NCBI RefSeq assembly: GCF_016919385.1
Contig: NZ_CP070351.1
Location: 4,030,001-4,094,000 of the forward strand
Length of the DNA: 64,000 bases
Source: Gordonia sp. PDNC005
GTDB lineage: Bacteria > Actinomycetota > Actinomycetes > Mycobacteriales > Mycobacteriaceae
Direction of reading: 5' to 3'
Each line of letters opens with the position of its first letter. The stretch's first letter is position 1. A model generated the notes under the pieces. That model made no database searches and was not told where the DNA came from. It saw nothing but the letters and a program-made list of their open reading frames with translations. Positions 1-64,000 of the stretch are shown here, one piece after another. The position numbers were made by a program, and so were the translations under genes.

Positions 1-387
1 CGTCACCTGGCGAGTGCCGGGCAGAACGGGAACCCACAGGCCGTGAGGCAGAGCGACGCGCATCAGAGTGTCGAGGTCGACGCCGGCGTCGAGATCAACG
101 ATGGCGGTCTCGTCGTCGATGCTGTAGATCCGCGTCAGCTGGGTCATGTCGATGGTGAGCCCGCCCGAGTTCTGAGCGTTCTCGCCGTACGAGCGGCCGA
201 GACCACGCGCGATGACACCGCGCTTGAGGTACGACGGCTTGTCGGCGTTGTGGTCGGCGACGCGTGCGACGGCGTCGGCGATGACCTCGGGGTACGGCGT
301 CGACAGCACGTGCGCCTGCGTCGGCATGGTCCGCCCCCAGCCCATCAGCGTGCGGGTCTGGATCGGGAGAAGGTCTGTGTTCGTCAT
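1..387 (-). CDS. dprE1: Decaprenylphosphoryl-beta-D-ribose oxidase, N-terminal part (runs off left edge)
   Basis: FAD enzyme that, with DprE2, converts decaprenylphosphoryl ribose to the arabinose donor used for cell-wall arabinan. Only the first 129 residues are present; the gene continues beyond base 1. Reading the minus strand from ATG 387 gives a conserved WGRT segment near residue 17, the FAD-binding [13 protein letters not shown] motif (residues 62-74), and a stretch ending LPGTRQVT, all typical of DprE1. The covalent-inhibitor cysteine and the substrate pocket lie outside the window. The family is recognised from these motifs; identity is near certain. Confidence 0.93.
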
Positions 388-478
388 CGAAGTAGAGGTT
401 ACCCGCCCGTCACGTCAGAAGGTCCCTGTCGTGACGGTCGTCTACATTCTTTGAGCAGAGGGGTTCGAAAGGAAACGC

Positions 479-910
479 ATGATCGTCGTCGGATATGCAG
501 GCGGTTCAGCGGGCCGAGCCTGCCTGGAACAGGGCATTGTCGAAGCGACCGTCCGAGACACCTCGATGCTGCTGATCAGCGCGGTGTCGACTGGACGTGG
601 GCAGCGGATGGTGGATGCCGACGAGATCGCCGAGGTACAGGCGCGCCTGAGCCGCTCAGGGATCAAATTCGAGATCAGGCAGCCGATCGGAGCCGATCCG
701 TCGGAGGAACTGCTGCGTGCGATGGACGCCGACGACGCCGACGTCCTGGTGATCGGGATGCGCCGACGCACCCAGGTCGGGAAGCTCTTCATGGGCTCGA
801 CATCGCAGTATCTGCTCATCGAGTGCAGCAAGCCGATCCTGGTGGTGAAGCCGAACAGAACGGCCGCGACGCCCGTCGACCCCGCCCCCGGGGGCCCCAC
901 TGCTCCTTGA
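479..910 (+). CDS. Universal stress protein, UspA family
   Basis: Single-domain Usp of 143 residues. The N-terminal strand MIVVGYAGG and the C-terminal nucleotide motif around residues 98-117 (GMRRRTQVGKLFMGSTSQ, the G-2x-G-9x-G-S/T pattern) point to an ATP-binding UspA-like protein, usually a cytoplasmic stress or dormancy factor. A purine-rich stretch (gaaagg) precedes ATG 479. It diverges from dprE1 with 91 bp between starts. The tail is Pro/Ala-rich and runs straight into a repeat-filled spacer. Its exact role cannot be read from sequence. Confidence 0.85.
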   Translation: MIVVGYAGGSAGRACLEQGIVEATVRDTSMLLISAVSTGRGQRMVDADEIAEVQARLSRSGIKFEIRQPIGADPSEELLRAMDADDADVLVIGMRRRTQVGKLFMGSTSQYLLIECSKPILVVKPNRTAATPVDPAPGGPTAP

Positions 911-921
911 GCCAGGCCCCT

Positions 922-979
922 CTCCGTGAGCGCAGACCCCCTCTCCGTGAGCGCAGACTCCCTGTCTCCGTGAGCGCAG
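922..979. repeat. Three direct copies of a 14-mer
   Basis: CTCCGTGAGCGCAG occurs at 922-935, 943-956 and 966-979, so the period is 21 then 23 bases. The copies lie between the usp stop and the large inverted repeat. They share the core TGAGCG with the CTCCTTGAGCG elements at 991 and 31.3 kb. No coding sense is evident. Confidence 0.8.
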
Positions 980-987
980 GTGCCCCT

Positions 988-1065
988 CTGCTCCTTGAGC
1001 GAGCTTGCGAGTCGAAAGGTCGTAACGACGGACCTTTCGACTCACTTCGTTCACTCAAGGAGCAG
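988..1065. repeat. Long inverted repeat with CTCCTTGAG...GTCGAAAGGTC arms
   Basis: Left arm 988-1021 and right arm 1031-1065 are inverted copies that differ only in their central few bases; the nine-base spacer is gtaacgacg. It lies between the convergent usp and lipase genes, so it could act as a bidirectional terminator. The same arm sequence recurs at 31370-31399, which argues for a dispersed palindromic element. Confidence 0.8.
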
Positions 1066-1074
1066 ACAGCAGGC

Positions 1075-2307
1075 TCAGCGCATGATGCGCGCGAGGAACG
1101 GTGTGGAGTCCTTCATGGACGCGAGGACCGTTCCGGAGTGATCCTGCGTCGGGTAGATGTGCAGGTCGACGGGCTGTCCGGCGGCACGCATCTGTGCGTA
1201 CAGCGACAGTGCCGATGGTGCGGGGACGTCCATGTCCTTGAGCCCCTGACCGAGGAAGATCGGGCGGTCGTATCCCGAGTACGGCGTGCTCATGTACTTG
1301 ACGAGAGCCGCCTGGACGCCCGGAATCGACGAGATCGGGCGGGTGAACCAGGAGTTGACCTTCGCACCGGTCATCTTGGCGTGCAGCTCCGGGTAGCAGA
1401 GGGTCTTCGCCTCGGCGACCACGCTGCGTCCCTTGGCGCTCAGGATGCGGTCGAGGTGAAGGTCGGGACGTGCGTCGCCGAAGCCGGCGAGGATGTACGC
1501 CGAGTACGTCGACAGTCCGGCAGGCATGCCGATCGGCGGGAACGACGGACCGGCCTGCCACACGATGTGCTCGATGTTGGCGGGGGTGCCGGTCGCGACC
1601 ACGCCGCGGTAGTCCAGGCCGGAGCCTCGGGAGATCGACGTCGCGCGTCGAGCTGCGTTGAGGGCGGCGCTTGCGCCCTGCGACTGTCCGACGATGGCCC
1701 AGGTCCGGCTCAGCGGCAGACCCGCCTTCTGCGCGGCGATCACCGAGTCGACAGTCGACGACGCCTGCACTGCGCCGCTCAAGTAGCTCATCAGGCCGGG
1801 GGTGCCGAGGCCGACGTAGTCGGTGGCGACGACGGCGTATCCCTGATTCAGCCAGTGACCGAGGTACGCCACGTCGCGTTCACTGCGGGGCTGCGCCGAC
1901 GGAGCGCAGTTGTCCCCGAGTCCAACGGTGCCGTGTGCCCAGGCGACGACTTTGTAGCCGCCCTTCGGAGCGGGACGCTTCGGCAGGAAGATCGCGCCGG
2001 TGCTCACTGCGGGCTTTCCGTGTACGTCGGTCGACGCGTACAGGACTCGGTAGGCCTGGCCCGCGGCGGGCAGCGTGACCGACTGGTCGAGCGGAGTCTT
2101 CGAGATCAGGGTGCCGTGCGCGCCGATCGGGCCGTTGTAGGCCCTTGCATCCAGGCCGGACCATACCGGTGCGCCGGTGGCGGCGTCGTCGGCGTGCGCC
2201 TGCGGAGCGATGAGAGCCGTGCCTGCCGTCGCGACCACGGCGAGTGCAGCGGCGACAAGTGCGCGCGAGAACCGAGAACGAATGGAGAAGCTCATAGGGG
2301 ATGACAT
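1075..2307 (-). CDS. Secreted lipase (secretory LIP family, alpha/beta hydrolase)
   Basis: About 410 residues. The N-terminus is a Sec-type signal peptide: basic SIRSRFSR, a hydrophobic Ala/Val core, then a cleavage site after APQAHA. The nucleophile elbow GQSQGAS gives the catalytic serine; an Asp in LKDMDVP and a His in TQDHSG near the C-terminus complete a plausible triad. The layout matches the actinobacterial secretory lipase family, which hydrolyses triacylglycerols or related esters outside the cell. Start chosen at ATG 2307; ATG 2295 is equally possible. Longer starts run into the divergent gtrA region. Confidence 0.85.
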   Translation of the reverse strand: MSSPMSFSIRSRFSRALVAAALAVVATAGTALIAPQAHADDAATGAPVWSGLDARAYNGPIGAHGTLISKTPLDQSVTLPAAGQAYRVLYASTDVHGKPAVSTGAIFLPKRPAPKGGYKVVAWAHGTVGLGDNCAPSAQPRSERDVAYLGHWLNQGYAVVATDYVGLGTPGLMSYLSGAVQASSTVDSVIAAQKAGLPLSRTWAIVGQSQGASAALNAARRATSISRGSGLDYRGVVATGTPANIEHIVWQAGPSFPPIGMPAGLSTYSAYILAGFGDARPDLHLDRILSAKGRSVVAEAKTLCYPELHAKMTGAKVNSWFTRPISSIPGVQAALVKYMSTPYSGYDRPIFLGQGLKDMDVPAPSALSLYAQMRAAGQPVDLHIYPTQDHSGTVLASMKDSTPFLARIMR

Positions 2308-2369
2308 TAGACCTGCGTCACAACGCATTCATAACGGATCTGCTCAGTTTCGGCGGCTACCCTGAATCG

Positions 2370-2864
2370 GTGCCCGAACCAACACCTGGTGAACATCCGT
2401 CGCATGACGACTTCGCGACTCGCCATGCCCCGATGCCGATCGAGCTGCCGTTCGACGACGAGGAGGCGTCGACAAGTGTCGACCTGAAGACCCAGTTGAT
2501 TCGCTTCGTCGCGACCGGCGCCCTGTCCGCAGTGTTCGACTTCGGTCTCACCCTGCTGCTCCAGGAGGCCTTCGGCGCCCCGTTCTGGCTGGCTAAAGCC
2601 GCAGGCTTCATCCTCGGGACGACGATCGCCTACCTCATCAACCGTCGGTGGACGTTCCGTGCGGAACCGAGCAGGGCCCGGTTCGTCGCCGTCGTCCTGC
2701 TGTACGCCGTGACGTTCTTCGTCAATGTCGGTCTCTACAACTGGCTGATGCACGAGTGGGGAACCGCGTTCCTGATGGTCGCGCTGGCGTTCTGCATCGC
2801 CCAGGGCGTCGCGACGGCCATCAACTTCGTCGTCCAGCGGGCAGTGATCTTCAGAATCAAGTGA
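2370..2864 (+). CDS. GtrA-family membrane protein (Rv3789-like)
   Basis: Four hydrophobic segments follow a soluble N-terminal extension of about 40 residues (Pro/Glu/Asp-rich). The GtrA core carries YLINRRWTF and ends INFVVQRAVIFRIK, very close to mycobacterial Rv3789. That protein neighbours dprE1 and has been linked to arabinogalactan assembly, as a decaprenyl-phosphoarabinose flippase or a scaffold for the first arabinosyltransferase. GTG 2370 is preferred because ATG 2301 would overlap the start of the divergent lipase. Unlike in mycobacteria, gtrA and dprE1 are on opposite strands here, separated by the usp and lipase genes. Confidence 0.85.
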   Translation: MPEPTPGEHPSHDDFATRHAPMPIELPFDDEEASTSVDLKTQLIRFVATGALSAVFDFGLTLLLQEAFGAPFWLAKAAGFILGTTIAYLINRRWTFRAEPSRARFVAVVLLYAVTFFVNVGLYNWLMHEWGTAFLMVALAFCIAQGVATAINFVVQRAVIFRIK

Positions 2865-2878
2865 TCTGACCCGTTCAG

Positions 2879-3994
2879 TCAGCTGCAGTCGCAACAATCG
2901 CAGCAGTCGCAGTCGCAGTCGTCGCACGACGGGTCGACCCACTTGTCGCTGCAGTGGTTCCAGTGGTCGCGGAACCAGCCCGCCCCGCAGAATGAGTTCC
3001 CGACGAAGGGCAGGATCCGCTGGTGGAACCTCCGATTCGGCGGAAAGGGCGGCGGGTACGGCCAGCCTTCCGGCCATGTCGGAGGCCGGAGCGGCGGCCA
3101 CGTCGTTTGACCGGCGCCCAGGATGTCGATGTGACGATGAGCCCGGAGGTGATGCCGTCTCCGCACTGCCTGAGCGACGCCCTTCACAAGAAGAACGCGG
3201 AGCAGACGGTCGTCGTGCAGCGTGAGCTGCTCGTAGCGCTCGGCGATCCGATCCGCGAGCATCCCGGCGTGGTCAAGGGCCTGCTGGTCGGACGTCCCGG
3301 TTGAGATCAGCGGGTTGAACGCTCCGCCCTGAGCGTCGGCGTCGCGGTCCTCGACCGCGTCCAGCAGATGTGCGAGTCGGCCGTAGTCGGCGCCGATCGC
3401 TGCCAACACGTCCCGATTCTCGGGAGCTCCGGCCTGGTCTGCACTCGCCGCGAAGACCTCGGCGCACGCGGTCGCGGTCGGTTCGGTGAGAGCGGTGAGG
3501 TCGGCATGCCCGGCTTCGAGGCCGGCTTGCCGGTCCAGGGCAGTCAACACGGAATCGACGTCGAGAGTCGTGGTCGTCGTGCGATCGGCTCGGGTCCGGA
3601 GTGCATTCGCCGCCACGCGCGCGGCCTGCGACCTGATCGGTGACCGAGTTGCCAGACCCAACCGCTGTTCGGCGACCACATCGCGGGCCTTCGCCGTCGC
3701 CAACGTCAACGACGCGGTGGTCGCCAAGCTGACGCCTGGGTCGCCGGCCACCACTACATCGGCGCTCCGCATCCCGCGCAGCGCACAGGGCCCCGCCGTC
3801 CGGGTGTGCGCGGCAGGGACCCGCTGCGCGGCGGTGAGCACCGAGACCATGACTGTGTCGGTGTTGGTGGCCAGCCTCGCCCCCTGCCCGTGCCCGTCAC
3901 GCAGTGACAGACACAACCCGCATAGATGGGCGCGCCATTCTCCACGTAACTCGTCGTCCAGAAGATGCCCGCAGGGCGCAAGGAGACCGAACAT
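2879..3994 (-). CDS. DUF5685 family protein with a cysteine-packed C-terminal tail
   Basis: This 371-residue protein has no assigned biochemical function. The N-terminus (MFGLLAPCGH, then HLCGLCLSLRDG) has three cysteines and two histidines in the first 30 residues, a pattern that could bind a metal. The middle is Ala-rich and helical. The last 50 residues turn Trp/Pro-rich, then cysteine-rich: eight Cys lie in the final 15 residues as CDDC, CDC, CC and CDC groups, with two more just before. No signal peptide is visible. It is convergent with gtrA (14 bp apart). Family assignment rests on the N-terminal signature; metal binding is inference. Confidence 0.75.
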   Translation of the reverse strand: MFGLLAPCGHLLDDELRGEWRAHLCGLCLSLRDGHGQGARLATNTDTVMVSVLTAAQRVPAAHTRTAGPCALRGMRSADVVVAGDPGVSLATTASLTLATAKARDVVAEQRLGLATRSPIRSQAARVAANALRTRADRTTTTTLDVDSVLTALDRQAGLEAGHADLTALTEPTATACAEVFAASADQAGAPENRDVLAAIGADYGRLAHLLDAVEDRDADAQGGAFNPLISTGTSDQQALDHAGMLADRIAERYEQLTLHDDRLLRVLLVKGVAQAVRRRHHLRAHRHIDILGAGQTTWPPLRPPTWPEGWPYPPPFPPNRRFHQRILPFVGNSFCGAGWFRDHWNHCSDKWVDPSCDDCDCDCCDCCDCS

Positions 3995-4249
3995 GCAATG
4001 ACTCTAGGGGAGGCGAGTGGCGGCAGCTCGCATTTCCGCTGCTGCGATTGTGCTTGCCGAAAATGTGCCCGGTGTCGTCCGAACGTATGAAATACACAAC
4101 GAGTTGTGCAATAACGTACCGAATTGACCGAGTTTGTGGTGACTTTTACCTAGCGAGTTGTCTAACGTGCTGTCGAGGATGAAATTCGCTACTGATTAGC
4201 TCGATTGAATGGGCTGATCGCTGAGAGCGCTAGAGAACAGGGAGTCGAG

Positions 4250-5161
4250 ATGATTCACAACACCGAGCTCGGGACACGGACTCGCCGTGTGAAGTGGCAG
4301 AGGGGCGCAGCAATCGCTGCGGGCAGCGTACTGGCCGCGGGGGCGTCCCTGCTGCTGTTCGAGGGGCCACCGGCCCACGCCGACATGATTCCCCAGGGGC
4401 CGAACACGATCACGACCTGCTCGGGTCCCGGCCTGCAGATCAGCAACGACGTCGGGCAGGGCGGAGTCGGGGTGGGGCCGTACGAGAACGACACGCACCA
4501 ATTGACGTATCTGGACTGCGGCGTCGAGGGCTCGACGACTCGTATCGTGCGGATGCCTGTCTACTTGACGACACCAGACGACGGCACCTCGATCACGACT
4601 GAGATCTGCCCGGGTTCGCCAGGAACCCTCACTCCGGTTGGGGGACCGGACCTGAACGGTGTTCAGGACTACGCCCTCACGGGTGTTCCGCTCGGGACTG
4701 TCGACAACCCCACCATCGTGAATGTGTGCACCACTGCCAGCTTCGACGATGCCCTCGTCGACGGCGAACCGTTTCTGAAGGGAGGCTGCGGCTACCCGGA
4801 GTTCGTTGCAAAGAAGGGAACCGCGATCCTTGAGCGATCCGTGATGTTCTCGAACACCGGGGGCAATATGTGCTGGTGGGTTCGAGACTCGACGACAACC
4901 GAGCCGTCGACCACGGAGCCGTCTTCCTCGACGACCGAGCCGTCGACGTCGACCACGGAGCCGTCCACGTCAGAACCGTCGAGTTCTACGAGCGCGCCGT
5001 CCTCGTCAACAACGCCGAGTGGGACGACCACTCCGAGTGGCACGAGTGCCCCGACGACGACCCCGAAGAACCCGACGCAGCCTACGTATCCGAAGGGTAC
5101 GTACCCGCGTGGAACCATCACGTATCCGATTCAGGCGGCGACCGGTGGAACCGGAGCATAG
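4250..5161 (+). CDS. Secreted protein with a Thr/Ser/Pro-rich C-terminal stalk
   Basis: 303 residues. A membrane-spanning signal (AAIAAGSVLAAGASLLLF) is followed by PAHA, a likely cleavage site. The folded part (residues about 35-215) contains several cysteines that could form disulfides and matches no family I recognise. It is followed by a low-complexity stalk of TTEPS/SSTTEPS repeats and a Tyr/Pro/Gly tail. There is no LPXTG-type signal and no C-terminal hydrophobic anchor. ATG 4250 is preferred over upstream TTG 4205 because of a GGAG eight bases before it. The next gene, a sortase, begins within or just after its 3' end. Confidence 0.75.
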   Translation: MIHNTELGTRTRRVKWQRGAAIAAGSVLAAGASLLLFEGPPAHADMIPQGPNTITTCSGPGLQISNDVGQGGVGVGPYENDTHQLTYLDCGVEGSTTRIVRMPVYLTTPDDGTSITTEICPGSPGTLTPVGGPDLNGVQDYALTGVPLGTVDNPTIVNVCTTASFDDALVDGEPFLKGGCGYPEFVAKKGTAILERSVMFSNTGGNMCWWVRDSTTTEPSTTEPSSSTTEPSTSTTEPSTSEPSSSTSAPSSSTTPSGTTTPSGTSAPTTTPKNPTQPTYPKGTYPRGTITYPIQAATGGTGA

Positions 5162-5888
5162 TCGGGGCGGTCGTCACCGGCCCGAGGATCAGCCGCTTGA
5201 TCTCGTGGAACGGGACGACTCTGCAGACAGGCCGGGTGCCGGCCGGGGTTGGAAGATCGCGATCGGCGCAGTCATTGCAGCGATTGTTCTGGCTGTCGGC
5301 GCGCTCGCGCTCGGGGGTGTCTTCGGGGGTGGCGCCGAGCAGAACGCTTCGGTGCCGACGACCCCTGTCATCGAACAGCCGACTGTGGTTCCGCCGAAGG
5401 CCAGTGGCGGAATCGTCCCGGCGAGACTCACAATCCCGTCGCTGAAGATGAATGCGGTCGTCGAGCCTAAGGGCACCGTCATGGAGTACGCGAAGTTCCT
5501 CGGTCACGAGGTGCCGAGCTTCGGGATTCCAGAAGGAATGAAGACGACGACCTGGTGGTCCGACGGTCCGAAACCGGGATCTGACGGGATGGCGGTAGTG
5601 CTGGGCCATACCCAGGTCGGAGGTGGTTACGGCGTGTTCAACGACATCGGGAAACTGCGACCAGGTAAGTCGATCGTTGTCGCGTCGAAGAAGGGCACCA
5701 AGATTCGGTTTCTTGTGACCAAGGTGGTGTCCGGAGTCAGCAAGTCCGATCCGGCGGCCCTGAACAAGGTGTTGTCCCGCGCTCCGAAGGGCTCCGGTAT
5801 CGCGCTGGTGACGTGCGGCGGCCAGTTCGACTCTGCGCAGGGGGCGAGCGAGGACAACATCATTGTCTTCGGCGAGCTCGCCGGCTAG
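5145..5888 (+). CDS. Class E/F-type sortase
   Basis: A cytoplasmic Arg/Asp-rich head, one membrane segment (IAIGAVIAAIVLAVGALALGG) and a sortase beta-barrel follow in order. The catalytic His lies in VLGHTQVGGGYGVF and the Cys in ALVTCGGQFD, matching the LVTCGG signature of actinobacterial class F enzymes. In that class an Arg normally lies some 12-13 residues after the Cys (YRDN-like); here the segment reads ASEDNII, so the Arg may be missing or displaced. GTG 5145 would overlap the upstream gene by 17 bp; GTG 5205 is the alternative. Its substrate is unknown: the neighbouring secreted protein lacks a sorting motif. Confidence 0.8.
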   Translation: MEPEHSRGGRHRPEDQPLDLVERDDSADRPGAGRGWKIAIGAVIAAIVLAVGALALGGVFGGGAEQNASVPTTPVIEQPTVVPPKASGGIVPARLTIPSLKMNAVVEPKGTVMEYAKFLGHEVPSFGIPEGMKTTTWWSDGPKPGSDGMAVVLGHTQVGGGYGVFNDIGKLRPGKSIVVASKKGTKIRFLVTKVVSGVSKSDPAALNKVLSRAPKGSGIALVTCGGQFDSAQGASEDNIIVFGELAG

Positions 5889-5894
5889 CCGAGA

Positions 5895-5937
5895 CGCCCA
5901 CAGTCCGTCTCTCGTGGGGTGAGACGGACTGTGGGCG
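5895..5937 (+). terminator. Rho-independent-type hairpin after the sortase gene
   Basis: A 17-base-pair perfect stem (arms 5895-5911 and 5921-5937, core GCCCACAGTCCGTCTC) with a nine-base loop lies seven bases after the sortase stop and is followed by a T-containing stretch. It probably ends the transcript of the secreted-protein/sortase pair and insulates the cutinase-like gene. Confidence 0.8.
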
Positions 5938-6027
5938 CATCCTTTCAATTTCGATGCCTGAGAAGCGCTGACGTGTCCCCAACCATGAAACCGGTCAGTG
6001 AGTTCAGCCAGTTAGGTGAGAGTTCCA

Positions 6028-7869
6028 ATGCTTTGGGGGGAACGACGACTCGCGATAGTGAGTCGAGGAATAGCAGTCAGTACTGCGATTGCAGTCGCGT
6101 GGACGGTCGCTGTCCCGCCGCATTCACAGGCTGACACGGGGTGCGCGCCGCTAATGGCCTACCTTGTGCCAGGTACGTGGGAGACCTCGGTGTCGGCGAA
6201 TCCGCAGGCCCCCCGAGGCCTGCTGGCTGCAGTCGGGAAGCGATTGGCTGCTGAGTTCGGCAGTGACCTGGAGATTGTCTACCCTGCGTACGAGGCGAGC
6301 GCGTTCGACAACGGAAAGACGTACGCCGAGTCGGAGGTCGACGGCGTTGCGAAGGTGTCGGCCCTGTTGGAACGGTGCCCTGACTCGCGGACCGTACTGG
6401 CGGGGTATTCGCAAGGTGCCGATGTCGCAGGCGATGTCGCGTGGCGGATCGGGCACGGACAAGGTCCGATACCGGAGCGATCTCTGATCTCGGTCGGGCT
6501 GCTCGCTGATCCGAAACGGGGCGATTCGCCAGTCATCGGTCCTGACGTCACCGGGCGCGGAATCGCCGGTGACCGCCCCGGCGGGTACGGCGCAACGTCT
6601 GACACGATCTTCTGGCTTTGCAGCAGGACGGACCTGTACTGCAACGTGACGAACCGAAACCCCATCCTCGCGAAACTCGGGCGACTTCTCGGGTCTCCTG
6701 TGAAAGGTGACCCCGCCGACTTGGCGTTCTTGGTGTCGGACGCGTCGAGCGTCGACCTCGCGAGAGCGCGGGCCTCGGTGCGCCGACTCGTCCGGATCCA
6801 ACATTCCGGAGAGTTCGACGCAGCGTCGGTGGCAGAGTTGTCACACCTGGCGCGGACAGTCGTCTCGACATTCCGACCGATTGTGGATTCAGACGGCTGG
6901 CTCGGTCACTCTGTGAACGAGTCGGCGGCGTTCGACTCTGGGCGAGGACCGGACGCGGCGGCGGTGCTGCGGGCGCTGTCGGGGATGGACACAACGGGGA
7001 TACTCGAGGCTGCGAGCACGACAGTGTCGTTGAGTGCTCAGCTCTCCAAGACCGGAGACACCCTGGTGGCTCGACGCGTGGCCGACGCCGTGGCGCGGCT
7101 CGCCGGGCTGATCGCGCCGTTGTCCGAGTACGACGAGCAGGCTCTGGTGGCCGCGTCGACCAGCATGGGCCCCCTGAAATCGAGTTACGCGGTATCGCAG
7201 GTTCTGACCGTGGTGCAGGCGTTGACCGCGACCGACTTCGCGAGAATCGGGCGTGATCTGCGCACGCTGTCGAATCAGCTCGGTCGGCACGACGTGCATG
7301 CGGCGCACGCGACCGCTCAGTCGCTGAACCGCCAGCTCGAACCGTGGGTGTCTATGGCGGCGAACCTCGACTACGAGACCGTGTCGCGCCTTCTCATGAT
7401 GATCCCCGACCCAACCGGCGAAATGCAGGCGCTTGCAGCACTTCTCAAGTTGATGGGGCGAATCGACATCGCAGGTGTCGCCAACCTCGCAGGCCGTCTC
7501 CAAGAGGTCGGCTGGCGTGCCGCATCCGGCGATGCTCGCGCCGCCGTCCAACTGCCGCCGATCGCACATGACTTCGCTGAGCTCATGAGCGCAGCGCTCG
7601 GCAGCAGGTGGCGCACCGACAGTGGTCAGCTCTATGAGGCCGTCGGCGGCCGACCGGCGTTCACTGTTGCGTCGGACCTGCGATCTTTCATCGATGTCGG
7701 TGACCTCGGGACGGTGGGAGCGTTCGCCAAAGACGGGTTTGATGCCGCGATCTTCCTGCGGTCGGGTGCACACACGTTGTCGTACTCTCGGCCTGTCTTC
7801 AACGGTCGGTCGGCCGTTGACGAGATCTACGAACGGTTCAGTTCGGCGTTGGCGGCTTCGCCAAGCTGA
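6028..7869 (+). CDS. Secreted cutinase-family protein with a long helical C-terminal extension
   Basis: 613 residues: signal peptide ending PPHSQA, then a cutinase-like hydrolase domain (about residues 30-250). It has the nucleophile motif AGYSQGAD and the Cys-flanked aspartate segment CSRTDLYC. A triad histidine is not obvious in its usual place; the nearest candidate is about 57 residues after the Asp. The remaining 350 residues are Ala/Leu-rich helices without a recognised family, making it about twice the length of a normal cutinase. ATG 6028 is chosen because AGGTGAG lies eight bases before it. Likely substrates are surface lipids or polyesters; this is inferred. Confidence 0.75.
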   Translation: MLWGERRLAIVSRGIAVSTAIAVAWTVAVPPHSQADTGCAPLMAYLVPGTWETSVSANPQAPRGLLAAVGKRLAAEFGSDLEIVYPAYEASAFDNGKTYAESEVDGVAKVSALLERCPDSRTVLAGYSQGADVAGDVAWRIGHGQGPIPERSLISVGLLADPKRGDSPVIGPDVTGRGIAGDRPGGYGATSDTIFWLCSRTDLYCNVTNRNPILAKLGRLLGSPVKGDPADLAFLVSDASSVDLARARASVRRLVRIQHSGEFDAASVAELSHLARTVVSTFRPIVDSDGWLGHSVNESAAFDSGRGPDAAAVLRALSGMDTTGILEAASTTVSLSAQLSKTGDTLVARRVADAVARLAGLIAPLSEYDEQALVAASTSMGPLKSSYAVSQVLTVVQALTATDFARIGRDLRTLSNQLGRHDVHAAHATAQSLNRQLEPWVSMAANLDYETVSRLLMMIPDPTGEMQALAALLKLMGRIDIAGVANLAGRLQEVGWRAASGDARAAVQLPPIAHDFAELMSAALGSRWRTDSGQLYEAVGGRPAFTVASDLRSFIDVGDLGTVGAFAKDGFDAAIFLRSGAHTLSYSRPVFNGRSAVDEIYERFSSALAASPS

Positions 7870-7899
7870 TGTGACGTCGCTGACTCGGCTGTCGTCGGG

Positions 7900-8928
7900 T
7901 CAGGAGAACTGAACCAGCGCCGTGCACTTGCCGAATACGCGCTTGCCGTTGACCGAAGCGCCGAATGTGATCAGGCCGCGCTTGGTCTCGGGGTAGAGCG
8001 TTTTGATCTTGGCCGTGTACTCGACGAACGCAGGCTCGTTCGGCGGTACATACACTGCACTCGAGAAGCGTGCGCTGAGCTCGATGAAGGCAGCCGGATC
8101 GCCGACGAAAGCCGACAGGTAACCCGCGGCGGTGCCGAGCGTCAGCATGCCCTGGGCGACGACGGAGTCGAGCTTGGCCGCGGCGGCGAGCTCGTCGCTG
8201 TGGTGAATCGGGTTCGGATCGCCCGCGACTCCGACGTAATTGACGAGATCACCGCGTGTGAAGCGCTGGGTGCGCGGAGGGATCTCCTGCCCCTCGCTGA
8301 CCGAGTCGAACGGGATCGCGCCGTAGGCGAAGGCGTGCGAACCGGGCTCGGGGATGTCGGCTGCTTCGGTAGGAACGAGCGGCAGTTCGTGCGACGCGGT
8401 CGGCGTGAACATCACGTCGTCGACCATCGAGATGAACTCGGCGGTGAGGCCGTCTCCGGTCTCGCCGGGGCCTGCGAGCGTGGTCCACGACTCTTGCATG
8501 ACGCCCTTGTCGAGGTCGCGGATCACTGTCTTGCCTGTGAACAACTCCGCACCCGCGACAGACTTGTAGGAGTCCATCGACACATCCGACTTCAAGCGGT
8601 CGCCCGCAGTGATCGGCTTGTGGAAGATGAACCTCTGCTCCACCTGGAGGACACCGGACTTGAGCAGATCGCCGGGCACCACCGTGTCGAACAGCTGCGC
8701 CTGCGCCTTGGTGCCGTCGAGGACGACGATCGTCAACGGTGCCAGCAGCTTGTCGTGCCCGGCGTCGGCAGATTTGGCCTCGTCCCAGTGAACCGGGTTG
8801 TCGTCGTGCAGTGCCCGTGCGAACTCGCGGATCTTCTCGCGGCCCACCTCGTAATAGTCCTGGGTGGTGTACGTCTGGCCGATCGATGCCTCGATGGCTT
8901 GGACGCGCTCAGATCCGGTGACTGTCAT
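7900..8928 (-). CDS. Fused (3R)-hydroxyacyl-ACP dehydratase HadA/HadB, double hotdog
   Basis: 342 residues with two MaoC-type hotdog halves. The first resembles HadA (DYYEVGREKIREFA start); the second resembles HadB (TRGDLVNYVGVAGDPNPIHH). In mycobacteria HadA and HadB are separate chains of the FAS-II dehydratase that lengthens meromycolic chains; the fused form occurs in other mycolata. The hydratase motif is intact in the second half (Asp237, Asn239, His242). Unlike mycobacterial HadA, the first half also keeps a DDNPVHWDE version (Asp43, His47). It lies 39 bp after the F420-type gene on the same strand. Confidence 0.85.
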   Translation of the reverse strand: MTVTGSERVQAIEASIGQTYTTQDYYEVGREKIREFARALHDDNPVHWDEAKSADAGHDKLLAPLTIVVLDGTKAQAQLFDTVVPGDLLKSGVLQVEQRFIFHKPITAGDRLKSDVSMDSYKSVAGAELFTGKTVIRDLDKGVMQESWTTLAGPGETGDGLTAEFISMVDDVMFTPTASHELPLVPTEAADIPEPGSHAFAYGAIPFDSVSEGQEIPPRTQRFTRGDLVNYVGVAGDPNPIHHSDELAAAAKLDSVVAQGMLTLGTAAGYLSAFVGDPAAFIELSARFSSAVYVPPNEPAFVEYTAKIKTLYPETKRGLITFGASVNGKRVFGKCTALVQFS

Positions 8929-8967
8929 GAGGGACCATTCTACCGAAGAGTAAGAAGCAGGACGGCG

Positions 8968-9846
8968 TCAGCCGTTGACCTTCGCGATGACATTCTCCGC
9001 ATACCACGTCATGTTCTGGATCTTCGCCTCGAGCGGCTCGGTGTCGTTGCCGCGGACGTAGGGCACTCGGAAGCCGACGATGACATCGGTGATGCCCTTG
9101 TCCTCGAGGCGCTTGCAGCCGTCGACGGTGTAAGCGTCCATCGAGATCACGTGGATCTCGAACGGATCGTTCTCCTTGCCCTCGGCCTTGCGGATCTTGT
9201 TGATCTTGTCGAGCAGCGCATCGAGTTCCTCACCCGGTCCGCCGCCGTGCATCCAGCCGTCTCCGCGAATCACGGCTCGCTTGAGTGCGAGGTCGGCGTG
9301 GCCGCCGACGAGGAGCGGGATCGGTTCGGTCGGCGTGGGCGACATCTTGATCTTCGGGATGTCGTAGAACTCGCCGTGGAACTCGAAGTACCCGGGGGAG
9401 GTGAGACCCCGGATGATGTCCATGCATTCGTCCATGCGCTTGCCGCGGCGCTTGAAGTCGACGCCCATGATGTCGTAGTCCTCGGGCCACGGGCTGGTGC
9501 CGACGCCGAGCGAGAGGCGGTTGTTCGTCAGTGCGGCGATCGAGCTCGCCTGTTTCGCGACCAGGGCCGGCGGTCGGATGGGGAGCTTCAGTACAAACGG
9601 CAGGAAACGCAGGGTGGTCGTCACCGCGCCGAGAGCCGCGCACTGGATGAACGTCTCGACGAAGTCCTTGTCCTCGAGGAAGCCGCGGTCGCCGTCCGGC
9701 GTGTACGGGTACGTAGCGTCGGACTCCTCGGGGTAGGCGACGGAGTCGGGGACCGTGATGCCGTTGAAGCCGACGGACTCGGCCGCCTGCGCGAGCGGTG
9801 CGTAGTAGCTGATGTCGGTCATCGCCTCGGCGTACGTGAATCGCAT
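8968..9846 (-). CDS. LLM-class (F420-dependent type) oxidoreductase
   Basis: A luciferase-like TIM-barrel of 292 residues. It begins MRFTYAEAMTD and has the conserved barrel segments GVGTSPWPEDY, PLLVGGHAD and DGWMHGG. Such proteins commonly use coenzyme F420, abundant in this order, although FMN cannot be excluded from sequence alone. ATG 9846 was taken; an in-frame GTG lies nine bases upstream. The start lies 11 bases from a perfect KstR-type palindrome, suggesting control by the cholesterol-catabolism repressor. The substrate is unknown. Confidence 0.8.
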   Translation of the reverse strand: MRFTYAEAMTDISYYAPLAQAAESVGFNGITVPDSVAYPEESDATYPYTPDGDRGFLEDKDFVETFIQCAALGAVTTTLRFLPFVLKLPIRPPALVAKQASSIAALTNNRLSLGVGTSPWPEDYDIMGVDFKRRGKRMDECMDIIRGLTSPGYFEFHGEFYDIPKIKMSPTPTEPIPLLVGGHADLALKRAVIRGDGWMHGGGPGEELDALLDKINKIRKAEGKENDPFEIHVISMDAYTVDGCKRLEDKGITDVIVGFRVPYVRGNDTEPLEAKIQNMTWYAENVIAKVNG

Positions 9847-9857
9847 GACGCCCACAC

Positions 9858-9871
9858 TAGAACATGTTCTA
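9858..9871. promoter_or_regulatory. KstR-type operator
   Basis: TAGAACATGTTCTA is a perfect 14-base palindrome that fits the published KstR consensus TnnAACnnGTTnnA at every fixed position. It sits immediately before the LLM gene (minus strand). The second copy in the window is at 50959-50972. Function is inferred from the match. Confidence 0.75.
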
Positions 9872-9975
9872 TTTTGTGTCGACGGAATCGATGATTCGAC
9901 TCGCTGCGTCGGTCTTTAGTGAGCGCAGCGAGACGTAAGGCGCTCAATGAGCGAGCGGGAGGTGACGGTTGAGCG

Positions 9976-10881
9976 TCAGGGGCGGGAGAAGCGCTCCGAC
10001 CGGCCGAGCTTCCGCAGCCGCATCCATTCGCGGAAGCCTGCGACGTCGCGCTGCTGGACCAGGAAGAACCAACCGAACCGCGCGTACTCCTGGGGGAGGA
10101 GCTTGCGCATGCCCGGCTGACTCATCAGGTAGCCGCGGTTGCGATACGTGAAGTAGCGCTTCACGTCGTTGTCCGGGTACTGGGTGTGCATGCGCCCGCC
10201 GAGGATGGGACGGAACTCATCGCTGCCGTCCGGATGGAGGTACGCGGTGGTCAGGCAGGTTCCGAAGGCGATTCCGGACCGTGCGAGACGACGATGCATC
10301 TCCACCTCGTCGCCCCGGAAGAACAAGCGGAGATCGGGGACGCCGATCTTCTCGAGCGTGTCGACGGAGAAGAGAGCGCCGTTCATCAGCGACGCGATGT
10401 CGGGCAGCAGATCGTCCGACGTCGACTCGCCGTCGCCCGAGAACAGTTCCGACCGCTTCCGCCGCCACACCAGGCCGCGTCGCAGGGGGAACGCGAGATC
10501 GTCGGGTGAGTCGATGTTCACCACAACCGGCGACACCTGGCCCAGCCGGTGGCGATCGGCGCAGGCGAGCAGCGTCGACAGGACGGTGGGGCCTTCCGGT
10601 CGGCCGTCGTCGTCGGCGCACCACACCCAGTCGGCGCCGAGCGCCAACGCATGCAGCATGCCCAGGGCGAAACCGCCCGCACCGCCGAGATTGTGCTGCG
10701 ACGGGATGTACGTCGTGGGGATCGGCTGACTCGTGACGAGCTCTCCGACTTCGGGTTCCGCGGCGTTGTCGACGACGATCAGGTGGTCGAGCGCACGGTC
10801 CTGGCTCGAGAGGACGGCGAGCGACTCGGCGAGCAGTTCGCGTCGTTTATGGGTGACGACGACGCCTACGACCATGGTCAC
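9976..10881 (-). CDS. glfT1: Galactofuranosyltransferase GlfT1
   Basis: GT2-family enzyme of 301 residues. It adds the first galactofuranose residues to the rhamnosyl-GlcNAc-decaprenyl-diphosphate linker of arabinogalactan at the inner membrane face. Seen: THKR nucleotide-binding start, an Asp-rich metal site in WCADDDGR, and FFRGDEVEMHRR in the acceptor/catalytic region. GTG 10881 overlaps the wzt stop by four bases (GTGA), indicating translational coupling; ATG 10875 is the alternative. The order wzm-wzt-glfT1 on one strand matches the conserved mycobacterial locus (Rv3781-Rv3783), supporting the assignment. Confidence 0.92.
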   Translation of the reverse strand: MTMVVGVVVTHKRRELLAESLAVLSSQDRALDHLIVVDNAAEPEVGELVTSQPIPTTYIPSQHNLGGAGGFALGMLHALALGADWVWCADDDGRPEGPTVLSTLLACADRHRLGQVSPVVVNIDSPDDLAFPLRRGLVWRRKRSELFSGDGESTSDDLLPDIASLMNGALFSVDTLEKIGVPDLRLFFRGDEVEMHRRLARSGIAFGTCLTTAYLHPDGSDEFRPILGGRMHTQYPDNDVKRYFTYRNRGYLMSQPGMRKLLPQEYARFGWFFLVQQRDVAGFREWMRLRKLGRSERFSRP

Positions 10882-11690
10882 TTGGCGACGTCCTTGCCGG
10901 TCTCGGCGAGGACCTTGCGGACCTGAGCGGCGGCGTCCGGGCCCTGGTAGGCGCCGACGACCTCTTCGATGCCGCCGTCCATGCGGATCTGGCCGTGATC
11001 GATCCAGAGGGCGCGATCGCACAGCTGGGCGAGGAACTCGTTCGAGTGGCTCGCGAACACGAGGATGCCCGAACGTTCCACGAGGGCCTGCAAACGGACA
11101 CGGGCCTTCTTCATGAACTCGGCGTCCACTGCGCCGATGCCTTCGTCGAGGATGAGGATCTCGGGGTCGATGCTGGTCACGACTCCCAACGCGAGGCGGA
11201 CGCGCATACCGGTCGAGTAGGTTCGCAGCGGCATCTCGAGGTAGTCGCCGAGCTCGGAGAACTCCGCGATCTCATCGGTCTTCTTGAGCATCTCCCGACG
11301 GCTCATGCCGAGGAACATGCCACGGATCAGGATGTTCTCGTACCCGGAGATCTCCGGGTCCATGCCGACGCCGAGATCGAAGACCGGCGCCACCCGACCG
11401 GTGACCTTGGTAGCGCCTCGAGTCGGCTCGTAGATGCCCGACAACAGTCGCAGCAGTGTCGACTTGCCCGCGCCGTTGTGGCCGACGAGCCCGACGCGGT
11501 CGCCGTGTTCAAGGTGCAGGTTGATGTCGCGGAGTGCTTCGACGACGACGGTCTTCGAGCCGTTCGACCCGATGATGCCGCCGGCCGCGCCGACGACCGC
11601 TTTCTTGAGCGAGCGGGTCTTGGCGTCGAAGATGGGGAAGTCGACGCACGCATCCCACGTGTCGACTCTGATGTCGGTGTTGTCTGCCAC
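10878..11690 (-). CDS. wzt: ABC transporter ATPase Wzt (galactan export)
   Basis: 270-residue nucleotide-binding subunit paired with the Wzm permease, thought to flip lipid-linked galactan across the membrane. Walker A GHNGAGKST, a YSTGMRVRLA signature segment and Walker B ILILDEGIGAVD are all present. There is no long C-terminal carbohydrate-binding domain such as O-antigen Wzt proteins of the K. pneumoniae/E. coli O9 kind may carry. The GTG start at 11690 follows AGGAG at a good distance. It lies eight bases after wzm and overlaps glfT1. Confidence 0.9.
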   Translation of the reverse strand: MADNTDIRVDTWDACVDFPIFDAKTRSLKKAVVGAAGGIIGSNGSKTVVVEALRDINLHLEHGDRVGLVGHNGAGKSTLLRLLSGIYEPTRGATKVTGRVAPVFDLGVGMDPEISGYENILIRGMFLGMSRREMLKKTDEIAEFSELGDYLEMPLRTYSTGMRVRLALGVVTSIDPEILILDEGIGAVDAEFMKKARVRLQALVERSGILVFASHSNEFLAQLCDRALWIDHGQIRMDGGIEEVVGAYQGPDAAAQVRKVLAETGKDVAK

Positions 11691-11698
11691 GGCTGCTC

Positions 11699-12577
11699 CT
11701 AAACCCAGTACGCCACGCGGGCGCGGAAATTGCGCATCACCAGCAGTGCGGCTATCCAGCCGACCGCGGTGCAGCCGAGCACGATGCCCCAGTGATAGAA
11801 CTCGACGTGGTCGCCGAGCAGCGGACCGCGTGCGATCTCCAGGTAGTGGAACATCGGATTGAGTTCGACGTACTTCAGTTTGCTCGAACCGGAGTCTCCG
11901 ACGTCGCTCAAAGTCTTGGCCGACCAGATGATCGGCGTCATGAAGAACACGAGGCGGACGGCAGTGGTCAGCAATTGGCCGATGTCGCGGAATCGGGTCG
12001 ACAGGATCCCGAACACCACCGTCACCCAGATGGCGTTCAGCACGAAGAGTCCGACGGCCGGGATGACCAGAAGGGCAGACCAGTCGACCGGCGGCCGGAA
12101 GATCGCGAACACGATCGCGTAGATGACGATGTTGTGCGCGAAGATGATGAGACTGCGCCACACCACCCGGTACACATGGACGCTGATCGGCGCGGGCAGC
12201 TGCTTGATCAGGCCTTCGTTGGTGGAGAAGACCACCGAACCGTCGAGGACGGTGGTCTCGATGAATCCCCAGAAGATGAAGCCCAGCAGCACGTACGGCA
12301 GGAACGTCTTGATGTCCTGGTGGAAAAGTTCGCCGTACAGGATGCCCATCGCGACGGCCGTGACGCCGGTCGCGATGGTGATCCACAGGGGACCGAGGAC
12401 GGAACGCTTGTATCGCTGCTTGATGTCGGTCCAGCCGAGATGCAGCCAGAGTTCGGAGGTGCGGAAGCCCTCGATGAGGTCTTGGACGCCTCGTGCGAAG
12501 GTTCGCGAATCCGAGGTGGGCGGAGCCGGCGGAATGGTCCGGCCGGGTGCTCCGCCGTCATTGGCTACGGCTGACAC
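11699..12577 (-). CDS. wzm: ABC-2 type permease Wzm (galactan export)
   Basis: 292 residues with an amphipathic N-terminus (LWLHLGWTDIKQRYKRSVLGPLW region) and six membrane segments, typical of polysaccharide ABC-2 exporters. Partner of the adjacent Wzt; together they are expected to move decaprenyl-linked galactan for arabinogalactan assembly. GTG 12577 is chosen because the upstream ATG at 12640 would overlap the 3' end of the proteasome-activator gene. The gene pair and the neighbouring glfT1 reproduce the mycobacterial gene order. Confidence 0.88.
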   Translation of the reverse strand: MSAVANDGGAPGRTIPPAPPTSDSRTFARGVQDLIEGFRTSELWLHLGWTDIKQRYKRSVLGPLWITIATGVTAVAMGILYGELFHQDIKTFLPYVLLGFIFWGFIETTVLDGSVVFSTNEGLIKQLPAPISVHVYRVVWRSLIIFAHNIVIYAIVFAIFRPPVDWSALLVIPAVGLFVLNAIWVTVVFGILSTRFRDIGQLLTTAVRLVFFMTPIIWSAKTLSDVGDSGSSKLKYVELNPMFHYLEIARGPLLGDHVEFYHWGIVLGCTAVGWIAALLVMRNFRARVAYWV

Positions 12578-12599
12578 AACGTCACAGCATACCGGCGGG

Positions 12600-13142
12600 T
12601 CACAAGTACTGGCCGGTGCTGTGGTTGTCGGACATGTCACCCACGCCAGGCGGCAGTACTCCCTGCCTCATCTGCTCGAGCTGCCCGCGGGCCGCCATCT
12701 GCTGCGCAAACAGGGCGGTCTGGATGCCGTGGAAGACACCCTCGAGCCACCCGACGAGCTGAGCCTGAGCGATGCGGAGCTCCGCATCCGTAGGCGTCGC
12801 GTCGTCGGAGAAGGGAAGTGCCAGACGGTCGAGCTCTTCCCGCAGTTCCGGGGCGAGACCGTCCTGGAGTTCGCCGATCGACGTGCGGTGGATGTCGGCG
12901 AGTCGCTGGCGGCTCGCCTCGTCGAGCGGAGCCGCGCGAACCTCTTCGAGGAGTTGTTTGATCATCGTCCCGATCCGCATCACCTTCGCGGGTTGCTCGA
13001 CCATCGCCGTGACCGGGTCGCCTGCGGTCTCCGACGAGGCCGCAGGCGTTCCGAACTCGACGATGGGCTCGTCGTCGGGGTTCGACGGTCCGGGTGCCAT
13101 CGGATTGCCGGGGAATGAGGTGCCGAACATCTCGGGAAGCAT
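12600..13142 (-). CDS. bpa: Bacterial proteasome activator Bpa/PafE
   Basis: 180 residues. A central four-helix region (about 55-160) matches the ring-forming, ATP-independent proteasome activator of Actinobacteria. The C-terminus is exactly GQYL, the HbYX-like tail that docks into the 20S alpha ring and opens its gate. The N-terminal 45 residues are Pro/Asp/Glu-rich and likely disordered. It lies immediately upstream of wzm on the same strand, as Rv3780 does near this cluster in M. tuberculosis. Function is well supported by the tail motif and by context. Confidence 0.92.
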   Translation of the reverse strand: MLPEMFGTSFPGNPMAPGPSNPDDEPIVEFGTPAASSETAGDPVTAMVEQPAKVMRIGTMIKQLLEEVRAAPLDEASRQRLADIHRTSIGELQDGLAPELREELDRLALPFSDDATPTDAELRIAQAQLVGWLEGVFHGIQTALFAQQMAARGQLEQMRQGVLPPGVGDMSDNHSTGQYL

Positions 13143-13214
13143 GCCTCCATTGTGCCTGTGCCGGGCGGACGTCCTGCGACGTTCGGCGTCGTCCGCATTG
13201 ACTATCGTGGTGCC

Positions 13215-14411
13215 ATGCCGTTCGACGTCGCCTCCGTCCGGGGACTGTTCCCCTCACTGGGCGACGGCTGGATTCATCTCGATTCGCAGAACGGAACGCA
13301 GATACCGGATGCTGTCGGATCGGCGGTGGCCAGAGGAATACGTTCGTTCCCCGTCCCCGGCGGCGGACTGTCGCGCCAGTCGGTGGAGGCCGCCGCGATG
13401 ACCGCCCAGGCGCGGTCCGCGATCGCCGACCTTCTCGACGCCGACCCCGATTGCGTCGTTTTCGGGCCGTCGCGTGCCGCGGTGGTGTGCGCGCTCGTCG
13501 ACGCACTTCCGGTCACCCGATGGATCGGCGACGGCATCGTTCTGTCCCGGCTCGACGACGAAGAGAACATCGTGCCCTGGCTGCGGGGCGCCGCGCGCCA
13601 CGGGTCCGCCGTCCGGTGGGCCGAAGTGGACGTCGAGCAGGGCACGCTCCCGCCCTGGCAGTACTCGCATCTGGTGACCGATCGGACGACGGTCGTCGCG
13701 GTGACCTTGGCGTCGTCGACGACCGGCGCGATCACCGACATCGGCCAGATCGCGGGCCACGCGCACGCGGCCGGCGCGCTGCTCGTGGTCGACGCCACCA
13801 ACGCGGCGCCGTTCGTGCCGTTGACGATGAGTGAACTCGGGGCGGACGTGGTGGTCGTCAGCGCAGAGCGGTGGGGCGGACCGCGAATGGCCGCGATGGT
13901 GTTCTCCAATCGGTCGATGATGGATTCGCTGACCAACGTGTCGCTGAATCCCCACGCCGTCGGTCCGGCACGACTCGAGGTGGCCGCAGCTCCGGCCGCG
14001 CTGCTGAGCGGTGTCGTCGCCTCGGTCGACCTGTTGGCGGGTTTGGAGTCGAACGCGTCGGGGACCAGGCGTCGTCGTCTGACGATGTCGATGGACAGCA
14101 CTTACGAGTACCTGCAGCGATTGGCCTTCTACCTGGTGTCCTCGCTGGACAGCCTCGGCCACGTGAACGTGATCGGCGTCGACACCCACCGTGTTCCGCT
14201 CGTCAGCTTCGTGGTGAAGGGGGTCGCGGCCTCGAAAGTGTGCGGAAGGCTGAACGACAACGGGATAAGTGCTTCGTTCGACCTGCCGAGCCGGGCGCTC
14301 GACGCGATCGGCGTCAGCGAGGCTGGAGGCGCCGTGTCCGTCGGCCTCGGGATGTACTCGACTCCCTACGAGGTGGACCAGCTCGTGCGGGTGCTCGGGT
14401 CGTTCGGCTGA
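13215..14411 (+). CDS. Aminotransferase class V-fold protein lacking the PLP lysine (Rv3778c-like)
   Basis: 398 residues with the overall order of a cysteine desulfurase/class V aminotransferase: SQNGTQIP start, DDEENIVPWL, and a strand with Asp near VVDATNAAP. Where true desulfurases have SGHKLYGP, this protein reads SAERWGGP, so the Schiff-base lysine is replaced by arginine. From memory, M. tuberculosis Rv3778c also lacks it. This suggests a family-wide loss of PLP catalysis, or another chemistry. It is divergent from bpa (72 bp) and keeps the Rv3778-Rv3783 neighbourhood. Its role is unknown. Confidence 0.8.
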   Translation: MPFDVASVRGLFPSLGDGWIHLDSQNGTQIPDAVGSAVARGIRSFPVPGGGLSRQSVEAAAMTAQARSAIADLLDADPDCVVFGPSRAAVVCALVDALPVTRWIGDGIVLSRLDDEENIVPWLRGAARHGSAVRWAEVDVEQGTLPPWQYSHLVTDRTTVVAVTLASSTTGAITDIGQIAGHAHAAGALLVVDATNAAPFVPLTMSELGADVVVVSAERWGGPRMAAMVFSNRSMMDSLTNVSLNPHAVGPARLEVAAAPAALLSGVVASVDLLAGLESNASGTRRRRLTMSMDSTYEYLQRLAFYLVSSLDSLGHVNVIGVDTHRVPLVSFVVKGVAASKVCGRLNDNGISASFDLPSRALDAIGVSEAGGAVSVGLGMYSTPYEVDQLVRVLGSFG

Positions 14412-14505
14412 CCAGCCGACGGCGATTGTCGTGCCGCCGACCTCCGACCGTAAGGTGAGGACGACGAAAGTTGGCTGTGCAACATTCTCCCGAGGAGGTG
14501 TGAGG

Positions 14506-14979
14506 TTGTCCGATGCAGAACAGGTCGAGACGATTCTCGACGGCCGCGAGCGGGAGTTGTGGCAGCAGTTCGTGACCGGTGGGTGGGTGCTGTACCGGTC
14601 GCTGTTCCGGCAGATCGACTCGTCCTCCGCGCTGCCCAGTGCCGACTGGCGTGTGCTCGAAGTCCTCGGAGGCTACGGCAAGATGCGGATCAGTGATCTC
14701 GCTGAAGCAACTCAGATACCGGTCAGCACGGTCTCCCGTCAGGTGGGGCGTTTCATCGACAAGGGCTACGTAGACCGGGTCGACAACGGTGACATCGACG
14801 GTCGCCAGAAATGGGTCTGCATCACCGACGAGGGCAAGGCAGTCGTCCAACCGATCCTCGATGAGCGAGACCGCGCCGTCCGCAGGCTCGTCATCGAATC
14901 GCTCACGGCCGACGAGTTCGAGGCCTTCTGCCGCACCTTCGGCAAGATCGGCGAACGCATCGTCGCCGAAGACCTCTGA
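14506..14979 (+). CDS. MarR-family transcriptional regulator
   Basis: Winged-helix regulator of 157 residues. The recognition-helix region ISDLAEATQIPVSTVSRQVGRFIDKGYV and the wing DNGDIDGRQKWVCITDEG are typical of MarR. TTG 14506 is favoured because AGGAGG (14493-14498) lies seven bases upstream; GTG 14500 in the same frame would be too close to that site. It lies 94 bp after the aminotransferase-fold gene and converges with ligD, six bases away. Its ligand and target genes cannot be inferred. Confidence 0.85.
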   Translation: MSDAEQVETILDGRERELWQQFVTGGWVLYRSLFRQIDSSSALPSADWRVLEVLGGYGKMRISDLAEATQIPVSTVSRQVGRFIDKGYVDRVDNGDIDGRQKWVCITDEGKAVVQPILDERDRAVRRLVIESLTADEFEAFCRTFGKIGERIVAEDL

Positions 14980-14985
14980 TCCCGA

Positions 14986-16914
14986 TCACAGATCCCCCGG
15001 CAGTTTGTCTCGCCGGATGCCACGCCAACTGGGATGGCGCAGATGCCCGGTGGACGTCCAATCCATGAACCGGACGTCGGTCACCAACTTCGGGAGTACC
15101 CAGGTGGCGCTCGACGCGACAGGTTTGTCGAGGCTCCCGATGAACGGGCTGCGCCCGATGATCAACGGTTTCAGTTCCTCGTGGAGCGCGTCGAGATCGG
15201 CGTCGGTGAATCCTGTGCCGACGCGTCCGATGTAGCGGAGACCGGTTTCGGTCGGCAGACCGATCAGGAGTGACCCGATCGACCCGGACCGGCTCCCGCG
15301 GCCGGGGCGGAACCCGCCGACCACCACTTCGATGTCGTTCCAGTTCTTGTGTTTGCGCCAGTCCGCGCTGCGTCGACCATATTGGTACGTCGAGGTCCGG
15401 CGCTTCGCGACCACACCCTCCCATCCCTGTTCGCGTGCGTGCTCGGCGGCGCCGGCGCCGGGACCGGGCAGCAGGGGAGGGACGTCCGCGATCGATGCCG
15501 CGGTGATCATCGGCGTCAACTCGTCGAGAACCGCGCGGCGCTGCTCCCAGGGAGCCGACGTCAGGTCGGTTCCGTTCAGTTCCAGCACGTCGAACACCAT
15601 GTACCGGAGGGTGAACTCGTCGTCGCGATGGTGGCGCGACGCCAGCAGTGTGAAGTCAGTGCGGCCGGTCGCATCGATGGCGACCATCTCGCCGTCGAGC
15701 AAGACGTCGAACCCGCGGAGTACTGAGCCGAGCTCACGCAGTTCGGGGAAGTCGGCTGTCATGTCGATGCCTGACCGCGACGAGAGCCTTACGTCGCCGT
15801 CGGTGTGCCGCGCCAGGATGCGGTAGCCGTCCCACTTGCCTTCGAATGCCCACGCGTCGTCGGTCAGCCCGTCGATCAGCTCGTCGGCGGCGAGCATCGG
15901 GCGGGGGCCGCGAGAGCCGCCGGTGACGACCGTCGGACCCGACGGCTTCGACGGTGCCGAGCGCAGTCTCGACGACTTCGATTTGCGGTACTCACCGAGA
16001 TCAACCGGTGCGCTCGCGAGCGGGACAACGGGCGGGTCCAGGTCGGCGAGAAGATCGCCGGACTCCCGATGGCGTTCCAACACGTCTCGGTAGTCGAGTT
16101 GGGCGATCGTCGGATCGGCGAGTTCGTCCCACGTTCGTGGCGCCGCGACCCACGGGCGCTCCCGGCCGCGCAGTGAGTACGGCGCAAGAGTCGTCTTCGC
16201 GGCCGTGTTCTGACTCCAGTCGAGGAACACCTTCGACTGCCGTGCGGCTTTCGCCATCGTCGCGGTGACCTCGGCAGGGTGCGCGGCCGCGAGCGACGTG
16301 GCTATCTGTTTGGCGACGGCACGCGCCGATTCGCATTTCACCGGCTTGGGGAACCGTGCGTACACGTGGATCCCCTTGCCTCCGCTGGTGACGGGGTACG
16401 AGGGCAGGCCCGCATCGGCGAGCACATCGCGAATCGCGATCGCGACCTCGGCGCATCGATGGAGACTCACATCGGGCCCGGGATCGAGGTCGATGACGAG
16501 GCGGTCCGTACGACGGGATTCGTCCCCGGCAGATCCGACGCCGGAGAGGTCGATTCGCCATTGGGGGACATGAAGTTCGAGCGCGGCCATCTGCGCCAGC
16601 CACACCAGGTCGGCGGCCGATCGTGCGACCGGATAAACGGTCTTGCTCTCGGAGTGTTCGATGGTGAAGCGCGCCAACCAGTCCGGCGTCCCTGGCGGAA
16701 GGGCCTTCTCGAAGAACGGGCCCGACCCGGTTCCGTGCGGCCATCGTTTGCGGGTGATCGGGCGTGACGCGACGTGCGGGAGCATCGAGTCGGCGATCTC
16801 GATGACGTATTGGATCACGTCGAACTTGCGGGTCCCGGATTCCGGGTACATCACCTTCTCGAGGTTGGTGACGGTGATGTGGCGGCCGTCGACCTCCAGC
16901 TTGGAACCGGGCAT
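14986..16914 (-). CDS. ligD: ATP-dependent DNA ligase LigD, polymerase plus ligase without nuclease domain
   Basis: 642 residues acting in non-homologous end joining. The N-terminal primase-like polymerase domain (about 5-290) has the metal site IDLDPGPD (Asp142, Asp144). A linker of about 50 residues leads to an ATP-dependent ligase domain with nucleophile motif EGKWDGYR (Lys360) and a C-terminal OB fold. Mycobacterial LigD (about 760 residues) carries a phosphoesterase domain between these two; here there is no room for it and no matching motif. The gene is divergent from ku, 51 bp apart, so the two are likely co-regulated. Confidence 0.92.
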   Translation of the reverse strand: MPGSKLEVDGRHITVTNLEKVMYPESGTRKFDVIQYVIEIADSMLPHVASRPITRKRWPHGTGSGPFFEKALPPGTPDWLARFTIEHSESKTVYPVARSAADLVWLAQMAALELHVPQWRIDLSGVGSAGDESRRTDRLVIDLDPGPDVSLHRCAEVAIAIRDVLADAGLPSYPVTSGGKGIHVYARFPKPVKCESARAVAKQIATSLAAAHPAEVTATMAKAARQSKVFLDWSQNTAAKTTLAPYSLRGRERPWVAAPRTWDELADPTIAQLDYRDVLERHRESGDLLADLDPPVVPLASAPVDLGEYRKSKSSRLRSAPSKPSGPTVVTGGSRGPRPMLAADELIDGLTDDAWAFEGKWDGYRILARHTDGDVRLSSRSGIDMTADFPELRELGSVLRGFDVLLDGEMVAIDATGRTDFTLLASRHHRDDEFTLRYMVFDVLELNGTDLTSAPWEQRRAVLDELTPMITAASIADVPPLLPGPGAGAAEHAREQGWEGVVAKRRTSTYQYGRRSADWRKHKNWNDIEVVVGGFRPGRGSRSGSIGSLLIGLPTETGLRYIGRVGTGFTDADLDALHEELKPLIIGRSPFIGSLDKPVASSATWVLPKLVTDVRFMDWTSTGHLRHPSWRGIRRDKLPGDL

Positions 16915-16965
16915 GCGTCGATTCTGCCCCTCCCCGGCGCCCTCGGGCGTGGCAGAATCAGTTTC

Positions 16966-17751
16966 ATGCGTTCGATCTGGAAGGGTGACCTCAGCTTTGG
17001 TCTGGTGAACGTGCCGGTCAAGGTGTATTCCGCGACGGAGAGTCACGACCGGAGTTCCCATCAGGTCGACGCGTCCGACGGCACGCGCATCCGGTATCGC
17101 CGAGTCCGGGAGGGCACCGACACCGAGGTCGAGTTCGCGAGCATCGCGAACTCGTACGAATCGGAGTCGGGCGAGCCGGTGATCCTCACGAAGGACGATC
17201 TCGCGCAGCTGCCGGTCACCCGCAGTCCCGAGATCGCGATTCTCGAGTTCGTGCCGATCGATCAGGTTGACCCGATCTACTTCGACAAGCCGTATTACCT
17301 CGAACCGTCGTCGAAGTCCCCGAAGGCGTACGTCCTGCTGGCGAAGGCGCTCGAGCGGACCGAACGTCTCGCGATCGCCAACTTCACACTGCGGAACAAG
17401 ACTCGACTGGCGGCGTTGCGCGTCATCGACGGCGTGATGACCCTGCAGACTCTGCTCTGGCCCGACGAGGTCCGCGTGCCCGACTTCGCGTTCCAGTCCG
17501 CCGACGTGCAGATCCGCGACGCCGAACTGGACATGGCCGCGTCGCTGATCGAGACCATGGCCTCGGACTTCGACCCGTCGCAGTTCGAGGACACTTATCA
17601 GATCGAACTCGCCAAGTTGATCGAGGCGAAAGCCGGCGGCGGCGACGCGTTCGTCGAACCGGAGGCGAAGCCCGAAGACGATGGTGACGACGAGGTGGCC
17701 GACCTCCTCGCCGCACTCCGCGCCTCGGTCAAGGACCGCGCCGCCGGCTGA
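16966..17751 (+). CDS. ku: DNA end-binding protein Ku
   Basis: 261 residues. The Ku core begins MRSIWKGDLSFGLVNVPVKVY, the standard bacterial Ku start. It forms a homodimeric ring on double-strand ends and recruits LigD. The C-terminal tail is short, acidic (PEDDGDDE) and ends in a few basic residues, unlike the long Lys-rich tails of some actinobacterial Ku proteins. Divergent from ligD with a shared 51-bp promoter region; nothing obviously SOS-box-like is visible there. Confidence 0.94.
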   Translation: MRSIWKGDLSFGLVNVPVKVYSATESHDRSSHQVDASDGTRIRYRRVREGTDTEVEFASIANSYESESGEPVILTKDDLAQLPVTRSPEIAILEFVPIDQVDPIYFDKPYYLEPSSKSPKAYVLLAKALERTERLAIANFTLRNKTRLAALRVIDGVMTLQTLLWPDEVRVPDFAFQSADVQIRDAELDMAASLIETMASDFDPSQFEDTYQIELAKLIEAKAGGGDAFVEPEAKPEDDGDDEVADLLAALRASVKDRAAG

Positions 17752-17761
17752 CGCCGCTAGA

Positions 17762-18733
17762 TCATGAAGTGATGAGGCCCCACAGGCCGGACGAGCCTGC
17801 CGCGACCGCGGCGGCGGCGACTGCGCGGTCCCACGACGTGACAGAACCGAACTCGTTGCGCCAGGCCAATGCAGGTCTGCTGTACCGGTGGAGACGATGC
17901 TCCGCTGTGGTGCCCATCGCCCCGTGAACCTGGTGCCCGCCGCGCACGACGACGGATGCCGCGTGGCCGACACACGACCGAGCGACTGCGATTCGGAAAG
18001 CGGTGGAACCCGCCCAGTCGTTCCGTACCGCTTCGGTGAGCGCCGCCTCCGTCGCCGACCGGGCTAGCGCCGTCTCGGCGGCCATGTCGGCGACGGTGTG
18101 CTGCACTGCTTGGAAGCGGGCGAGGGGCCGCCCGAACTGGGTGCGTGTGGACACATGGTCGAGAGACAGCTGAAGGATCGTCTCCATTGCGCCGACCGTC
18201 TGCACGGCTCGTGCGAGGGCGCCGCGCAGGCGAAACAGCTCGCCGGTGTCGTCCGGAACACGATTCCACGCCGATGAGCCCGCACGAACGTGCACTCGAT
18301 CCCGCGGCTCACCGGCCCTGTTCCAACCCGATGTCACATCGACTTCGGATCGTGGGAGGTCCGCCACCGCCCATCCGTGGTCGACGGCTCGCAGCACCAC
18401 GATTCGTTCGGCGCCGGCCGCCCATCCGACTCCGGTCGCCTGCCCGTCGTCGTTGACGATGCAGGCGGTCCGGAAAGCGTCACTCGACGGGAGGTGCGCG
18501 CGGCGCAGCAGCCAGCCTGCGAGCAGATCGTGTTCGACGTACGGGGTGGGGACGCCTGCGGTTGCTGCGACGGTGATCAGTGCGGCGGCCTCAGGCCATC
18601 CTGCGCCGCTGCCGCCGACAGCTTCGGGTGCGGTGAGACGTGCGAGCCCGAGTTCGACGAGCCGCGGCCAGGGGTCGCCCTCTGTCCGGAACACGTCGTT
18701 CATCAGGGCGATCAGGTCTGCATCGACGGTCAT
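17762..18733 (-). CDS. Acyl-CoA dehydrogenase-like protein, smaller subunit
   Basis: 323 residues; shorter than a full acyl-CoA dehydrogenase (about 380-400). The C-terminal helical domain is recognisable (STRTQFGRPLARFQAVQH, then GGHQVHGAMG), but the N-terminal half is reduced and the middle FAD-contact motifs are weak. It starts within the stop of the preceding dehydrogenase gene (TGATG overlap). This is the arrangement of the alpha2-beta2 FadE pairs of steroid side-chain degradation such as FadE28-FadE29, where each chain gives half of the active site. Heteromer formation here is inferred. Confidence 0.82.
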   Translation of the reverse strand: MTVDADLIALMNDVFRTEGDPWPRLVELGLARLTAPEAVGGSGAGWPEAAALITVAATAGVPTPYVEHDLLAGWLLRRAHLPSSDAFRTACIVNDDGQATGVGWAAGAERIVVLRAVDHGWAVADLPRSEVDVTSGWNRAGEPRDRVHVRAGSSAWNRVPDDTGELFRLRGALARAVQTVGAMETILQLSLDHVSTRTQFGRPLARFQAVQHTVADMAAETALARSATEAALTEAVRNDWAGSTAFRIAVARSCVGHAASVVVRGGHQVHGAMGTTAEHRLHRYSRPALAWRNEFGSVTSWDRAVAAAAVAAGSSGLWGLITS

Positions 18734-19842
18734 CAACGCATCCCCAGCCCGCGCGCGATGACACCGCGCAGCACTTCGTTGGTTCCACCGCGGAGCGTGA
18801 AACCGGGCCGCTGATCTGTCGCGGTCGATACGAGTCGAGCCAACTCCGGCCGATGGACGTCGTCGCCGAGAAGGACGTCGACGTCATCGGCGATGTCACC
18901 TTCGAGCGTTGTCCCGAGAACCTTCACGACGGCGGCGGCGATGTCGGCATCGCCGCCTGCGGCGAGTGTATGAGCCACCGACTCCGACATCGTGTGCAAT
19001 CCGGTCAGGAGAGCGATGTTCGCGCCGAAGTCCGGCGAGGAGCACGCCAGCTCCGGGTCATCGGCGAGCTCCGCCAGCAGCGGGAACGTGGACAGGAAGC
19101 GCTCGGGTCCGCTGCGCTCGAACGCCAACTCGCTCGTCACCTGCAGCCAACCGTTCCCGATGTCGCCGAACACCATCTCGTCGGGGACGAAGACGTCGTC
19201 GAGGTGTACCTCGTTGAAGTGGTGAGAACCGTTCATCGAGACGATCGGCGACACGGTGACACCGGGACCGCGCAGGTCGACGATGAACTGAGACAACCCC
19301 GCGTGACGGTCGGAGGTGTCGAGCGGTGAGGTGCGGGCGAGGCAGATGAAGTAGTGCGCTGCGTGAGCGCCGGATGTCCAGACCTTGACGCCGTTGACCC
19401 GCCATCCGCCGTCCACTCGTGTCCCCCGCGTGCGGACGGCGGCGAGATCGCTGCCTGCGTCGGGCTCGCTCATGCCGATCCCGAAGAACACCTCGCCCGC
19501 GACGATTCCGGGCAGCAGTCGCCGACGCTGCGCCTCGGTGCCGAACTTGAGGAGCGAGGGCGCGATCTGACGGTCGGCGATCCAGTGTGCGCCGACAGGA
19601 GCTCCTGCGGCGAGGAGCTCCTCGGTCACGGCGAATCGCTCGACGTGGCTGCGCCCGTGGCCTCCGTACTCGGGCGGAACAGTCATGCCGATCCACCCGC
19701 GGTCCGCGAGACGTCGCGTGAACGCCTCGTCCCAGCCGGTCAACCAGCAGTCCACGGACGGCGTGAACCGCCCGTCGGCGAGCTCGTCGTCGACGAACTC
19801 TCGTACGTCGGCGCGCAGTTCGGCGAGTGTTCGGTCAGTCAT
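18733..19842 (-). CDS. Acyl-CoA dehydrogenase, larger subunit
   Basis: 369 residues with the full family order: N-terminal helices, FAD/substrate segment IGMSEPDAGSDLAAVRTRG, WTSGAH, and a C-terminal [17 protein letters not shown]. It oxidises an acyl-CoA to the enoyl-CoA, passing electrons to ETF. ATG 19842 has a purine-rich GAGGTGGGG upstream. It is the first gene of a two-gene unit with the smaller dehydrogenase, so both may form one enzyme. The substrate is unknown; steroid side chains or branched acids are likely given the paired architecture. Confidence 0.88.
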   Translation of the reverse strand: MTDRTLAELRADVREFVDDELADGRFTPSVDCWLTGWDEAFTRRLADRGWIGMTVPPEYGGHGRSHVERFAVTEELLAAGAPVGAHWIADRQIAPSLLKFGTEAQRRRLLPGIVAGEVFFGIGMSEPDAGSDLAAVRTRGTRVDGGWRVNGVKVWTSGAHAAHYFICLARTSPLDTSDRHAGLSQFIVDLRGPGVTVSPIVSMNGSHHFNEVHLDDVFVPDEMVFGDIGNGWLQVTSELAFERSGPERFLSTFPLLAELADDPELACSSPDFGANIALLTGLHTMSESVAHTLAAGGDADIAAAVVKVLGTTLEGDIADDVDVLLGDDVHRPELARLVSTATDQRPGFTLRGGTNEVLRGVIARGLGMR

Positions 19843-19910
19843 CGGCCCCACCTCGCAAGAGAGTCTGTGAGGAGTGACACTACCCCGGCCCGAGCGTATG
19901 CTCGGTCAGC

Positions 19911-20387
19911 ATGAGTGAACTTACGGCGATCCAGGCCGTCGCGGACTTCCATCGCAGGGCTGAGTCTCAGCAGGTGAGTGATCCCGCCGATCTCGATGCC
20001 ATCTGGGCCGCGCTGCCGACCGTGACGATCGACGAGGTGATCGGCGATTGGCGCGGAGGAGAACTGCCGTCGGGGCACCGGCTGGACGGCAGCCTCGCGC
20101 AGGTGGGGTGGCACGGCAAGTGGCTGCGGAGCCGGTACGACGTCGCACCGATGGTCTGCCGCGGCGCAGACGGAGAGCTCTACTCGAACCTGGAGATAGG
20201 AAAGGGCGCCGCCAGCCTGTGGAACGTCGAGTTCCGCGGTGAGCTGACGGCGACCATGGTCTACGACGGGCAACCCGTCTTCGATCACTTCAAGCGTGTC
20301 GACGAGAACACGCTGATGGGAATCATGAACGGCAGCACGTCACTCGTGCGTGACGAGCACTTCTACTTCTTCCTCGTCCGCGACTGA
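19911..20387 (+). CDS. GXWXG/DUF4334 domain protein
   Basis: 158 residues with the two domains of this family in order: an N-terminal GXWXG segment (IGDWRGGELPSGH, residues about 43-55, then GWHGKW) and a DUF4334 C-terminal half (ATMVYDGQPVFDHFK, ending MNGSTSLVRDEHFYFFL). The biochemical function is unknown. It is divergent from the dehydrogenase pair (68 bp). Its last 48 bases overlap, tail to tail, the 3' end of the CopD-like gene on the other strand. Confidence 0.85.
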   Translation: MSELTAIQAVADFHRRAESQQVSDPADLDAIWAALPTVTIDEVIGDWRGGELPSGHRLDGSLAQVGWHGKWLRSRYDVAPMVCRGADGELYSNLEIGKGAASLWNVEFRGELTATMVYDGQPVFDHFKRVDENTLMGIMNGSTSLVRDEHFYFFLVRD

Positions 20388-21512
20388 CGCATCGCGCCGC
20401 TCGAGGCTGCGGATCGTTGCCGTGCAGCCCGCGACGGCCAGGGCGATGAGAGCGAAGCCGAGACCGAACGTCCCCCAGTCGAACGGGCCCGCGTCGGCCT
20501 GGCCGTCCATCGTGCGGGCAGAACCGGACAGGAACGGCACGATCACCAGAATCGCGAATGCGGCGAGGGCTTCGGCGATCACCACGCGGGGGAATTCGCC
20601 GAGCGCGATCTGAACGTAGGTCCGTTCGTCGCCTCCCACCCGCGCGCGCCGGATCCTCGGGATCAGAACCAGGGCGTTGTACGTTCCCGCCCCGATCATG
20701 AATGCGACGAGGATCAGCTTGATCAGCAGGAATCGTCCGTACGGCGTGGTCACGAACTGGCTGAACGAACCGAGGTGCACCCAGGTGAGCCAGACTCCGG
20801 AGACGGTGATCGCGATGACCGCGCCCATCGCCCAAGTGCTGAACCGGGACCACATCTGCTCCCACGCTCCTGCTTCCTCTGCGGTCCCGTCGCCGTCTGC
20901 ACGACGTCGGGCGGCGACGACTCCCGCGGCGGCGAGGACCGCGAGCCCGCCGACCCAGATGTCGGCGGCGAGGATGTGTGCGAGCTTGAGTTCGCGGTTC
21001 GCGATCTTGTCGAGGCTCGTGGACGCAAGGGTGATGCTCGGCATCGCGGCAGCGAGGATCGATGTGACGAATCCGGCCGACGCAAGGCGGGGAGTCGGCG
21101 TGGCCGCGAGATTCCAGATGACGGTCGCGAGGGTGATGAACAGCAGGAACTGGATGGTCCCCATGACACCGCCGGACATCCAGGTGCCGTCGTCTTTGGG
21201 CAGCGTCAGGTAGTCGGCCGCGTGGGTGAACGATGCGGCTTGTGCCCACGTCACGTCGAGGTCGGACTTCGTCACACGCGCCACGTACTGGAAGAAGCCG
21301 CCGAGTAGTACCAGAACCGCGACCGGGCGCGCGAGTGACGCTAGAGCGGCTTCGGTGCGGCCGTCGCGGGCGCGGGTCGGGAGCAGGTACGCCAATGCGA
21401 GGCACAGTCCCGTCGCGAACGACAGTGCGGTGAAGTATCCGATGGTGGTCATGATCTGCCATGCCGGCTTTGATGCGGGCGCCGCGGCGGCGAGCGAGGT
21501 TAGGCTATCCAT
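20340..21512 (-). CDS. CopD-like membrane protein
   Basis: 390 residues, about nine membrane segments, with the CopD/YcnJ-type core: conserved His and Trp residues in LAHILAADIWVGGLAVLAAAG and a later YGRFLLIKLILVAFMIGAGTYN. CopD proteins are linked to copper uptake or resistance; no copper-binding CopC-like gene lies nearby, so the substrate is uncertain. The last ten residues are acidic. The C-terminal codons overlap the convergent DUF4334 gene by 48 bp. The ATG 21512 start was chosen because the protein begins just before the first membrane helix. Confidence 0.8.
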   Translation of the reverse strand: MDSLTSLAAAAPASKPAWQIMTTIGYFTALSFATGLCLALAYLLPTRARDGRTEAALASLARPVAVLVLLGGFFQYVARVTKSDLDVTWAQAASFTHAADYLTLPKDDGTWMSGGVMGTIQFLLFITLATVIWNLAATPTPRLASAGFVTSILAAAMPSITLASTSLDKIANRELKLAHILAADIWVGGLAVLAAAGVVAARRRADGDGTAEEAGAWEQMWSRFSTWAMGAVIAITVSGVWLTWVHLGSFSQFVTTPYGRFLLIKLILVAFMIGAGTYNALVLIPRIRRARVGGDERTYVQIALGEFPRVVIAEALAAFAILVIVPFLSGSARTMDGQADAGPFDWGTFGLGFALIALAVAGCTATIRSLERRDASVADEEEVEVLVTHE

Positions 21513-21592
21513 AAGAGCTAGAACTCTAAGTGTTTCCTGAGAACAAACGCAAGGGGTGGTGCGCGAGCAGGCTGTGAATGACGTGGGCCACA

Positions 21593-22882
21593 ATGGTTCC
21601 CATGGGTTCGAACATCGGGCGTGTGCGGCAGAACGAGATCTATCGAGCGGGCATCCACGGGCGTGGCCCGGCGGTCCCCACCGACTTCGCGACGCTCGAA
21701 GAGCGCGCGCAGGCGGTGATGTCCAAGCGTGGGTGGGCCTACATCGGCGGCGGTGCCGGTGAGGGGCGCACGATGGACGCGAACCGGTCTGCACTCGACC
21801 GATGGGCGATCGTGCCGCGAGTGCTTCGCGACACGAGCAACCGATCGCTCGAGACTGAGCTCTTCGGGCAGACGCTGCCCGCGCCGGTGCTGTTCTCCCC
21901 GGTCGGCGCGGGAGCGCTCGCTCATGACAAGGCGGACATCCACATCGGACATGCCGCGGCCGAGCTGGGGCTTCCCTACATCTTCTCCAATCAGGGATGC
22001 GCCCCGATGGAAGACGTCGCGGCGGAGATGGAGTCGGTTCGTCCGGGGGCGCCGCGGTGGTTCCAGCTCTACTGGTCCACCGACGACCGGCTGGTCCGGA
22101 GTCTCGTGGCCCGTGCGGAGGCGATGGGCGCCGCGGCGATCGCGGTCACACTCGACACCACGATGCTCGGCTGGCGTCCGCAGGACCTGAATCTCGGTTC
22201 GCTGCCGTTCGCGCGAGCCGAAGGCATCAACCAATACACGTCCGATCCGACATTCTGGGAGATCGTCGCCGAGCGACTCAAGGGCGCAGTGTCGGAGAAG
22301 CCCGAGGTGAGCCTCGGAGCGGTGAAGACGCTGTTCTCCATCGCACGGAACGTGCCCGGCGAACTCCGCCGGAACCTCACCGCACCCGAGCCGCGAGCTG
22401 CAGTCGAGACCTTCCTGGACATCTACTCGCGACCGTCGTTGAACTGGGACGACATCATGACGCTGAGAGGGATGACAAGCCTGCCCATCGTCCTCAAGGG
22501 TGTGTTGCATCCCGATGACGCCCGCAAGGCGGTCGAGCTGGGCATCGACGGGCTGATCGTCTCGAACCACGGCGGACGCCAGGTGGACGGGTCCATCTCG
22601 TCGACCGATGCGCTGGTCGACGTCGTCGACGCGGTGAAGGGACAGATCAAGATCCTCGTCGACTCCGGCTTCTACACCGGATCGGACGTGTTCAAGGCGC
22701 TCGCGCTCGGCGCAGACGCCGTCTGCATAGGTCGCCCCCACATGTACGGGCTAGCACTCGCCGGGGCAGATGGCGCGCGCGAAGCGGTTGCGAACATCGT
22801 CGCCGAACTCGACCTCACTCTCGGCCTGTCGGGGCACACGGATGTGACGACCCTCGATCGCTCTGCTCTGAAGCGGCTGTAA
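21593..22882 (+). CDS. FMN-dependent alpha-hydroxy-acid oxidase (lactate 2-monooxygenase-like)
   Basis: About 429 residues. A TIM-barrel FMN enzyme with the signature SNHGGRQVDG (catalytic His and substrate Arg). Conserved FSPVGAGALAHDKAD and KGVLHPDDARKAVELGIDGL blocks also match. The long N-terminal segment and insertion loops resemble lactate 2-monooxygenase of mycobacteria, which decarboxylates lactate to acetate, but other 2-hydroxy acids are possible. ATG 21593 or 21602 may be the start. It is divergent from the CopD-like gene by 80 bp and converges with azlD, five bases away. Confidence 0.85.
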   Translation: MVPMGSNIGRVRQNEIYRAGIHGRGPAVPTDFATLEERAQAVMSKRGWAYIGGGAGEGRTMDANRSALDRWAIVPRVLRDTSNRSLETELFGQTLPAPVLFSPVGAGALAHDKADIHIGHAAAELGLPYIFSNQGCAPMEDVAAEMESVRPGAPRWFQLYWSTDDRLVRSLVARAEAMGAAAIAVTLDTTMLGWRPQDLNLGSLPFARAEGINQYTSDPTFWEIVAERLKGAVSEKPEVSLGAVKTLFSIARNVPGELRRNLTAPEPRAAVETFLDIYSRPSLNWDDIMTLRGMTSLPIVLKGVLHPDDARKAVELGIDGLIVSNHGGRQVDGSISSTDALVDVVDAVKGQIKILVDSGFYTGSDVFKALALGADAVCIGRPHMYGLALAGADGAREAVANIVAELDLTLGLSGHTDVTTLDRSALKRL

Positions 22883-22887
22883 CGCGC

Positions 22888-23208
22888 CTACGGCACGCCG
22901 ATCACGCGCAGTAGGGCGGTGGTGGCGGCCGCTGCGACGATGACGACGACAAGCGGTGCCTTGAACCAGGCTGCGGCGATGCCGACCGCAACGCCGATCG
23001 GTCGGGCGGGGCCCGCGAGTTCGTCTCCGGTGAACAGTGCACCGGTGAGAGCAACGGCGACCAGCAGGACGATCGTCGCCCGTTCCAGGATCGCCTCGAC
23101 GGCCGGTGACACCTGTGCCCGGGTGCGCAAGAGGAGTCCCGCGAGGCGGATCGTGTAGGTTCCGCCCGCCAGCAGCGCGACCGCTCCCACGAACTGCCAG
23201 CCGGTCAT
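22888..23208 (-). CDS. azlD: AzlD-family membrane protein (branched-chain amino acid export)
   Basis: 106 residues, about four membrane helices, with the AzlD pattern TYTIRLAGLLLR at the start and a C-terminal helix. It forms a small two-part exporter with AzlC, known from B. subtilis azlCD for branched-chain amino acids and azaleucine resistance. Its ATG overlaps the azlC stop (ATGA). The pair is controlled in cis, most probably by the divergent XRE-cupin regulator. Confidence 0.85.
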   Translation of the reverse strand: MTGWQFVGAVALLAGGTYTIRLAGLLLRTRAQVSPAVEAILERATIVLLVAVALTGALFTGDELAGPARPIGVAVGIAAAWFKAPLVVVIVAAAATTALLRVIGVP

Positions 23209-23912
23209 GAGCGGGTCCTTTCCAGTGACACGGAGTCCGGCGGGGACGTTCGGCGTCCGGTCACGAGCCGACCGAGTGGAATGCCGAGCAGCGCCAGGAC
23301 TACAGGCAGTCCGGCGGCGACGAAGCCGGCAGTCGCGAGCGCGATGGCCCCGCCGAAGATGGACGCCCATCGGGTGCTCGGATCACGCATCGCCGGGATC
23401 GCCAGCGCCGCCATCAAAGCAGGGAACGCCGCGTCCAGGCCGAGCGTCTCGGGCGAGGCGATCACCTGCCCGACCAACGCTCCGGACAACGCGCCGAGCG
23501 GCCATGAGACGACCACGGCCAGGCCGCAGATCACGAACGCTGTGCGGGCGGCGACGGGATCACGATGCGGCGCGGAGTAGACGGCGGTCTCGTCGTTGAC
23601 GATGTGCGCGGCGGCGAAGATCGATCGGTCGGCGCGGAGGAAGCGTCCGATCGAGAGTGCGTAGGAGAAGTTCCGAACGTTCACCAGGAGGCCCGCGAGG
23701 GCCCCGACGATCGGGAGGCCGCCTGCGGCGACGACGGAGACCAAGACGAACTCCGACGATCCGGCGAGCACCGTGCACGCCATGATCAGCACCTGCCACC
23801 ACGCGAGGCCGATGCCGTGCGCCGCCGCGCCGTACGAAGCTCCGACAACCCACATGGACGCGCCGATGACAAGGATCTCCCTCGGGACGAGTGTTCTCCA
23901 TGACGAACGCAT
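23205..23912 (-). CDS. azlC: AzlC-family permease
   Basis: 235 residues, six to seven membrane segments. Family blocks include a SMWVVGASYGAAAHGIG helix, VLAGSSEFVLV and VNVRNFSYALSIGRFL. Large subunit of an AzlCD-type amino acid exporter. ATG 23912 was chosen; in-frame GTG codons exist just upstream. Only 18 bp separate this start from the possible start of the divergent regulator, so the promoter and operator of both must overlap. Confidence 0.87.
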   Translation of the reverse strand: MRSSWRTLVPREILVIGASMWVVGASYGAAAHGIGLAWWQVLIMACTVLAGSSEFVLVSVVAAGGLPIVGALAGLLVNVRNFSYALSIGRFLRADRSIFAAAHIVNDETAVYSAPHRDPVAARTAFVICGLAVVVSWPLGALSGALVGQVIASPETLGLDAAFPALMAALAIPAMRDPSTRWASIFGGAIALATAGFVAAGLPVVLALLGIPLGRLVTGRRTSPPDSVSLERTRS

Positions 23913-23930
23913 GTCCACTATGATGGAACT

Positions 23931-24527
23931 ATGGATGACGTTCGTCAAGATGAACGTTCGGCCACTATGGCGAACGCATCGGTCGACCCGCAGAAACTCG
24001 TGGCCGCTGCGCTCAAGCGTGAACGCACGCGAGCCGGCCTCTCGATCGCCGAACTCGCGCGTCGTGCGGGCATCGGGAAGTCGACGTTGTCGCAATTGGA
24101 GTCCGGCGACGGCAACCCGAGCGTGGAGACGCTGTGGGCGCTGAGCGTCGCTCTCGGAATTCAGTTCTCGGCCCTCGTCGATGTTCCGCGTCCCGCGGTC
24201 GAGGTGATCCGACTGGGGGAGGGGCCCACCATCACGGCCGGGGAGGCCGACTTCTACACCGCGACCCTGTTGTCGGCGGCCCGTCATGGAACACGCCGCG
24301 ACGTCTACCTGATCCGCGCCGACCGCGGCAGGCCGCGCATCTCGCAGCCGCATGCGCGCGGTGTCGTCGAGCATGTGATCCTCTGCGCAGGAAGAGCGCT
24401 CGTAGGACCGACCGAAGCCACCGTCGAGCTCGCCCCCGGCGACTACGTCAACTACCCGGGCGACGCCGAGCACATCTTCGACGCCCTCGACGACGGCACG
24501 ATCGGTGTGCTGCTCAGCGAGGCGTGA
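23931..24527 (+). CDS. XRE-family regulator with C-terminal cupin domain
   Basis: 198 residues. N-terminal helix-turn-helix (LSIAELARRAGIGKSTLSQLESGDGNPSVETLWAL region, residues about 38-72) followed by a small cupin barrel (residues about 110-190, with PHARGVVEHVIL and APGDYVNYPGDAEHIF). Such proteins sense a small ligand, often an amino acid or amine, and regulate neighbours. Divergence from azlC with almost no spacer points to control of azlCD. ATG 23931 gives the longest form; ATG 23967 (MANASVD) would leave 54 bp for the operator and may be the true start. Confidence 0.85.
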   Translation: MDDVRQDERSATMANASVDPQKLVAAALKRERTRAGLSIAELARRAGIGKSTLSQLESGDGNPSVETLWALSVALGIQFSALVDVPRPAVEVIRLGEGPTITAGEADFYTATLLSAARHGTRRDVYLIRADRGRPRISQPHARGVVEHVILCAGRALVGPTEATVELAPGDYVNYPGDAEHIFDALDDGTIGVLLSEA

Positions 24528-24605
24528 CTCGGTCATCTCGCCGTGGTTGAGCCCAGGGCGCGCGGAACGCTGGCCGGGCGGAGCCGCGGATCGCAGGATC
24601 AGACC

Positions 24606-26024
24606 ATGACCCGACAGATCCGCCTGAACGCCTTCGACATGAACTGCGTCGCCCACCAGTCGCCCGGTCTCTGGCGGCATCCCGACGACGAGTCGTGGAA
24701 CTACAACACTCTGGACTATTGGGTGGAACTGGCGAAGCTGCTGGAACGTGGTCGATTCGACGGTTTGTTCATCGCCGACGTCCTCGGGACGTACGACGTC
24801 TACTCCCAGACCGATGAGGCGGCCATCCGTCAGGGCGCGCAGATCCCGGTCAACGACCCGTTGCTGCTGGTCTCGGCGATGGCGCACGCGACGGAGAACC
24901 TCGGGTTCGGCATCACGACCGGAACCGGGTTCGAGCATCCCTATCCCTTCGCCCGTCGAGTGTCGACGCTCGATCACCTCACCCGCGGGCGCATCGGCTG
25001 GAACGTCGTCACCGGGTATCTGCCGGCCGCCGCGCGCAACATGGGGGACGACCGGCTGCTCGACCACGACGCACGCTACGACCACGCCGACGAGTACCTC
25101 ACGGTGCTGTACAAGCTCTGGGAGGGATCGTGGGAAGACGACGCGGTACGACGCGATCGCGAGTCCGGCGTGTTCGCCGACCCGGCGAAGGTCCACCACA
25201 TCGGACATCGTGGTGAGCACTTCACGGTGCCCGGCATTCATCTCGCGGAGCCCTCGACGCAGCGGACACCGGTGATCTATCAAGCAGGCGCGTCCACTCG
25301 GGGAAGCCGGTTCGCGGCGGAGAACGCCGAGGCGATCTTCGTCGCCGCGCCGACCAAGACGATCCTGCGAGATGTCGTCGCCAAGACACGGGACGCGCTC
25401 GTCGCCGCAGGTCGTGGCCCCTATGACGCCCGGATCTACACCCTCGCCACCGTGATCACCGACGGCACGCCGGAGGCGGCGCGGGAGAAGGCCGCGCAGT
25501 ATCGGCGCTTCGCATCAGACGAGGGTTCGCTTGTTTTCATGTCGGGGTGGATGGGCATCGACCTGTCGCGATACAGCCTCGACGACCCGATCGGCGCCGT
25601 GGAGTCGAATGCGATCCAATCGGCTGTGGCGGCGTTCTCTCAGGCAGACGAGGACGGTCGAGCGTGGCGGGTTCGCGACGTGGCCGCCTGGGGCGGCATC
25701 GGGGGAATGGGGCCGGTGCTCATCGGGTCCGGTGACGAAGTCGCGGAAACGCTGATCGATTGGGTGGACGACACCGACGTCGACGGGTTCAATCTCGCGT
25801 ATGCGGTCACGCCGGGATCGTTCCGCGACGTAGTCGAACACGTGGTGCCCGCCCTCGACGCACGTGGCGCCTACCAGTCGGGGTATCAGCCGGGCTCGCT
25901 GCGCAACAAACTGTTCGGCCGAGGCGACCGCCTGCCAGACAATCATCGCGGTGCCACGTTCCGTGTCGGAGGGAGTGCGTCGACGATCGACGACTCGGCG
26001 CGCCGAGTGGAGGCCGGCGTCTGA
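24606..26024 (+). CDS. NtaA/SnaA/DszA-family flavin monooxygenase
   Basis: 472 residues. A luciferase-fold FMNH2-dependent monooxygenase related to dibenzothiophene-sulfone monooxygenase DszA and nitrilotriacetate monooxygenase. Diagnostic blocks are GRIGWNVVTGY, LDHDARYDHADEYL, LWEGSW, FADPAKVH and VIYQAGAS. These enzymes need a separate flavin reductase, and none is adjacent. Sequence resemblance to DszA is partial, so desulfurisation should not be assumed; alkane-sulfonate, sulfone or amine substrates are possible. It is 78 bp after the cupin regulator and convergent with the MpaB-type gene, two bases apart. Confidence 0.85.
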   Translation: MTRQIRLNAFDMNCVAHQSPGLWRHPDDESWNYNTLDYWVELAKLLERGRFDGLFIADVLGTYDVYSQTDEAAIRQGAQIPVNDPLLLVSAMAHATENLGFGITTGTGFEHPYPFARRVSTLDHLTRGRIGWNVVTGYLPAAARNMGDDRLLDHDARYDHADEYLTVLYKLWEGSWEDDAVRRDRESGVFADPAKVHHIGHRGEHFTVPGIHLAEPSTQRTPVIYQAGASTRGSRFAAENAEAIFVAAPTKTILRDVVAKTRDALVAAGRGPYDARIYTLATVITDGTPEAAREKAAQYRRFASDEGSLVFMSGWMGIDLSRYSLDDPIGAVESNAIQSAVAAFSQADEDGRAWRVRDVAAWGGIGGMGPVLIGSGDEVAETLIDWVDDTDVDGFNLAYAVTPGSFRDVVEHVVPALDARGAYQSGYQPGSLRNKLFGRGDRLPDNHRGATFRVGGSASTIDDSARRVEAGV

Positions 26025-26026
26025 GG

Positions 26027-26896
26027 TCAGACCAGCGGACGTCCGGTCCGCATCCGCCATCGCACGTCGGCCAACAGCAGATTGAACGGGAACTTCCGCA
26101 TCGGGGCAGGCATGAGCCTCACTCCGACGCGCAGGACGGCATTGTGTGCGTCGAAGATCCGCTTCTGCGCGGGCGTCTGTGTGACGCCGAGTTTGTCGCG
26201 GAACTCTGGCGGCAGGTATCCGACAGTCAGCAGTTCCGACCACGGGCCCATGATCATCGACACCGGTTTGGCGGCGAATTTGAGGCGGACCAGGGACTTC
26301 AGGTAGCTGCGGATCACATCGTCGAGCTCCATGCTCGCAACCGTCTCATTCCAGTACACCTCGAAGTCGGCCCTGGTGGCCGGCCACATCTCGGGAGGCA
26401 TCTGCAGGGTGGTGCCCATGATCGCGCCTTGACGGTATGCCTCCTCGGTGATGACCGACGGATCGCCGTAGAGGCGGATCATGTCCTCCCAGCCTCGGTA
26501 GAGGCATGCTGCGACCCAGAGCTGGAGCTTGGCGTCGAACGCGTTGTATTTGACCGGGCTCGAACTGGACGATCGAACGTGAGCGTGCGACTTGTTGACC
26601 GCGTGGCGGTACTTCCGGCGCAGTTCGGCGTCGCCCATGGCGGCGACGGCGAGATACGTGAGGGTCGTTCGTGTCCGCTTGACCGGGTGCTTGAAGAGGT
26701 TGCCCGATTCGACCTTGCTCTCGTAGACGCCATAGCCGACCGCCGGCAGGGTCAGTTGCATGATCACGTTGGCTGGACCCGCAAGCAGGGCTGGGCCGAG
26801 CAGGGTCAGATCGTTGATCTGCTGCTCGTCCAGCTCCGCGCGCCTGGTGCGAGGCATCGGATCCGCCTGAAACGACTCGATCGGCTGTGCTGTCAT
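26027..26896 (-). CDS. MpaB/DUF2236 (oxygenase-type) family protein
   Basis: 289 residues of the family that includes rubber oxygenase Lcp and the fungal MpaB oxygenase. Seen: LLAGPANVIMQLTLPAVGYGV at the start, NKSHAHVRSS with a conserved His, and AKLQLWVAACLYRG. In most relatives I know this last segment reads WVHAT, so a usually conserved His appears replaced by Ala. There is no signal peptide, unlike secreted Lcp. ATG 26896 follows GGGGAG. It is divergent from a TetR gene that probably regulates it. The reaction and substrate are unknown. Confidence 0.78.
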   Translation of the reverse strand: MTAQPIESFQADPMPRTRRAELDEQQINDLTLLGPALLAGPANVIMQLTLPAVGYGVYESKVESGNLFKHPVKRTRTTLTYLAVAAMGDAELRRKYRHAVNKSHAHVRSSSSSPVKYNAFDAKLQLWVAACLYRGWEDMIRLYGDPSVITEEAYRQGAIMGTTLQMPPEMWPATRADFEVYWNETVASMELDDVIRSYLKSLVRLKFAAKPVSMIMGPWSELLTVGYLPPEFRDKLGVTQTPAQKRIFDAHNAVLRVGVRLMPAPMRKFPFNLLLADVRWRMRTGRPLV

Positions 26897-26979
26897 GACA
26901 CTCCCCAAAGTGATAACGCGTGTTTCCTGTTATTGATTCAACGCCCGGCGATCCCCGGTGTCAAGGGGTGGAGTGTTAT
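26897..26979. promoter_or_regulatory. Divergent promoter with ATAAC...GTTAT inverted repeat
   Basis: The 83-bp spacer between the MpaB-type gene and the TetR gene holds the arms ATAAC and GTTAT separated by 12 bases within an otherwise AT-richer stretch (about 26915-26938). This is the likely operator of the TetR regulator, but the arms are short and the call is inference. Confidence 0.4.
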
Positions 26980-27621
26980 ATGGACGGTGTGACCAAGCCT
27001 GGTGAGACCGCGAGCGAACTGCGCTCCTACGGCGGGGAGGCGGGCGATGCTCGTGTGGCTCGTCGGCGCGCGGCGCTCATCGATGCGAGTCTCGACATGC
27101 TCACGGAGTCGGACGTCGGCACTGTCACGGTCCGCGGCATCTGCGCTCGTGCGGGCCTCACCCCGCGGTACTTCTATGAGAGTTTCGACAACGTCGACGC
27201 CCTCGCTCGTGCGACATACGACGGTGTGATCGCGGAGATCGCCGAGCGGGCCGCTGACGCGTTCGCGCATGGCGGCGACGCGCGAGGGAAGGTTCGGGCG
27301 GCGGTCGAAGCGATCGTCGACGTGATCGAATCCGACCCGCGGACCGGCAAGCTGATCTTCTCCGACACGCTCCGCAGTCCGGTTCTCGCCGGCCGACGAG
27401 CCGATTCTCTGCAGTTGTTCGCGAACCTCACGTCGGAGTCGGCGGCCCAGGTGGCTCGTGTCGGGCAGGCCGATGAGACGATGGCCGCAGCGCATTTCCA
27501 GGTGGGCGGCCTCGGTCGCGTCCTCGCCTCGTGGACGGAGGGTCGCCTCGACCTCGATCGTGACCGACTCGTCGCGGTGTGTGTGCGCATGATGCTGCCG
27601 ATCGCGGCGGAGCGGAGCTGA
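26980..27621 (+). CDS. TetR-family regulator
   Basis: 213 residues. The helix-turn-helix lies at about 45-75 (GTVTVRGICARAGLTPRYFYESFDNVDAL), with an Ala-rich all-helical ligand domain after it. ATG 26980 has GGAG a suitable distance upstream. It is divergent from the MpaB-type gene and only four bases before the next TetR gene, so two repressors are made from one transcript. It most likely controls the MpaB-type gene; its ligand is unknown. Confidence 0.85.
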   Translation: MDGVTKPGETASELRSYGGEAGDARVARRRAALIDASLDMLTESDVGTVTVRGICARAGLTPRYFYESFDNVDALARATYDGVIAEIAERAADAFAHGGDARGKVRAAVEAIVDVIESDPRTGKLIFSDTLRSPVLAGRRADSLQLFANLTSESAAQVARVGQADETMAAAHFQVGGLGRVLASWTEGRLDLDRDRLVAVCVRMMLPIAAERS

Positions 27622-27625
27622 CTCG

Positions 27626-28243
27626 ATGACTCGACCGACCACCGGTTCGTGGCGCGACTACGGCGTAGTCCATCTCCCGGCGCCACTCCGGGCTGCGCTC
27701 GAGGCTTTCATGGAGCACGGCTACCACGGCACATCGGTCCGTGACATCGCATCGCGTGCCGGCTTGTCGGTACCCGGTCTGTATCACCACTACCCGTCCA
27801 AGCAGTCTCTTCTTCAAGGGCTGCTCGAGTTGACGATGACCGATCTCCTTCGCCGGTCCGCGCAGGCGATCGAGGAGGCGGGTGACGATCCGGTGACGCA
27901 GTTCGACGCGGTCGTCGAATCGTTGCTGCGGTTTCACATGTTCCGTCGAGAGCAGGCGTTCGTCGGATCGACCGAGCTCCGGAGTCTGGACGACGACTAT
28001 CGGCCGACGTACATCGGGCACCGCACGCGCCAGCAGCGGATGGTCGACGAGATCGTTCTCTCCGGAGTCCGGTCGGGTGTGTTCGTCACAGTCGACCCCA
28101 AAGGTGCGGCTCGGGCCGTCGCGTCCATGTGTGTCGGCGTCTCGACCTGGTACCGAGTGGACGGTGAACTCGGTGCAGACGACCTGATCGCGCGGAACCT
28201 CGAGTACGCCCGCGCGATCGTCGGTTACCGTCCGACCGATTGA
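27626..28243 (+). CDS. TetR-family regulator of the downstream acyl-CoA operon
   Basis: 205 residues. N-terminal helix-turn-helix with HGYHGTSVRDIASRAGLSVPGLYHHYPSKQSLL, a TetR C-terminal domain thereafter. It is followed, 62 bp later, by a perfect 20-base palindrome and then the dehydrogenase-kinase-SDR operon on the same strand. That makes it the best candidate repressor of those genes, probably released by an acyl-CoA. Binding specificity is inferred from position only. Confidence 0.87.
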   Translation: MTRPTTGSWRDYGVVHLPAPLRAALEAFMEHGYHGTSVRDIASRAGLSVPGLYHHYPSKQSLLQGLLELTMTDLLRRSAQAIEEAGDDPVTQFDAVVESLLRFHMFRREQAFVGSTELRSLDDDYRPTYIGHRTRQQRMVDEIVLSGVRSGVFVTVDPKGAARAVASMCVGVSTWYRVDGELGADDLIARNLEYARAIVGYRPTD

Positions 28244-28305
28244 GTGTTCGGCGTTCCGCGGATTGTCCTTGACGTGACGTTGGTCTCGTGGAACAGTGAT
28301 CGCGT

Positions 28306-28325
28306 GACCGAGCGAGCGCTCGGTC
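28306..28325. promoter_or_regulatory. Perfect palindromic operator, TetR type
   Basis: GACCGAGCG and CGCTCGGTC form nine-base arms around a two-base centre (AG). The site lies 19 bases before the ATG of the acyl-CoA dehydrogenase gene and after the TetR gene. Size and symmetry suit a TetR dimer pair. The match is direct; its cognate protein is inferred. Confidence 0.75.
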
Positions 28326-28344
28326 AGAAACGAGGATTGTGCTC

Positions 28345-29547
28345 ATGACGATCGATCTGTCCTATCGTCCCGAGGTAGTCGAGTTGGTGGCTCGGACCGA
28401 ACTCTTCATCAACGAACACGTCCTTCCGGTGGAGAACGAGTTCCGTGGCGACGTGACGGCAGCGGGAGGTGACGACCTCCGTCGTGACCTGAACGCCAAG
28501 GCCAAGGCCGCCGGTGTGTTCGCTCCGCACGCGCCTGTCGAGTTCGGCGGGCTGGGCCTGTCGATGTCCGATCGTGCACCGGTGTTCGAGGCGGCCGGAC
28601 GGTCGACGTTCGGGCCGGTGGCTCTGCACATCGGTGCTCCCGACGAGGGCAACGTCCACATGCTCGCGCACATCGCAGACGACCGCCAGCGTCACGAATA
28701 CCTGGCGCCGCTCGCGGCCGGCGACGTCCGCAGTGCGTTCGCGATGACCGAGCCGTCACCGGGCGCGGGCGCCGACCCGGACGCCCTGTCGACCACCGCT
28801 GCACGAGTCGACGGCGGGTGGAAGATCAACGGGCGTAAGCGATTCATCACCGGCGCCGACGGCGCGGGCTTCTTCATCATCATGGCGCGCACATCGGGTG
28901 AACCGGGCGACCGCGGCGGTGCGACGATGTTCCTCGCACCCGGCGACGCCGAGGGCATCAGCGTCGACCGCCACATCCACACCACTGACAAGTCGATGAT
29001 CGGCGGTCACTGCGAGATGACGTTCACCGACGTCTTCGTCCCGGACGCCGACGTGTTGGGCGAGGTCAACGAGGGGTATCGCTACGCACAGGTCCGTCTC
29101 GGTCCTGCCCGCATGACTCACGTCATGCGATGGATGGGCTCGGCGGTTCGCGCACAGAAGGTCGCGCTCGACTACGTCGAGCAGCGGCAGGGTTTCGGCG
29201 GACGGCTCGCCGACCTCGGCATGATCCAACAGCTCGTGGCCGACAACGAGATCGACCTCGCCGCCGCTCGAGCGCTCCTAGTTCGAGCGTGTTGGGAACT
29301 GGATCAGGGCGCCCACGCATCGGACTCGACGTCGATCGCGAAGACGTTCGGGGCCGAGGCGTTCTCGCGTGTGGTGGACCGCAGCATTCAGATGTGCGGC
29401 GGTCTGGGCGTCTCGGAGGACCTGCCGCTGGCTCGTCTCGCCGACGAGTTGCGTCCGTTCCGGATCTACGACGGTCCTTCCGAAGTGCACCGGTGGGCGA
29501 TCGCCAAGCGTGCTGTCGGACGTGTCCGCAAGGAGCGACAGGCATGA
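28345..29547 (+). CDS. Acyl-CoA dehydrogenase, ACAD10/11-like
   Basis: 400 residues. FAD-contact block FAMTEPSPGAGADPD, flexible KRFITGADGAG, LGPARMTHVMRWMG in the C-terminal domain and IYDGPSEVHRWAIAKR at the end. These resemble the dehydrogenase domain of animal ACAD10/ACAD11 and bacterial LvaC-type proteins, which act after phosphorylation of a 4-hydroxyacyl-CoA to give the enoyl product with loss of phosphate. It overlaps the kinase gene by four bases (ATGA). The 4-hydroxyacyl-CoA role is inferred from the gene pair, not from this chain alone. Confidence 0.85.
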   Translation: MTIDLSYRPEVVELVARTELFINEHVLPVENEFRGDVTAAGGDDLRRDLNAKAKAAGVFAPHAPVEFGGLGLSMSDRAPVFEAAGRSTFGPVALHIGAPDEGNVHMLAHIADDRQRHEYLAPLAAGDVRSAFAMTEPSPGAGADPDALSTTAARVDGGWKINGRKRFITGADGAGFFIIMARTSGEPGDRGGATMFLAPGDAEGISVDRHIHTTDKSMIGGHCEMTFTDVFVPDADVLGEVNEGYRYAQVRLGPARMTHVMRWMGSAVRAQKVALDYVEQRQGFGGRLADLGMIQQLVADNEIDLAAARALLVRACWELDQGAHASDSTSIAKTFGAEAFSRVVDRSIQMCGGLGVSEDLPLARLADELRPFRIYDGPSEVHRWAIAKRAVGRVRKERQA

Positions 29548-30560
29548 GCGATCATTCCGGGCTCGCGGCAGCGGATCTGCGCCGACTGCTTGAAAGCAAC
29601 GGCGTCGACGTGATCGGCGACCTGCGGATCGACCTGATCAGCGGCGGCCGATCCAATCTGACGTTCGACGTCCGCGACGATGTGCACCATTGGGTGGCGC
29701 GCCGCCCACCGATGGGCGGTCTCACCCCCTCTGCGCACGACATGGAACGCGAATGGGCGGTCACCTCGGCGCTCGCTCGGACCGGCGTGCCTGTCGCGCC
29801 GACCGTCGCGATCGACCGGTCGGGAGACGTGATCGGTGCGCCGTGCACCGTCGTCGAGTTCGTCGACGGTGACGTGATCCGTTCGTCGGACGACCTCGCG
29901 CGCTTCTCCGACGCGCAGGTGGACGCATCGATCGATGCGCTGGTCCGGACGCTCGCCGACCTGCACGCCGTCGACTACGCGGCCGTCGGGCTCGCCGAGT
30001 TCGGGCGCCCGGAGGGCTTCGCGGCGCGTCAGATCAAGTTGTGGGCCAGGCAGTGGGGGATCGTCAAGACCCGCGAGCTCGACGACGTCGACCGGCTCGT
30101 CGGAATCCTGTCCGACCGAGTGCCTGCCGCCGCACGGAACACGATCGTGCACGGCGACTTCCGCATCGACAACACGATCCTCGCGCCGGGCGACCCCGGT
30201 CGGGTCGCCGCAGTCGTCGACTGGGAGCTGTCGGCGCTCGGCGATCCGATCACCGACGTCGCGCTGATGTGCGTCTACCGCCAGCCGGTGTTCTCGTCGG
30301 TTCTCGGCTTCGACGCCGCGTGGACCAGTGATCGTCTGCCCGACGCGGACTCGCTCGCCGAGCGTTACGCGCAGGCGACCGGAGCAGACCTCGGCGACTG
30401 GGCGTTCTACCTCGGCCTCGCCAATCTGAAGCTCGGCGTCATCGCCGAAGGCATCACCCACCGTGCACTTCAGGGCGGATCGTCCGGCGCGGCGGGCGCG
30501 GAGAAGGCCGCCGAGGCAACCGCATCATTCATCGCACAGGGACTGGAGGCCGTGAAATGA
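29544..30560 (+). CDS. APH-type kinase, ACAD10/11-like phosphotransferase
   Basis: 338 residues of the aminoglycoside-phosphotransferase fold. Seen: GGRSNLTFDV nucleotide loop, catalytic loop HGDFRIDNTIL, and metal-binding VVDWELSALGDPITDVA, which is the form found in the kinase domain of ACAD10/ACAD11 and LvaA rather than in drug-modifying enzymes. The likely reaction is ATP-dependent phosphorylation of the hydroxyl of a 4-hydroxyacyl-CoA. It overlaps both neighbours by ATGA, so the three products are translationally coupled. Antibiotic resistance is unlikely in this context. Confidence 0.87.
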   Translation: MSDHSGLAAADLRRLLESNGVDVIGDLRIDLISGGRSNLTFDVRDDVHHWVARRPPMGGLTPSAHDMEREWAVTSALARTGVPVAPTVAIDRSGDVIGAPCTVVEFVDGDVIRSSDDLARFSDAQVDASIDALVRTLADLHAVDYAAVGLAEFGRPEGFAARQIKLWARQWGIVKTRELDDVDRLVGILSDRVPAAARNTIVHGDFRIDNTILAPGDPGRVAAVVDWELSALGDPITDVALMCVYRQPVFSSVLGFDAAWTSDRLPDADSLAERYAQATGADLGDWAFYLGLANLKLGVIAEGITHRALQGGSSGAAGAEKAAEATASFIAQGLEAVK

Positions 30561-31297
30561 CCGCACGCAAGGTGGCGCTGGTGACCGGAGGGTCGCGCGG
30601 AATCGGCGCGGCAGTCGCAAACCGGTTCGCCAGCGAGGGGTGGGACCTGACGATCAGCGCTCGCGGCCAGGAGGCGCTCGACGCGCGTGCCGATCAACTC
30701 CGCGAGCACGGCGGCCGAGTGGTGTCGGTGGCTGCAGATTCCACCGACGAAGACGCCGTCGGCGCACTGATCGCTCGTCACGTCGAAGAGTACGGCCGGA
30801 CCGACGCACTCGTCGTCAACGCAGGCATGGGTCTCAAGGGTGGTTTCGGTGACTTTCCTGTACGGCGCTTCGACCGGTTGTACCAGGTCAACGTGCGTGC
30901 GCCGTTCCAGTTGATGCAGGGCCTTCTGCCGAGCCTTCGGTCGGCGGTCGACGCGGCCGGGGCGGCGAAAGTCATCGCGATCGCGTCCATCACCGGTGTG
31001 TACCCGGAGCCGGAGATGGCGGCGTACGGCGCCACGAAGGCGGCCCTGATCTCGATGTGCGAGACGTTCAACCTCGAGGAGTCCGTGAACGGCATCTCGG
31101 CGACGTCGATCGCGCCCGGCTACGTCGACACCGACATGTCGGAGTGGACGAAGGGGGAGGGCGCGATCCCCGGTGACGAGATGATCTCCGCCGAGGACGT
31201 CGCCACCGTCGCGTACGCGGTCTCGCAGCTCTCGCGCTGGGCCGTCCTCCCGCAAGCGGTCCTCACCCGCCCCGGCCCGAACCTGCATCGCGCCTGA
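30557..31297 (+). CDS. Short-chain dehydrogenase/reductase
   Basis: 246 residues. Rossmann NAD(P) loop TGGSRGIGAAV, NAG segment VVNAGMG, catalytic Ser in IASITG and the YGATK motif (Tyr, Lys) are all present. Last gene of the TetR-ACAD-kinase-SDR unit, overlapping the kinase gene by four bases. It probably oxidises or reduces a hydroxyacyl or ketoacyl intermediate of the same pathway. Which step it catalyses is not shown by sequence. Confidence 0.88.
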   Translation: MTARKVALVTGGSRGIGAAVANRFASEGWDLTISARGQEALDARADQLREHGGRVVSVAADSTDEDAVGALIARHVEEYGRTDALVVNAGMGLKGGFGDFPVRRFDRLYQVNVRAPFQLMQGLLPSLRSAVDAAGAAKVIAIASITGVYPEPEMAAYGATKAALISMCETFNLEESVNGISATSIAPGYVDTDMSEWTKGEGAIPGDEMISAEDVATVAYAVSQLSRWAVLPQAVLTRPGPNLHRA

Positions 31298-31307
31298 GCG
31301 CCCGCGG

Positions 31308-31399
31308 CGCTGCTCCTCGAGCGTGAGCGCTCGCCGTTCCTTGAGCGCGCTCTCTGTTCCTTGAGCGTCATTCCTGCTCCTTGAGCGGAGTCGAAAGGT
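31308..31399. repeat. Repeated CTTGAGCG elements ending in the 988-1065 arm sequence
   Basis: Four spaced copies of a C(T/C)TGAGCG or TCGAGCG core lie here, the last extended to TTGAGCGGAGTCGAAAGGTC. That extended form matches the left arm of the inverted repeat at 988-1065. The region separates the convergent SDR and histidine phosphatase genes. Confidence 0.7.
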
Positions 31400-32061
31400 C
31401 AGCGGAACGAAAGGATCCCGTCGGAGGCCAGGTGACCGTGCTCGTTGACGGACACGACGGTGAGGCCGCTTCGCCCTGACACGATCTTGGTGACGGACGC
31501 ATTCACGAACGTCCTCGACACCGCGGGCCATCCCGCGGGCGGAACGCCCCACAGTTGTGACACGAGCAGTCCGATGGTTCCTGCGGACGACGTGATGAGC
31601 ACGTTCTGGCCCGATCCGGCGAGTTCGGCGGCACGCTGCGATGCGGCGTGTGTGCGGGCGAGGAACTCGGCGAAGGTCTCGTCGGCGGGCTGGGTTCCGG
31701 CGATCCACGCGTCGAGCCCGGCGTCGAGCACCTTCTGGTACGCGGCGCGGTCGGCGAACAGGTCGGCCGCCGCCGTCATGAGTTCGGCGGGGAGCTCGTA
31801 CTCGTTCCAGTCTGCGTCCACCTGGTGATCCGGTCGGGTGCCGAATCCTTCGAGGACGCAGGTCAGCGTGTCCCGTTGGCGCGGGAGGTCGCCGGAGATC
31901 GCGGCGTCGAAGGTCGGGACGATGCGGGCGAGGAGCTCTCCGGTGCGCCGGGCCTGCGCGAATCCGAGGTCGGTGAGTCCGGGGCCGGTCCCGTCGGTGC
32001 TGCCGACGCCGTAGGCGTGCGCGGGTGCTTGACCGTGACGGACGAGGTAGATGGCGCCCAT
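31399..32061 (-). CDS. Histidine phosphatase family protein
   Basis: 220 residues. The catalytic motif LVRHGQ is at residues 6-11, with supporting residues in SGDLPRQRDTL and a second histidine region near SSAGTIGLL. The second half of the usual SHG motif reads SSAGT, so the typical catalytic second His looks replaced. Members include phosphoglycerate mutase-like enzymes and small-molecule phosphatases; specificity cannot be called. It is divergent from the leader peptide/ROK unit and convergent with the SDR operon. Confidence 0.82.
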   Translation of the reverse strand: MGAIYLVRHGQAPAHAYGVGSTDGTGPGLTDLGFAQARRTGELLARIVPTFDAAISGDLPRQRDTLTCVLEGFGTRPDHQVDADWNEYELPAELMTAAADLFADRAAYQKVLDAGLDAWIAGTQPADETFAEFLARTHAASQRAAELAGSGQNVLITSSAGTIGLLVSQLWGVPPAGWPAVSRTFVNASVTKIVSGRSGLTVVSVNEHGHLASDGILSFR

Positions 32062-32134
32062 GTCAGCAGGCCGTTCTGTGCATGTGGGGGTGCGTGGCGG
32101 TGGTCACGTTTCCACCGTAGACGGCCCGCTTCAC

Positions 32135-32164
32135 TTGCCATGCGCCGCGGGTGCTTGCTAGCTT
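32135..32164 (+). promoter_or_regulatory. Promoter of a leaderless leader peptide
   Basis: A -35-like TTGCCA (32135-32140), an 18-base spacer and an extended -10 (TGC then TAGCTT, 32159-32164) lie such that transcription would begin at or next to the A of ATG 32171, six bases later. No ribosome-binding site is available, which fits a leaderless transcript. This is a reading of consensus elements, not an experiment. Confidence 0.6.
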
Positions 32165-32170
32165 CGCTCC

Positions 32171-32275
32171 ATGACTCGTCAGCTGCACGCGATCCCGGAG
32201 GTCACCTACGTGACCACCGCTCTGGGTTGCCGTCTGCCGCTGGCCCGGGTCCTCTGTTGTCGCCGAATGCGCTGA
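32171..32275 (+). CDS. Putative Cys-containing leader peptide (attenuator) before the ROK gene
   Basis: A 34-residue reading frame beginning MTRQLHAIPEV and ending RVLCCRRMR, with a Cys-Cys pair (bases 32255-32260) and one earlier Cys. The stop lies 94 bases before the ROK gene. Leaderless small ORFs with consecutive Cys codons act as cysteine-responsive attenuators in mycobacteria, and this one has the promoter position, length and Cys pair expected. Actual attenuation is inference; no clear terminator-antiterminator pair was found downstream. The 308-base spacer 32062-32369 holds only this ORF and its promoter. Confidence 0.55.
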   Translation: MTRQLHAIPEVTYVTTALGCRLPLARVLCCRRMR

Positions 32276-32369
32276 ACCAGCCCATTTCTCGCCTGCTCTC
32301 CTGCGGGCACTCTCTTTCGTCGCGATCGACTGCCGTCGTGTTGCGCGTCCGGCACAAGGACCCCTGAAA

Positions 32370-33623
32370 ATGACTTCCACTCTTGCTCGTCCCCTCCCCT
32401 CGACCACTGTCGAGATCGCGCCCGTTCGTCTCCGCGCAGTTCCGTCGCCGACGCCGCCGCATGTCGCGACAGCGGGTCTCCAGCTGTCGACGAAGGCCGC
32501 CGCGCTTGTTCTGCGTACTGCCCGCGTGTCGGGGCCGGTGTTCCGCGACGACACTGCCGCGGCCACCGGATTGTCGATCTCGACGGTGAACCGCCAGGTC
32601 AGCGCCCTGCTCAAGGCGGGGTTGATCCGGGAGCGCGCCGATCTGACACCCCCCGGCGCTGTGGGACGCCCCCGCGTCCCGTTCGAGATCAACACCAGCG
32701 GCTTCCTGACCGTCGGCATCCACATCGGCTACAAGACCACGTCGATCACGACCCACGACCTCATGCACCGTGTTGTCGGTGCCATCGCCATTCCGACACC
32801 GCAGGCCGGAACTCCCGAAGAAGTCGTCGCTGCAGTGGGCGCAAGCGCTCGCCGTTTCGCCGACCGCTGGGTTGGCAAGCGTCTGCTCTGGGCGGGTGTC
32901 GCCATCGGTGGACGGGTCGCGGATGGCGGTGTGGTTGATCATCCGCGTCTGGGCTGGTCGAACGTGCCCGTCGGGCGAGTCATCGCCGAGACGATCGGAC
33001 TGCCGGTCTCTGTCGCGTCGCATGTCGAGGCGATGGCCGCCGCGGAACTGGTCGTCAACACGCCGTCCGACCAGAGCCAGAACTTCTTGTACTTCTACGC
33101 CCGCGAAATGGTCGGCATCGCGTTCAGCGTGGACGGCACCGTTCACACTCCTGCTGCGGGTCCGCCCACGATCGGGCACTTCCCGACCGGCGAGACGACA
33201 CTGCTCGATCCTGACCGCACCGGGCGTCTTGAAGACACCGTCGGCGATTCGGGTGTCCTGTACGCGGCGGAGAAGGCGGGCCTGTCGGTGTCGTCGATCG
33301 ACGAACTGCGTGCGGCCGCGCGGACCGGCAACACCGTCGCGCACGACATCCTGACCGAACGTGCCGAGATCCTCGGCCGGACCGTCGCGTTGATCTCGGA
33401 CATCTTCAACCCGGATCACGTGATTCTGGGTGGGCAGGCCTTCACCGACTACCCCGAAGCTCTGCCCGCGGTCAGCAAGGCACTGCGCGCAACGTCGGTT
33501 GTCACCCAGCGTGATGTCCGCGTCGCGCGATCGGCGATCACCGTCCAGCAGAAGGCCGCGGGTGCCGTCGCTCTCGATGCGATCTACGCCGACCCGCTCG
33601 AAGCTCTCTCGCACACCGCCTGA
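32370..33623 (+). CDS. ROK-family transcriptional regulator
   Basis: 417 residues: N-terminal winged helix-turn-helix (DDTAAATGLSISTVNRQVSALLKAGLIRE, about 65-93) followed by a ROK sugar-kinase-like domain. The zinc motif normally present in ROK proteins (C-x-C-G-x2-G-C after GH) is absent; the segment reads IGHFPTGETTLLDPDRTG. The sugar-binding GH is kept but the ATP-site residues look eroded, so it is probably a regulator only. M. tuberculosis Rv0485, beside the mycothiol gene mshA, may be a relative (from memory). It is preceded by the leader peptide ORF. Confidence 0.85.
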   Translation: MTSTLARPLPSTTVEIAPVRLRAVPSPTPPHVATAGLQLSTKAAALVLRTARVSGPVFRDDTAAATGLSISTVNRQVSALLKAGLIRERADLTPPGAVGRPRVPFEINTSGFLTVGIHIGYKTTSITTHDLMHRVVGAIAIPTPQAGTPEEVVAAVGASARRFADRWVGKRLLWAGVAIGGRVADGGVVDHPRLGWSNVPVGRVIAETIGLPVSVASHVEAMAAAELVVNTPSDQSQNFLYFYAREMVGIAFSVDGTVHTPAAGPPTIGHFPTGETTLLDPDRTGRLEDTVGDSGVLYAAEKAGLSVSSIDELRAAARTGNTVAHDILTERAEILGRTVALISDIFNPDHVILGGQAFTDYPEALPAVSKALRATSVVTQRDVRVARSAITVQQKAAGAVALDAIYADPLEALSHTA

Positions 33624-33658
33624 TCGGCCGACCTCCTCTTGTCGTTTCCCTTGCGTTG

Positions 33659-33720
33659 ACCATTACCGCTCAGCACCACTAGGTGCTCTGAGCGTGATGC
33701 TTCTGCTGAGCGGTAGTGGT
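33659..33720. repeat. Long inverted repeat with a competing inner hairpin
   Basis: Arms 33659-33675 and 33704-33720 (17 bases, one mismatch, core TACCGCTCAGCA) can pair. The inner bases AGCACC/GGTGCT (33672-33677 and 33682-33687) form an alternative hairpin using part of the left arm, so the two folds exclude each other. It lies 36 bases after the ROK stop. It may terminate ROK transcription or switch the downstream gene. Confidence 0.6.
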
Positions 33721-33787
33721 TAAACGCGGGCGGTTAGGTCTGGGCGTGTTCACGTGTTCGGGCACCAGGTCGCGTTACGCTTCGCCC

Positions 33788-34237
33788 ATGTCTGAGCCGG
33801 AGAAGCCTGACGAGGGTCAGCGGACGTACGACGCGATGTGGCTGTTCAGCAAGTCGCAGGAGCAGGCGGTGAGGGTCGCGTCCGAGACGTTGCACAAGAT
33901 TCGCGGAATGGCGGTGGCCGGTGCCTCGGCGGGCGCCGCCGCCCCGGATGAACTGATGCGGCAGGTCGCTGAACTGAGCGGAGCGGTGACGAGCCTGGCG
34001 GGAAGCGCCACCGGCGTCGCCGGGGCAGTCGCTCAGCCGATGCAGGATTTCATCGTCCAACAGCGGAAGCTCGCCGAGACGATCGCCAAGTTCGCCGAGG
34101 TCCAGGCAGAGCTGTCTGGTGTCGTCGCCGAGTTCGCTCAGCGACAGGCGGCGACGGTCGCGGCGCTGGAGAAGGTGACGACGCCGGTTCTGGGCCTGAT
34201 GGGTGCGCAACAGAACGACGACGACGCTCACGCGTGA
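33788..34237 (+). CDS. Hypothetical helical protein
   Basis: 149 residues without a recognised family. It is almost entirely helical and Ala/Glu/Gln-rich, with heptad-like patterns (QQRKLAETIAKFAEVQAELSGVVAEFAQRQAATVAAL) suggesting a coiled coil, and an acidic tail QNDDDAHA. No signal peptide or membrane segment is visible. Size and amphipathic helices resemble phasin-like granule proteins, but no motif proves this. It is followed by a strong hairpin. Confidence 0.6.
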   Translation: MSEPEKPDEGQRTYDAMWLFSKSQEQAVRVASETLHKIRGMAVAGASAGAAAPDELMRQVAELSGAVTSLAGSATGVAGAVAQPMQDFIVQQRKLAETIAKFAEVQAELSGVVAEFAQRQAATVAALEKVTTPVLGLMGAQQNDDDAHA

Positions 34238-34245
34238 CGCGTCGA

Positions 34246-34276
34246 CTCCCGCTAATGGTCTGACAATTAGCGGGAG
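34246..34276. terminator. Bidirectional terminator hairpin
   Basis: CTCCCGCTAAT (34246-34256) pairs perfectly with ATTAGCGGGAG (34266-34276) around a nine-base loop. It lies between two convergent genes, nine bases after the hypothetical gene stop and 31 bases before the end of the ABC permease gene, so it can serve both strands. Confidence 0.8.
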
Positions 34277-34307
34277 CCGAGAGGTGTAGCGGGAAAGCGG
34301 CCGGGGC

Positions 34308-35141
34308 CTAGTCGGCGGTACGCCGACGGAAAGCGCGCAGGGCGAACGGCGCGAAGATCGCGGTGAGAGCCACCGACCAGATGATCGTCGCGAGGATCGG
34401 GTGCTGCAGTGGCAGTGCACTCGCGTCGGTGGCTTTCGGGCCGTTGCCCCATAGCTGGCGCATAGCCTGGACCAGCGACGACACCGGGTTCCACTCAGCG
34501 ATCGTCCTCAACCATGTCGCCATCGGCGCGGTCGGAACAAACGCGTTCGACAGGAACGTCAGCGGGAAGAGCAGCGTGAACATGAAGCCGTTCACGGCCT
34601 CAACCGACTTGAGCCACGATCCGATGAGAATGCCGAACCAGATGATCCCGAAACCGAACACCAGGACCAGGGCGAAGCCGAGGACCGCTTCCGGGAACGA
34701 CGTGTGGATCCGCCATCCGATCACGAGACCCGTCAGCGCCATCACGACGATCCCGATGGACGAGTGCATCAACGATGCGATCGCCCGACCCAAAAGGTAC
34801 GACGTCCGGTTGATCGGGAGCGAACGGAAGCGATCGACGATGCCCTTGTCGACGTCGGCCGTGATGCCGTTCGCGACGATGAACGCGGTGAACACTATCG
34901 TCTGGCCCATGATGCCGGGAAGCAGGTACTCGCGGTAGCTGCCGCCGCCGGGGACCGGCATCGCCGGACCGAACACGAATGCGAAGAGCACCACGAACAT
35001 GATCGGTTGAACAGTGACGTCGGACAGCATCTCGGGCATGCGTTTGGTGTGGATCATGCTGCGTTGCACCATGATCGACGTTTGACGCCAGAGACTCGGC
35101 GGGTCGATGGCCAGTCGGGGGTCGATTGCGGGTGCGCTCAT
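34308..35141 (-). CDS. ABC-2 type permease, DrrB-like
   Basis: 277 residues with six membrane segments and the EYLLPGIMGQTIVF segment common to daunorubicin-type drug exporters. A soluble N-terminus precedes an amphipathic helix. Partner of the upstream ATPase, whose stop it overlaps by four bases (ATGA). DrrAB-like pairs export lipophilic compounds or lipids. No antibiotic biosynthesis gene lies nearby, so the substrate is unknown. Confidence 0.87.
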   Translation of the reverse strand: MSAPAIDPRLAIDPPSLWRQTSIMVQRSMIHTKRMPEMLSDVTVQPIMFVVLFAFVFGPAMPVPGGGSYREYLLPGIMGQTIVFTAFIVANGITADVDKGIVDRFRSLPINRTSYLLGRAIASLMHSSIGIVVMALTGLVIGWRIHTSFPEAVLGFALVLVFGFGIIWFGILIGSWLKSVEAVNGFMFTLLFPLTFLSNAFVPTAPMATWLRTIAEWNPVSSLVQAMRQLWGNGPKATDASALPLQHPILATIIWSVALTAIFAPFALRAFRRRTAD

Positions 35142-36133
35142 GCGCTCGCTCCTTCAGAATCGGAAGCGGATTCGGAGCCCGGCTCGGCACGATGACCGGT
35201 GAGGCTGAGGAAGACGTCGTCAAGGCTCGGGCGCGACAAACCGATGTCGTCGAGCGCGATCCCCGACTCGTCGAGCAGGCCTGCGACGCGGGTGAGGTCG
35301 GCGAGCCCGCCCGCAGGAACGGTGAGGGTGCGCGCGTGCTCGTCCACGAACACGTCGCCCGCCACCTGGTCGAGGATCGCCCGGGCCGCGTTCAGGTCGG
35401 CGGCGTGGGTGACCGTGGTGATCAGGCTGGCCGCCCCCGCCTGCGTCTTCAATTCCAGCGGAGTGCCCTCGGCGATGATCTTTCCCGCATCGACGACGAC
35501 GATGCGGTCGGCCAGTTGATCGGCCTCCTCCAGATACTGGGTGGTCAGCACCAGCGTGGTTCCCGCGGCGACGAGTCCTCGCAGTACGTCCCACAGTTCG
35601 TTGCGGCTGTGCGGGTCGAGGCCGGTCGTCGGCTCGTCGAGGAACAAGACCGGCGGTGCGGCGATCAAGCTGACCGCGAGGTCGATCCGACGTCGCATGC
35701 CGCCCGAGTATTCGCGGACCGTCTTGTCTCCTGCATCGGTGAGGGAGAACTGGTGGAGCAGTTGCTCAGTGCGTTCTTTCAGCGCCTTGCGGCCGATGCC
35801 GTAGAGGCCGCCGATCATGCGCATGTTCTCGCGCCCGGTCAGCAATTCGTCGACTGTTGCGGCCTGGCCGGTGAGACCCATGCTGCGCCGGACGGCGTCC
35901 GGGTTCTCGCGGACGTCGAAGCCATTGATTCGTGCGGTGCCCGACGTAGGGTTGCTGAGGGTGGTCATCATGCGGACGGTTGTCGTCTTGCCTGCGCCGT
36001 TCGGGCCGAGCATGCCGAGGACGGTGCCGGTCGGGACGGCGAAGCTCACGCCGTCGACCGCAGTGAAATCGCCGAAGCGCTTGACCAGGTCGACGGCTTC
36101 GACTGCTAAGGATGCGTCGTGTCGATTGTTCAC
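35138..36133 (-). CDS. ABC transporter ATPase, DrrA-like
   Basis: 331 residues. Walker A GPNGAGKTT, signature YSGGMRRR, Walker B VLFLDEPTTGLD and the switch region TTQYLEEAD are intact. The C-terminal region (about 230-320) is the DrrA-type extension used for permease coupling, ending LSRPSLDDVFLSLTGH. GTG 36133 was taken; an upstream GTG at 36169 is possible. With the adjacent permease it makes a two-gene exporter of the daunorubicin-resistance type. Confidence 0.88.
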   Translation of the reverse strand: MNNRHDASLAVEAVDLVKRFGDFTAVDGVSFAVPTGTVLGMLGPNGAGKTTTVRMMTTLSNPTSGTARINGFDVRENPDAVRRSMGLTGQAATVDELLTGRENMRMIGGLYGIGRKALKERTEQLLHQFSLTDAGDKTVREYSGGMRRRIDLAVSLIAAPPVLFLDEPTTGLDPHSRNELWDVLRGLVAAGTTLVLTTQYLEEADQLADRIVVVDAGKIIAEGTPLELKTQAGAASLITTVTHAADLNAARAILDQVAGDVFVDEHARTLTVPAGGLADLTRVAGLLDESGIALDDIGLSRPSLDDVFLSLTGHRAEPGSESASDSEGASA

Positions 36134-36184
36134 ACGATCACCGTACGGCGAGGGTGTGACATCCTCCACCGATTTTCGAGTCGA

Positions 36185-36949
36185 TCAGCCGAGGATCGCC
36201 CTGCGGTCGGAGTGCAGGAACGTGACCAACGTGGTTGCGCCACACAGCAGCCCGGTCGCCAGGATTACCTGAGGCCCGGTGAACACCGAGGCGACGACAC
36301 CGCCGACGCCGGCTCCGGCGAGGAAGCCGACGTAGACCATCGCGTAACCGAGCCAGTCGTAGACGGTTCCGCCGCCCGTCAGGTGACGCTCGATGCCCTG
36401 GCCGAGCTTCACAAGCGTGCCCGTGACATACGACAGTGGCACGGAGACCTCGCCGTTCTTGACGAACGACGTGTTCAGCGCACCGATGGCGAAGGTGATG
36501 ACGACGATCGGCAGAAACCGGACCTCGGGCTCGTCGAACCCGTCGTAGGCGAAGTCGAGGCCTGCGGCGGCGAGCAGCCCCGCGGTGGTCAAGACCGTCG
36601 GTCCGTGCGGATGGTTCTGCCAGAACCGGCGGCGGCAGAACGACGCCGCCCAGACGCCGGCGACGAAGGCGACGATGAGCACGATCGCTGCGACAGCTCC
36701 CGCACCCGCGACCTTCTGGGTGTTCGAGACGTCGAACCAGGAGACCACCGCGCGCTCGGTGTTGCCGGTCATGAACGTGACGAAGTATCCGGCGCTGTGG
36801 AGGAAGGCAACGGCTCCGACCATTCCGGCCACGCCGGCGAGCAACCAGGAGAGTCTCGCGTCGGAGCCGACAGCGGTCTCCCGGCTGACGACGGGCCCGT
36901 GTGTGTTCGGGCTCATGATGTCCAGGCGGCGAACGTTGGGGTCATGCAC
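36185..36949 (-). CDS. DUF1275 (YoaK-type) membrane protein
   Basis: 254 residues with six to seven membrane helices after a soluble N-terminus. Family blocks: VGAVAFLHSAGYFVTFMTGNTERAV near the first helix and LNTSFVKNGEVSVPLSYVTGTLVKLGQ later. The function of DUF1275 is unknown. ATG 36949 or ATG 36916 may start it. It is 51 bp upstream of the ABC ATPase gene on the same strand, possibly co-transcribed. Confidence 0.83.
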   Translation of the reverse strand: MHDPNVRRLDIMSPNTHGPVVSRETAVGSDARLSWLLAGVAGMVGAVAFLHSAGYFVTFMTGNTERAVVSWFDVSNTQKVAGAGAVAAIVLIVAFVAGVWAASFCRRRFWQNHPHGPTVLTTAGLLAAAGLDFAYDGFDEPEVRFLPIVVITFAIGALNTSFVKNGEVSVPLSYVTGTLVKLGQGIERHLTGGGTVYDWLGYAMVYVGFLAGAGVGGVVASVFTGPQVILATGLLCGATTLVTFLHSDRRAILG

Positions 36950-37073
36950 TCGATTGTGCAGACACCACGAGGCTGGCGCCGTTGTCGGTGCGACGACTCA
37001 CATCGCATGTGGCACAGTGAATCTCACCTGTTCACGGGGTTGTCACTTAGGAGAAACCCGCGTCGCGTAGTGC

Positions 37074-37973
37074 TCAGGTCGCGTGGCGGTTCTTGGTGGT
37101 GACAGCCCAGGCGTGCAGTCGTCGGTAACCGCGAACGGACAGTGTCGGGATGGGTCGGACGCGGAACTGCTCGTCACCCTTCAGATCGACGGAGATGTTC
37201 TCGTCGACCAGTGTGGTGCCCGAGTGTGCGGAACTCGCGAGGCGGGCGGCGATGTTGACGGGTTCGCCGAACACGTCGCCGAGACGAGTGAGGGCATGGC
37301 CGCGTGCGATGCCGATCCGGAGCGTGGGCAGTTCGCCTCCCGAGCTCAGCGCGTGCAGCGCGACGGCGGTCTCCGCGGCCGCGTGGGCGTCGGGGGAGGT
37401 GAACATGACGGCGTCGCCGATCGCTTTGACCACTCGCCCGCCGTTGGCGACGACGATGCTGTGCGCGGACGACTCGAACGTCTCCAGCAGATCCTCGAGC
37501 TCGGCCATGGCGAGTTTCCGCGACATCGACGTATAGCCGACGATGTCGGCGAATCCGATCACCGTGTCGGCCTCGTCCTCGTCCTGATCCCTCGCCGTCA
37601 GGTACGACTCCAGATGGCGGCGCCACACAAGTGTCTGCAAATGGGCGAGCGCGTCGATCATCTGGTCGGTGGTGGCCTCGATGTCGTCGTTTGCGGCGAG
37701 AAGGCGGATCTGTTCGGCCTGCCATTCGGCCAGACGTGCCGTCGCCTGTCCGATCGAGCGCGCGGCGGCGAGCTGGGCCGACGTGTCCATCGCATGGTCG
37801 CCCTGTACGTAGATCGCAAGCGCCGCAAGGTCTTCGGTTGTGAATCGGTGCCCGGTGGCGCCGGTGTCCTGTGCGAAGCCGAAGGCGTTCCAGAAGCGCT
37901 GTGCGTAGTCGTGATCGAGCTGCAGGGCGTCGACGAGCTCTTCGCGCGTGTAACTGACCTGTTCGTCAGACAC
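37074..37973 (-). CDS. Class III adenylate cyclase with N-terminal regulatory domain
   Basis: 299 residues. The first 120 form a helical regulatory region like that of mycobacterial Rv1264-type soluble cyclases. The catalytic domain has the metal aspartates in IGFADIVGYTSMSR and GGRVVKAIGDAVMF (with the adenine-selective Lys), then GEPVNIAARLAS with transition-state Asn and Arg. It makes cAMP as a soluble homodimer. GTG 37973 overlaps the 3' end of the tandem TetR gene by eight bases, so the two are co-translated. The signal it senses is not visible. Confidence 0.88.
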   Translation of the reverse strand: MSDEQVSYTREELVDALQLDHDYAQRFWNAFGFAQDTGATGHRFTTEDLAALAIYVQGDHAMDTSAQLAAARSIGQATARLAEWQAEQIRLLAANDDIEATTDQMIDALAHLQTLVWRRHLESYLTARDQDEDEADTVIGFADIVGYTSMSRKLAMAELEDLLETFESSAHSIVVANGGRVVKAIGDAVMFTSPDAHAAAETAVALHALSSGGELPTLRIGIARGHALTRLGDVFGEPVNIAARLASSAHSGTTLVDENISVDLKGDEQFRVRPIPTLSVRGYRRLHAWAVTTKNRHAT

Positions 37974-39141
37974 CGAGAAGTCCCTTCATCAGGTACGCCA
38001 TCCGGGCTGCGAATTCGGGCCGCGCTGTGCTGCGCGGCAGTCGTTCCGCGTCGTTCACGATCGCCAAGGCGGCGTGGACGACAAGGCCTGTCGTTTCGAC
38101 ACTGCGCTCCGGCGCGTACTCGGTCAGCAGCTGGATCCACCGTGCCACATAGCGGCGCTGGCTGGCCACGAGTTCGCCTGCATGAGGATCACCCGCGAGC
38201 GAATATCCACTCGTCAACGCCACTATGAGGTCGGGTGACGAGGTGATGACGTGCACGTATGTGTCGACGAGCGACCGGAGGCGGACGGCGGGATCCGGGC
38301 TCGCCGCGTACGACACCATCGCCCACGCGTCGAGCTGGTTGCCGCTTCGCTGACCGATCGCGAGAAGGATTGCGTTCTTCGACGGGAAGTGCTTGTAGAC
38401 GCTTGGGCCGGTGATCCCGACGGCGGCACCGATGTCGTCCACACCTGTGCCCGCGAAGCCGTTGCGGGAGAACAGGACGGCGGCCGCGTCCAGGATCTCG
38501 TCGCGGCGGGTGCGCGGTGCCTCGATGCCGGCGGGTTCGGTCAGCGGAGTCGCATCGCTCGGGGTGAGCCGCAGGATCTGACGGAGCAGGGCGAGCAACT
38601 CCGCCTCGACGTTGAGGGGGACGGTCCGCACCGCACGTCCGACCACGCTGCCCACCACGCTGAGCACGGCGCCCGCGAGATACATCGTCTCGCGTTCGGT
38701 CAGATCGGGGCGGGTGGAGCCGATGGCCGATGCCCACTGGCGCAGGACGCTCCGAGTTCGCCGCACCACCTCGCGGTTCTGTTCGACGGACAGGTGTTGT
38801 CCCGACCACCGCCACAGGGATGTCGACTGGGGATTCGACATGCTCAGCCGGACGGCGGCCACCGCCAGCGCCTCGGCGGGGTCGTCGGCTTCGTCGAGAT
38901 TCGCAGCGGCGGTGTTCGCCTCCAGATCGTCGACGGAGGCCTGCACCGCGTCGAAGAGGAGTGCCTGCTTGTCCTCGAAATGCCGATAGACGGTCGGTGC
39001 GCTGACACCTGCGTGCCGAGCGATGTCCGCCACGCTGACGTGCGGGTATCCGCGATCGGCGAACAGCAGCGTCGCGGCATCGATCAGCTGACGCCTACGG
39101 TCGTTGGACCGGGCGCGGCGCACACCTGAAGTTGACGTCAT
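37966..39141 (-). CDS. Tandem TetR regulator (two TetR units, Mce3R-like)
   Basis: 391 residues containing two complete TetR repeats. The first helix-turn-helix is at about 30-60 (VSVADIARHAGVSAPTVYRHFEDK); the second begins near residue 210 and includes VDDIGAAVGITGPSVYKHFPSK. Such double-TetR chains are rare; mycobacterial Mce3R is the known example and represses lipid-metabolism genes. This gene is divergent from fadA-fadB, 127 bp apart, and overlaps the adenylate cyclase downstream. Regulation of the beta-oxidation operon is an inference from position. Confidence 0.85.
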   Translation of the reverse strand: MTSTSGVRRARSNDRRRQLIDAATLLFADRGYPHVSVADIARHAGVSAPTVYRHFEDKQALLFDAVQASVDDLEANTAAANLDEADDPAEALAVAAVRLSMSNPQSTSLWRWSGQHLSVEQNREVVRRTRSVLRQWASAIGSTRPDLTERETMYLAGAVLSVVGSVVGRAVRTVPLNVEAELLALLRQILRLTPSDATPLTEPAGIEAPRTRRDEILDAAAVLFSRNGFAGTGVDDIGAAVGITGPSVYKHFPSKNAILLAIGQRSGNQLDAWAMVSYAASPDPAVRLRSLVDTYVHVITSSPDLIVALTSGYSLAGDPHAGELVASQRRYVARWIQLLTEYAPERSVETTGLVVHAALAIVNDAERLPRSTARPEFAARMAYLMKGLLGV

Positions 39142-39224
39142 GGTGAACCGACCATAGCCGAACTGTGGACGAATTTGTATAGACCTGACCTCCCGGTATA
39201 GCCAAAACCGTTATTGGGGGTTAG

Positions 39225-39248
39225 CCTCATGGTCGTAACCATCTGAGG
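39225..39248. promoter_or_regulatory. Imperfect palindrome before fadA
   Basis: CCTCATGGT and ACCATCTGAGG pair around CGTA with a two-base bulge. The site lies 20 bases before the fadA start, between fadA and the divergent tandem TetR gene. It is a candidate operator, or a 5' UTR hairpin. Position and symmetry are the only evidence. Confidence 0.45.
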
Positions 39249-39268
39249 TTCGTGTGAAAGGAACACTT

Positions 39269-40480
39269 GTGTCCGACGAAGCATTCATCTACGAGGCGGT
39301 CCGTACGCCCCGTGGCAAGCAGCGCGGAGGCTCGCTGCACAGCGTCAAGCCGATCGACCTCGTCTCGGGTCTGATCGACGGACTCCTCGCCCGTCACGGC
39401 GATCTCGACCCGAAGGACATCAACGATGTCGTTCTCGGCGTCGTCTCCCCGGTCGGCGAGCAGGGTGCGGTCATCGCACGTACCGCAGCTCTCACGTCGG
39501 GTCTCGGCGAGACCGTGCCCGGCACCCAGATCAACCGCTTCTGCGCATCGGGCCTCGAGGCCGTGAACCTGGCTGCCGCCAAGGTCCGCTCGGGCTTCGA
39601 CGACCTGGTCCTCGCCGGCGGTGTCGAGTCGATGTCGCGCGTGCCGATGGGCAGCGACGGCGGCGCACTCTTCATGGACCCCGCCACCGCGTACGACAAC
39701 TACATCGCACCGCAGGGCATCGGCGCCGACCTCATCGCCACCATCGAGGGCTTCTCGCGTGACGACGTAGACGCATACGCCGCCGAGTCGCAGCGTCGCG
39801 CCGCACAGGCGTGGGACGAGGGTCGCTTCTCGAAGTCGATCATCCCCGTCAAGGACATCAACGGCGTCACGCTCCTCGACAACGATGAGCACCGTCGTCC
39901 CGGCACCACCGCCGAGAGCCTCGGCAAGCTGAAGCCCGCATTCGCAGGCCTCGCCGCCATGGCGGGCTTCGACGACGTCGTGATGCAGAAGTACCCGAAT
40001 GTCGAGCAGGTCAACCACGTCCACACCGGCGGCAACAGCTCCGGCATCGTCGACGGTTCCGGCCTGGTCCTCATCGGATCCGAGGAGGCGGGCAAGCGCA
40101 ACGGCCTGACTCCGCGCGGTCGCATCGTCTCGTACGGCGAGATCGGTTCCGAGCCGTCGATCATGCTCACCGGCCCGACCCCGTCGACCGAGCTCGCTCT
40201 CAAGCGCGCAGGCCTGACCGTCGAGGACATCGACGTGTTCGAGCTCAACGAGGCCTTCGCCTCGGTCGTCATGAAGTGGATGAAGGACCTCAAGGTTCCC
40301 CACGAGAAGGTCAACATCAACGGTGGCGCCATCGCCCTCGGTCACCCGCTCGGCGCGACCGGTGCGATGATCCTCGGCAGCACCCTGGACGAGCTGGACC
40401 GCATCGGCGGCCGCTACGGCCTGGTCACCCTCTGCATCGGTGGCGGCATGGGTGTCGCAACCGTCATCGAGCGCCTCTGA
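39269..40480 (+). CDS. fadA: Acetyl-CoA acyltransferase (thiolase), beta subunit of fatty-acid oxidation complex
   Basis: 403 residues. Thiolase that cleaves 3-ketoacyl-CoA. The nucleophilic Cys lies in [10 protein letters not shown], the catalytic His in the NEAFA region ([11 protein letters not shown]) and GHPLGATGA, and the second Cys in [12 protein letters not shown] 39269 has GAAAGGAA upstream. The gene is followed by fadB after 29 bp; together they form the trifunctional beta-oxidation complex FadAB of mycobacteria (Rv0859/Rv0860). Codons are strongly biased to C/G third positions, as in highly expressed genes. Confidence 0.94.
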
Positions 40481-40509
40481 CGGCCACGGAACAAAAGGAA
40501 AAGACTTTC

Positions 40510-42708
40510 ATGACTGAGAACATGATTTCGTGGGAGAAGGACGCCGACGGCGTCGTCGTCCTGACGATGGACGACCCCAACCAGGGCGCCAACACGATGA
40601 ACCAGACCTACATCGATTCGATGTCGGCGACCATCGACCGCCTCGAGGCAGAGAAGGACGACATCGCAGGTGTCGTGCTGACCTCGGCGAAGAAGACCTT
40701 CTTCGCCGGCGGCGACCTCAAGGACATGACCGCGGGACGCGGCGACAAGTCCAAGGAGGAGATCGCCACCGAGATCACCAACCGCACGAACGGCCTCAAG
40801 AAGGTCCTTCGTCGTCTGGAGACCCTCGGCAAGCCGGTCGTCGCCGCCATCAACGGCGCGGCACTCGGCGGCGGCCTGGAGATCGCTCTCCACTGCCACT
40901 ACCGCATCGCAGCCGACGTCAAGGGCAACCAGCTCGGCCTGCCCGAGGTGACCCTCGGCCTGCTCCCCGGCGGCGGCGGCGTCGTCCGTACCGTGCGCCT
41001 CCTCGGCTTCCAGCAGGCACTCATGGGCGTCCTGCTGCAGGGCCCGCGTCTCAAGCCTGCCAAGGCCAAGGAGATCGGCCTGATCAACGAGGTCGTCGGT
41101 TCGATCGAGGAGCTCGTCCCCGCTGCGAAGAAGTGGATCGCGGCCAACCCCGAGGCTCAGCAGCCGTTCGACGTCAAGGGCTACAAGATGCCCGGCGGCG
41201 CACCGACCAACCCGGCTGTCGCAGCGAACCTGCCCGCGTTCCCGGCGCTCCTGCGCAAGCAGATCAAGGGCACCAACATGCCCGCGCCGCGTGCCATCCT
41301 GGCCGCAGCCATCGAAGGCGCGTACGTCGACGTCGACACTGCTGACGAAGTCGAGACCCGCTACTTCGTGTCGCTGGTGACCGGCCAGGTCGCGCAGAAC
41401 ATGATCAAGGCGTTCTTCTTCGACCTGCAGCACATCAACGGCGGCGGCTCGCGCCCTGAGGGCTTCGAGAAGTTCCAGGCCAAGAAGGTCGGCGTCATCG
41501 GCGCAGGCATGATGGGCGCTGCGATCGCTTACGTGTCGGCGAAGGCCGGCATCGAGGTCGTCCTCAAGGACATCGACCTCGACGCTGCCAAGCGTGGCAA
41601 GGGCTACTCGGAGAAGCTCGAGGAGAAGGCTCTCTCGCGCGGCAAGACCACGCAGGAGAAGAGCGATGCGCTCCTCGCCCGCATCACTCCGACCATCGAC
41701 CCCGCCGACTTCAAGGGTGTCGATCTGGTGATCGAGGCAGCTTTCGAGTCGGTCGAGGTCAAGAACAAGGTGTTCCAGGAGATCCAGGACATCGTCGAGC
41801 CCGACGCCGTCCTCGGCTCGAACACCTCGACCCTGCCGATCACGATCCTGGCCGAGGGCGTCAACCGTCCCGAGGACTTCATCGGAATCCACTTCTTCTC
41901 GCCGGTCGACAAGATGCCGCTCGTCGAGATCATCCGTGGTGAGAAGACCAAGGACGAAGTCCTCGCCAAGGTCATCGACTACACGCTCGCGATCCGCAAG
42001 ACGCCGATCGTCGTCAACGACAGCCGCGGCTTCTTCACCAGCCGCGTGATCGGAACGTTCATCAACGAGGCAGTCGCCGCCGTCGGTGAAGGCGTCGAGC
42101 CCGCGTTCATCGAGCAGGCAGGCAGCCAGGCCGGATACCCGGCCCCGCCGCTGCAGCTCATGGACGAGCTGACCCTGACGCTGCCGCAGAAGATCCGTCA
42201 GGAGACCGAGGCAGCGATCCGCGCGGCAGGGCAGGAGCCCACGCCGCACGGTTCGTACGCGGTCATCGACAAGATGGTCGAGCTCGGACGCACCGCCAAG
42301 AAGGACGGCAAGGGCTTCTACGACTACGTCGACGGCAAGCGCGGCCTCATCTGGCCGGGTGTCCGGGAGAACTTCAACTCGGGTTCGACGGAGATCCCCT
42401 TCGAGGACATGAAGGAGCGCATGCTCTTCGCCGAGGCTCTCGAGACGGTGAAGTGCTTCGACGAAGGTGTTCTCACCTCGGTGGAAGACGCCAACATCGG
42501 TTCGATCTTCGGTATCGGCTTCCCGGCCTGGACCGGCGGCGTCGTGCAGTACATCAACGGCTACGAGGGCGGCATCGCAGGCTTCGTCGCCCGCGCTCGC
42601 GACCTCGCGTCGAAGTACGGCTCGCACTTCGAGCCCCCGGCCTCGCTCGTCGAGAAGGCTGAAGCAGGCGTCACGTCGCTCACGAACGAGAACCTCGTCA
42701 AGAAGTGA
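40510..42708 (+). CDS. fadB: Multifunctional beta-oxidation protein: enoyl-CoA hydratase and 3-hydroxyacyl-CoA dehydrogenase
   Basis: 732 residues. The N-terminal crotonase domain has two catalytic glutamates, in GAALGGGLEIALHCHYRIA and LGLPEVTLGLLPGGGG. The 3-hydroxyacyl-CoA dehydrogenase domain follows, with an NAD loop GVIGAGMMGAAIAY and conserved HFFSPVDKMPLVEI. A C-terminal dehydrogenase repeat ends the chain. It makes the alpha chain of the trifunctional complex with FadA. A perfect hairpin lies 34 bases after the stop. Codon bias is as strong as in fadA. Confidence 0.95.
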   Translation: MTENMISWEKDADGVVVLTMDDPNQGANTMNQTYIDSMSATIDRLEAEKDDIAGVVLTSAKKTFFAGGDLKDMTAGRGDKSKEEIATEITNRTNGLKKVLRRLETLGKPVVAAINGAALGGGLEIALHCHYRIAADVKGNQLGLPEVTLGLLPGGGGVVRTVRLLGFQQALMGVLLQGPRLKPAKAKEIGLINEVVGSIEELVPAAKKWIAANPEAQQPFDVKGYKMPGGAPTNPAVAANLPAFPALLRKQIKGTNMPAPRAILAAAIEGAYVDVDTADEVETRYFVSLVTGQVAQNMIKAFFFDLQHINGGGSRPEGFEKFQAKKVGVIGAGMMGAAIAYVSAKAGIEVVLKDIDLDAAKRGKGYSEKLEEKALSRGKTTQEKSDALLARITPTIDPADFKGVDLVIEAAFESVEVKNKVFQEIQDIVEPDAVLGSNTSTLPITILAEGVNRPEDFIGIHFFSPVDKMPLVEIIRGEKTKDEVLAKVIDYTLAIRKTPIVVNDSRGFFTSRVIGTFINEAVAAVGEGVEPAFIEQAGSQAGYPAPPLQLMDELTLTLPQKIRQETEAAIRAAGQEPTPHGSYAVIDKMVELGRTAKKDGKGFYDYVDGKRGLIWPGVRENFNSGSTEIPFEDMKERMLFAEALETVKCFDEGVLTSVEDANIGSIFGIGFPAWTGGVVQYINGYEGGIAGFVARARDLASKYGSHFEPPASLVEKAEAGVTSLTNENLVKK

Positions 42709-42742
42709 TCTGACCTCCGCTCATCGAGCGGAGTCGAGATGT

Positions 42743-42772
42743 GCGGCCCCGGTGGTTCTCCACCGGGGCCGC
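42743..42772 (+). terminator. Terminator after fadAB
   Basis: Perfect 13-base-pair stem (42743-42755 with 42760-42772, core GGCCCCGGTGG) with a four-base loop TTCT, followed by a mixed T-containing sequence. The spacing after the fadB stop fits an operon terminator. Confidence 0.85.
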
Positions 42773-42918
42773 GTCGTCGTTTCTACAGGTCACCACTTGC
42801 ACCAGTGGGCATCCGAGTTGGCAGAAGGCCGGATTCCAGACGTGACCGAGCCGCCCTGGTCCGCCACGCCGACTCAGGCTCCGGCCGGGGCATCGGCTGG
42901 TCTGCGACGATGGTCCGC

Positions 42919-43530
42919 ATGCGGATCCTGCGCTCGGCTGCAGTCGCGATGGTGACGGTGTCACTTGCTGCGTGCAGCCCGGAATCGGGGTCGACAGATG
43001 AGCCGATCGTGGCGGACCCGTGCGGACGGATCGGCTCGGCGTGCGCCCCTGTCGGCGCGGGGAACGTCTCCGACGGGACGGCTCTGCAGGGGATCGGGGT
43101 GGTCGAGGGCGTCGACGGAAGCGCCGAACTGCGTGTTGCGTTCGACGATGCCAGACGCGTCCAATCGGCTGTTGTTCCCCGCGCCGCGTACGTCTACTCG
43201 GAATCGGTGACGCGAGACGTCGCGCTCTACGACCTCGACGCGAAACCGGGGCACGAGATCGTCGTCGGACGTGGAACAGACGGCACTCACGCCTGGTTCG
43301 GCGTGTACACATTCGACGGGACGCGTCTCGCTCAGCTGCGAGGACCGCGTGACGTGGTGGACGCTCGGACCGGGATGTGGCGGCTGCTCGTCGGCGAGAA
43401 GCAGGGACAGATCGTGTGCGGAGAGGACGGTCGGTTCTCGGTTGGATCGGCGCCGCTCGGAGACGACTACTTCGCCTGCCGAGATGAGCTGACCACACAG
43501 GTCACCTTCCGGAAATCTGCCGCGCAGTAG
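42919..43530 (+). CDS. Putative lipoprotein
   Basis: 203 residues. The signal peptide has basic MRILR, a hydrophobic AVAMVTVSLAAC stretch and a lipobox LAAC, so the mature chain starts with an acylated Cys. The mature part contains four further Cys that may pair (DPCGRIGSAC, QIVCGED and YFACRDE) and no recognised domain; beta-rich pattern predicted by eye. ATG 42919 gives the best n-region; ATG 42910 is possible. It is 54 bp before ureG on the same strand. Confidence 0.72.
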   Translation: MRILRSAAVAMVTVSLAACSPESGSTDEPIVADPCGRIGSACAPVGAGNVSDGTALQGIGVVEGVDGSAELRVAFDDARRVQSAVVPRAAYVYSESVTRDVALYDLDAKPGHEIVVGRGTDGTHAWFGVYTFDGTRLAQLRGPRDVVDARTGMWRLLVGEKQGQIVCGEDGRFSVGSAPLGDDYFACRDELTTQVTFRKSAAQ

Positions 43531-43584
43531 CGCGCGCTATGGTCGGACTGCCACGTCCGCAAGCGAAGAACAGGACCACTATTC

Positions 43585-44328
43585 ATGCCTGAGACGACCG
43601 TCACCAGCACCAACCAGGCGGAACGTCCGCTGCGACTCGGAGTCGCCGGCCCTGTCGGCACCGGCAAGAGCACTCTCATCGCAACGCTGTGTCGGCGACT
43701 TGCGGAGAGTCTCGAGATGGCAGTCGTGACCAACGACATCTACACCGACGAAGACGCCCGGCTGCTGCGCGCGGCAGGAGTACTGCCGGTGGAGCGCATC
43801 ATCGCGGTCGAGACGGGCGCGTGCCCGCACACCGCGATCCGTGACGACGTGACGCCGAACCTGCTGGCGGTGGAGGACCTCGAAGCCGAGTTCGCCCCGC
43901 TCGACCTGGTGATCGTCGAGAGTGGCGGGGACAACCTGACGGCGACGTTCAGCCCCGCCCTGGTCGACACGCAGATCTTCGTCATCGACGTCGCGGGCGG
44001 CGGAGACGTGGCGCGCAAGGGCGGGCCAGGCATCGAACGTGCGGATCTACTGGTCGTCAACAAAACGGATCTCGGACCGCACGTCGGCGTCGACCCGGCC
44101 CAGATGGTGACCGACGCGTCATCGGTGCGGGGCGGACTGCCCGTCGTGGCACTGAGCCAGCGGGACGAGGAGAGCATCGACGATCTCGTCGCGTGGGTCC
44201 ACAGCGTGCTGGCCGAGCATCGTGGCGGCGCGCTTGTTCCCGCCGATCCGGGCCCGATGGCCCCGCACTCGCACGCAGGCGACCACGACCACGATCACGA
44301 ACACGGCGAGCACACGCACACCCACTGA
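43585..44328 (+). CDS. ureG: Urease accessory GTPase UreG with His-rich tail
   Basis: 247 residues. SIMIBI-class GTPase delivering nickel to urease. P-loop [12 protein letters not shown] metal motif in [20 protein letters not shown] and NKTDLG guanine motif are present. The last 20 residues contain nine His, a metal-storage tail like that of some HypB and UreG proteins. No urease structural or other accessory gene is nearby, so it is an orphan here. The gene is convergent with the DUF1576 gene, four bases apart. Confidence 0.9.
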
Positions 44329-44332
44329 GCGA

Positions 44333-45628
44333 TTACGTCGACGGGACCACGTCGGGTTCTTGGAGCCGATCGGACTCTCGGCGTTCCACGAACATCAAGG
44401 CGATCGGGCTGACCACCGCGGCGACCATTCCGGCGGCGAAGCCGTTGCCGTACAGGTTCAGTCCGATCGTCAGCGAACCGGCGACTTGGGCGACCGAGAC
44501 GTGGAGGAAGCCGGCGAGCACACCCCAGTGCGGGCCGAAGCGCGCAGAGATCGGGGCGAGGCACGTGCCGAACATGATCGCCCACACGACGCCGTCGTCG
44601 TCGAGACCGAGTGGTTTGGTGAGTGCGCCGAGGACCACGCCGATCATGACCGGAACGATGTTCACGGCGTGCTTTCCGCACGCGCTGAAGCCGATGACGC
44701 TGACGATGCCGCCGACGACGGGGCCGTTGAAGTCTGCGTCGATCGCCACCATGAGCACGGTGGTCAGAGTGCCGGTGATCGCCATGTTGAGCAGAGTGGG
44801 ACCAGGGCCGTCGGAGCCGATGAAGTCCGAGGGCGCCTGTCCGGTGCGACGGAGAAGGGCGCGGTAGCCACGCCACGGTTTACGGTCGAGGGTGAATGCG
44901 GCGACGAGGACCATCACGATGAAGACAGCGCACAGGATGAGCAGGGGACCGTCGTTTCCGCTGGTCCATGTCATGGACGGTTGATCCTCCAGTCCGAACG
45001 ATCGGAAGACGGCGATGATCACCGCGCCGAGAATGCCTGCGACGAACCCCATGTTGTAGAGGGTGAACCCGTTGTGCGCACGGAACAGACCACGCGCGAC
45101 CGGTGACACGATGAAGCCGATCAGGAGCCCGGTCGCGAGGCCGATGGGAACCGATGCCCACCTCACCAGACCGGTGTTGAAGGCGATCTCGGAGAAGACC
45201 GGCGACAGCGCTGTCGCGAACCAAGCGGTCGTCACCGAATCGCGGAGTGGTTCGTGTCGCCAGAGTGCGTACAGTGCTACGCCGATGAGGATGGGCCAGA
45301 CGTTCAGGATGGTCTTGCCGAACAGTCCGAACCCCAACACCATGTACAGGCAGCCGACGGCGCCGCCGTCGAGCTTCGCTCCGGTCAGTCGATAGGTGAG
45401 GCATGCGAGGAGCGTGACGAGCCCGGCCTGGGCGAATGCGCCACCCAGCCCGCCGAGCACTACGAAGTCGGTGACGAGGACATCGGGCGCGATCACGATG
45501 TCGCCGATACCGCGGAACACGTCGCTCGGTGGGTCGACGATGAACCCGAAAGCGATGCAGGCGACCGCGGTCGCCACGATCAATCGCATCAGGATCCGTT
45601 CGGTGCGGTCACTCGACTCGACGGCCAC
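44333..45628 (-). CDS. DUF1576 membrane protein
   Basis: 431 residues with about ten to twelve hydrophobic helices and Gly-rich repeats; family assignment to DUF1576 is from overall pattern. The function is unknown. GTG 45628 is well supported by GGAGGA eight bases upstream. No amino-acid motif shows a substrate. It is convergent with ureG but unrelated to it by any known function. Confidence 0.72.
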   Translation of the reverse strand: MAVESSDRTERILMRLIVATAVACIAFGFIVDPPSDVFRGIGDIVIAPDVLVTDFVVLGGLGGAFAQAGLVTLLACLTYRLTGAKLDGGAVGCLYMVLGFGLFGKTILNVWPILIGVALYALWRHEPLRDSVTTAWFATALSPVFSEIAFNTGLVRWASVPIGLATGLLIGFIVSPVARGLFRAHNGFTLYNMGFVAGILGAVIIAVFRSFGLEDQPSMTWTSGNDGPLLILCAVFIVMVLVAAFTLDRKPWRGYRALLRRTGQAPSDFIGSDGPGPTLLNMAITGTLTTVLMVAIDADFNGPVVGGIVSVIGFSACGKHAVNIVPVMIGVVLGALTKPLGLDDDGVVWAIMFGTCLAPISARFGPHWGVLAGFLHVSVAQVAGSLTIGLNLYGNGFAAGMVAAVVSPIALMFVERRESDRLQEPDVVPST

Positions 45629-45718
45629 TCACGTTCCTCCGCTCTGACATGGACATTCGGAGTCTAGTGTCGCGTGTCGGGCGGACCTTCGCCTGACCGG
45701 GGCGGCGCGCTGAGGAGG

Positions 45719-46492
45719 TCAGACGCCTCGGAGCGTCACCGGTGCGAGCTCGGGTCGTTTCGCCACCCGCCCGTCGCCGAGCGACCGGCCGCGGAGCTTC
45801 CGGATGATCCACGGGGTGAAGAACTCGACCATCCATCGAGCGTCGCCGAGAGTTCGGAGGACTCGGTTGGGGTCGTCGAGCGGTGGGAGCGGGCTGCCCC
45901 AATCGGAGGAACTGCCCTCGAGTCCGAGTGCGTATGCGGCTCCTGCGGCGAAGCGGTCGTGGCCGGCGGGGGAGGCGTGCAATCGGTCGCGCGCCCATGA
46001 GCGCAGGTCGGTGAGGACGGGCGCGCTGTACAAGTCGACCAACACGAAGCCGTACGTCGTCGCGAACTCGCGCATCATGTCGTTGATCAGGAGTAGGCGG
46101 TCTTCCACGCTCCGCCCGAATGGAATTGTGCGAGCGACGTCGGGGAACGTCGAGATGACCACCGTTGCACCGGATTCTGCGAGACGCCGATAGATGAAGT
46201 CGAGGTCGGCGCGGACGACGGCGGGGTCGGCGCGCCCGATCACGTCGTTCATGCCCAACGGCGCCGCCACGAGGTCGGGCGACAACGCCAGGCACGGCTC
46301 GAGTTGTTCGTCGCGAGTGTTTCGCGTGTTCTTCCCGCGGATGGCGAGGTTGGCGTATCGGAGGTCCGGATTGTCGACTGCGAGGCGTTCGGCGAGTCGG
46401 TCCGCCCAGCCTCGGTAGCCGGCGGAATCGTCCCCGTCGCACATCCCTTCGGTCTGGGAGTCGCCGATGGCGACGAATCGCGAGTAACCCAT
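45719..46492 (-). CDS. SGNH/GDSL hydrolase
   Basis: 257 residues. Block I GDSQTEG gives the nucleophile Ser; GMNDV is the block with the oxyanion Asn; DRLHASPAGHDR holds the catalytic Asp and His. No signal peptide is seen, so it is probably a cytoplasmic esterase or lipase-type enzyme. It is divergent from the alkane operon, with 132 bp between starts. Its natural substrate is unknown. Confidence 0.87.
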   Translation of the reverse strand: MGYSRFVAIGDSQTEGMCDGDDSAGYRGWADRLAERLAVDNPDLRYANLAIRGKNTRNTRDEQLEPCLALSPDLVAAPLGMNDVIGRADPAVVRADLDFIYRRLAESGATVVISTFPDVARTIPFGRSVEDRLLLINDMMREFATTYGFVLVDLYSAPVLTDLRSWARDRLHASPAGHDRFAAGAAYALGLEGSSSDWGSPLPPLDDPNRVLRTLGDARWMVEFFTPWIIRKLRGRSLGDGRVAKRPELAPVTLRGV

Positions 46493-46557
46493 GAGCCGAT
46501 AGTAGCCAGGAGTTCACCGTGGATGAGCGAACCCGGTACTTTACAAATAGACTCAGA

Positions 46558-46590
46558 TGTCTAGACAACTGACGCGGAAGAGTCTAGTGT
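46558..46590. promoter_or_regulatory. GTCTAG repeats in the alkB promoter (candidate AlkU operator)
   Basis: TGTCTAGACA (46558-46567) is a perfect 10-base palindrome. A second GTCTAG with the same orientation lies at 46582-46587, followed by TGTCA. Both are in the 132-bp region before alkB, consistent with an operator for the TetR regulator encoded at the end of the operon. Confidence 0.5.
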
Positions 46591-46624
46591 CAAGTTCACC
46601 AACTCGCCTCACCAGGAGGAAGAC

Positions 46625-48115
46625 ATGGCGAATCCGACAATCGACGACAGCCCCGTCGACGACGTTCAATGGCGCGACAAGAAGCGTCACCTCTGGCTCC
46701 TCGGCCTGATTCCACCGACCGCAGTGTTCATCGCGACCGGACTCATCGCGCTGATGAACTGGGGCGGCGACAAGCTCGATTGGGCGTGGCTCGGTACCGT
46801 GTCCCCGGTCTGGTGGTGGATCGGTCCGATCCTGCTCTACGTCCTGCTCCCGATCCTCGACGTCTTCTTCGGTCCCGACGGTCAGAATCCGCCTGACGAG
46901 CTCATGGAGCAGTTGGAGAACGACAAGTACTACCGGTACTGCACCTACGCGTACATCCCGTTCCAGTTCGCCAGCCTGATCTTCGCGGCCTACCTCTGGA
47001 CCGCGGGTCCGAACGGCCGCTTCGGCGACCTGAGCTGGCTCGGCGTCGAAGGCGGATCCCTCGGCATCGTCTCCAAGATCGGTCTCGCACTGTCGATCGG
47101 CGTCATGGGCGGCATCGGCATCAATACGGCTCACGAGCTCGGTCACAAGAAGGTGTCGCTTGAGCGCTGGCTGTCGAAGGTCACGCTTGCGCAGACGTTC
47201 TACGGTCACTTCTTCATCGAGCACAATCGCGGTCATCACGTCCGCGTCGCCACCCCCGAGGATCCAGCGAGCTCGCGCTTCGGTGAGACGTTCTGGACGT
47301 TCCTGCCACGCAGTGTCTACGGCAGCCTGAAGTCGGCATGGGAACTCGAAGCCAACCGTCTCAAGAAGATCGACAAGCCGGTGTTCCATCGGAGCAATGA
47401 CGTTCTCAACGCGTGGGTGATGTCGATCGTTCTGTGGGGCGTGCTCGCGGCCGTCTTCGGCTGGCAGATTCTGCCCTTCATGGTCCTGCAGGCCGTCTAT
47501 GGATTCTCGCTGCTGGAGACCGTCAACTACCTCGAGCATTACGGCCTCGTTCGGCAGAAGAACGCCCGCGGTCGCTACGAGCGCTGCACCCCGTCGCACA
47601 GCTGGAACAGTGACCACATCTGCACCAACATCTTCCTGTACCACCTGCAGCGTCACAGTGATCACCACGCGAACCCGACGCGTCGCTACCAGACACTCCG
47701 CAGTTTCGAGGAGGCTCCGAACCTGCCCAGCGGCTACGCCAGCATGATCGGCATCGCCTACTTCCCGCCGATCTGGCGCAAGATCATGGACAAGCGCGTC
47801 ATCGAGCACTATGACGGCGACCTCACCCGCGCCAATCTGCAGCCGGGTAAGGAGGCCAAGCTTCTCGCCAAGTACGGACAGGCCGCTCGCGCCCAGGCCC
47901 CGGCCGCCGCGCAGGACACCGCGGTCGCCGTGCTCGATCGCCCGGCCGCCACCGCGTACCGCTGCCCCAACTGCGAGTACGTCTACCGCGAGGCCGAGGG
48001 GGCCCCGCGTGAGGGCTACGCGCCCGGCACCCCGTGGGCCGGCGTGCCCGACGACTGGAACTGCCCGGACTGTGGCGTCCGAGACAAGGTCGACTTCCTT
48101 CCGATTGGAGCCTGA
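46625..48115 (+). CDS. alkB: Alkane 1-monooxygenase AlkB fused to rubredoxin
   Basis: 496 residues. Integral-membrane non-haem di-iron hydroxylase making 1-alkanols from n-alkanes. Six hydrophobic helices and four His boxes are visible: HELGH (170-174), HNRGHH (200-205), LEHYG (302-306) and HSDHH (344-348). An Ala/Pro-rich linker (about 418-444) leads to a rubredoxin domain with four iron-binding Cys (447, 450, 480, 483), so the electron carrier is built in. AGGAGG lies before ATG 46625. Fusions of this kind are known from Dietzia AlkW1 and a few other actinobacteria. Confidence 0.95.
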
Positions 48116-48116
48116 C

Positions 48117-48296
48117 ATGAACTTCAAACTCTTCCGTTGCATGCAGTGCGGGTTCGAGTACGACGAGGCCGAAGGCTGGCCCGAAGACGGCATTGAACCC
48201 GGCACCCGATGGGACGACATCCCGGACGACTGGAGCTGCCCGGACTGCGGCGCCGCCAAGGCCGATTTCGAAATGGTCGAGGTTGCACGGCCATGA
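48117..48296 (+). CDS. rubA: Rubredoxin
   Basis: 59 residues, one iron ligated by Cys8, Cys11, Cys41 and Cys44 (CMQC and CPDC). Electron carrier between rubredoxin reductase and AlkB; its sequence is of the AlkG2 type able to support alkane hydroxylation. Begins one base after the alkB stop and overlaps the reductase gene by four bases. Together with the fused domain, the operon encodes two rubredoxins, which may be partly redundant. Confidence 0.94.
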
Positions 48297-49483
48297 CCAC
48301 CAGTTCCGATCGTTCCGCTTCCAACGCCGGCGTTGTCGTCGTCGGGGGCGGGACGGCAGGTGCCACAGCCGCGGTCGCGCTTCGAGCGGGCGGGTACGAC
48401 GGTCCGGTGACGCTGATCGGAGCAGAGCCCGAAGCGCCGTACCGCCGTACCGCGTTGACAAAGGACCTGCTCGCCGCCGATCTGTCCGTCGAGAAGATCG
48501 CGCTGCAGAAGCCGCAGTCGTGGGCCGAACGGAACATCGACCTCCGCACCGGAGTGACCGTCACCGCGATCAATCCGTCGGAGCACACGGTGATCTCCTC
48601 GAACGGCGACGAGATCGGCTATCGCGCACTGGTCCTTGCCACCGGCGGCGCGGCAGCCCGGCCACCATGGCTCGGTGCGGACGTTCTGACGATCAGGGCC
48701 CTCGACGAGGCGCTCGCCGCCCGGCAGGCGATCGAAGAGGCCGCCAGGGTGACCATCGTCGGAGGCGGCTTGATCGGACTCGAACTGGCTGCGTCGGCAG
48801 CTGCCCGCGGATTCGACGTCGACGTGATCGAAGCGGCCGATCGGATCCTCGGCCGCGCGGTCCCCGCGGTGGTGTCGGAATGGTTCGCCGAACTACACCG
48901 ACGCAACGGCGTTCGGCTGCACCTCGACTCGGCGGTCGTCTCGGCATCGGCTGACGGCGTGGTCCTCGCCGACGGCGCTGCGATCGACGGTCCCGTCGTC
49001 GCGGCGGTCGGAATGAGCCCGGACATCGGGTTGGCCGAGGCGGCGGGCCTTGAGTGCTCCCGCGCCGGGGTCGTCGTCGACTCGGGGTTCGCCACGAGCG
49101 CACCTGACATCTACGCGGCAGGCGACGCCGCGGCTCCTCCTGATCTGCTGACCGGAGATCCGTCGGTCGGCGGTCACTGGTTCGGCGCGACAGATCAGGG
49201 CAAGGCCGTCGCCGGATCGGTACTCGCGGCACTCGGCGGAGCGGTCCCTCCGGCGTTCCGAGACGTGCCGCGCGCCTGGACGATTCAGTACGGGATCAAC
49301 GTCCAGACGGTGGGCTGGCCGGCCGACGGCGATGTCGAAATCGAAGGATCGCTGGCCGACGACGACGCCACCGTCCGGGTCACGCGAGGCGGGCGGTTGA
49401 TAGGTGCGGTCACCGTCGGACGTGCCGCTGCGGCGCGGGCGTGCCGCTCGGAGATCGATGCATCGCTAGGCTCGACAGTGTGA
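48293..49483 (+). CDS. rubB: Rubredoxin reductase
   Basis: 396 residues. FAD- and NAD(P)H-binding oxidoreductase with [14 protein letters not shown] at the FAD site, a second dinucleotide loop [12 protein letters not shown] and the late FAD motif IYAAGDAA. Passes electrons from NAD(P)H to rubredoxin and on to AlkB. ATG 48293 overlaps rubA (ATGA); the last bases overlap the TetR start (GTGA), so the whole operon is translationally coupled. Confidence 0.92.
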
Positions 49484-50094
49484 GCGCACCCACGAGTGAT
49501 CGGCCGACGTACGCGGCAGCGAGCAAGATGCTGCTGCGGACGTCGCTGCTCGACGGACTGCGCGAGTTGCTGACCATCAAGGACTGGTCGCAGGTCACCA
49601 TGAGCGACGTCGCCAAGCACGCGGGTGTCAGCAGGCAGACTGTGTACAACGAATTCTCATCACGTAACGGTCTGGCGCAGGCCTACGCGCTTCGCCTGGT
49701 GGAGGAGTTCACCAGCGAGATCGGGGCGGCCGTGGAGGCCATGCCCAATGATGTCGAAGGCGCCCTGGCGGCAGGTTTTGCCGGGTTCTTCGCGAGCGCG
49801 GGCCAGGACCCGATGATTCAGTCACTGCTCAGCGGCGAAGCCAAGCCCGACCTGCTCAAGCTCATCACGACCGACTCCGCGCCGCTCATCGAGTCGGCGT
49901 CGCGGCGCCTCGACACCACTCTCCGCGAATCGTGGATCGCCCTGCCCGAGCACATGTCGGGACCCATCGCGCGAATGATCACACGTCTCGCGATCAGCTA
50001 CGTGGCGATGCCTCCGGAAGCCGACTTCGACGTCGCGGGCGACCTGTCTGCCGTCATGTCGCCCGCGATCGTCGCGGCTCGGGATACCGCTTAG
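49480..50094 (+). CDS. alkU: TetR-family regulator AlkU
   Basis: 204 residues. Helix-turn-helix with VTMSDVAKHAGVSRQTVYNEFSSRNGL (about residues 35-61) followed by a helical ligand domain. Last gene of the alkB-rubA-rubB-alkU set, the order found in Gordonia and Rhodococcus. It probably represses the operon until alkanes or their fatty acids are present. GTG 49480 overlaps the reductase stop. The stop codon overlaps, on the other strand, the stop of the hydrolase gene. Confidence 0.88.
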   Translation: MSAPTSDRPTYAAASKMLLRTSLLDGLRELLTIKDWSQVTMSDVAKHAGVSRQTVYNEFSSRNGLAQAYALRLVEEFTSEIGAAVEAMPNDVEGALAAGFAGFFASAGQDPMIQSLLSGEAKPDLLKLITTDSAPLIESASRRLDTTLRESWIALPEHMSGPIARMITRLAISYVAMPPEADFDVAGDLSAVMSPAIVAARDTA

Positions 50095-50948
50095 CGAGCG
50101 AGGAACGCGGCGACAGAGCTCTCGAACGCGTCCTTCGCCTCGATCATCACCCAGTGCCCGCACTTCGGGAACACGTGGAGCTCGGCGTCGGGAATCAGCC
50201 GCATCGGGACCATCGACATGTCCGGGGGGCTCACTCGGTCGTCGCGTCCCCATGCGAGGAGGGTCGGACACTTCACGAGGTGCATCGATGCCCAATACGG
50301 AGGGGTCGTCGAGTTGGCCATGTACTGCTGCATCATCTCGAACGACTTCGAGCCGTACATCATCGCGGCCGTCTTAGCGGCGTCCGGATTGATGGCCGCC
50401 TCCCATCGCTCCTCGATGAGCTCCTCGGTGACCAGTGACCGATCGAAGACCATCGAGTTGAGCCAGCGGACCAGCTTGTCGCGGTCGGGAGTGTCGGTGA
50501 ACTCCTGGAGCAGGCGAAGCCCCTCGGACGGGCTGGGGCTGAACACGTTGGGTCCGACGCCTCCGATCGTCACGAGCTTCGCGATCCGGTCGGGATGTTT
50601 GATCGCGAGGTTGATCCCGACCACACCGCCCATGGAGTTTCCGATCACAGCGGCCTTGTCGATGCCGAGGGCGTCCATGAAGCGGATCACCGACGCACCC
50701 GCGGTCAGGACCGGGTGTCCCTCGACGGCGTCGGATACCCCGAAGCCGGGGAACTCTACGATGTAGCAGTGGTGCGTCTGGGCGAAGAACTCCAGGTTGC
50801 CGCGGTAATTGCGCCACCCTGTGACGCCAGGTCCGCTGCCGTGGAGGAGCAGCAGCACCTCGCTGTTGTCGGTGCCCGCCTCGTGGTAGCGGATGACGCC
50901 CTGATCGGTGGTGAGCTCGCGTTTGGTCGACTCGTATGTCACGTCCAT
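50091..50948 (-). CDS. Alpha/beta hydrolase, meta-cleavage-product hydrolase type (HsaD-like)
   Basis: 285 residues. Catalytic Ser in GNSMGGVVGINLA, Asp in LAWGRDDRVSPPD and His in FPKCGHWVMIE; the HGSGPG oxyanion segment is typical of HsaD/BphD hydrolases that cleave C-C bonds of ring-fission products. A perfect KstR-type operator lies 11 bases before the start, tying it to sterol catabolism. It is not in an hsa cluster, so it is either a paralogue or a relative with another substrate. Confidence 0.85.
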   Translation of the reverse strand: MDVTYESTKRELTTDQGVIRYHEAGTDNSEVLLLLHGSGPGVTGWRNYRGNLEFFAQTHHCYIVEFPGFGVSDAVEGHPVLTAGASVIRFMDALGIDKAAVIGNSMGGVVGINLAIKHPDRIAKLVTIGGVGPNVFSPSPSEGLRLLQEFTDTPDRDKLVRWLNSMVFDRSLVTEELIEERWEAAINPDAAKTAAMMYGSKSFEMMQQYMANSTTPPYWASMHLVKCPTLLAWGRDDRVSPPDMSMVPMRLIPDAELHVFPKCGHWVMIEAKDAFESSVAAFLAR

Positions 50949-50958
50949 GACACCAGAA

Positions 50959-50972
50959 TAGAACGTGTTCTA
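50959..50972. promoter_or_regulatory. KstR-type operator
   Basis: TAGAACGTGTTCTA matches TnnAACnnGTTnnA at all fixed positions and is a near-perfect palindrome apart from its central two bases. It lies 11 bases before the HsaD-like gene and 27 bases before the membrane-protein gene on the plus strand. Binding is inferred. Confidence 0.75.
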
Positions 50973-50998
50973 GTTGATTGCGCCAGTACCATGAATAG

Positions 50999-51307
50999 AT
51001 GACGATCGATTCATCGGTCCCGCTCGTCGCTGCGGGACTCATCGGAGGCTATGCCACAGCCCGATACACGGGGCGACGTGAGCTCGGCGGGATTGTCCTC
51101 GCGACAGCCGGAGTCGCCGCAGGCATGTCGTGGCGCACTCGCGGCGCAGCCGTCACCGGCGGCCTCACCGCCGCCTACCTCGGCGCGTTCGGAGTTTCGC
51201 ACCCGCTCGCCAAGAAGCTCGGCGCGTGGCCGTCAGTACTTGCCGTCACGGCAGCGGGGGCCGCCACCACCGCAGGCGTGCTCGCCGCAGTAGACGGGAA
51301 GCAGTGA
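50999..51307 (+). CDS. Small hypothetical membrane protein
   Basis: 102 residues with three to four Ala/Gly-rich hydrophobic segments and a basic TGRREL motif near residue 25. No family recognised. Its stop overlaps the L,D-transpeptidase start (TGATG), so it may work in the same envelope process. It lies close to the KstR-type site, which might also affect it. Confidence 0.65.
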   Translation: MTIDSSVPLVAAGLIGGYATARYTGRRELGGIVLATAGVAAGMSWRTRGAAVTGGLTAAYLGAFGVSHPLAKKLGAWPSVLAVTAAGAATTAGVLAAVDGKQ

Positions 51308-52473
51308 TGCGTCGCCCGGCCCGTGTGCTCGCCGTTGCCGGACTGGCGTCGGTGGCGGTGTTCGCCGCCGCGTGCAGCAGCGGAGGCTCGTCGCCTGATC
51401 CGGCGCCGGCCGCGAAGATCACCCTCGCCGACGCGACGACGAAGCCGATCAACCCGACCACGCCGATCAGCGTCCGCGCCAGCCGAGGCGATCTCACGAC
51501 GGTCACCGTCACCAACCGCAAAGGCAAGCCGGTCAAGGGCACATCCTCCGAGGGTGGCGAGGAGTGGCACACCACCGAGGATCTCGGCTACGGAACTACG
51601 TACACGGTCAAGGCCGATGCCGTGAATCCCGACGGCAAACACACGCGGCAGACGTTCACCGTCGAGACGATCGATCCCGACGACACGGCGTACGCGAACG
51701 TGGTCCCGGCGCCGGAAGTGGTGTCCGACGACGGTATCGGCGTCGGGCAGCCGATGGTCTTCCAGTTCACCAAGCCGATCAAGAACCGCGCCGAAGTGGA
51801 GAAGCATCTTGTCGTCACCACCACACCGAGCCAGCCCGGCGCTTGGTACTGGACCGATGATCAGAGCGTCCACTACCGCGCGAAGGACTACTGGAAGCCC
51901 GGAACCAAGATCCACATCGAGGCGAACGTGTACGGAGTGGATCTCGGCGACGGCGTCTACGGGGCCGAAGACAACGCGGTGGACTACAAGGTCCACGACT
52001 CGTGGGTGGCCAAAGCCGACGGCAGCACCGAGCAGCTCACCGTGTTCCACAACGGCGAACTCGTCCGCACCATGCCGATGAGCCTCGGCGATCCGACCAC
52101 TCCGTCGCACCGCGGCGTTCACGTGGTGTCGGAGCGTTCAGCGAGCACGGTCATGGATTCGTGCAGCTTCGGCGTCTGCCAGGGCGACCCCGGCTACTAC
52201 CGTGAGACAGTCTTCGACAATCTCCGGATCTCCAACGACGGCGAGTTCGTGCACGCCGCACCGTGGTCCGTCGGCCAGCAGGGCTCGGCGAACGTGTCGC
52301 ACGGGTGCGTCAACCTCAGTCCGGCCGACGCCAAGTGGATGTACGACACGTTCCGTCTCGGCGACGTCGTCGAGATCTCCAACTCGGGCGGCGACGAACT
52401 CCCGGTGTGGGACACGTACGGCGACTGGGCCGTCCCGTGGAAGGTGTGGAAGGCAGGCAACGCCTCCGCCTGA
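51307..52473 (+). CDS. L,D-transpeptidase lipoprotein (LdtMt2-like)
   Basis: 388 residues. Lipobox FAAAC after a hydrophobic signal, then two Ig-like domains (about 40-240) and a YkuD catalytic domain with SHGCVNLSPADA (His332, Cys334). This is the layout of LdtMt2, which forms 3-3 peptidoglycan cross-links at the outer membrane face. A Trp-rich C-terminal cap (WDTYGDWAVPWKVWK) is also typical. It overlaps the small membrane-protein gene and converges with the R2lox gene, three bases apart. Confidence 0.92.
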   Translation: MRRPARVLAVAGLASVAVFAAACSSGGSSPDPAPAAKITLADATTKPINPTTPISVRASRGDLTTVTVTNRKGKPVKGTSSEGGEEWHTTEDLGYGTTYTVKADAVNPDGKHTRQTFTVETIDPDDTAYANVVPAPEVVSDDGIGVGQPMVFQFTKPIKNRAEVEKHLVVTTTPSQPGAWYWTDDQSVHYRAKDYWKPGTKIHIEANVYGVDLGDGVYGAEDNAVDYKVHDSWVAKADGSTEQLTVFHNGELVRTMPMSLGDPTTPSHRGVHVVSERSASTVMDSCSFGVCQGDPGYYRETVFDNLRISNDGEFVHAAPWSVGQQGSANVSHGCVNLSPADAKWMYDTFRLGDVVEISNSGGDELPVWDTYGDWAVPWKVWKAGNASA

Positions 52474-52476
52474 GGA

Positions 52477-53433
52477 TCAGCCGCCGAGTGACGCGCGGTC
52501 CTCGTCGCCGAAGGTGTCTTCGAGGGTGGCGGGGGAGTAGTCGAGGTCGATCTCCTCGACGGGGCGGCCGCGGGCCGACTCGATCGCTCCAAGCCGGCGC
52601 TGAGCTCGATCGGCGGCATAGGTGAGGAACTCGTTGTTGTCGATTCCGAACGGTGGTGTCTCGAACTGCTCGTTGACCCACGTGATCATTCCGAGGGCCA
52701 TCGGTAGTAGCTCGCCCATCCGCTCGGTCACCGCATCCCACAGGGTGTCGTCAGCGGCGACGTGACGGCGGCAGGTGAACGTGCCCCACGCCATGTGGCG
52801 GCGCTCGTCGTCGGAGATGTGCGAGATGAGTGACTGCATGCCGGGAAGGATGCCGCGCTCCACGCAGATCTTCTGCCAGGCGTAGTACCCGGTCAAGGCC
52901 AACGATCCCTCGACGACGTGGTTGTACGTGACACTCGCGCGGATCTGGTTGAGCGGCGACGGATCGGACTCCAGGATCCGCAACGATGCGGGCAGCTCGT
53001 CGTAGAACAGCTGGCGGTAGTAGGGATTCTCGGCGACGTACGGGTGCAGGTCTTCGGTCAGGCCGACGGCGTCCATCCACAACCGGAAACCCTGTGCGTG
53101 CTTGGCCTCTTCGAGACAGAACTGTGCGAGATACATCTCGTCGCCGAAGCGTCCCTCGGCCGACATCGCCGACATGAACGGCTGGATGTCCTGGGTCACG
53201 GCTTCCTCACCCGCCACGAACTGCGAGACGAGGAACGTCGCGCTGCGGCGTTGGGTGTCGTCGAGAGCGGCCCAATCGGCCGCATCCCGACTGAAGTCGA
53301 GCGCGCCGGGGTCCCACGCCTTTCCGTTGCCCTTCGTGAACAGCCGGAGGGGGAACGCGTCCCAGTGCAGTCCTCCGGCTCGCAGCGTCGAGAACCCTTG
53401 TCGGGCTTCGGAATCTGAATGGATGACGGTCAT
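52477..53433 (-). CDS. R2-like ligand-binding oxidase (R2lox, Mn/Fe)
   Basis: 318 residues. All six metal ligands and the Val-Tyr cross-link pair can be placed by an offset of eight from M. tuberculosis Rv0233: Glu76, Glu109, His112, Glu175, Glu210, His213, with Val79 and Tyr170. The family binds a long-chain fatty-acid ligand in a heterodinuclear Mn/Fe site; its physiological reaction is not known. It lies 43 bp downstream of the serine deaminase gene. Confidence 0.9.
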
Positions 53434-53476
53434 GAACGCGACCCTAGACCCGCCGCGAGCGCGACGGGGCCGAATC

Positions 53477-54808
53477 TCAGCACTCGATGATGTTGACGGC
53501 GAGGCCCCCGCGAGAGGTCTCCTTGTACTTGTCGCTCATGTCCGCGCCGGTCTCGCGCATCGTCGCGATGACTCTGTCCAGACTGACCACATGACGGCCG
53601 TCGTGGTTGAGCGCGATCCGGGCCGCCGTGATCGCTTTGACCGCGGCCATCGCATTGCGTTCGATGCACGGAATCTGCACGAGTCCGCCGATCGGATCGC
53701 AGGTGAGGCCCAGGTTGTGCTCCATCCCGATCTCGGCCGCGTTCTCGACCTGGGCCGGGGTGCCCCCGAGCAACTCGCACAGCGCGCCCGCCGCCATCGA
53801 GCACGCAGAACCGACCTCTCCCTGGCAGCCGACCTCGGCGCCGCTGATGGATGCGTTCTCCTTGAAGAGCACGGCGATGGCGCCTGCCGTCAGCAGGAAC
53901 CGTTCGCAGTCGCCGGTCTGAGCTCCGGGGACGAAGCGCATGTAGTACGCGAGCACGGCGGGGACGATGCCTGCCGCTCCGTTCGTCGGCGCGGTGACGA
54001 TGCGGCCGCCGGCGGCGTTCTCTTCGTTGACGGCGAGCGCAAACGCGGTCACCCAGTCGACGTGCCGGAGCGGATCATCTGACGGTGACCGGGTCAGTCT
54101 GGTGTTGAGGGCGCCGGCCCGCCGGGGGACTCGTAGAGGTCCCGGGAGGGTGCCCTCGGCGTGCAGTCCGGCGTTGACGCAGTCGTCCATCGTCGACCAG
54201 ATGCGCCGGAGACCCGCCGACACCTCCTCCGGGGAGCGGACCGCTTCCTCGTCGGCGCGCATCACTCCGCTGATATCGAGTCCCGTTTCGGTGCAGCGCG
54301 TGAGGAGTTCGGCAGCCGTCCGAAAGGGGTGCGGGACATCGGCCTCGACCGCGCGGACAGGTTCGTCGCCGACGACGAAGCCGCCGCCGATCGAGTACAA
54401 CGTCGTCTCGTCGACGACCGCGCCGCTCGCATCGAACGCCGTGAACCGCATACCGTTCGGGTGACGCGGCAGGCTGCGGCCTCCGATCAGCTCGACATCG
54501 AAGGCGACACGGTGGGAGCCGCCGAGCAGCAGGGTTCCGGATGAGAAGGCCGCATCGGATCGCGGCACGACGACACCGGGATCGACCGTCTCGGGTCGTT
54601 CGCCTTCGAGCCCGAGCACAACTGCCCGATCGGACGAATGCCCGCGGCCCGTCGCGCCGAGGGATCCGTACAGCCCCACATGGACGCGCGACACGCGAGG
54701 ATCGTCGCCGACCGAGGCCGCGAAATCGGCCGCCGCCCGCATCGGCCCGACGGTGTGTGAACTCGACGGTCCGACGCCGATCGAGAACAGATCGAAGACG
54801 CTGATCAC
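53477..54808 (-). CDS. sdaA: L-serine ammonia-lyase, single-chain iron-sulfur type
   Basis: 443 residues. Converts L-serine to pyruvate and ammonia with a 4Fe-4S cluster. The small domain starts [21 protein letters not shown]; cluster Cys are in [10 protein letters not shown] and [17 protein letters not shown]. No PLP lysine is present. It lies 21 bp after a LysR gene on the same strand, probably co-transcribed. Confidence 0.93.
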
Positions 54809-54829
54809 GTGGCCTCCTTCAGTGGCTGG

Positions 54830-55720
54830 TCAGACGGGCATCGGGAAGCTTCGGTTGTGCAGCATCTCGACTCGGTCGGATCCGAGGTGTTCGCCGATTA
54901 CGGCGGTGACGATCTCACGCACATCGGCGCGAGTCCGCTCGGTGTAGGCGACACCGAGCTGTATCGCCGGCGGTGTCGGCGCGTCGTCGAGGGCGACGAG
55001 TCCGTCGGGCAGGCGGTCGACCACCGGGACGAGCATCGCTCCGACTCCGGCGCGGGCCGCCTCCAGGCCGGTGGCGAGGTCGTTCACTTCCGCGGCGACG
55101 TGCCACCCACGGGCTGTTCCGCTGAACGCGTCGAAACTCGGCTGTCGGAGCGTGCAGGGCGGCGAGAACGCGACAATGGGAACGGCCTCCGACGGCGCGG
55201 GCTGTGGGTGACGCGCCGACCACAACCAGCCGAGCCGGAACCCGCGGTCCCGAGACGCCAACTCCGGCGCGATTCGGGTGGTCACGGCGACGTCGACCAT
55301 CCCGGAGTCGAGCATCGAGCGGACCGTGGCGTTGCGGTCGAGGTGGAATCGGACTTCGGTGCCGGGGAAGCTCTCGCGCAGACTCCGCATCATCATCGGC
55401 AGGATGACCGCGGAACTGTTCTGTGCGGCTCCGATGACGATCGTCGGGGAGCTTCGCGTGTCGAAACGCGCGACGGCTGCATCGTGTGCAGAGAGGATCG
55501 CTCGAGCGTGCGACAGCATCTCCTCGCCTTCCGGCGTGAACACGATCCCGCGCCCGTCTCGCTTGACGAGGGCGGCGCCCGCCTCCCTCTCGAGGCGCCG
55601 AAGGTGCTGGCTCACCGCAGACTGCGTCAACGCGAGGGATTCGGCGGCGCGGCTCACCCCGCCGGTCGCGGCCACTGCGATCAGTGACCGGAGCGGGATG
55701 ATGTCGAACGTCCGGCCCAT
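54830..55720 (-). CDS. LysR-family regulator
   Basis: 296 residues. Winged helix-turn-helix with AATGGVSRAAESLALTQSAVSQHLRRLEREAGAALV, then a periplasmic-binding-like effector domain. It lies upstream of sdaA on the same strand and diverges from the EamA transporter gene by 180 bp, so it may control either. Its effector is unknown. Confidence 0.88.
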   Translation of the reverse strand: MGRTFDIIPLRSLIAVAATGGVSRAAESLALTQSAVSQHLRRLEREAGAALVKRDGRGIVFTPEGEEMLSHARAILSAHDAAVARFDTRSSPTIVIGAAQNSSAVILPMMMRSLRESFPGTEVRFHLDRNATVRSMLDSGMVDVAVTTRIAPELASRDRGFRLGWLWSARHPQPAPSEAVPIVAFSPPCTLRQPSFDAFSGTARGWHVAAEVNDLATGLEAARAGVGAMLVPVVDRLPDGLVALDDAPTPPAIQLGVAYTERTRADVREIVTAVIGEHLGSDRVEMLHNRSFPMPV

Positions 55721-55900
55721 GACCAGACCTTACCGCGCGTCCACGACAACCGTTCAGAGTTGATGAACGGATGACACGAGCCGATCTGGTGCAATGTACG
55801 AAGGTAGGGTGCGGGTACAGGGCAACTGATTAGCATCTGTGATGATTGAGAGCACACATCGTCGTTGGACGCATCACTCGCCCAGCGGCACCGTGGAGAT

Positions 55901-56896
55901 GTGAGACTCTCCATTCCACTCGGTGCCTCCACGGCCTTCTTCTACGCTCTCGGTTACCCGATCGGCGCCGTCGCCGTCCGCGCGGCGACGCCCGGCACCG
56001 TCCTGGTGTCGCGGTTCCTCGCATCGGTCGTGATCCTCGCGGCGATCGTGACGGCGCGCCGTCTTGAATGGCCACGAGGTGTGCAGGCATGGCACGCCGT
56101 CGTCGTCGGCTTCCTCTCACAGGGGCTGCAGTTCGTCGGCTGCTATCAGGCGATGTACGCGGGTGTCTCACCGGTACTCGTTGCGCTCGTGATCGCGATG
56201 AACCCCGTGATCACCGCGGGCGCGGCTGCGATCATGCTTCGGGAGCCGCTGTCCCGACGGCGAGTGCTGGCAACCGTGCTCGCGCTGGTCGCGGTGTGTG
56301 TTGCGTTCGCGGGTCGAGTGGTCGACGTCGGACACGTGGACGCCGCTGTCGGTTGGGTGGTGATCGCGGTGATCGGCCTAGCGGTCGGTGGCGTGTACCA
56401 GCAGCGCTATCTGACGCAGGGCCATCCGATCGCGGTCAACACCATCGGTGTCGGTGTTGCCCTCGTGCCTGCGAGCGTCTTCGCAGCGGTCACTCCACAG
56501 CACGTGTCCGACGTCCACGAGGCCGTCTGGTCGATCGCAGTCCTGGTCATCGCGAACTCGGTCATCGCGGCGAGCCTCTATCTCGCCGCGATCAAGCAGG
56601 CGGGCGCGGCTGCGGTCTCTCTCCTCTTCGGGGTGATCCCGTCCATCGCCGCACTGCTCACCTGGGCGATCCTCGGCGAGCGCCCCGACATCGGGGTGGT
56701 GATCGGGCTCGTCGTCGGCGCGATCGCCTGCTTCGTGGGCAATGAGAGGTCGCGACGACCGGTTTCCGCCGGTTGTGACGAACATTTCGTCACAACCGGC
56801 GGAAACCTATCGGTAGAGAGAGATCACCAGATCCGGACGCGTTCGTCCGGCTCGAGGTACAGCTTGTCGCCGGGAGCGACGTCGAAGGCCGAGTAG
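55901..56896 (+). CDS. EamA/DMT-family transporter
   Basis: About 331 residues with ten membrane helices in two five-helix EamA repeats (GVSPVLVALVIAMNPVITAGAAA and the second repeat near IKQAGAAAVSLLFGVIPSIAAL). Likely exports an amino acid or other metabolite. GTG 55901 is the chosen start; an upstream TTG is possible. The last 40 codons extend through a perfect 22-base-pair hairpin and overlap the M13 peptidase gene on the other strand by 73 bp, so the C-terminal tail may be spurious read-through of a terminator region. Confidence 0.83.
   Translation: MRLSIPLGASTAFFYALGYPIGAVAVRAATPGTVLVSRFLASVVILAAIVTARRLEWPRGVQAWHAVVVGFLSQGLQFVGCYQAMYAGVSPVLVALVIAMNPVITAGAAAIMLREPLSRRRVLATVLALVAVCVAFAGRVVDVGHVDAAVGWVVIAVIGLAVGGVYQQRYLTQGHPIAVNTIGVGVALVPASVFAAVTPQHVSDVHEAVWSIAVLVIANSVIAASLYLAAIKQAGAAAVSLLFGVIPSIAALLTWAILGERPDIGVVIGLVVGAIACFVGNERSRRPVSAGCDEHFVTTGGNLSVERDHQIRTRSSGSRYSLSPGATSKAE
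56761..56807. terminator. Perfect 22-bp hairpin between convergent genes
   Basis: Arms 56761-56782 and 56786-56807 (outer GGTTTCCGCCGG) pair without mismatch around a three-base loop CAT. It lies 17 bases from the end of the M13 peptidase gene and within the 3' end of the EamA reading frame. Its symmetry suits a bidirectional terminator. Confidence 0.85.
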
Positions 56897-58833
56897 AACG
56901 CGTCGACGTTCCGGACCACTCCGTTGCAGCGGAACTCCGGCGGCGAATGGGGGTCGATCGACAGGCGACGGATCGCCTCGGCGTCACGGGTCTTGGTCCG
57001 CCAGATCTGTGCCCAGCTGAAGAACACCCGCTGCTGCCCGGTGAGTCCGTCGATGACCACCGGTGCGTCACCGGCCTCGGTCGCGATGTCGTACGCGACA
57101 AGCGCGATGGAGAGTCCTCCGAGGTCGCCGATGTTCTCACCTAGGGTGAATTCGCCGTTGACCTTGTACTTCGGATCGAGGCCGTCCGGAGTGAACTCGC
57201 CGTACTGGCTTGCCAGCGCCGCGGTCCGCTTGGCGAACTCGGCGCGGTCGTCGTCGGTCCACCAGTCGACGAGGTTGCCGTCGCCGTCGTACTTCGCGCC
57301 CTGGTCGTCGAAACCGTGGCCGATCTCGTGGCCGATCACCGCGCCGATGCCGCCGTAGTTGGCCGCGTCGTCAGCGTCGGGATCGAAGAAGGGCGGTTGC
57401 AGGATGGCGGCCGGGAAGACGATCTCGTTCATGCCGGGGTTGTAGTACGCGTTCACCGTCTGCGGCGTCATGAACCATTCGTCGCGGTCAACGGGCTTGC
57501 CGATCTTCGCGAGTTCGCGAGTGGTCTCGAACGACGCGGCGCGGCGCGAGTTTCCTATCAGGTCGGTCCGGTCGGCGGTGAGTGTCGAGTAGTCGATCCA
57601 CGCGGCCGGGTAGCCGATCTTGGGAGTGAAGCGATCGAGTTTGGCGAGAGCCTTCTCGCGTGTCGCGGGTGTCATCCACTCGAGGTCGGTGATGTTGCGG
57701 CGGTAGGCCTCGACCAGATTCGCGATCAGTTCGTCCATCCGAGCCTTCGCCGCGGGCGGGAAGTGCTTCTCCACATAGAGCTCGCCGACGGCGAAGCCCG
57801 CCGCGGACTCGACGAAGCCGACGCCGCGCTTCCAGCGATCCCGGATCTCTTCGGCCCCGGTCAAGGTGGTGCCGTAGAAGCGGAAGTTCTCGTTGACGAA
57901 CGCGCTCGACAGCGACGGGGCGGCGGTGTGCAGCAGGTGCCACGTGAGCCACGCTTTCCAGTCGTCGAGCGGGCGGTCCGCGACGAGTGCGGCGGCGCCT
58001 TCGATGAACGACGGTTGCGCGACGATCACCTCCGCGAACGTCTCCTCATTCGGCGCGGCAAGCCCGTCGAGCCACGCCGCGACATCGAACCCGGTCGCTC
58101 CGTCGGTGAACTCTGCGAGTGTTCGGAGGTTGTACGTGGCCTCCGCGTCACGGCGTCGAACCACGTCCCAGTGGTGGGAAGCGATCTGGGTCTCGAGATC
58201 GACGACGGTGGTAGCCGCCGAGTCGGCGTCTTCCATGCCTGCGAGGGCGAACATCGCGGCGACGTGGTCGCCGTATGCGGCGAGCGTCTCCGCGTGGTTC
58301 TCCTCCCGGTAGTACGACTCGTCAGGGAGCCCGAGGCCTCGTTGCACCACATGGACGAGGTAGCGGTCGGACTGTCGGGCGTCGGTGTCGACGTACACCC
58401 CGAAGAGGCCACCGACGCCGACTCTCTCGAGTGAACCGAGCGTCCGGGCGAGTTCTGTGGTCGAGGAGATCGCGCGAACTGCGTTCAGATCCTCGGCGAT
58501 TGCGTCGAGACCGAGTTCCTCGATGCGGTCGACGTCCATGAACGAGGCGTACAGGTCGCCGATCAGGGTCGAGGTCTGGCCGGTCGGTGACTGTGTGGTC
58601 GGAGTCTGGGCGCATTCCTCCACGATGGCGCGGACGTCGGCCTCGGCGTTGTCGCGCAACACGTGGAACGCGCCGTCGATGCTGCGGTCGCCGGGGATCT
58701 CATGGGTGTCGAGCCATCGGCCGTTGACGTGCGCGAAGAGGTCGTCGGCGATCCGTACCGAATCGTCCACCCATTCCAGATCGAGTCCCGAGGTCAGGTC
58801 GCTGTCGCTGCGTTCGATAGTCACGTACTCCAT
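56824..58833 (-). CDS. M13-family zinc metallopeptidase, Zmp1/neprilysin-like
   Basis: 669 residues. Zinc motif HEIGH begins at residue 502 and the third-ligand motif ENIGD carries Glu566; NAYYNP is the substrate-binding motif. There is no signal peptide or membrane anchor, as in M. tuberculosis Zmp1 (Rv0198c), which is exported without a classical signal. The chain is of normal family length. It is convergent with the EamA gene and lies 19 bp downstream of the pirin gene on the same strand. Confidence 0.92.
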   Translation of the reverse strand: MEYVTIERSDSDLTSGLDLEWVDDSVRIADDLFAHVNGRWLDTHEIPGDRSIDGAFHVLRDNAEADVRAIVEECAQTPTTQSPTGQTSTLIGDLYASFMDVDRIEELGLDAIAEDLNAVRAISSTTELARTLGSLERVGVGGLFGVYVDTDARQSDRYLVHVVQRGLGLPDESYYREENHAETLAAYGDHVAAMFALAGMEDADSAATTVVDLETQIASHHWDVVRRRDAEATYNLRTLAEFTDGATGFDVAAWLDGLAAPNEETFAEVIVAQPSFIEGAAALVADRPLDDWKAWLTWHLLHTAAPSLSSAFVNENFRFYGTTLTGAEEIRDRWKRGVGFVESAAGFAVGELYVEKHFPPAAKARMDELIANLVEAYRRNITDLEWMTPATREKALAKLDRFTPKIGYPAAWIDYSTLTADRTDLIGNSRRAASFETTRELAKIGKPVDRDEWFMTPQTVNAYYNPGMNEIVFPAAILQPPFFDPDADDAANYGGIGAVIGHEIGHGFDDQGAKYDGDGNLVDWWTDDDRAEFAKRTAALASQYGEFTPDGLDPKYKVNGEFTLGENIGDLGGLSIALVAYDIATEAGDAPVVIDGLTGQQRVFFSWAQIWRTKTRDAEAIRRLSIDPHSPPEFRCNGVVRNVDAFYSAFDVAPGDKLYLEPDERVRIW

Positions 58834-58852
58834 AGTGCATGACCGGCCGCGA

Positions 58853-59578
58853 CTATTCCCCGAGCCGTTTGGACATCGCCCAGATGAGGACTTCCGAATC
58901 CGTGTGCGCCGTGGCGACGGTCCCGGCGAAATCGGTGGCGCGCAGTGCGTCGGACGAGGTCAGGGTCTCGCCTTCGATGCTGATCGAGCCTGCTGCGACG
59001 AACAGATGCGTGAACCGACCCGCCGGGACGGTGATGCTCTGGCCCGCGTTCAGCCGGGCCGCGTAGAGGGTTGCACCCGAGTTGTTGATGCGGATCGCCG
59101 AGTCGTGTGACGGAACACCCGAGGCGACGGGGACCAGTGTCCCCGGAGTCAGCTCGGCTCCGATGTCGAGCTGGTCGTAGCCGGGATCGAGTCCGTACTC
59201 GTCGGGAGCGATCCACATCTGGACAAGATGTACAGGTTCGTCGCCGGTCTCGGCGTGGTCATTGCGCTCGGAGTGCAGGATGCCGGTGCCTGCGCTCATC
59301 CGCTGTGCGAGGCCGGGGTGGATGACGCCGGTGTGTCCCTCGGAGTCCTGATGGACGACAGAGCCGGACAGTACCCATGTGACGATCTCGGTCTCGGCGT
59401 GCGGATGAGTGTCGAAGCCCTCGCCGGGTGCGACGACGTCTTCGTTGTGGACCATCAGCACCCCGTGATGGGTGTTCGCGGGGTCGTAGTGGTCGCCGAA
59501 CGAGAAGCTGTGCGACGACGTCAACCAGTCGGTCGTCGTCGCGGCACGATCGGTCGCACGCAGGATCGTCGGAGCCAT
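58853..59578 (-). CDS. Pirin-family protein
   Basis: 241 residues. Two cupin domains; the first holds the metal-binding HPHAET block (FDTHPHAETEIVT) and RMSAGTGILHSE. Pirins bind iron and some have quercetinase activity or regulate central metabolism. ATG 59578 is the first plausible start. No partner gene is obvious. The following intergenic stretch 59579-59784 (206 bp) holds no ORF and presumably carries promoters for both divergent genes. Confidence 0.9.
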   Translation of the reverse strand: MAPTILRATDRAATTTDWLTSSHSFSFGDHYDPANTHHGVLMVHNEDVVAPGEGFDTHPHAETEIVTWVLSGSVVHQDSEGHTGVIHPGLAQRMSAGTGILHSERNDHAETGDEPVHLVQMWIAPDEYGLDPGYDQLDIGAELTPGTLVPVASGVPSHDSAIRINNSGATLYAARLNAGQSITVPAGRFTHLFVAAGSISIEGETLTSSDALRATDFAGTVATAHTDSEVLIWAMSKRLGE

Positions 59579-59784
59579 GTCTCCATTATGGCGGCTTGGC
59601 GGACAGTCGATGACGGTCAAAGGGACTGAACGGAGTCAGAGAATGCCCCCATGGCGAAGTCCCGCTGTTTCGCTGCCCGGAATCTGCGTGTCGAACAGTG
59701 CTGATGCGGAATTGTGACCTCATCGATCCTCGAATGTAAGGCGGAGACTGGTGAAACGCATGTGAAAGGAGTGAAAATTGATAC

Positions 59785-61434
59785 ATGGCGTGGAGGGGAA
59801 CAAGAACAGTGAGCGCGGCGACTGCTGTCGTCGTGGCAGTGGGGCTCGTGTCGGCTTGTGGTTCGGAGGAGACTACCGACGCGGGGCGAGCCACAGGTGA
59901 GTTCGCCGATGCCGTTGAACGGCTCGACGTCCAGGCGGCGTCGATGTTCACCAGTGCTCCGGCCCTCGCGTCCGAAGCGCTCGCCGCCACCATCTCGGGG
60001 ATGAATCCGCAGGCGGTGACGACCTCGGTCGACAGCCCCGTCGAGTACAGCGACGGCACGGCGTCGTTCACCATGAAGACCACCTGGCAGTGGCAGGACG
60101 AGAGTTCCTACGCCACCACGACGTCGGGGACGGTCCGCAAGCTGTCGAGCGGATGGAAGGTCCAGTGGGATCCGAACCTGCTGTTCCAGGGCCTGCCCAC
60201 CGGAGCGCGCCTCCAGCGGATCCGCACTGACGCAAAACCGGCGCCGACCGTCGACAGTCGGACCGGCAAACCCTTCATGCAGATGGAACCCGTCAACGAG
60301 ATCACCTTCGACCAGTCGGCGGCAGGCAAGAAGGCCGACGCCGCGATCGCGGCGCTGTCGTCGTCGATCAGGCCGATCGCTCCGCTGATCACCGCCCGGA
60401 CCATTCGCGGCAAGGTGGATGAGGCTCAGGGGCAGCCGATCATCGCCGTGACCCTCCGTGACGAGGACATGAAGGTGCTCGCGTCGGATCCGGAACGCAT
60501 CGCAGGCGTGACCGTTCGACGTACCGGTCGTCTCGTCATGAACGATCGTCGGCTCGAGAGTCCTCTCGAAGCCGGCCTCACCAACTACTGGAATGCGATT
60601 CGTGACGCCACCGCGGGCTGGCAGGTCCAACTCGCGGCGCCCGGCGCGAAGCCGCGTCGCCTCGCCGGGGAGCAGGGGCCGCCCGGCAAAGACGTAGCCA
60701 CCTCCATCGACCAGAATCAGCAGCTCGTCCTCGGCGATTCCGTCGTCGACGTCGCACAGCCGGCGACGATGATGGTCTTCGACTCGATGTCGGGAGGCAT
60801 CCTGGCCATGGCGCAGAACGACGCTGCTGCGGCGTCACGAGTCGAGGCCGGACTCGGATACGCCACCGGCAGCACGCTGAAGCCGGTCTTCGACGCGATC
60901 ACCCGCGCTGTTCCAGGAGCTGACGACAGGACACCCGAGGCGAACGACGTCCTGCACCACTTCGGCCTCGGAGTCACGTTCGTCGCGCCGGGGGTGAGCT
61001 TGCCGCGACAGGTGTCGCCGACAGTGTCGACTGCGCGGTTCTCGCCGAACGACTTCACCGCGTCGATGCTGAACATGGGCGCGCTCGGAGTGGCTCTCGC
61101 CCGTGCAGACGCGGGCAAAGACAAGGCCGCCCCGCCATTCGTCATCAAGGGCGCGACCACCAAGGTCAGCACCGGCGACCTCGGCAACCTCGACCGGGGC
61201 GTCGCGAAAGACGTGCTGGCCCAGATGTCGACGATCGCACGCAAGGGTGATGCCAGTGACATCACCGGTGCGCCGGGACTGCGCGCTCTGGTCGGAACCA
61301 ATGGACCGAAGGGGCCGGGCTGGTTCGTCGGACTGCAAGGCGGCAAGGTGATCGTCGTGTACTGCGAGGGCGACAAGTCCGGAACCGCAGCCCTGCAGGT
61401 CGCGCAGAAGTACTTCCGCGTGGCGAAGAGCTGA
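59785..61434 (+). CDS. Penicillin-binding lipoprotein with degenerate transpeptidase motifs
   Basis: 549 residues. Lipobox VSAC, then an NTF2-like (MecA N-terminal) domain (about 35-150), a dimerisation region and a transpeptidase domain. The SxxK motif is kept (Ser363-Thr-Leu-Lys366), but the SxN motif is unclear and the KTG block is replaced by GTNGPKGPG. It looks like mycobacterial PBP-lipo-type proteins but may have little beta-lactam or transpeptidase reactivity. An AGGAG sits 13 bases before the ATG. Confidence 0.83.
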   Translation: MAWRGTRTVSAATAVVVAVGLVSACGSEETTDAGRATGEFADAVERLDVQAASMFTSAPALASEALAATISGMNPQAVTTSVDSPVEYSDGTASFTMKTTWQWQDESSYATTTSGTVRKLSSGWKVQWDPNLLFQGLPTGARLQRIRTDAKPAPTVDSRTGKPFMQMEPVNEITFDQSAAGKKADAAIAALSSSIRPIAPLITARTIRGKVDEAQGQPIIAVTLRDEDMKVLASDPERIAGVTVRRTGRLVMNDRRLESPLEAGLTNYWNAIRDATAGWQVQLAAPGAKPRRLAGEQGPPGKDVATSIDQNQQLVLGDSVVDVAQPATMMVFDSMSGGILAMAQNDAAAASRVEAGLGYATGSTLKPVFDAITRAVPGADDRTPEANDVLHHFGLGVTFVAPGVSLPRQVSPTVSTARFSPNDFTASMLNMGALGVALARADAGKDKAAPPFVIKGATTKVSTGDLGNLDRGVAKDVLAQMSTIARKGDASDITGAPGLRALVGTNGPKGPGWFVGLQGGKVIVVYCEGDKSGTAALQVAQKYFRVAKS

Positions 61435-61443
61435 CCCGGACAG

Positions 61444-61854
61444 TCAGCGGCTGCGACGGGCCTCGGAGAACGCGGCCAACGCACGCCACCCGACGAGGAG
61501 GACACCCGTCGCTATTGTCGCGACGACGATGAACGACACCGCGGTGCCCTGACCGGACACCACGCGGAGGATCATGCCGACGATCACCGTCGACACCCAG
61601 ATCACCACACCGCTCGGCACGATCCGCGACGGAAGGAACACGTCGGATCTGGTGAACGCGTACGCGACTGCCCAGCCGATCGCTGCACCGATCAGGAACG
61701 GCCACAGCGTGGTGAGGAAACCTGTCACCGACCCCGCCTCGTCGTGACTACGGCGTCCGATGGCGACGAAGACGACCAGTGCGATCAGGTCGCACAACCC
61801 GGCGACGACGAGCGGGCCGACAAGACCGCGAGACGATGATGCAGACGAGGACAT
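61444..61854 (-). CDS. DUF3054 membrane protein
   Basis: 136 residues, four membrane helices, with LCDLIALVVFVAIGRRSHD at the start and PSGVVIWVSTVIVGMILR, which are typical of DUF3054. Function unknown. ATG 61854 is the best start because upstream codons overlap the flippase-like gene. Four bases separate it from that gene. Confidence 0.83.
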   Translation of the reverse strand: MSSSASSSRGLVGPLVVAGLCDLIALVVFVAIGRRSHDEAGSVTGFLTTLWPFLIGAAIGWAVAYAFTRSDVFLPSRIVPSGVVIWVSTVIVGMILRVVSGQGTAVSFIVVATIATGVLLVGWRALAAFSEARRSR

Positions 61855-61858
61855 ACCC

Positions 61859-63007
61859 CTACGGTAGCGAGCCGCCCCGATGTTCTTCGTCCTGGCCGCC
61901 GTCCGGCTGGTCGGAGCTTCGGGCCGCACGTTCGCGGTCGTGCTCGATCTCAAGGTCGAGCGAGTCTCCCGACTTGAACCTCCCGCGGTACCGGATGCCG
62001 ATGACGATCCAGCCGATGATCGACACCAGGACGTAACTGATCATGCGGTAGATCAGGACCGCGGTCAGTGCGTCCGCTGCAGTCATACCCGCAGACGTCA
62101 GTGCCGGAATCAACATGACGTCGACGACACCCAGTCCGCCAGGAAGAAGTGGGACCGCGGTGCCAACAGCCTTGCCGGCCGCGTAAGCGACCATCAGGCC
62201 CGCGATGGACGGATGCGATCCGACGGCCCAGCATGCAAAGGCAAGGCATGCGACGTCAGCGACCCAGTTGAAGAAACTCCAGCCGAATGCGACGGCGCCG
62301 TCGCGGCGATTGAGGTGGACCGCCTGCAACTGCTCGAGGGTGAGTCTCAGCCGCGCGACCCCATGATCTGCAGGCTTCTCGCGAATGTTGTTGATCCACC
62401 CGAGTACTCGGAGCCCGATCGTCTCAAGAGATTGTGGATGGCTCGCCAGGTATTGAGCGCCGACCATGAACGCCAGGAAACCCGCAACACTGAAGATCAC
62501 CGAGAATGGACTGGTCTTGGCTCCGGCGAGAAGTGCGCCGCCGAGTCCGAGAATCGCAAGACCCGCGCCTGCCAGCAGACCGGACATCACCAGTTGCCAG
62601 GACGCGACCACCGGGCTGGCGCCCCACTTGCGGCTCTCCCGGTAGATGAAGGCCGGGGAGAGGACCTGTCCACCCGGCATCGTCTGCGAGACCGAGTTGG
62701 ACGCGAGGATCACCGCGAGTGACTCACGCTGCTTCACGCGAACGCCTGCCGACCGCATCAGGACCCTTTGCACGTGAGCGTAACTGTCCATCGACAGGAT
62801 CGCGGCGATGATGCACGCGAGCACCCACTCCCATTGGAGTTCACCGATTCGCGCCCACGTGTCCTTCAACTTCGGCCAGATCAGGTACCCCTCGGTGCCG
62901 AGGATCACGATCACCACGACGATCAGTCCCCACCGAAGCCAGCGACGCCACGGCCGACGTTTTCCCGACGTAGCGTCGGGGGCGTCGGCTGTGGCGTCGT
63001 CAGACAT
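61859..63007 (-). CDS. Flippase-like membrane protein (lysylphosphatidylglycerol synthase TM / UPF0104 family)
   Basis: 382 residues with about eight helices and the family motifs SNSVSQTMPGGQVLSPAF near the first third and LPGGLGVVDVMLIPALTSAG near the end. It lacks the soluble synthase domain of MprF, leaving only the flippase-type part. Its place beside mmpL3 matches a conserved actinobacterial arrangement (Rv0204c-like, from memory), so a role in envelope lipid transport is possible. The C-terminal 30 residues are charged and likely disordered. Confidence 0.82.
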   Translation of the reverse strand: MSDDATADAPDATSGKRRPWRRWLRWGLIVVVIVILGTEGYLIWPKLKDTWARIGELQWEWVLACIIAAILSMDSYAHVQRVLMRSAGVRVKQRESLAVILASNSVSQTMPGGQVLSPAFIYRESRKWGASPVVASWQLVMSGLLAGAGLAILGLGGALLAGAKTSPFSVIFSVAGFLAFMVGAQYLASHPQSLETIGLRVLGWINNIREKPADHGVARLRLTLEQLQAVHLNRRDGAVAFGWSFFNWVADVACLAFACWAVGSHPSIAGLMVAYAAGKAVGTAVPLLPGGLGVVDVMLIPALTSAGMTAADALTAVLIYRMISYVLVSIIGWIVIGIRYRGRFKSGDSLDLEIEHDRERAARSSDQPDGGQDEEHRGGSLP

Positions 63008-63034
63008 GGAGTCCAGCCTAGGGCATGGGGCCTG

Positions 63035-64000
63035 TCAGTCCTGGTCCGACTGACGAGCGCGGCTTCGCCTCAGCAGTTCCTGGACACTGATCTGGTTTCC
63101 TTCGTCGCCGCGGTCGGGCCGCAGTTCCCGTGCCGAACGTGTCGTCGTCTGGTCCTCGGCCGGCGGTATGGGCGTCGGTGCAGGCGCCGGGCGCGGTGCA
63201 GGAGGCACCTGCTGCGACAGCGGGCGTTGTGCCGGGGCGGGTCGCTGTGCCGGCGTCGGCCCCGACGGGGGGCGCGACGGTGCTTGCGGCCGTTGCTGCG
63301 TCGGCTGAACGGGCTGCTGGGGCTGGACGGTCTGCGGGGGCGGCGGACCGGCAGGACGACGGACCTGCGTCTGCGCCTGCGGCTGCGGGCGGGGCGCTTG
63401 GGTCTTGGTCACGGTCACACGTGGCTGAGGGGCCGACTCGGGTCCGTTCGCGGGACGCGGAGCCGGAGGCTTGGGTCGCAGGTCACGGGACGCCTGTCGG
63501 ACGCCTCCCGCACCCAGACGCCACGAACCGGTGTCCGGCCCGCTGCTCTTGCGTGCGGGTTCGACAGGGGCCTTCGGGGCGTCGTCGATCAGCTCGTCGA
63601 GCGTGCTCTCGACGCCCGCCGGTTCCTCCGCCGTCCGGCGCCGCGGACCGCTCGCCTCGCTCGTGTCGTCCGCCGCGGCGCGGTCGACGCTGATGCTCTT
63701 CATCGTTGTGGTCGGAGCCTCCGCCGCGGCCACAACGCCGCCCGAGCTGACAGCCGCCACGGCGTATCGCGTGTGCTCCTTCTCGTCGGGCTCGTCGGTC
63801 AGAATCGTCTCGCCCAGACCGATCTTCTGCTGCAGGCGCTGCATCCAGCGCGGCGACCACCAGCAGTCGTCGCCGAGCAACTTCATGACTGACGGGACCA
63901 GGAGCATGCGGATGACGGTCGCATCGAGGACCAGCGCCGCGATCATGCCGTACGCGATGTACTTCATCATCACGATGTCCGACAGGCCGAACGCGCCGGT
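63035..64000 (-). CDS. mmpL3: Trehalose monomycolate transporter MmpL3, C-terminal part (runs off right edge)
   Basis: The last 322 residues are present; the gene continues beyond base 64000. The final membrane helices (KYIAYGMIAALVLDATVIRMLLVPSVM) and LLGDDCWWSPRWMQRLQQKIGLGE match MmpL3 very closely. They are followed by a long Pro/Gln/Ala-rich cytoplasmic tail ending ISVQELLRRSRARQ, comparable to the mycobacterial ending. RND transporter that moves trehalose monomycolate to the outer membrane; essential in mycobacteria. Confidence 0.93.
   Translation of the reverse strand, partial: TGAFGLSDIVMMKYIAYGMIAALVLDATVIRMLLVPSVMKLLGDDCWWSPRWMQRLQQKIGLGETILTDEPDEKEHTRYAVAAVSSGGVVAAAEAPTTTMKSISVDRAAADDTSEASGPRRRTAEEPAGVESTLDELIDDAPKAPVEPARKSSGPDTGSWRLGAGGVRQASRDLRPKPPAPRPANGPESAPQPRVTVTKTQAPRPQPQAQTQVRRPAGPPPPQTVQPQQPVQPTQQRPQAPSRPPSGPTPAQRPAPAQRPLSQQVPPAPRPAPAPTPIPPAEDQTTTRSARELRPDRGDEGNQISVQELLRRSRARQSDQD

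Follow-up and report, generated by a model that had tools for sequence, protein, structure and literature searches.

The closest described relatives of the locus analyzed here are the levulinate operon lvaABCDE of Pseudomonas putida KT2440, the levulinate cluster of Pseudomonas citronellolis, and mammalian ACAD10 and ACAD11; the literature background on Lva and ACAD10/11 is taken from PMC12440821, PMC11342911, and PMC6692424. According to these papers, analogous routes are used by P. putida with levulinic acid and by mammals with 4-hydroxy fatty acids. PMC6692424 states that LvaC acts on 4-phosphovaleryl-CoA and reports LvaB as required in P. putida; for LvaC, LvaA, and LvaD it compares P. citronellolis LA18T with KT2440 at 78%, 59%, and 67%, respectively. 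Of the two Pseudomonas loci used here, L143 (P. putida group) has the gene order lvaR-ABCDE, and L162 (P. citronellolis) shares with it 78% identity for the acyl-CoA dehydrogenase (ACAD), 58% for the kinase, and 68% for the SDR. As for ACAD11, the model in PMC12440821 has R626, H634, and R637 holding the phosphate, R631 orienting the substrate, and D753 serving as the base, and the most disruptive substitutions are those of R626, H634, or R637 to Ala or Leu. In the literature searched by title and abstract start, no description of such an operon in actinobacteria was found, nor any report of activity, expression, or substrate for the actinobacterial group.

Gordonia sp. PDNC005 carries a related set of genes within the window, i.e., the whole stretch of 64,000 nucleotides that was analyzed, with the following features.

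27626–28243, + strand: TetR-family regulator (TetR_N + TetR_C_24 in Pfam), probable local repressor
28269–28297, + strand: candidate promoter TTGACG - 17 nt - AACAGT, read by eye
28305–28326, unstranded: operator-like inverted repeat TGACCGAGCG-AG-CGCTCGGTCA with a conserved core
28345–29547, + strand: acyl-CoA dehydrogenase homologue of the LvaC type (R251, R256, H259, R262, D376), probably eliminating phosphate from 4-phosphoacyl-CoA
29544–30560, + strand: APH-fold kinase with ACAD10/11-type features, probable 4-hydroxyacyl-CoA kinase (HGDFRIDN, D205, N210, R69, R162)
30557–31297, + strand: classical SDR (TGGSRGIG; S144, Y157, K161), candidate LvaD-like reductase of 4-oxoacyl-CoA, inconstant in the genus
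31399–32061, − strand: histidine-phosphatase-fold protein (Pfam His_Phos_1), with RHG, but with Ser (TSSAG) in the place of the second catalytic His

A preliminary description of this DNA reported an ACAD, a kinase, and an SDR gene downstream of a TetR gene and coupled by ATGA overlaps; this layout is confirmed by the overlaps at 29544 (ACAD/kinase) and 30557 (kinase/SDR) and by Pfam, which assigns ACAD domains, APH, adh_short, and TetR_N with TetR_C_24. The ACAD starts at the ATG at 28345, with an in-frame GTG at 28339, and no CoA ligase lies within the operon. The histidine-phosphatase gene, located just downstream of the SDR gene and convergent with the operon, is a fourth part that had been overlooked.

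The phosphate-elimination residues of mouse ACAD11 are all kept in the window ACAD, as R251, R256, H259, R262, and D376. This R,R,H,R,D signature is invariant in A1 and is found in 30/30 genus loci and in 25/25 phylum matches fetched by whole-protein search, which were not motif-selected, although they are the relatives that score highest against the window ACAD; among conventional ACADs of the same genome, it occurs in none of the best-scoring 8 of 26. The corresponding value for the named loci (80/80) is not independent, since the scan patterns contained part of the signature. In the tree, 56 signature ACADs are split from 8 conventional ones with support 100/100. The window ACAD is placed inside the LvaC clade (36 rows, including L143 and L162; support 98/87), and the ACAD11-type set forms a separate clade (support 99/95). 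Its identity to LvaC of the P. putida-group lva operon (L143) is 51%, and to mouse ACAD11 32%. Tree and identity together thus rule out the label ACAD11-like, or ACAD10/11-type, under which the dehydrogenase had been presented, and assign it to the LvaC clade.

As for the kinase, it holds VVDWELSALGDP and HGDFRIDN and matches ACAD10/11-type kinases in the catalytic Asp D205, Asn N210, R162 of the RQ segment, and R69 beside the alpha-C Glu, the last match being less sure because the ACAD11 Arg beside Glu is residue 84 by chain count and R86 in the paper. Its identity is 32% to the ACAD11 kinase domain and 24% to LvaA, values at which likeness does not prove the position of the hydroxyl. The preliminary description ascribed to this kinase the form of both ACAD10/11 and LvaA: the former is upheld by residues and tree, whereas the latter is not, since the window kinase falls outside the LvaA clade and shows only the 24% identity. 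Among solved structures, the closest chains are those of 3dxp, 9o56, and ACAD11. The entry 9o56 is deposited as an aminoglycoside phosphotransferase, which is a family-based name.

Compared with lvaABCDE of KT2440, the window operon likewise unites an LvaC-type ACAD, a kinase, and an SDR, with the same signature residues. In contrast, its kinase is not LvaA-type, it contains neither LvaB (DUF6285) nor a ligase, and its regulator is TetR, whereas that of L143 is of the sigma-54 type. LvaB (DUF6285, PF19802) has no match in the Gordonia sp. PDNC005 genome or in three named Gordonia loci (L107–L109), and it is present in 11/80 named loci. The levulinate cluster of P. citronellolis (LA18T in print, L162 here) resembles the window in keeping together a kinase, a histidine phosphatase, an LvaC-type ACAD, and an SDR. 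Unlike in Gordonia, however, its histidine phosphatase has both catalytic His, and L162 has an LvaA-type kinase and carries DUF6285. Mammalian ACAD10 and ACAD11 share with the window a related kinase (32%) and five identical ACAD residues; ACAD11, however, fuses the kinase and ACAD that Gordonia encodes in two genes with a 4-nt overlap, and its ACAD domain belongs to another clade than the Gordonia ACAD. ACAD10 likewise comes with a phosphatase-fold partner (HAD) whose active site is incomplete, but the HAD fold is unrelated to that of histidine phosphatases. Judged by sequence, LvaC-type ACADs stand beside differing kinases, and the window operon combines known parts in a new pair, an LvaC-type ACAD with an ACAD10/11-like kinase.

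This pairing is well conserved. ACAD and kinase are adjacent in 30/30 genus loci; among the 80 named loci, some of which end at contig ends, a kinase is found within 4 kb in 61 and none in 19. Active-site residues, trees, and conserved pairing strongly support the roles suggested earlier, in which the kinase would phosphorylate a 4-hydroxyacyl-CoA and the ACAD would eliminate the phosphate. We therefore regard it as highly probable that the locus is an Lva-like catabolic operon under TetR control, in which a hydroxyacyl-CoA is phosphorylated and then loses the phosphate. In the proposed scheme, the SDR, where present, may reduce 4-oxoacyl-CoA to 4-hydroxyacyl-CoA, as suggested by LvaD, and the APH-fold kinase, whose kinase residues are kept, would use ATP to phosphorylate the 4-hydroxyl of the acyl-CoA. 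In the LvaC-type ACAD, flavin and Asp376 would take the alpha proton, and the phosphate held by R251, H259, and R262 would be expelled. By the chemistry of ACAD11 and LvaC, this elimination should yield 2-enoyl-CoA with no net redox change, a product that could enter beta-oxidation. Among possible substrates, levulinyl-CoA or 4-hydroxyvaleryl-CoA is just one, and the lactones or 4-hydroxy acids named in the preliminary description are likewise putative. Such an operon would extend the phosphorylate-and-eliminate route into actinobacteria, with named orthologues.

The same chemistry may also act on another acyl-CoA, with the hydroxyl elsewhere or with a branched, aromatic, or steroid side-chain, which we consider possible but rather unlikely. 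In its favor, the genome holds a second set (G000:C1:73.5–77.0 kb) that consists of SDR, MaoC-like, kinase, and ACAD10/11-type ACAD genes. This set combines a kinase with a signature ACAD as the window operon does, but differs from it in the MaoC-like gene and in the type of ACAD, which is 34% identical to the window ACAD. The motif flanks differ as well (HVMRW / YDGPSEVHRW vs HHCMRA / ADGPDEVHK). In the tree, LvaC-type and ACAD10/11-type ACADs form distinct clades, and this one genome has members of both. Orthologues of the window kinase are found in 59/59 genus genomes and type-B (ACAD10/11-type) ACADs in 57/59, and the retention of two such sets together in the genus suggests different substrates. 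Against a different substrate for the window operon, 4-phosphovaleryl-CoA is the substrate of LvaC (PMC6692424), a member of the clade to which the window ACAD belongs, and the phosphate-holding residues are identical. As for the origin of a 4-hydroxyacyl-CoA, oleate hydratase is spoken against by the absence of any PF06100 match in the Gordonia sp. PDNC005 genome, which deprives a 10-hydroxystearate route of its simplest support.

An ordinary acyl-CoA dehydrogenase next to a kinase for something unrelated would fit the Pfam results, which go no further than the broad ACAD and APH families, both within large superfamilies. The ACAD signature with its catalytic Asp in place of Glu, the tree position, and the constant adjacency of the two genes in the genus, however, make this very improbable. 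An aminoglycoside kinase, suggested by the APH fold and a weak NCBIfam APH(3') match, can be dismissed, as that match scores 24.1 bits vs the curated equivalog cut-off of 205 bits, and both the nearest solved chains and the operon context speak against it.

The protein at 31399–32061 reaches 84.8 bits for His_Phos_1 (cut-off 21.7) and has RHG. At the position where CobC has the second catalytic His, it has Ser, as do 24/24 and 30/30 aligned close orthologues (row sets partly overlapping). Hypothetically, such a protein could limit or repair the phosphorylated intermediate, or restrain the kinase. A more specific reading, which we put forward tentatively and consider doubtful, takes it, in Gordonia and its relatives, as a brake dedicated to the 4-hydroxyacyl-CoA kinase, convergent with the degenerate HAD domain of ACAD10, with LvaB (DUF6285) as a different, LvaA-specific partner. 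If true, kinases of the phosphorylate-and-eliminate pathway would have gained unrelated partner proteins several times, and a phosphatase-fold partner may explain how a build-up of 4-phosphoacyl-CoA is avoided. It is also possible, with a somewhat limited likelihood, that the gene is an unrelated neighbor kept near only through conserved gene order. This would agree with its convergent orientation in the window, its presence in only 49/151 family genomes (E 1e-15) vs 192/301 for the ACAD (E 1e-85), its absence within 4 kb in the named relatives L110 and L112–L116 (six loci), and weaker relatives (E 1e-19 to 1e-27) in genomes without the ACAD at its threshold (G061, G065, G068, G091, G094, G111). 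On the other hand, the gene lies near the kinase in 20/20 Gordonia genomes, in either orientation, and in all 20 genomes of other genera compared it shares a contig with the ACAD, at a distance of no more than 25 kb in each and no more than 5 kb in 15 of them. It also adjoins the kinase in one genome without an ACAD there, and histidine phosphatases occur within Pseudomonas lva-type clusters. In the second set, none was seen by eye among the ORFs of the 3.7-kb locus.

The third gene had been described as an SDR, which Pfam adh_short bears out. It is less constant than the histidine phosphatase in the Gordonia downstream stretches (9/20, missing from 11/20); among genus loci it is present in 16/30 (one shortened by a contig end) and missing from 14/30. 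Its identity to LvaD is 32% over 190 residues, with 35% for LvaD vs the second-set SDR, and a role as counterpart of LvaD, reducing 4-oxoacyl-CoA, is possible by analogy.

According to the preliminary description, a perfect 20-base palindrome precedes the operon. The arms are indeed perfect, 10 nt each, but the 2-nt spacer AG between them rules out an unbroken 20-mer. Judged from the window sequence alone, the site is poor evidence for an operator: an 18-mer form with at most one mismatch is present in 15/100 shuffles of the window, compared with 0 mismatches in the real site. The repeat is beyond chance because its core is conserved across genus loci. The core CCGANCGNNCGNTCGG occurs no more than 150 nt upstream of the ACAD in 30/30 genus loci (0 mismatches in 25, 1 mismatch in 5), whereas shuffled upstreams reach 0 mismatches in 0.03% and 1 mismatch in 0.45%. 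Only 5 core sites are found in the 4.26-Mb genome, which speaks against a wide regulon; the reversed pattern gives 0. In 28/29 genus loci, a TetR orthologue is encoded close to the ACAD and in the same direction, and the conserved site and gene point to the window TetR as a probable, putative local repressor of the operon. It would act at the inverted repeat near the transcription start until a substrate or acyl-CoA binds to it. PDB sequence relatives of this TetR include KstR2, and TTGAC is seen by eye at a similar position in many genus loci.

The operon appears to serve an Lva-type route in which the kinase has been exchanged, with TetR control of its own and a conserved phosphatase-fold companion whose catalytic site is altered. 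The gene set anticipated in the preliminary description, behind a TetR gene, was recovered. As for the perfect 20-base palindrome, an inverted repeat is indeed present, but as two arms with a spacer rather than an unbroken 20-mer.

27626-28243, TetR gene, 5' of the three-gene set
28305-28326, inverted repeat, two perfect arms of 10 nt around a 2-nt spacer, between the TetR gene and the ACAD gene
28345-29547, acyl-CoA dehydrogenase (ACAD) homologue, first of three genes with ATGA overlaps
29544-30560, APH-fold kinase, second gene, ATGA overlap
30557-31297, classical SDR, third gene, ATGA overlap
31399-32061, histidine-phosphatase-fold gene, strand opposite to the SDR and about 100 nt beyond it

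The operator core is found at all 30 genus loci with at most one mismatch (exact in 25; shuffles, <0.5%), although the repeat is not significant if judged within the window alone. The TetR gene is co-oriented with the ACAD in 28 of 29 genus loci. A kinase orthologue is present in 59/59 genus genomes, and in the loci read from 30 of these, ACAD and kinase always adjoin (stop-to-start distance about -8 to +99 nt). In the family sample, the ACAD reaches E 1e-85 or better in 192 genomes out of 301, spread over 22 of 31 genera; in the phylum sample, 46 of 396 genomes have it at E 1e-70 or better. The nearest named match of the window ACAD, among the matches listed, is from G. spumicola (92%), which gives the genus as Gordonia; nearer records may be omitted.

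According to PMC12440821, ACAD11 residues R626, H634 and R637 hold the phosphate and are absent from conventional ACADs, D753 is the catalytic base, and R631 is a general residue. In the alignment with ACAD11, supported by script counts, R251, R256, H259, R262 and D376 of the window ACAD fall on these positions. The full signature occurs in 30/30 genus loci, 25/25 phylum hits and 80/80 named loci, the count for named loci being in part a consequence of how these were chosen. It is missing from all 8 conventional ACADs examined from this genome, the best-scoring 8 of 26 other ACAD matches. An IQ-TREE phylogeny of 64 ACADs splits the 56 that carry the signature from these 8 at 100/100, with a program warning of long branches within the group of 8.

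The label 'ACAD10/11-type' fits the kinase but not the ACAD. The window ACAD falls into a 36-row clade (98/87) together with those of L143 (P. peradeniyensis) and L162 (P. citronellolis), and is 51% identical to LvaC of L143 and 32% to ACAD11. Mouse ACAD11 and 4hr3 belong to a 19-row clade (99/95), as does the ACAD of a second set in the same genome (73.5-77.0 kb: SDR, MaoC-like, kinase and ACAD with the ACAD10/11-type motif HHCMR, ADGPDEVHK), a type found in 57/59 genus genomes. The L186 ACAD remained unplaced. L143 is taken here as an lva operon, as LvaC reference and as stand-in for the KT2440 record, because its order (by eye a sigma-54 type regulator, then kinase, DUF6285, ACAD, SDR and CoA ligase) matches lvaR-ABCDE and its identities to L162 (ACAD 78%, kinase 58%, SDR 68%) are near those printed for LA18T against KT2440 in PMC6692424 (LvaC 78%, LvaA 59%, LvaD 67%). 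The identities of ACAD10 and ACAD11 domains to LvaC given in PMC11342911 (62% and 56%), however, do not fit L143 LvaC (34% to the mouse ACAD11 part), but do fit L189, the second signature ACAD of P. citronellolis (57%). This mismatch may come from a difference in the sequence compared or in the measure of identity, L143 having been used in place of the KT2440 record.

By sequence, the kinase affiliation runs opposite to that of the ACAD. The window kinase shares 24% identity with LvaA of L143, 32% with the ACAD11 kinase and 42% with that of the second set. The kinase tree has 64 rows, 59 of them from loci (2 of 61 kinase-bearing loci were dropped for rows <200 aa). Its LvaA-kind members form a clade of 11 rows, set off by a long branch (100/100). 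The window kinase stands outside this clade and groups with the ACAD11 kinase among 32 rows (93/91, which falls short of the starred level). DUF6285, the LvaB kind, accompanies 10 of 11 LvaA-clade kinases and none of the 48 other locus kinases. It occurs at 11 loci in all (L143, L162 and nine more), the eleventh, L136, having no row in the tree, and is absent from the window's own genome. The tree and this linkage together indicate that LvaC-type ACADs pair with different kinases and that LvaB accompanies LvaA-type ones.

In the proposed route, the SDR, where present, would reduce a 4-oxoacyl-CoA, the kinase would phosphorylate the 4-hydroxyl, and the ACAD would expel the phosphate with no net redox change, yielding a 2-enoyl-CoA for beta-oxidation. 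The TetR protein would act as a repressor with an acyl ligand. An oleate hydratase route is unsupported, PF06100 being absent from the genome.

The phosphatase-fold gene lies within 4 kb of the kinase in all 20 Gordonia downstream stretches (20 of 59 genomes), only 9 of which have the SDR. It is on the kinase's strand in 5 of the 20, and follows the kinase by 13-20 nt in L209, L214 and L215. Among other family genera, 39 genomes have a phosphatase match; in the 20 compared (E-value 1e-37 or better, ACAD coordinates listed) it always shares a contig with the ACAD; the two are never more than 25 kb apart, and 17 pairs lie within 10 kb and 15 within 5 kb. In G064, kinase and phosphatase are side by side, convergent and touching, and the ACAD was not found in the 11.5 kb read around them. 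The 18 other genomes match less well (1e-31 or poorer) and fall outside the distance comparison; at least six of these genomes (G061, G065, G068, G091, G094, G111) have no ACAD at E 1e-85. Two further results speak against a fixed partnership: at E 1e-15 the phosphatase gene turns up in only 49 of 151 family genomes, and it was not found within 4 kb in six named relatives (L110, L112-L116).

As for catalytic residues, the window phosphatase keeps RHG. Where CobC and the cluster phosphatases of L130, L162, L167 and L172 carry the second catalytic His, Ser is found in 24/24 aligned rows (window, 20 Gordonia stretches, L108, L109, L111) and, by count, in 30/30 rows (window and L223-L251), the two sets overlapping in some genomes. 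The phosphatase of L171 (distant bin, LvaA-type set) likewise has Ser. Some phosphatase activity is possible because the RHG His is kept. A parallel is offered by ACAD10, whose HAD domain, as described in PMC11342911, has an incomplete DxD motif and hardly any phosphatase activity, and acts as a restraint on the kinase; we hypothesize by analogy that the Gordonia protein may restrain its kinase likewise. Phosphatases with this Ser form a kinase-linked subfamily across several genera (window, L202-L221, L223-L251).

Just upstream of the operon lie a further TetR gene (26920-27621, +) and an MPAB/Lcp-type oxygenase homologue (26027-26908, -). Rubber cleavage products could end up as levulinyl-CoA, and it is conceivable that the oxygenase is tied to the operon in this way. 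The same region also holds an NtaA/DmoA-type flavin monooxygenase (24603-26024, +) and an FMN-dependent dehydrogenase (21578-22882, +).
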